A DNA stretch of 12,879 nt from an uncultured Oscillospiraceae bacterium (lineage in GTDB: Bacteria > Bacillota > Clostridia > Oscillospirales > Oscillospiraceae). Below, piece by piece: positions 1-12,879 of the stretch. Every line of letters starts with the position of its first letter. The first letter of the stretch is position 1. Location: NCBI GenBank assembly GCA_934668285.1, contig CAKUNB010000036.1, positions 1 to 12,879 on the forward strand, written 5' to 3'. A program made the translations under genes and the position numbers. Under the pieces are notes generated by a model. The model did no database searches. It saw only the letters and a list, made by a program, of their open reading frames with translations, and was not told the DNA's origin.

Positions 1-449
1 TCATAGATGAGGTACTTCTGCTCGGGGTACTTGGTGGCGACTTCCTTCAGGTAGTCGGGCATCTGGTAGGTGCCGCAGATGATGAGGTCGTACTCGCCGG
101 ACTCGGAAACGTCGTACAGCGTGGAGAGCCAGGTGGGCTGATCTTCCTCGAGGCCGCCCATTTCGATGGTGGTGTACTCGATGCGGCCGGCAGCCTTCAG
201 CGCCTGAAGACCGGCTTCGGCGGAGTCGAAGAAGGACTTGTCGCCGAGGTTACCGTTGACGAGGTTGCAGACGTTGTAAACCTTGCCGTCTTCCTGCGTG
301 GGCTCTTCCTCAGCCTTGGTTTCGGTTGCGGGTTCGTCGCTCGACGCAGGAGCGTCGGTCTGCTCGGTGGGATTCTCAGCGGGGTTCGCACAGGCTGCCA
401 GAGCAAGCACCATGACGAGCGCGAGAAGCAGAGCAATGAGCTTTTTCAT
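1..449 (-). CDS. BMP/PnrA-family ABC transporter substrate-binding lipoprotein (3' end outside window)
   Basis: Only the first 149 codons are present. The protein opens with a lipoprotein signal (MKKLIALLLALVMVLALAAC); the lipobox is LAAC with the modified cysteine at residue 20. An acidic, Thr/Pro/Glu-rich linker follows to about residue 55. The folded domain then begins with VYNVCNLVNGNLGDKSFFDS (58-76), which matches the LGDKSFxDS opening typical of the BMP family (basic membrane protein, PnrA-like). Characterised members bind purine nucleosides outside the membrane and feed an ABC importer. The ATG at 447-449 has a GGAGG site in the upstream TTTTTTGGAGGAAAGAAA. The gene is divergent from an adenosine deaminase, which supports a nucleoside role, but the ligand is inferred. 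The permease and ATPase would be expected beyond the left edge. No lesion is seen in the visible part. Confidence 0.85.
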   Translation of the reverse strand, partial: MKKLIALLLALVMVLALAACANPAENPTEQTDAPASSDEPATETKAEEEPTQEDGKVYNVCNLVNGNLGDKSFFDSAEAGLQALKAAGRIEYTTIEMGGLEEDQPTWLSTLYDVSESGEYDLIICGTYQMPDYLKEVATKYPEQKYLIY

Positions 450-475
450 TTTCTTTCCTCCAAAAAATTATTTAT

Positions 476-490
476 GTATCGATTCGATAC
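476..490. promoter_or_regulatory. palindromic operator candidate at the BMP gene start of transcription
   Basis: GTATCGATTCGATAC is a perfect inverted repeat with 7-base arms around one central base. It occupies about +1 to +15 of the predicted BMP transcript, directly after the -10 box, where a bound repressor would block transcription. Its sequence and odd spacing differ from the ACGT-centred sites elsewhere in the window, so a different regulator is likely. No protein is assigned. Confidence 0.5.
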
Positions 491-496
491 GCCTTC

Positions 497-525
497 ATTC
501 TAACGTCTTTCTTTGGAATTGTCAA
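497..525 (-). promoter_or_regulatory. sigma-A-type promoter of the BMP lipoprotein gene
   Basis: Read on the minus strand, a perfect -35 TTGACA (520-525) is followed after 17 bases by TAGAAT (497-502), one mismatch from consensus. The predicted start of transcription is near 490, giving a leader of about 40 bases before the ATG at 449. Confidence 0.75.
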
Positions 526-637
526 CAATAAATTTAAGAAGAATTCGGAATCACATTGACGGTTTGTACAAGGAGATGGATAAATGCACATCATATACAC
601 TAAAAAATTTTGTTTGCGGGCGGAGAAGCTGCCGCAC

Positions 638-665
638 TTGACATTGCGCTGTGGCCGGTTATAAT
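638..665 (+). promoter_or_regulatory. consensus promoter of the adenosine deaminase gene
   Basis: TTGACA (638-643), a 16-base spacer and TATAAT (660-665) are both exact sigma-A consensus boxes. Transcription should start near 672, about 27 bases before the ATG at 699, with a GGAAGGGA ribosome site between. No operator-like palindrome is visible here. Confidence 0.75.
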
Positions 666-698
666 GATAAGAGAGAAAAACGGAAGGGAAGTGCGGCA

Positions 699-1684
699 AT
701 GAAGACGAGGCTGCCAAAAATTGAACTCCATCTGCATCTGGACGGTGCGATTCCGAAGCGGCTGTTCTGGGAGCTGGCGCAGGAAAAGGGCGTTGCGCTG
801 CCGGTGGACAGCTACGCCGCGTTCGAGCAGTGGCTTGTGCCTACCTCGCGCGCTTTGAGCTGCCGCTGCAGCTCATGCAGGACGCCGGGAGCATCGCGCG
901 CGTTACGAGGGAGCTGCTGCTGGAGCTTGCGGCGCAGGGGCACATTTACGACGAGATCCGCTTTGCACCGCAGCTGCACTGCCGCGCGGGCCTTTCTCAG
1001 CGCGGCGCGATTGAGGCGGTGCTTGAAGGCAGAGCGGAGGCGCTGGCGCTGCTGCCGGACTACGACTGCGGAATTCTGCTGTGCGCCATGTCCGTCGGCG
1101 CGGCCTCGGCGAATATGGAGCAGAATCTGGAAACGGTGCGCCTTGCGCCGGATTACCTCGGCCGGGGCGTGGCCGGTATCGATCTCGCCGGAGCGGAGGG
1201 GCTGGTACCGCTTGCGGACTTCCGGCCGGTATTTGATCTGGCAAAGGAGCTTGGAATTCCGTTTACCTGCCATGCCGGCGATTCCGGCGGACTGGAGTCC
1301 ATCGCGTCCGCGCTTTCCTTTGGCGCGGTCAGACTCGGACACGGCCACCATATTTATGACGACCCGGCGCTGTGTGCGCTTGCCATCGAGCGCGGCGTCA
1401 CGCTGGAAATCTGCCCGAGCAGCAATATCCAGTGCAAGACGCAGCCGTCCTATGCCGCGCATCCGGCCAAAAAGCTGCTGGAGCTGGGCATGCGCATTTG
1501 TATCAGTACGGACAACATGACGCTCGCCGCCGTGACGCTGGACGACGAATACCGCCACTGCGTGACGGAAATGGGCTTTACCGAGCAGGATCTGCGCACG
1601 ATGAACCGCTACGCCGCCGAGGCCGCCTTCCTGCCGGAGGAGAAACGCCGCCGCCTCCTGACCCGCCTCGCAGCAGAAGCCTGA
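699..1684 (+). pseudogene. add: adenosine deaminase, frame broken near 836-841
   Basis: The family converts adenosine or deoxyadenosine to inosine and ammonia in the cytoplasm, using zinc. The ATG at 699 opens a frame with LPKIELHLHLDGAIPKR, which carries the metal-binding HxH (H11, H13). That frame is meaningful only to about position 836 (FEQWL). The rest of the enzyme lies in another frame from about 836 to the TGA at 1684: YLARFELPLQLMQ, EIRFAPQLH, CHAGD (His codon at 1271), RLGHGHHI, EICPSSNIQ and ISTDNMT. Family members usually have about 11 residues between the two halves (VPxxCxSLxE-like) where only five bases remain here. A deletion of roughly 28 bases, 3n+1, would explain both the gap and the frame change. 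The acid after the catalytic histidine is Asp (HAGD), where HAGE is usual. As written, no complete deaminase would be made. An assembly error is possible. Confidence 0.8.
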
Positions 1685-1696
1685 GCAAAACGGCAG

Positions 1697-1714
1697 ATAC
1701 AATATATATTGTAT
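1697..1714. repeat. perfect 18-bp palindrome
   Basis: ATACAATATATATTGTAT reads the same on both strands over all 18 bases. It lies 12 bases after the deaminase stop and 10 bases before the GC-rich terminator. It could be a regulator site (TACA-TTGTA half-sites) or an AT-rich RNA stem. No function can be assigned. Confidence 0.6.
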
Positions 1715-1724
1715 TGACAAGTCG

Positions 1725-1752
1725 AGCGCCCTCTCCGGAGGGCGCTTTCTTG
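1725..1752 (+). terminator. Rho-independent terminator after adenosine deaminase
   Basis: AGCGCCCTC (1725-1733) pairs perfectly with GAGGGCGCT (1738-1746) across a TCCG loop, and the stem runs into a T-rich TTTCTT tail. It lies about 40 bases after the deaminase stop and should separate that gene from the CoA operon. Confidence 0.8.
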
Positions 1753-1766
1753 ATGCGGCGCAATAG

Positions 1767-1791
1767 AAAAATTGTGCAGCAGGCAATTTTT
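1767..1791. terminator. AT-rich hairpin, possible second or antisense terminator
   Basis: AAAAATTG (1767-1774) and CAATTTTT (1784-1791) form a perfect 8-base inverted repeat around a 9-base loop, with further Ts after it. An A-tract on one side and a T-tract on the other make it usable in either direction, but the stem is low in GC, so terminator activity is uncertain. Confidence 0.35.
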
Positions 1792-1841
1792 TTCGGCAGA
1801 TTGTACGATTTTTCGCTGCTGTTTTTGGTGATTATCCCCGA

Positions 1842-1870
1842 TTGACAAACGGAAGAATTGAGAGTATACT
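1842..1870 (+). promoter_or_regulatory. promoter of the CoA-thioester operon
   Basis: TTGACA (1842-1847) is followed after exactly 17 bases by TATACT (1865-1870). Transcription should start near 1877, leaving an unusually long leader of about 184 bases before the ATG at 2061. Operator-like palindromes lie just after the start and again near the gene. Confidence 0.75.
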
Positions 1871-1881
1871 TGAGTTAAATG

Positions 1882-1897
1882 ATGAACACGTTTTCAT
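1882..1897. promoter_or_regulatory. LacI-type operator A
   Basis: ATGAACACGTTTTCAT is a palindrome centred on CG with seven of eight base pairs matching. It begins about five bases after the predicted start of transcription, a classic repressor position. It belongs to a group of six similar sites in this window, the others being at 2020, 3701, 7768, 9277 and 9436. Confidence 0.7.
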
Positions 1898-1987
1898 TTT
1901 CAATGGTGCTTGCAAATGAAAAATCAAGGATTTTCTTTGGAGTATATCTGAAAATAGCAAGTGTTCCGAATCTATTTAAGAAATTAC

Positions 1988-2010
1988 GGGCGCGGAAACG
2001 CCTATTTTTT
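1988..2010 (+). terminator. terminator-like hairpin in the CoA-operon leader (possible attenuator)
   Basis: GGCG (1989-1992) pairs with CGCC (1999-2002), with a possible extra G-U pair, around a six-base loop (CGGAAA). A run of six Ts (2005-2010) follows shortly after. The stem is short, so a working terminator is uncertain. Its place between promoter and first gene would allow premature termination. Confidence 0.35.
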
Positions 2011-2019
2011 CGATCGATG

Positions 2020-2035
2020 ATGAAAACGTATTCAT
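2020..2035. promoter_or_regulatory. LacI-type operator B
   Basis: ATGAAAACGTATTCAT has seven of eight pairs matching around a central CG. It lies 26 bases upstream of the acyl-CoA synthetase ATG, inside the transcribed leader. Its centre is 138 bases from that of operator A, about 13.1 helical turns at 10.5 bases per turn, so the two sites face the same side of the helix. Confidence 0.7.
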
Positions 2036-2060
2036 AAGTCTTTCGACAGGAGGGTCTGCA

Positions 2061-3662
2061 ATGTTCGCCGGCAAACAGCTGTGGGATCGAAGCTTCACGG
2101 AGCACATGCAGCAGCGCGAGATCGACGGGCTGCGCTACGACGTCTATCCGAATCTGCCGAAGAATCTGTACGCGGCCCTGCAGCAAACGGCTGCGGCCTA
2201 TCCCGACCGGATCGCCGTCGTCGACGACGACGGTACCCGCCTGACCTACTCGGCGCTGCTGCGCATGGTCGACCGTTTTGCCTACTTCCTCAGCAACCGC
2301 TTCTCTGTCGGCGCAGGGAAGCATGTGGCGCTGATGCTCTACAGCGGCGCGGTGTTCTGCGTTTCCTACCTCGCGCTGACGAAGCTCGCAGCGGTCACGC
2401 TGGCCCTGCCGACCAAGTTCCGCCGCGAGGAGGTCCTTGCGCTGCTGGAAAAGTCAGACGCGGCGCTGATTCTGTGCGATGTTGACTATGCCGACTGGAT
2501 GGCGCCGCTGCGCCGCAAGGGCACGCAGTGTCTGGTGACCGGCCACTCGGCCGAGAGCCTTGCGCCGTATCTGTCCCAGATTCCCGCGCAGGCAGACGCG
2601 CGGTGCGGCGGAGAGGAAACCGATCCGGCCATTCTGATGTACACCTCCGGAACGACCTCCCTGAGCAAGGGCGCGCTGCTGACGAATCTCAACGTGATGC
2701 ACTCCGTGGAAACCTACCGCTCGCTGCTCGGCATCACGCCGGAGGACAAGACGGTGATCGGCGTGCCGATCTATCACGTGACCGGCCTGATTGCGCTGCT
2801 GAGCCTGTTCCTCTATGTTGGCGGAACAGTATATTTACACAAACGCTTTAACGCAACAAGAATTTTACGCTGTGTTGAACAGGAGGGGATCACCTTCCTG
2901 CATGGCGCGCCGACGGTGTTCTCTCTGCTGCTGCAGGAAAAGGCGAGCTTTCCACACCTGCCGTCGCTGCGGCTGATCCTCTGCGGCAGCAGCTATATGC
3001 CAAAGGAAAAAATTCTGGCCATGCACGACTGGCTGCCGGAAACGGAGTTCCGGACGGTTTACGGCATGACCGAAACCTCCTCGCCCGCCACGCTTTTTCC
3101 CTGCGACACGGCGACCAGTCCTTATATCACCTCCTGCGGCCTGCCGGTGCCGTGCCTGTCGATGCGGGTCGTCGACGAGCAGGGCGCAGAGCTTCCACTG
3201 ATGCAGGTTGGCGAGGTGCAGATGAAGGGCACGGTGATCCTGCGGGAGTACTACAAGCAGCATGTGCCCGAGCTGAGCGACGACGGCTGGCTTTCGACCG
3301 GCGATATGGGATATTTTAATGAACAGGGCTATCTTTTCCTCGTCGACCGCAAGAAGGATATGATCAACCGCGGCGGGGAAAAGATTTGCAGCTACGACGT
3401 CGAGCACGCGCTGTACCATCTCAAGGGCGTTGCAGATGCTGCGGTCGTCGGAATTCCGGATGAAACCTACGGCGAGGTCGCCGCGGCGGTGGTAGTCCCG
3501 CAGCCCGGCGTGAGGCTGACGCAGGAGGGACTGCAGGAGCAGTTGGCCGAGCGGCTGGCCCGCTACAAGATTCCGGCCAGAATCCTCTTTGCCGGGCAGC
3601 TTCCGACGACGGCGAACGGAAAAATCGACAAAAAGCTGCTGCGCAGCCGGTTCCGCGACTAG
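2061..3662 (+). CDS. acyl-CoA synthetase (AMP-forming, ANL superfamily)
   Basis: A 533-residue cytoplasmic enzyme expected to activate a carboxylic acid with ATP and CoA, giving acyl-CoA, AMP and pyrophosphate. The landmarks are in order: phosphate-binding loop TSGTTSLSKG (195-204), adenine-binding YGMTETS (334-340), STGD with the ribose-contacting Asp at 415, the hinge region DRKKDMINRGGEKI (from 429), and PTTANGKIDK with the catalytic Lys at 521. Length and motif order are normal for long- or medium-chain acyl-CoA ligases. The loop has Ser where family members usually have Gly and Pro (TSGTTGxPKG). The start has AGGAGGG six bases upstream. It is the first gene of the CoA operon, under operators A and B. 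The substrate cannot be read from sequence; the operon hints at a hydroxy acid. Confidence 0.88.
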   Translation: MFAGKQLWDRSFTEHMQQREIDGLRYDVYPNLPKNLYAALQQTAAAYPDRIAVVDDDGTRLTYSALLRMVDRFAYFLSNRFSVGAGKHVALMLYSGAVFCVSYLALTKLAAVTLALPTKFRREEVLALLEKSDAALILCDVDYADWMAPLRRKGTQCLVTGHSAESLAPYLSQIPAQADARCGGEETDPAILMYTSGTTSLSKGALLTNLNVMHSVETYRSLLGITPEDKTVIGVPIYHVTGLIALLSLFLYVGGTVYLHKRFNATRILRCVEQEGITFLHGAPTVFSLLLQEKASFPHLPSLRLILCGSSYMPKEKILAMHDWLPETEFRTVYGMTETSSPATLFPCDTATSPYITSCGLPVPCLSMRVVDEQGAELPLMQVGEVQMKGTVILREYYKQHVPELSDDGWLSTGDMGYFNEQGYLFLVDRKKDMINRGGEKICSYDVEHALYHLKGVADAAVVGIPDETYGEVAAAVVVPQPGVRLTQEGLQEQLAERLARYKIPARILFAGQLPTTANGKIDKKLLRSRFRD

Positions 3663-3700
3663 CCGGTATGGCGGTGAAAAATCGCCGGATTGCGCAGATG

Positions 3701-3716
3701 ATGAAAACGTATACAT
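3701..3716. promoter_or_regulatory. LacI-type operator C, inside the CoA operon
   Basis: ATGAAAACGTATACAT has six of eight pairs matching and differs from operator B by one base. Flanking bases are also shared (GATG before, AA after), so the two look like copies. It lies in the 95-base gap between the synthetase and the CoA-transferase. No good -35 box accompanies the TATACA within it. It may be an auxiliary or roadblock site, or mark a weak internal promoter. Confidence 0.6.
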
Positions 3717-3757
3717 AACAGCCGGTTTATCAAAAACCGCGCCATCGGGAGGAAGCT

Positions 3758-5350
3758 ATGAAACGACCGGTATTTATGACAGGCGAGCAGGCGGCGCAGA
3801 TGATCGAAAGCGGCAAGACGATTGCCACCATCGGCATGACGCTGGTTTCCGCCTCGGAGACGATTTTAAAGGCGCTGGAGCAGCGCTTTCTGGAAACGGG
3901 CGCGCCGAATCAGCTGACGCTGCTGCACTCCTGCGGCCAGAGCGACCGCGACCGCGGCATTCAGCATTTTGCTCATGAGGGCATGCTGGCGCGGATCGTC
4001 GGCGGCCACTGGGGGCTGCAGCCGAAGATCATGAAGCTGATTGCGGAAAACAAGCTGCTGGCCTACAACTTCCCGCAGGGGCAGTTCGCGCAGCTCTACC
4101 GCAGCATGGCGGGCGGCGAGCCGGGCAAGATCACCAAGGTCGGCCTCGGCACCTTCATCGACCCGCGCATGGGCGGCGGCAAGATGAACGAGCTGACGAA
4201 GGACGCGCCGGAGCTGATCGACGTGGTGACGATCGGCGGGGAGGAATACCTTCGCTACAAGCCGATTCCGATCGACTATTGCATCATCCGCGGTACGCGG
4301 ATCGATGAAAACGGCAACCTTTCGACCGAAGAAGAAGCCATGAGCCTCGAGGTCTTCTCGGCGGTGATGGCCTGCAAGCGCTTCGGCGGCAAGGTCATCG
4401 CGCAGGCAAAATATAAGGTCGCCGCCAACACCATCCACTGCAAGCAGGTGACGGTGCCCGGCGTCTTTATCGACGCGGCGGTGATCTGCCCCGAGCCGGA
4501 GGTCGACCACCGGCAGACGCACAGCTTCGCCTTCAATCCCGCCTACTGCGGCAATGTCCGCGTGCCGGACGGCGGCGAGAGCGCCATTCCGCTGACGGTG
4601 CGCAAGGTCATCGGCCGCCGCGCGATGATGGAGCTGTCGGCCAACGATATTCTCAACGTGGGAACAGGAATCCCGAACGACGTTGTCGGCCCGATCATTG
4701 CGGAGGAGGGCATTTCCGACGATGTGACCATCACGGTCGAGTCGGGCATTTACGGCGGCGTGCCGATGGGCGGCATCGACTTCGGCATTGCAAAGAACAA
4801 TTTCGCGCTGGTTCGCCACGACGACCAGTTTGATTTCTACAACGGTCAGGGCGTTGACATCACCTTCATGGGCGCCGGACAGATCGACGCTGAGGGCAAC
4901 GTCAACGCGACGCGGCTGGGACCGAATCCCACCGGCGCGGGCGGCTTCATTGACATCACGACCAACGCCAAGCACGTGGTCTTCTGCTCGACCTTCACCG
5001 GCAAGGGGCTGGAATGCGACTTCACCGGCGGCAAGCTGAGAATTGTCAAGGAGGGCAGCCTGATCAAGTTTGTCAATCAGCTCCAGCAGGTCTCCTATAA
5101 CGGCCTGATTGCCCGCAAAAAGGGCCAGAAAATGCACTATGTCACCGAGCGCGCCGTCTTTGAGCTGCGGCCGGAGGGGCTGGTGCTGACGGAGATTGCC
5201 GAGGGGATCGATCTGCAGACGCAGATTCTTGACCTGATGGAGTTCCGGCCGATCATCAGCAGACGGCTGCGGGTCATGCCCGCGGCGATCTACCGCGACG
5301 GCGTATTTGGACTGAAGCAACTGTTAGCAGAAAAAGGAGGAAGCATATGA
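3758..5350 (+). CDS. family I acyl-CoA:acetate/3-ketoacid CoA-transferase, fused alpha-beta form
   Basis: A 530-residue single-chain CoA-transferase of the propionate CoA-transferase/YdiF type. It moves CoA between an acyl-CoA and a free acid through a glutamyl-CoA intermediate. The N-terminal alpha-like half carries GKTIATIGMTLVSASETILK and ends near AFNPAYCG. The beta-like half starts around VRKVIGRRAMMEL and carries the motif TVESGIYGGVPMGG, whose Glu328 matches the catalytic glutamate position of the family (near 330 in related fused enzymes). A small hairpin (3723-3739) and GGGAGG (3747-3752) precede the ATG. The stop overlaps the thiolase start (ATGA), so the two are translationally coupled. 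In this operon it would recycle CoA from product acyl-CoA to incoming acid. No lesions are seen. Confidence 0.9.
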   Translation: MKRPVFMTGEQAAQMIESGKTIATIGMTLVSASETILKALEQRFLETGAPNQLTLLHSCGQSDRDRGIQHFAHEGMLARIVGGHWGLQPKIMKLIAENKLLAYNFPQGQFAQLYRSMAGGEPGKITKVGLGTFIDPRMGGGKMNELTKDAPELIDVVTIGGEEYLRYKPIPIDYCIIRGTRIDENGNLSTEEEAMSLEVFSAVMACKRFGGKVIAQAKYKVAANTIHCKQVTVPGVFIDAAVICPEPEVDHRQTHSFAFNPAYCGNVRVPDGGESAIPLTVRKVIGRRAMMELSANDILNVGTGIPNDVVGPIIAEEGISDDVTITVESGIYGGVPMGGIDFGIAKNNFALVRHDDQFDFYNGQGVDITFMGAGQIDAEGNVNATRLGPNPTGAGGFIDITTNAKHVVFCSTFTGKGLECDFTGGKLRIVKEGSLIKFVNQLQQVSYNGLIARKKGQKMHYVTERAVFELRPEGLVLTEIAEGIDLQTQILDLMEFRPIISRRLRVMPAAIYRDGVFGLKQLLAEKGGSI

Positions 5351-6543
5351 AACAGGTAGTGTTGGTATCCGGCGTTCGTCTGCCGGTCGGCTCGTTCGGC
5401 GGCAGCCTGAAAACCGTCAGCGCCATCGATATGGGCGCAATGGTCGTCAAGGAGGCCGTCGCCCGCGCGGGACTCGCGCCCGAGACGGTGGACGAGGTGA
5501 TCGTCGGTCAGGTCGGCCAGATTGCGGAGTGCGGCTTTGTCGCGCGTGCCATCAGCCTGAAGGCAGGCCTGCCCAAGTAAACGACGGCCTATTCCGTCAA
5601 CCGCCAGTGCGGCTCCGGCCTGCAGGCCATTGCCGACGCGGTGATGGAGATTCAGACCGGCCACGCCGAGGTCGTGGTCGCAGCGGGCGCGGAGAATATT
5701 TCTCAGCTTCCGTACTATGTAAAGGACGCCCGCTGGGGTGCGAGAATGGGGCACAAGGTCTTTGAGGACGGCGTGATCGACATTCTGACGTGGCCGCTGA
5801 ACAACAGCCACAACGGCGTTACGGCGGAGAACGTGGCCAATCAGTTCCACGTGACCCGCGAGGAGCAGGACGAATTCGCCCTCGAGAGCCACAGACGCGC
5901 GGTTGCGGCGATCAAGGCCGGAAAATTCCGCGAGGAAATCCTGCCGGTGGAGCTGAAGGACCGCAAGGGCAACGTTACGGTGTTCGACACCGATGAAGGA
6001 CCCAGAGACGGCCTGACCATCGATAAGCTGCAGAAGCTGCGCCCCTGCTTCGTCAAGGAAAACGGCACCGTTACCGCCGGTAACTCCTCCAGCCTGAACG
6101 ACGGCGCGGCCGCAGTGGTCGTGATGTCGGCGGAGAAGGCGGCGGAGCTTGGCATCGTGCCGAAGCTGGCCATTGAGGGCTTTGCCGTCGCCGGCCTGGA
6201 GGCCGAGATCATGGGCTACGCCCCGAAGCTGTCGAGCGAAAAGCTCGCCAAGGAGCTGCAGCTCGACCTGAAGTCCATCGACATGTTTGAAATCAACGAG
6301 GCCTTTGCAAGTCAGGCCTACGCGGTGCGCCGCGACCTCGGGCTGGATCCGGAGAAGGTCAATATCTACGGCGGCGGCATCTCCATCGGCCATCCTATCG
6401 GCGCGACCGGCTGCGTGCTTGCGGTCAAGGTGCTCTATGAGCTGCAGCGCACCGACAAGAAGGACGCCATGATCAGCATGTGCATCGGCGGCGGCCAGGG
6501 CATTTCAATGTACTTTACCAAATGGGAAGGGGCTGCAAAATGA
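5347..6543 (+). pseudogene. thiolase (acetyl-CoA C-acyltransferase) with in-frame TAA at codon 78
   Basis: Thiolases split 3-ketoacyl-CoA with CoA to give acetyl-CoA and a shortened acyl-CoA, or run in reverse. The whole gene is present in one frame: MKQVVLVSGVRLPVGSFGGS at the start, NRQCGSGLQAI with the nucleophile Cys88, EINEAFASQAY, GGGISIGHPIGATG with His349, and CIGGGQGISM with Cys379. These positions agree closely with the Zoogloea enzyme (Cys89, His348, Cys378). The frame is cut by TAA at 5578-5580, between GLPK and TTAYSVNRQC. Family members often have Glu at this place, so one GAA-to-TAA change would explain it. No bases are inserted or lost. Normal decoding yields only 77 residues, without the active cysteine. 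ATGA overlaps join it to both neighbours, so the stop could also lower expression of the next gene. Confidence 0.85.
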
Positions 6544-7694
6544 AACTTAGTGAGCTGAAAACGGTTGCCGTCATCGGCGCCGGTGATATGGGACACGGCA
6601 TCGCGCAGGTTGCGCTGATGGCGGGCTACCACGTGAATCTGTGCGATATTAAGCAGGAATTTGTCGATCGCGGTATTTCCCGCATCTACGCCAGCCTCGA
6701 CAAACTGTGCACGAAAGGGAAAATTGACGCGGCGCGCGTCGAGGCGATCAAAAACGGCGGCATCAGCAGCTATACCGTCATCGAGGATGCCGTGGCCGAT
6801 GCGGAGCTGATCATCGAGGCCGTGCCGGAGCGGCTGGACATTAAAAACAGCACACTCTCCCGCATTTCGTCCGCCTGCAAGGAGACGGCGGTGATTGCGA
6901 CCAACTCCTCGACCATGAGCATCACGCTGCTGGCCAAGGCGGTCAGAAAACCGGAGAATATGGTCGGCATGCACTACTTTAACCCCGCCGTGCTGATGAA
7001 GCTGGTGGAGGTCATCTGCGGCGACGAGACGAGCGAGGAGACGACGGACTTTGCCCGCGCCTACGCCGAGCACGTCGGAAAGACCGTGGTCGTTGCGCGC
7101 AAGGATCGACCGGGCTTTATCGCCAACCGCATTGTTGCGCCGGTCGTGGTCTACAACGGACTGTGCGTCGATGTGGACGGCATTACGCCGACGGATATCG
7201 ACCTTTCCATGATGAAAACCGGCCAGAAGATGGGGCCGATGGAGCTGGCGGACTACACCGGCGTCGACGTGACCTCCTTCTGTCAGGATTATTACCACGA
7301 GCACCTCTCGCCGGAGTACGGCCCGTCCGAGGCGGCAAAGAAGCTGCTGGCGGAAAAGCATCTCGGCAAGAAGACCGGCAGCGGCTATTACGACTGGAGC
7401 GCGGGCGGCCGGCCGGTGCTCGACGAGAAGCTTTACACGGGCAAATACGACCCGAAAATTCCGAATTTCATCCAGGCAAACGAGGCCTGCAAGCTCTACG
7501 AGGAGGGCGTGTGCTCTCTGGAGGAGTGCGACACGGCGATCCGCCTCGGCTACAACATGTGCGGGCCGATTGACTACATTCAGGCCTTCCTGCCGGAGGA
7601 AATCGTTGCTGCGCTCAACGGGGCGGCCGATCACTTCGGCAAGGAAATCTTCCGCCCCACAAAGACGATCGCGACCGGCGCTTACCGGCGCTGA
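6540..7694 (+). CDS. 3-hydroxyacyl-CoA dehydrogenase, NAD-dependent
   Basis: A 384-residue enzyme that oxidises 3-hydroxyacyl-CoA to 3-ketoacyl-CoA, or the reverse. The N-terminal Rossmann domain has GAGDMG (13-18) in VAVIGAGDMGHGIAQVALMA. The catalytic pair is His145 (GMHYFNP) and Glu157 (KLVEVI), spaced 12 residues apart as in characterised enzymes. The C-terminal domain begins near RPGFIANRI and includes MGPMELADYTGVDV. A second, shorter C-terminal repeat (QANEACKLYEEG to MCGPIDY) makes it longer than the usual 280-290 residue butyryl-type enzymes. The ATG overlaps the thiolase stop (ATGA), and an AAGGGG ribosome site lies upstream. It is the last gene of the CoA operon. No hydratase domain is fused to it and none is encoded nearby. 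Confidence 0.88.
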   Translation: MKLSELKTVAVIGAGDMGHGIAQVALMAGYHVNLCDIKQEFVDRGISRIYASLDKLCTKGKIDAARVEAIKNGGISSYTVIEDAVADAELIIEAVPERLDIKNSTLSRISSACKETAVIATNSSTMSITLLAKAVRKPENMVGMHYFNPAVLMKLVEVICGDETSEETTDFARAYAEHVGKTVVVARKDRPGFIANRIVAPVVVYNGLCVDVDGITPTDIDLSMMKTGQKMGPMELADYTGVDVTSFCQDYYHEHLSPEYGPSEAAKKLLAEKHLGKKTGSGYYDWSAGGRPVLDEKLYTGKYDPKIPNFIQANEACKLYEEGVCSLEECDTAIRLGYNMCGPIDYIQAFLPEEIVAALNGAADHFGKEIFRPTKTIATGAYRR

Positions 7695-7733
7695 CGCACC
7701 TGAAAAAACAGCACAGGGATTGCGCAGGCATGC

Positions 7734-7762
7734 TTGAACTTCACTGCCGGATATGGTATAAT
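7734..7762 (+). promoter_or_regulatory. promoter of the lacI-cupin unit
   Basis: TTGAAC (7734-7739), a 17-base spacer and a perfect TATAAT (7757-7762) preceded by TGG, which forms an extended -10. Transcription should start near 7769. No clear terminator separates it from the dehydrogenase stop at 7694, so some read-through from the CoA operon is possible. Confidence 0.75.
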
Positions 7763-7767
7763 ATGGC

Positions 7768-7783
7768 AGTAATACGTATTCAT
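7768..7783. promoter_or_regulatory. LacI-type operator D, at the lacI start of transcription
   Basis: The core AATACGTATT is a perfect 10-bp palindrome. The right arm, ACGTATTCAT, is identical to that of operator B; the left arm is degenerate (AGTAATAC). It covers the predicted +1 of the lacI promoter, which suggests autorepression. Confidence 0.65.
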
Positions 7784-7795
7784 ACGGAGTTTTTT

Positions 7796-7858
7796 ATGGA
7801 AATTCCCTGTTTACAGGGCCTTCTAAAATCAAGCCAGAACAGCGAGGAACAAGCATGA
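7796..7858 (+). CDS. possible 20-codon leader ORF overlapping the lacI start
   Basis: ATG at 7796 follows GGAG (7786-7789) at a good six-base distance. It runs 20 codons (MEIPCLQGLLKSSQ...EEQA) to a TGA that overlaps the lacI ATG as ATGA. Inside it, CCCTG (7805-7809) and CAGGG (7814-7818) can form a five-pair hairpin. The well-placed ribosome site and exact ATGA junction suggest a translated leader coupled to lacI. A frame this short could arise by chance. No similarity to a known peptide is recognised. Confidence 0.35.
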   Translation: MEIPCLQGLLKSSQNSEEQA

Positions 7859-8865
7859 AGCTGAATAATGTAGCAACCTCCAAGGACGTGGCGATGCTCG
7901 CGGGAGTGTCGCAGGCAACGGTTTCCCGCGCCTTTTCCAACAGCGCAAACCTTGCGCCGGAGACAAGAATGCGCGTCATGGAGGCGGCCAATACCCTGAA
8001 TTACAAACCCAACGCACTGGCGCGGAGCTTAGTTTCGACCCACAGCAACATCATCGGCATCGTCAAGGGGTATTCGCAGAATACCGTCTTTGCAGAGATG
8101 CTGTCCGAGGTCGTCTATGGCCTGCAGAGAGCGGACAAGCGCGTGATCTATTTTGAAGCCGAGAAGAACGACTCAATTGATAGCCTGACCGACAAGATTA
8201 TGCAGTATCAGATCGAGGGTCTGATCCTGATGTATGCGAACCTGACCTCCGATCTGACGCTCAGCTGCCGCCAGCGGGATATTCCGGTGCTGCAGATGCA
8301 CCGCTATTCCAAGGCGCTGCGCGCCAACGCCGTCCTTCCCGATAACGCGCGGGCGGCAGCCGAGGCGGCAACGCTGTTCGTCGAGCGGGGCTTCCGGAAC
8401 TTTGTCTATATGGGCGGCGAAATTAACTCGTCGTCGAATATGGAGCGGCAGCTCGGCTTTCTGAAGCGGCTGGAGCACTTCGGCTTTAACAATCCTATCG
8501 TGCGCAACGGGCTGTATACCTATGAATCCGGCCGCGACACGATGCGCGCACTGGCCCCGAAGCTGCCGCTGCCCTGCGCAATTCTCTGCGGCAACGACCT
8601 GATGGCCTTCGGCGCCATCGACGTGCTGAAATACGAGCTTGGCCTTCGCGTCGGCGAGGATGTCGCCCTCATCGGCTTTGACAACAGCTTTATCGGCGAG
8701 TGGCCGTCGTATTCCCTCAGCTCCTTTGCCCAGCCGATTGCGGAAATGGCGCAGGACGGCCTGACTCTTTTGTTTGCAAACATCAATGACCATAGCATGG
8801 CGCCGGTCGAGCGCCGCTACCCGCTGGTGCTCATCGAGCGCGGAACAACAAAACAGGTAAAATAA
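7855..8865 (+). CDS. LacI/GalR-family transcriptional regulator
   Basis: A 336-residue regulator. The helix-turn-helix is at residues 8-29 (SKDVAMLAGVSQATVSRAF), followed by the hinge NYKPNALARSL (49-59), whose Leu55 matches the minor-groove leucine that inserts into the central CG step of operators. From about residue 62 (THSNIIGIV) a periplasmic-binding-protein-like effector domain extends to the end, with PCAILCGNDLMAFGAIDVL and DVALIGFDNS typical of the family. The AGGA site (7845-7848) is six bases before the ATG. The gene lies between the CoA operon and the importer. Six CG-centred palindromes near these units fit its expected binding mode, so it is likely the local repressor. The effector is unknown; a sugar-like compound or pathway intermediate is plausible. 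The cupin gene follows after 13 bases. Confidence 0.92.
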   Translation: MKLNNVATSKDVAMLAGVSQATVSRAFSNSANLAPETRMRVMEAANTLNYKPNALARSLVSTHSNIIGIVKGYSQNTVFAEMLSEVVYGLQRADKRVIYFEAEKNDSIDSLTDKIMQYQIEGLILMYANLTSDLTLSCRQRDIPVLQMHRYSKALRANAVLPDNARAAAEAATLFVERGFRNFVYMGGEINSSSNMERQLGFLKRLEHFGFNNPIVRNGLYTYESGRDTMRALAPKLPLPCAILCGNDLMAFGAIDVLKYELGLRVGEDVALIGFDNSFIGEWPSYSLSSFAQPIAEMAQDGLTLLFANINDHSMAPVERRYPLVLIERGTTKQVK

Positions 8866-8878
8866 AAGGAGGAGAGCA

Positions 8879-9262
8879 ATGAAATTTGTCCGAGAAAGCG
8901 AAGCGCACAGCGATGTGTTTGACGCGCCCTACAAGCGCAAGATCACACACATCATCACGCCGTGGTCGGTCGGGTCGCAGCATGTCTGGCTTGGCACCTG
9001 CACCTATCCGCCCGGATTTACCAGCAACCCCCATGCGCACGAGGCGCAGGAGGAGACCTTCTACTGCATCAGCGGGAAGGGCCAGATCAAGGTGAATGAT
9101 ACCGTTTTCGATCTGGTGCCGGGAGACACGGTGTTTGTCGAGCCGGGCGAGGTGCATATGTGCCTGAACCTGCACGGCACCGAGGATTTCAAGGTGGTTT
9201 CCGTGGTAACACCGCCGTTTTCCGAGGCGGGCTTCCGGCAGGATCATACACCTAAGAAATAA
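8879..9262 (+). CDS. small single-domain cupin protein
   Basis: A 127-residue protein with one complete cupin barrel. Motif 1 is GFTSNPHAHEAQEETFYCIS(G), residues 46-66, with candidate metal ligands His52, His54 and Glu58 or Glu59. Motif 2 is GDTVFVEPGEVHMCLN (82-97), with His93. All four metal-binding positions are kept, so a metal-binding enzyme (isomerase, epimerase or lyase type) or a small-molecule binder is plausible. There is no signal peptide, DNA-binding domain or membrane segment. The gene is 13 bases after lacI, with AAGGAGGAG overlapping the lacI end, so the two are surely co-transcribed. Co-location suggests a role in the same substrate pathway, such as sugar isomerisation before CoA activation. 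The specific function is unknown. Confidence 0.85.
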   Translation: MKFVRESEAHSDVFDAPYKRKITHIITPWSVGSQHVWLGTCTYPPGFTSNPHAHEAQEETFYCISGKGQIKVNDTVFDLVPGDTVFVEPGEVHMCLNLHGTEDFKVVSVVTPPFSEAGFRQDHTPKK

Positions 9263-9276
9263 TTTTTTTCGGTAAC

Positions 9277-9292
9277 GTGAATACGTATGCAA
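9277..9292. promoter_or_regulatory. LacI-type operator E, upstream part of the importer leader
   Basis: GTGAATACGTATGCAA is centred on CG. The inner ATACGTAT is a perfect palindrome, and TGAATACGTATGCA matches at six of seven pairs. It lies 15 bases after the cupin stop and 160 bases (centre to centre) from operator F. Confidence 0.6.
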
Positions 9293-9329
9293 GTTGACGA
9301 TACAAGCACCCGCGTTTTTTCATCAAAAA

Positions 9330-9358
9330 TAGAGAAAAATTGTGAAAATGTATATACA
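9330..9358 (+). promoter_or_regulatory. weak promoter candidate for the ABC importer operon
   Basis: TAGAGA (9330-9335) is followed after 17 bases by TATACA (9353-9358), placing a start near 9365 between operators E and F. The -35 matches consensus at only four of six bases. A good TTGACG at 9294-9299 has no suitable -10 at normal spacing. The real promoter remains uncertain. Confidence 0.3.
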
Positions 9359-9435
9359 AGATCGAGCTTTCTCGGCGAGTTTTTGTAAATAATGCAGGAG
9401 CAATATGACATTTTCAAATTCCGGCAACAGATATA

Positions 9436-9453
9436 TCTGGAAACGTATGCAGA
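9436..9453. promoter_or_regulatory. LacI-type operator F, near the importer genes
   Basis: TCTGGAAACGTATGCAGA pairs at seven of nine positions around a central CG. Its right arm, ACGTATGCA, is identical to that of operator E. It lies 79 bases upstream of the permease ATG, probably in the transcribed leader. Confidence 0.55.
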
Positions 9454-9531
9454 CACGCCGCCCGAATTGCTCAAAATTCCGGCGCAAAACGACGGCGCAG
9501 CACGAACGATTACTTTTATTTGGAGGCTCGT

Positions 9532-10506
9532 ATGGCGGAAAAACTTAGAATGAAGGCCGAGAACGCAACCGGCAAGAAAAATCTATTCCTGAAATTCATC
9601 CAGAGGTCAGGCCTGCTCCTGATTCTCGTCGCACTGATGATTCTCGCATCCATCCTTTCCCCGAAATTTTTAACCTATAAGAACCTGTTCAACATCCTGC
9701 GGCAGATTTCGATCCTCGGCGTGCTTGCCGTCGGTATGACGTTCGTCATTATCAGCAACGGCATTGACCTCTCGGTCGGCAACGTGCTGTCGCTTTCCTG
9801 CGTGCTTGTCCCGCTGGTAGCGCCGCTGGTCAATAACAACATCATCCTGATCTGCCTGATCTGCATCGCGGCGGGCGCCTTCATGGGCACCTGCACCGGC
9901 ACGCTGATCGCCTACGGCGGCATGCAGCCCTTCATGGCGACCTTCGGCATGATGACCATCGCGGAAGGCCTTGCCTTTATGCTCAGCGACGGCCGCCCGA
10001 TCATCCTCAGCGATACCCGCTGGACAACCTTCGGCAACGGCTCGACCGCCGGTCTGCCGAACCTCGCGATCATCTTCATCATCATCGTCCTGATCGGTCA
10101 GTTCGTTATTTCCAAGACGCTCTACGGTGTGAATACCTACGCCATCGGCAATAACGACGTCGCCACCCGCCTTTGCGGCATCAACACCAAGCGCACCCGC
10201 CTGTTTGCCTACATTATCAGCGGCGCGCTCGCGGCGGTCGGCGGCCTTCTGATGACGGCGCGCGTCGGCGTCGGCGACCCCGGCATCGGCGGCGACTATT
10301 CCCTCGACGCGATTGCCTCGGTCATCGTCGGCGGTACCCGTATGGGCGGCGGCTACGGCAGCGTCCTGAAATCCTTCCTCGGTGCGGCCATGATCGGTAT
10401 TCTGAACAACGTGTTCAACCTGCTGGGTATTTCCGCTTACCCGCAGATGGTATTCAAGGGTTTGATCATTATTTTCGCTGTCCTGATGGGGCAGAAGAAG
10501 AAATAA
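9532..10506 (+). CDS. ribose-type ABC transporter permease (RbsC family)
   Basis: A 324-residue inner-membrane permease of the carbohydrate uptake type 2 family. After a short charged N-terminus come about ten hydrophobic segments, including 27-44, 59-76, 85-101, 104-126, 176-193, 224-241, 281-299 and 306-319. The family hallmark GMTFVIISNGIDLSVGNVLS lies at 68-87. The cytoplasmic loop that contacts the ATPase is near NTKRTRLFAY (218-227), and GDYSLDAIASVIVGGTRMGG (254-273) is also typical. The ATG at 9532 is chosen because GGAGG (9522-9526) sits five bases before it; an in-frame TTG at 9520 overlaps that site. It is the first gene of the importer operon. The substrate of this family is often a pentose or similar polyol, but cannot be read from the permease. 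Confidence 0.92.
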   Translation: MAEKLRMKAENATGKKNLFLKFIQRSGLLLILVALMILASILSPKFLTYKNLFNILRQISILGVLAVGMTFVIISNGIDLSVGNVLSLSCVLVPLVAPLVNNNIILICLICIAAGAFMGTCTGTLIAYGGMQPFMATFGMMTIAEGLAFMLSDGRPIILSDTRWTTFGNGSTAGLPNLAIIFIIIVLIGQFVISKTLYGVNTYAIGNNDVATRLCGINTKRTRLFAYIISGALAAVGGLLMTARVGVGDPGIGGDYSLDAIASVIVGGTRMGGGYGSVLKSFLGAAMIGILNNVFNLLGISAYPQMVFKGLIIIFAVLMGQKKK

Positions 10507-10542
10507 TGTTTGAACATATATTATTCGAAGGGAGACAAACAA

Positions 10543-11643
10543 ATGACAAAGAAGATTCTCGCATTGATCCTCGCACTCGCAATGCTGTCTGTTCTGTTCG
10601 TTGGCTGCGCCGGCGAAACCGAACCGACGCCGACCGATGCACCTGTATCGGCTGACACCGACAATCCCACGGAAGCACCCAGCAGCGCAACCGGAGACCT
10701 CGATCTCAGCTCCAAGAAGGTTGGCTTTGCACAGGACACCCTGAACCAGCCATGGAGAAGCAATCAGGCAGACTGTGTCGTCAATGAATTTGCCAAGTAC
10801 GGCATTACCTGCACCGTCACCGACGGCCAGGGGAGCTCTGAGACCCAGACTGCGAACATTGAGGACATGATCGCCGGCGGACTTGACCTCCTGATGGTCA
10901 GCCCTGCGCAGGAAGCTGCACTGACCCCCGCTGTCAGCGCCGCCTACAAGGCCGGAATCCCCGTTGTCTGCATCGACCGCGGCATTACCAGCGATGACTT
11001 CACCTGCTATGTCCACGCGGATAACTACGCCATCGGCGGCATGGTCGCCGACTGGGTCGCCGAAAAGCTGACCGAGAAGTACGGCGAGCCGAAGGGCAAG
11101 GTTGTCGTTCTCGAGGGCGTCGCCGGCGCTACCACCACCGTGCAGCGCGGCACCGGCTTCATCAACCGCCTCGCAGAGGCTTATCCGAACATCGAGATCA
11201 TTGCCAGCCAGCCTGCGGACTTCAACAGAGCGACGGCGATGACCATCATGGAAGACTTCCTGCAGACCTATGACCAGATCGATATCGTCTTCACCCACGC
11301 CGACGAGTCCACCATGGGCGCGGTTATGGCAATTGAGAACACCGACCGCCGCGACGAGATGCTCATCTGCTCCGTCAACGGCACGACCGAAGGCATCAAG
11401 GCGATCCTTGACGGCCGCATGGACATGACCGTCATGTACACCAACGCGTCGGGTCCGGGCGTTGAGATGGCCATTGAGATTCTGAAGGGCAACACCGTCC
11501 CCAAGAACATCACCATCGATCCGCTGGTCATTGACGCCAGCAACGCAAGCGACTACTACTTCGAAGGCACCTACTCTCCCGATCCTCTCGGACTGGATCA
11601 GTCCACCTACGAAACGAGCGACACCTACACCCCGCAAGGCTAA
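10543..11643 (+). CDS. ribose-type ABC transporter substrate-binding lipoprotein (RbsB-like)
   Basis: A 366-residue lipoprotein expected to capture the substrate outside the cell and deliver it to the neighbouring permease. The signal peptide is MTKKILALILALAMLSVLFV, with Cys22 in LFVGC as the lipid site; Phe at -3 is less usual than Leu. An acidic Thr/Pro linker runs to about residue 55. The periplasmic-binding-protein type 1 fold follows: KKVGFAQDTLNQPWRSNQAD, then IEDMIAGGLDLLMVSPAQEAAL, GIPVVCIDRG, and VFTHADESTMGAVMAIEN in the C-terminal lobe. The ATG at 10543 is preceded by GGGAG at eight bases; an in-frame TTG at 10510 lies before this site and is rejected. It lies 36 bases after the permease. 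A strong hairpin follows the gene, which could raise its mRNA level relative to the ATPase. The ligand is unknown. Confidence 0.9.
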   Translation: MTKKILALILALAMLSVLFVGCAGETEPTPTDAPVSADTDNPTEAPSSATGDLDLSSKKVGFAQDTLNQPWRSNQADCVVNEFAKYGITCTVTDGQGSSETQTANIEDMIAGGLDLLMVSPAQEAALTPAVSAAYKAGIPVVCIDRGITSDDFTCYVHADNYAIGGMVADWVAEKLTEKYGEPKGKVVVLEGVAGATTTVQRGTGFINRLAEAYPNIEIIASQPADFNRATAMTIMEDFLQTYDQIDIVFTHADESTMGAVMAIENTDRRDEMLICSVNGTTEGIKAILDGRMDMTVMYTNASGPGVEMAIEILKGNTVPKNITIDPLVIDASNASDYYFEGTYSPDPLGLDQSTYETSDTYTPQG

Positions 11644-11666
11644 CGGATCACCTACACGCAACACCC

Positions 11667-11696
11667 CCCTGCCGGCGGCGAAATCCGCCGGCAGGG
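11667..11696 (+). other. intercistronic 12-bp GC-rich hairpin between binding protein and ATPase genes
   Basis: CCCTGCCGGCGG (11667-11678) pairs perfectly with CCGCCGGCAGGG (11685-11696) across CGAAAT. No T-tract follows (TATGAGAG), so it is not a normal Rho-independent terminator. Such stems after binding-protein genes are known to protect upstream mRNA from 3' exonucleases and lower downstream expression. That role here is inferred. Confidence 0.75.
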
Positions 11697-11720
11697 TATG
11701 AGAGAACTGGAGTAAGCGAT

Positions 11721-12879
11721 ATGTCATTATTAAAAGTTGAAAACATTTGCAAATCGTTTCCCGGCGTAAAGGCACTGGACGACGTCACTCTGGAATATGA
11801 AAAGGGCGAGGTTCATGCCATGGTTGGCGAAAACGGCGCGGGCAAAACGACTCTCATGCGCGTGATCACCGGCATATACGCACAGGACGAAGGCGAAATC
11901 TATTTCGAAGGCGAAAAGGTTAGATTCCATAACACGCGTGAATCGCAGGACAAGGGCATTGCCATTATTCATCAGGAGCTGAATATGCCGGTCAATCTTT
12001 CGATTGCGGAATATATGTTCCTCGGCCGTATGCCCGTGACAAAGGTCGGAACCGTCAAGCGCAAGGTAGCGGCCGAGCGGTGCAAGGATCTTCTGACGAC
12101 CGTCGAGATCGAGCGTGATCCGCGGACGAAGATCTCGGAGCTGACGGTCGCAGAGCAGCAGCTCGTTGAGATTGCCCGTGCGCTTTCGCTCAACAGCAAG
12201 CTGATCATCATGGACGAGCCGACCTCTGCGTTAAATAAGAATGAAGCGGCGAATCTGTTTAAGATCATCCGAAACCTCAAGCAGCAGGAGGTCACCATCA
12301 TTTACATCTCCCATAAAATGGACGAGATTTTCGAAATCACCGACCGCATCACCATCATGCGCGATGGCCGCGTGATTGGGACGAAGCCCACAAAGAGCTT
12401 TACCCACGAAGAGATCGTGATGATGATGACCGGCAAGGACCTGAGCGACAACTATTTCGCAAAGGACGAGTCCAGAGCACCGGCCAGCCACGAGGGCCGC
12501 ACACCGATTCTTTCGGTGCAGGGCATTACCTCGAACGCGCGCAATCTCAATACGGTCAGCTTTGACCTGTATGAGGGCGAGGTGCTCGGCATCGCCGGCC
12601 TGCTGGGCGCGGGCAGAACGGAGCTGTTCAAGGCCATCTTCGGCGCTGACCGCAAAACCGGCGGCGAGGTGTATCTGAACGGCAAGCCGGTCAAGATCCG
12701 CAGCACGACCGACGCAGTTAAGGCCGGCATTATGCTGCTCCCCGAGGACCGCAAGACCGAAGGCCTGATCCTGCAGATGTCGATCCGAGACAATATTATT
12801 GAGCCGTCGCTCAAGGCAATCTCCAAGTGCGGGCTGCTCAACCGCAAGAAGGCCAAGGTGCTGTCCAAGGAATACACGC
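11721..12879 (+). CDS. ribose-type ABC transporter ATP-binding protein (RbsA family, 3' end outside window)
   Basis: The first 386 codons are present; family members are about 500 residues. This is the fused two-domain ATPase of carbohydrate uptake type 2 importers, located on the cytoplasmic face with the RbsC-type permease. Domain 1 has Walker A GENGAGKT (36-43), Q-loop Gln85, the signature LTVAEQQ (141-147), Walker B LIIMDEP with Asp165 and Glu166, and switch His198. Domain 2 begins near residue 262. It has the lysine-free Walker A variant GLLGAGRT (293-300) that is normal for this family, and PEDRKTEGL (341-349). GGAG (11709-11712) lies eight bases before the ATG. The gene is third in the operon, after a strong hairpin. 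No lesion is visible up to the window end. Confidence 0.92.
   Translation, partial: MSLLKVENICKSFPGVKALDDVTLEYEKGEVHAMVGENGAGKTTLMRVITGIYAQDEGEIYFEGEKVRFHNTRESQDKGIAIIHQELNMPVNLSIAEYMFLGRMPVTKVGTVKRKVAAERCKDLLTTVEIERDPRTKISELTVAEQQLVEIARALSLNSKLIIMDEPTSALNKNEAANLFKIIRNLKQQEVTIIYISHKMDEIFEITDRITIMRDGRVIGTKPTKSFTHEEIVMMMTGKDLSDNYFAKDESRAPASHEGRTPILSVQGITSNARNLNTVSFDLYEGEVLGIAGLLGAGRTELFKAIFGADRKTGGEVYLNGKPVKIRSTTDAVKAGIMLLPEDRKTEGLILQMSIRDNIIEPSLKAISKCGLLNRKKAKVLSKEYT

Follow-up and report, generated by a model that had tools for sequence, protein, structure and literature searches.

In the available text of the survey of local LacI-family sugar regulons by Ravcheev et al. (2014, PMC4052901), carbohydrate metabolism is controlled by 176 of the 182 groups with an assigned pathway, and it is also described that one pathway can be served by LacI regulators that are not orthologs and whose motifs differ clearly. 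The regulons presented there have CG-centred, even palindromes of 16 bp as operators, two or more of them ahead of certain operons, and control over both importer and catabolic genes. The locus analysed here, within a stretch of 12,879 nucleotides from an uncultured Oscillospiraceae bacterium (the window), resembles them in the form and number of its sites and in its predicted control, and differs from them in that its enzymes are CoA-dependent. A limited literature search returned, by title, no paper on a LacI regulon with such enzymes and a transporter.

By cluster composition, the window can also be likened to the deoxyribonate cluster of Klebsiella michiganensis. In the accessible portion of that report (Price et al. 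2019, PMC6365646), a CoA-synthetase, a CoA-transferase, a β-hydroxyacyl-CoA dehydrogenase and a thiolase are clustered as they are here, and acyl-CoA intermediates are proposed for deoxyribonate. The K. michiganensis cluster also includes two MFS transporters, a lactonase and a glycerate kinase, none of which was seen in the window; neither of the latter two enzymes was found among the nine window proteins scanned, and the window stops within the importer.

Two further systems are related by protein family. The ribose-type models (RbsR/RbsABC) are those nearest to the window LacI and importer, and its substrate-binding protein is nearest to ribose-binding structures as well. The curated Rbs cut-offs were all missed (RbsR 152.9 of 382 bits, RbsA 406.3 of 745 for a partial ORF, RbsB 159.7 of 337 and RbsC 242.1 of 398), and no ribokinase was seen in the window. 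In an alignment, the substrate-binding protein departs from ribose-binding protein at what we take to be the ligand positions. The catabolite regulator CcpA is likewise a LacI-family protein, but the window LacI scores only 136.3 bits on the ccpA model, for which the cut-off is 442.35.

Gene content and predicted operators of the window

All genes discussed lie on the + strand. The CoA operon consists of an acyl-CoA ligase (AMP-binding and AMP-binding_C domains, 2061–3662), a CoA-transferase of the fused type (PF01144, 3758–5350), a thiolase (5347–6543) whose frame is broken by an in-frame TAA at 5578–5580, and a 3-hydroxyacyl-CoA dehydrogenase of 384 residues (3HCDH_N and 3HCDH, 6540–7694). 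By domain models, the enzyme set of the acyl-CoA deoxyribonate route is thus all present, with the thiolase frame interrupted. These genes are followed by a LacI-family regulator with the recognition helix VSQATVSRAF (7855–8865; PF00356 at 57.4 bits against a cut-off of 27, PF13377 at 81.1 against 26.5) and by a small cupin (Cupin_2, 8879–9262), which probably shares a transcript with lacI, given the gap of 13 bases. The importer comprises a ribose-type ABC permease (BPD_transp_2, 9520–10506), a substrate-binding lipoprotein of the ribose-binding type (Peripla_BP_4, 10543–11643) and a ribose-type ABC ATPase (11721–12879), which is incomplete and continues past the window end. The lipoprotein ORF is listed from 10510, and the later start at 10543 was chosen. 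Intergenic DNA makes up 1,259 of the 12,879 bases.

The sequence-only reading had placed six related LacI-type operators in the non-coding gaps of this window; five of them are genuine and belong together, and the gene map confirms that all five are intergenic. With up to three mismatches, its consensus gave 10 matches in the window, corresponding to five places read on both strands (1882, 2020, 3701, 7768 and 9277), against an expectation of 0.12, and 10 matches were reached in none of 200 shuffles. The consensus derived from other genomes, ATGAATACGTATTCAT, found the same five places (0.01 expected; five reached in 0 of 200 shuffles). In addition, a weight matrix was built from 10 sites in loci L001–L003 of three other genomes, each with the LacI helix VSQATVSRAF. 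This matrix is partly dependent on the window, since its 10 sites were first located with the window's consensus, and symmetry alone (two best per locus) recovered four of them. The five places took the top five ranks at 17.7–24.3 bits, and the next-best position, at 6.9 bits, leaves a gap of 11 bits below them; 15 window positions scored at least 0 bits, compared with a mean of 4.35 in shuffled windows.

The first predicted operator (ATGAACACGTTTTCAT, 1882–1897, + strand, matrix rank 4) starts 11 bases past the second hexamer of a promoter-like site, TTGACA-17-TATACT (1842–1870, + strand, 11 of 12 positions matched). The second (ATGAAAACGTATTCAT, 2020–2035, + strand, rank 1) lies 25 bases 5′ of the ligase start, and the third (ATGAAAACGTATACAT, 3701–3716, + strand, rank 5) is inside the 95-base gap between ligase and CoA-transferase. 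The fourth (AGTAATACGTATTCAT, 7768–7783, + strand, rank 2) falls on the presumed transcription start of lacI, directly after the promoter-like site TTGAAC-17-TATAAT (7734–7762, + strand, 10 of 12, with TG ahead of the second hexamer), in agreement with the earlier proposal of an operator on the predicted +1 of this gene. The fifth (GTGAATACGTATGCAA, 9277–9292, + strand, rank 3) is located between the cupin and the importer. Scanning the window returned 14 promoter-like sites where 4.9 would be expected, and on the + strand none of them comes as near as 50 bases to 2020, 3701 or 9277.

The sixth site, originally placed at 9436, has its central CG at 9444–9445, so that the correct 16-mer is 9437–9452 (CTGGAAACGTATGCAG, + strand). 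It ranked 13th with 2.2 bits, at chance level in the matrix scan, and was dropped as unsupported; hence only 9277 stands of the two sites claimed ahead of the importer genes. The leader of the CoA operon also contains a terminator-like hairpin followed by ATTTTTTC (1988–2003, + strand), a weak candidate, as 17 such matches occur in the window with 12.6 expected. Folding of the leader is mildly stable (z −2.24), and a search for Rfam families gave no match at E up to 1.

The motif in other genomes

Among eight distinct loci whose LacI carries the helix VSQATVSR, six have the motif (L001, L002, L003, L064, L085 and L087), whereas it is absent from L079 and L106 in spite of the same helix. L085 and L087 have it though they are outside the matrix set; L089, like L106, is without it. 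When CG-centred 16-mers from the 600 bases upstream of lacI in L001, L002 and L003 are ranked by symmetry, free of any consensus, the best palindrome is this same motif. In the best 80 related-LacI loci, it was found 26 times at up to two mismatches versus 1.4 expected (five shuffles per locus), being present in 18 loci, some of them close kin, and missing from the other 62, which include L079. When four genomes were scanned at the same threshold, 3 of 3, 3 of 3, 1 of 1 and 3 of 7 matches were at the lacI locus, to which the motif is thus restricted in G001, G003 and G308; a reversed control pattern gave 0, 2, 0 and 1 matches in these genomes. As judged from sequence comparison, the motif travels with the VSQATVSR type of LacI.

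Orthologs of the window LacI with more than 45% identity exist as proteins, but on DNA none was found among the best 80 loci, which show 32–38% identity. The LacI alignment matched five times in 391 Clostridia genomes and three times in 392 genomes of one order, all just 31–36% identical, and viral contigs yielded six loci from 23 candidate stretches (25–43% identity).

A probable local LacI regulon

From these data, we consider it probable that a local, autoregulated LacI regulon covers the CoA operon, lacI-cupin and the importer. The five predicted sites are likely bound by the LacI encoded at 7855, since same-helix relatives carry the same operator beside their own lacI in six of eight loci, and since in three of the four scanned genomes no match with up to two mismatches lies away from the lacI locus. 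That LacI controls its own gene and the CoA operon is indicated by the two operators that come directly after promoter-like sites; for the importer, the indication is the single site at 9277. The original proposal that this LacI represses all three units, including its own gene, is therefore upheld as a prediction.

In the proposed mechanism, a LacI dimer would bind the five 16-bp CG-centred operators and repress the CoA operon through 1882, 2020 and 3701, lacI and cupin through 7768, and the ribose-type importer through 9277. The sites at 1882 and 7768 would sit on transcription starts, while 2020 and 3701 may serve as auxiliary operators, acting by looping or as roadblocks. Release of LacI would be brought about by the imported compound or a product thereof. 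Such a regulon is a well-supported case of a common kind of control.

Importer and CoA enzymes in related clusters

The earlier reading had drawn a functional link between the importer and the CoA enzymes, and clusters of other Clostridia bear it out. Related CoA clusters in the sampled Clostridia have lacI and importer genes nearby in five of five cases, and in G183 one operator motif, with another LacI type, stands ahead of the CoA operon as well as of the importer genes. Three related clusters have a different LacI and a different predicted operator, which is again also present in the ligase/CoA-transferase gap. The G002 cluster that holds the closest CoA-transferase lies about 6 kb from a LacI with a different helix and shows no clear operator; searching the gaps of L100, the F. 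orotica cluster, for palindromes brought up no clear candidate. The CoA-transferase had no match in two Enterobacter genomes at E up to 1e-30.

These clusters also bear on whether importer and CoA enzymes, though both under the local LacI, serve two compounds and are merely co-controlled. By family, a ribose-type importer stands beside enzymes of the fatty-acid type, and the importers adjoining related CoA clusters differ: ribose-type in L100, L103 and L141 (L141 by BLAST only), amino-acid type in L101 and L102, with a TRAP transporter additionally in L103. Nevertheless, the constant adjacency and the single motif for both units in G183 speak for one compound, and we regard two as unlikely.

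CcpA and chance

It is very unlikely that the CoA-operon sites 1882, 2020 and 3701 are CcpA cre elements and that the local LacI has only 7768 and 9277, in which case the CoA operon would answer to glucose and not to the imported compound. The two sites 2020 and 3701, of the six named originally, do fit the Bacillus cre consensus WTGNNARCGNWWWCAW exactly (as quoted in the available text of PMC3510511), and the three CoA sites have AAAACGT or AACACGT where the other two have AATACGTAT. However, all five are top-ranked by a matrix from LacI relatives, solved CcpA chains have the helix VSMATVSR and not VSQATVSR, and the C. difficile cre motif RRGAAAANGTTTTCWW (in the same text) is without the central CG. 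In G001, G003 and G308 the motif is also confined to the lacI locus, unlike the sites of a global regulator. CcpA was rejected as the main reading, although 2020 and 3701 may be under double control by LacI and CcpA.

Chance or sequence bias deserves virtually no credence as the origin of the near-palindromes: the sixth site is indeed at chance level, but all five others are intergenic, their counts were never reached in the shuffles, and 200 shuffled windows peaked at 14.1 bits, lower than each of them.

Substrate and implications

With the local LacI regulon as the preferred reading, the shared repressor points to breakdown of the imported compound via CoA-bound steps. Judging from enzyme families, it would be converted into a CoA thioester and oxidized at C3, the thiolase would cut the product into acetyl-CoA and a shorter acyl-CoA, and the CoA-transferase would regain CoA from the latter. 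A 3-hydroxy acid, either derived from a sugar or resembling one, is the probable substrate; the label "sugar" importer comes from family alone, and the cargo may be a sugar acid. 2-Deoxyribonate, by analogy with the published enterobacterial pathway, is a guess that we hold to be rather doubtful.

More broadly, we tentatively propose, as one possibility, that Clostridia carry out an anaerobic β-oxidation of sugar acids, in which a 3-hydroxy sugar acid, brought in by an ABC importer, is processed by the ligase, the hydroxyacyl-CoA dehydrogenase and the thiolase, and that control of this pathway was captured independently by different LacI groups. Since an operator in the ligase/CoA-transferase gap would have been retained under each group, the internal operator would have a fixed role, for example in looping or in the separate setting of activation versus CoA recovery.

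Taken together, the proposed regulon joins the importer to the CoA enzymes and narrows the substrate range of each: the importer cargo should be CoA-activatable and thiolase-cleavable. It also provides a motif that can be carried over to other members of one LacI group and, for little-known Clostridia, a substrate guess open to testing, and the internal operator, present under two unlike repressor types, poses a small regulatory puzzle.

Operators in the window

Searched at up to three mismatches with the consensus of the sequence-only reading, the window gave 10 matches over both strands at five places (1882, 2020, 3701, 7768 and 9277; 0.12 expected), a count attained in none of 200 shuffles. 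The consensus ATGAATACGTATTCAT, taken from other genomes, returned these five places again (0.01 expected). In our gene map every one of them falls in intergenic DNA, which makes up 1259 of 12879 bases. A matrix of ten sites from L001-L003, loci of LacI relatives, ranked the five on top (24.3, 22.8, 22.4, 17.8 and 17.7 bits; next-best 6.9; maximum of 200 shuffled windows 14.1), and it is not fully independent, because its sites were first found with the window's consensus. Five of the six related operators proposed earlier were thus recovered; the sixth, given as 9436 (off by one base, the true 16-mer being 9437-9452), ranks 13th by the matrix, at chance level, and was dropped.

The probable cognate regulator

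The window LacI has the recognition helix VSQATVSRAF. With up to two mismatches allowed, the best 80 related-LacI loci (32-38% identity to it) hold 26 copies of the motif where 1.4 are expected; 18 loci, close kin among them, have it and 62 do not. Where the helix is exactly VSQATVSR, six of eight distinct loci carry the motif (L001, L002, L003, L064, L085 and L087); L079 and L106 lack it despite that helix. Picking the CG-centred 16-mer with the strongest palindrome upstream of lacI, a choice free of any consensus, recovered the same motif in L001, L002 and L003. Genome-wide at up to two mismatches, the matches at the lacI locus were 3 of 3 in G001, 3 of 3 in G003, 1 of 1 in G308 and 3 of 7 in G002, with 0, 2, 0 and 1 matches to a reversed control pattern. 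Orthologs of 46-87% identity are known as proteins, and the best 80 loci and samples of 391 Clostridia and 392 one-order genomes yielded no DNA locus for them.

Proposed mode of action

Operator 1882 lies directly downstream of a promoter-like site of the CoA operon (1842-1870, plus strand), and operator 7768 on the presumed transcription start that follows the promoter-like site of lacI (7734-7762, plus strand); the scan gave 14 such sites in the window versus 4.9 expected. These are classical positions for repression. Operator 2020 is found 138 bases downstream of 1882, past a terminator-like hairpin (1988-2003, plus strand, a weak match), and operator 3701 in the gap separating the ligase from the CoA-transferase gene. 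Operators 2020, 3701 and 9277 have no plus-strand promoter-like match of the window scan within 50 bases, so we only infer their roles, which may be looping, a roadblock or control of an unseen promoter. In the predicted leader RNA fold, operators 1882-1897 and 2020-2035 pair together around the hairpin; no Rfam family matched this leader region.

Related clusters and a second LacI type

Among 391 sampled Clostridia genomes, at least 4 encode relatives of the CoA-transferase with identity near or above 60%; these relatives sit in five clusters. The numbers are lower bounds, as scoring covered just the top few candidates of each genome. All five clusters (L100, from F. orotica, L101-L103 and L141) group the ligase, CoA-transferase and thiolase genes, and each has LacI and importer genes inside its 20-kb stretch (the importer families were assigned by Pfam in L100-L103 and by BLAST alone in L141). 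As a yardstick, the 5.7 Mb of G002 contain 33 LacI-like matches. A 3-hydroxyacyl-CoA dehydrogenase is also present in L101-L103, and a short-chain dehydrogenase was Pfam-confirmed in L100 and L103. In L100 (10647-11513) and L103 (1479-2237), the ribose-type importer by the CoA cluster is preceded by a metallo-beta-lactamase-fold hydrolase, which may serve this pathway as a lactonase or esterase.

The LacI of L101, L102 and L103 has a different helix, VSRSTVSR, and a different operator, TTGGGATCGATYCCAA. Genome-wide, at up to two mismatches, its distinct places fall inside the cluster in 2 of 4 cases in G059, 4 of 5 in G086 and 6 of 7 in G183 (reversed control: 0, 3 and 1 strand matches). Those of G183 lie upstream of the importer genes, between lacI and the ligase gene, within that gene, and between it and the CoA-transferase gene. 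This last gap holds an operator in L101 (8441), L102 (7992) and L103 (10479), with two mismatches each, and window operator 3701 is placed alike; the exception is L100, which has a gap of four bases there and no clear operator in its cluster. Operator-like matches were also seen within the ligase gene, some 330-370 bases from its start, at 9143 in L103, 9774 in L101 and 9333 in L102 (2, 3 and 2 mismatches). Non-orthologous LacI regulators with differing motifs running the same pathway are a published pattern (PMC4052901).

Pathway and substrate

Taken together, the ligase, hydroxyacyl-CoA dehydrogenase, thiolase and CoA-transferase suit a route in which a 3-hydroxy acid is activated, oxidised and cleaved. 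Such a cluster, plus glycerate kinase and lactonase, serves 2-deoxyribonate use in Klebsiella michiganensis (PMC6365646). Of 198 genomes in the family to which an Enterobacter genome belongs, 10 had a match to the ligase, and all eight inspected of these ten carry ligase, CoA-transferase and thiolase in a single gene run. Glycerate kinase was Pfam-confirmed in L134, L136 and L140, all three clusters where a candidate was scanned, and was not among the five neighbours scanned in L133. The L133 thiolase is the nearest to the window thiolase among these enterobacterial clusters. Compared over the window part after an in-frame stop only, the window thiolase is 83% identical to that of L100, 76% to L133, 61-65% to L101-L103 and 48-50% to four of the other enterobacterial clusters (L134, L136, L138 and L140). 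Because it is nearer to L100 and L133 than to the other two groups, the substrate may differ from deoxyribonate. By alignment, the binding protein has Trp-Arg versus Phe-Phe, and Asn versus Asp, at what we take to be ligand positions of ribose-binding protein. These residues may suit an acidic ligand, a hint weakened by Trp-Arg at the same place in the sensor protein 2x7x.

The stop is a TAA at 5578-5580, upstream of the CGSG motif of the catalytic cysteine, and the L101 and L103 thiolases are uninterrupted at the matching position. Sequence error, gene decay and recoding are alternatives among which we prefer none; if the stop is real, the pathway would be incomplete in this organism.

Upstream, the adenosine deaminase gene (651-1684) is apparently split across two frames near 830, and is therefore possibly decayed or misassembled. 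It adjoins a divergent gene for a PnrA-like nucleoside-type binding lipoprotein (Bmp, 3-694). Strong promoter-like sites lie in this region at 525-497 (minus) and 638-665 (plus, 12 of 12), as does a near-palindrome, TGTATCGATTCGATACG, at 475-491; the consensus scan placed no LacI-motif site in 3-694.

The five window sites probably constitute a real local LacI regulon. Local LacI regulons are a known kind, to which the window adds another member; its points of interest are the link between importer and CoA enzymes across genomes, and the recurring internal operator.
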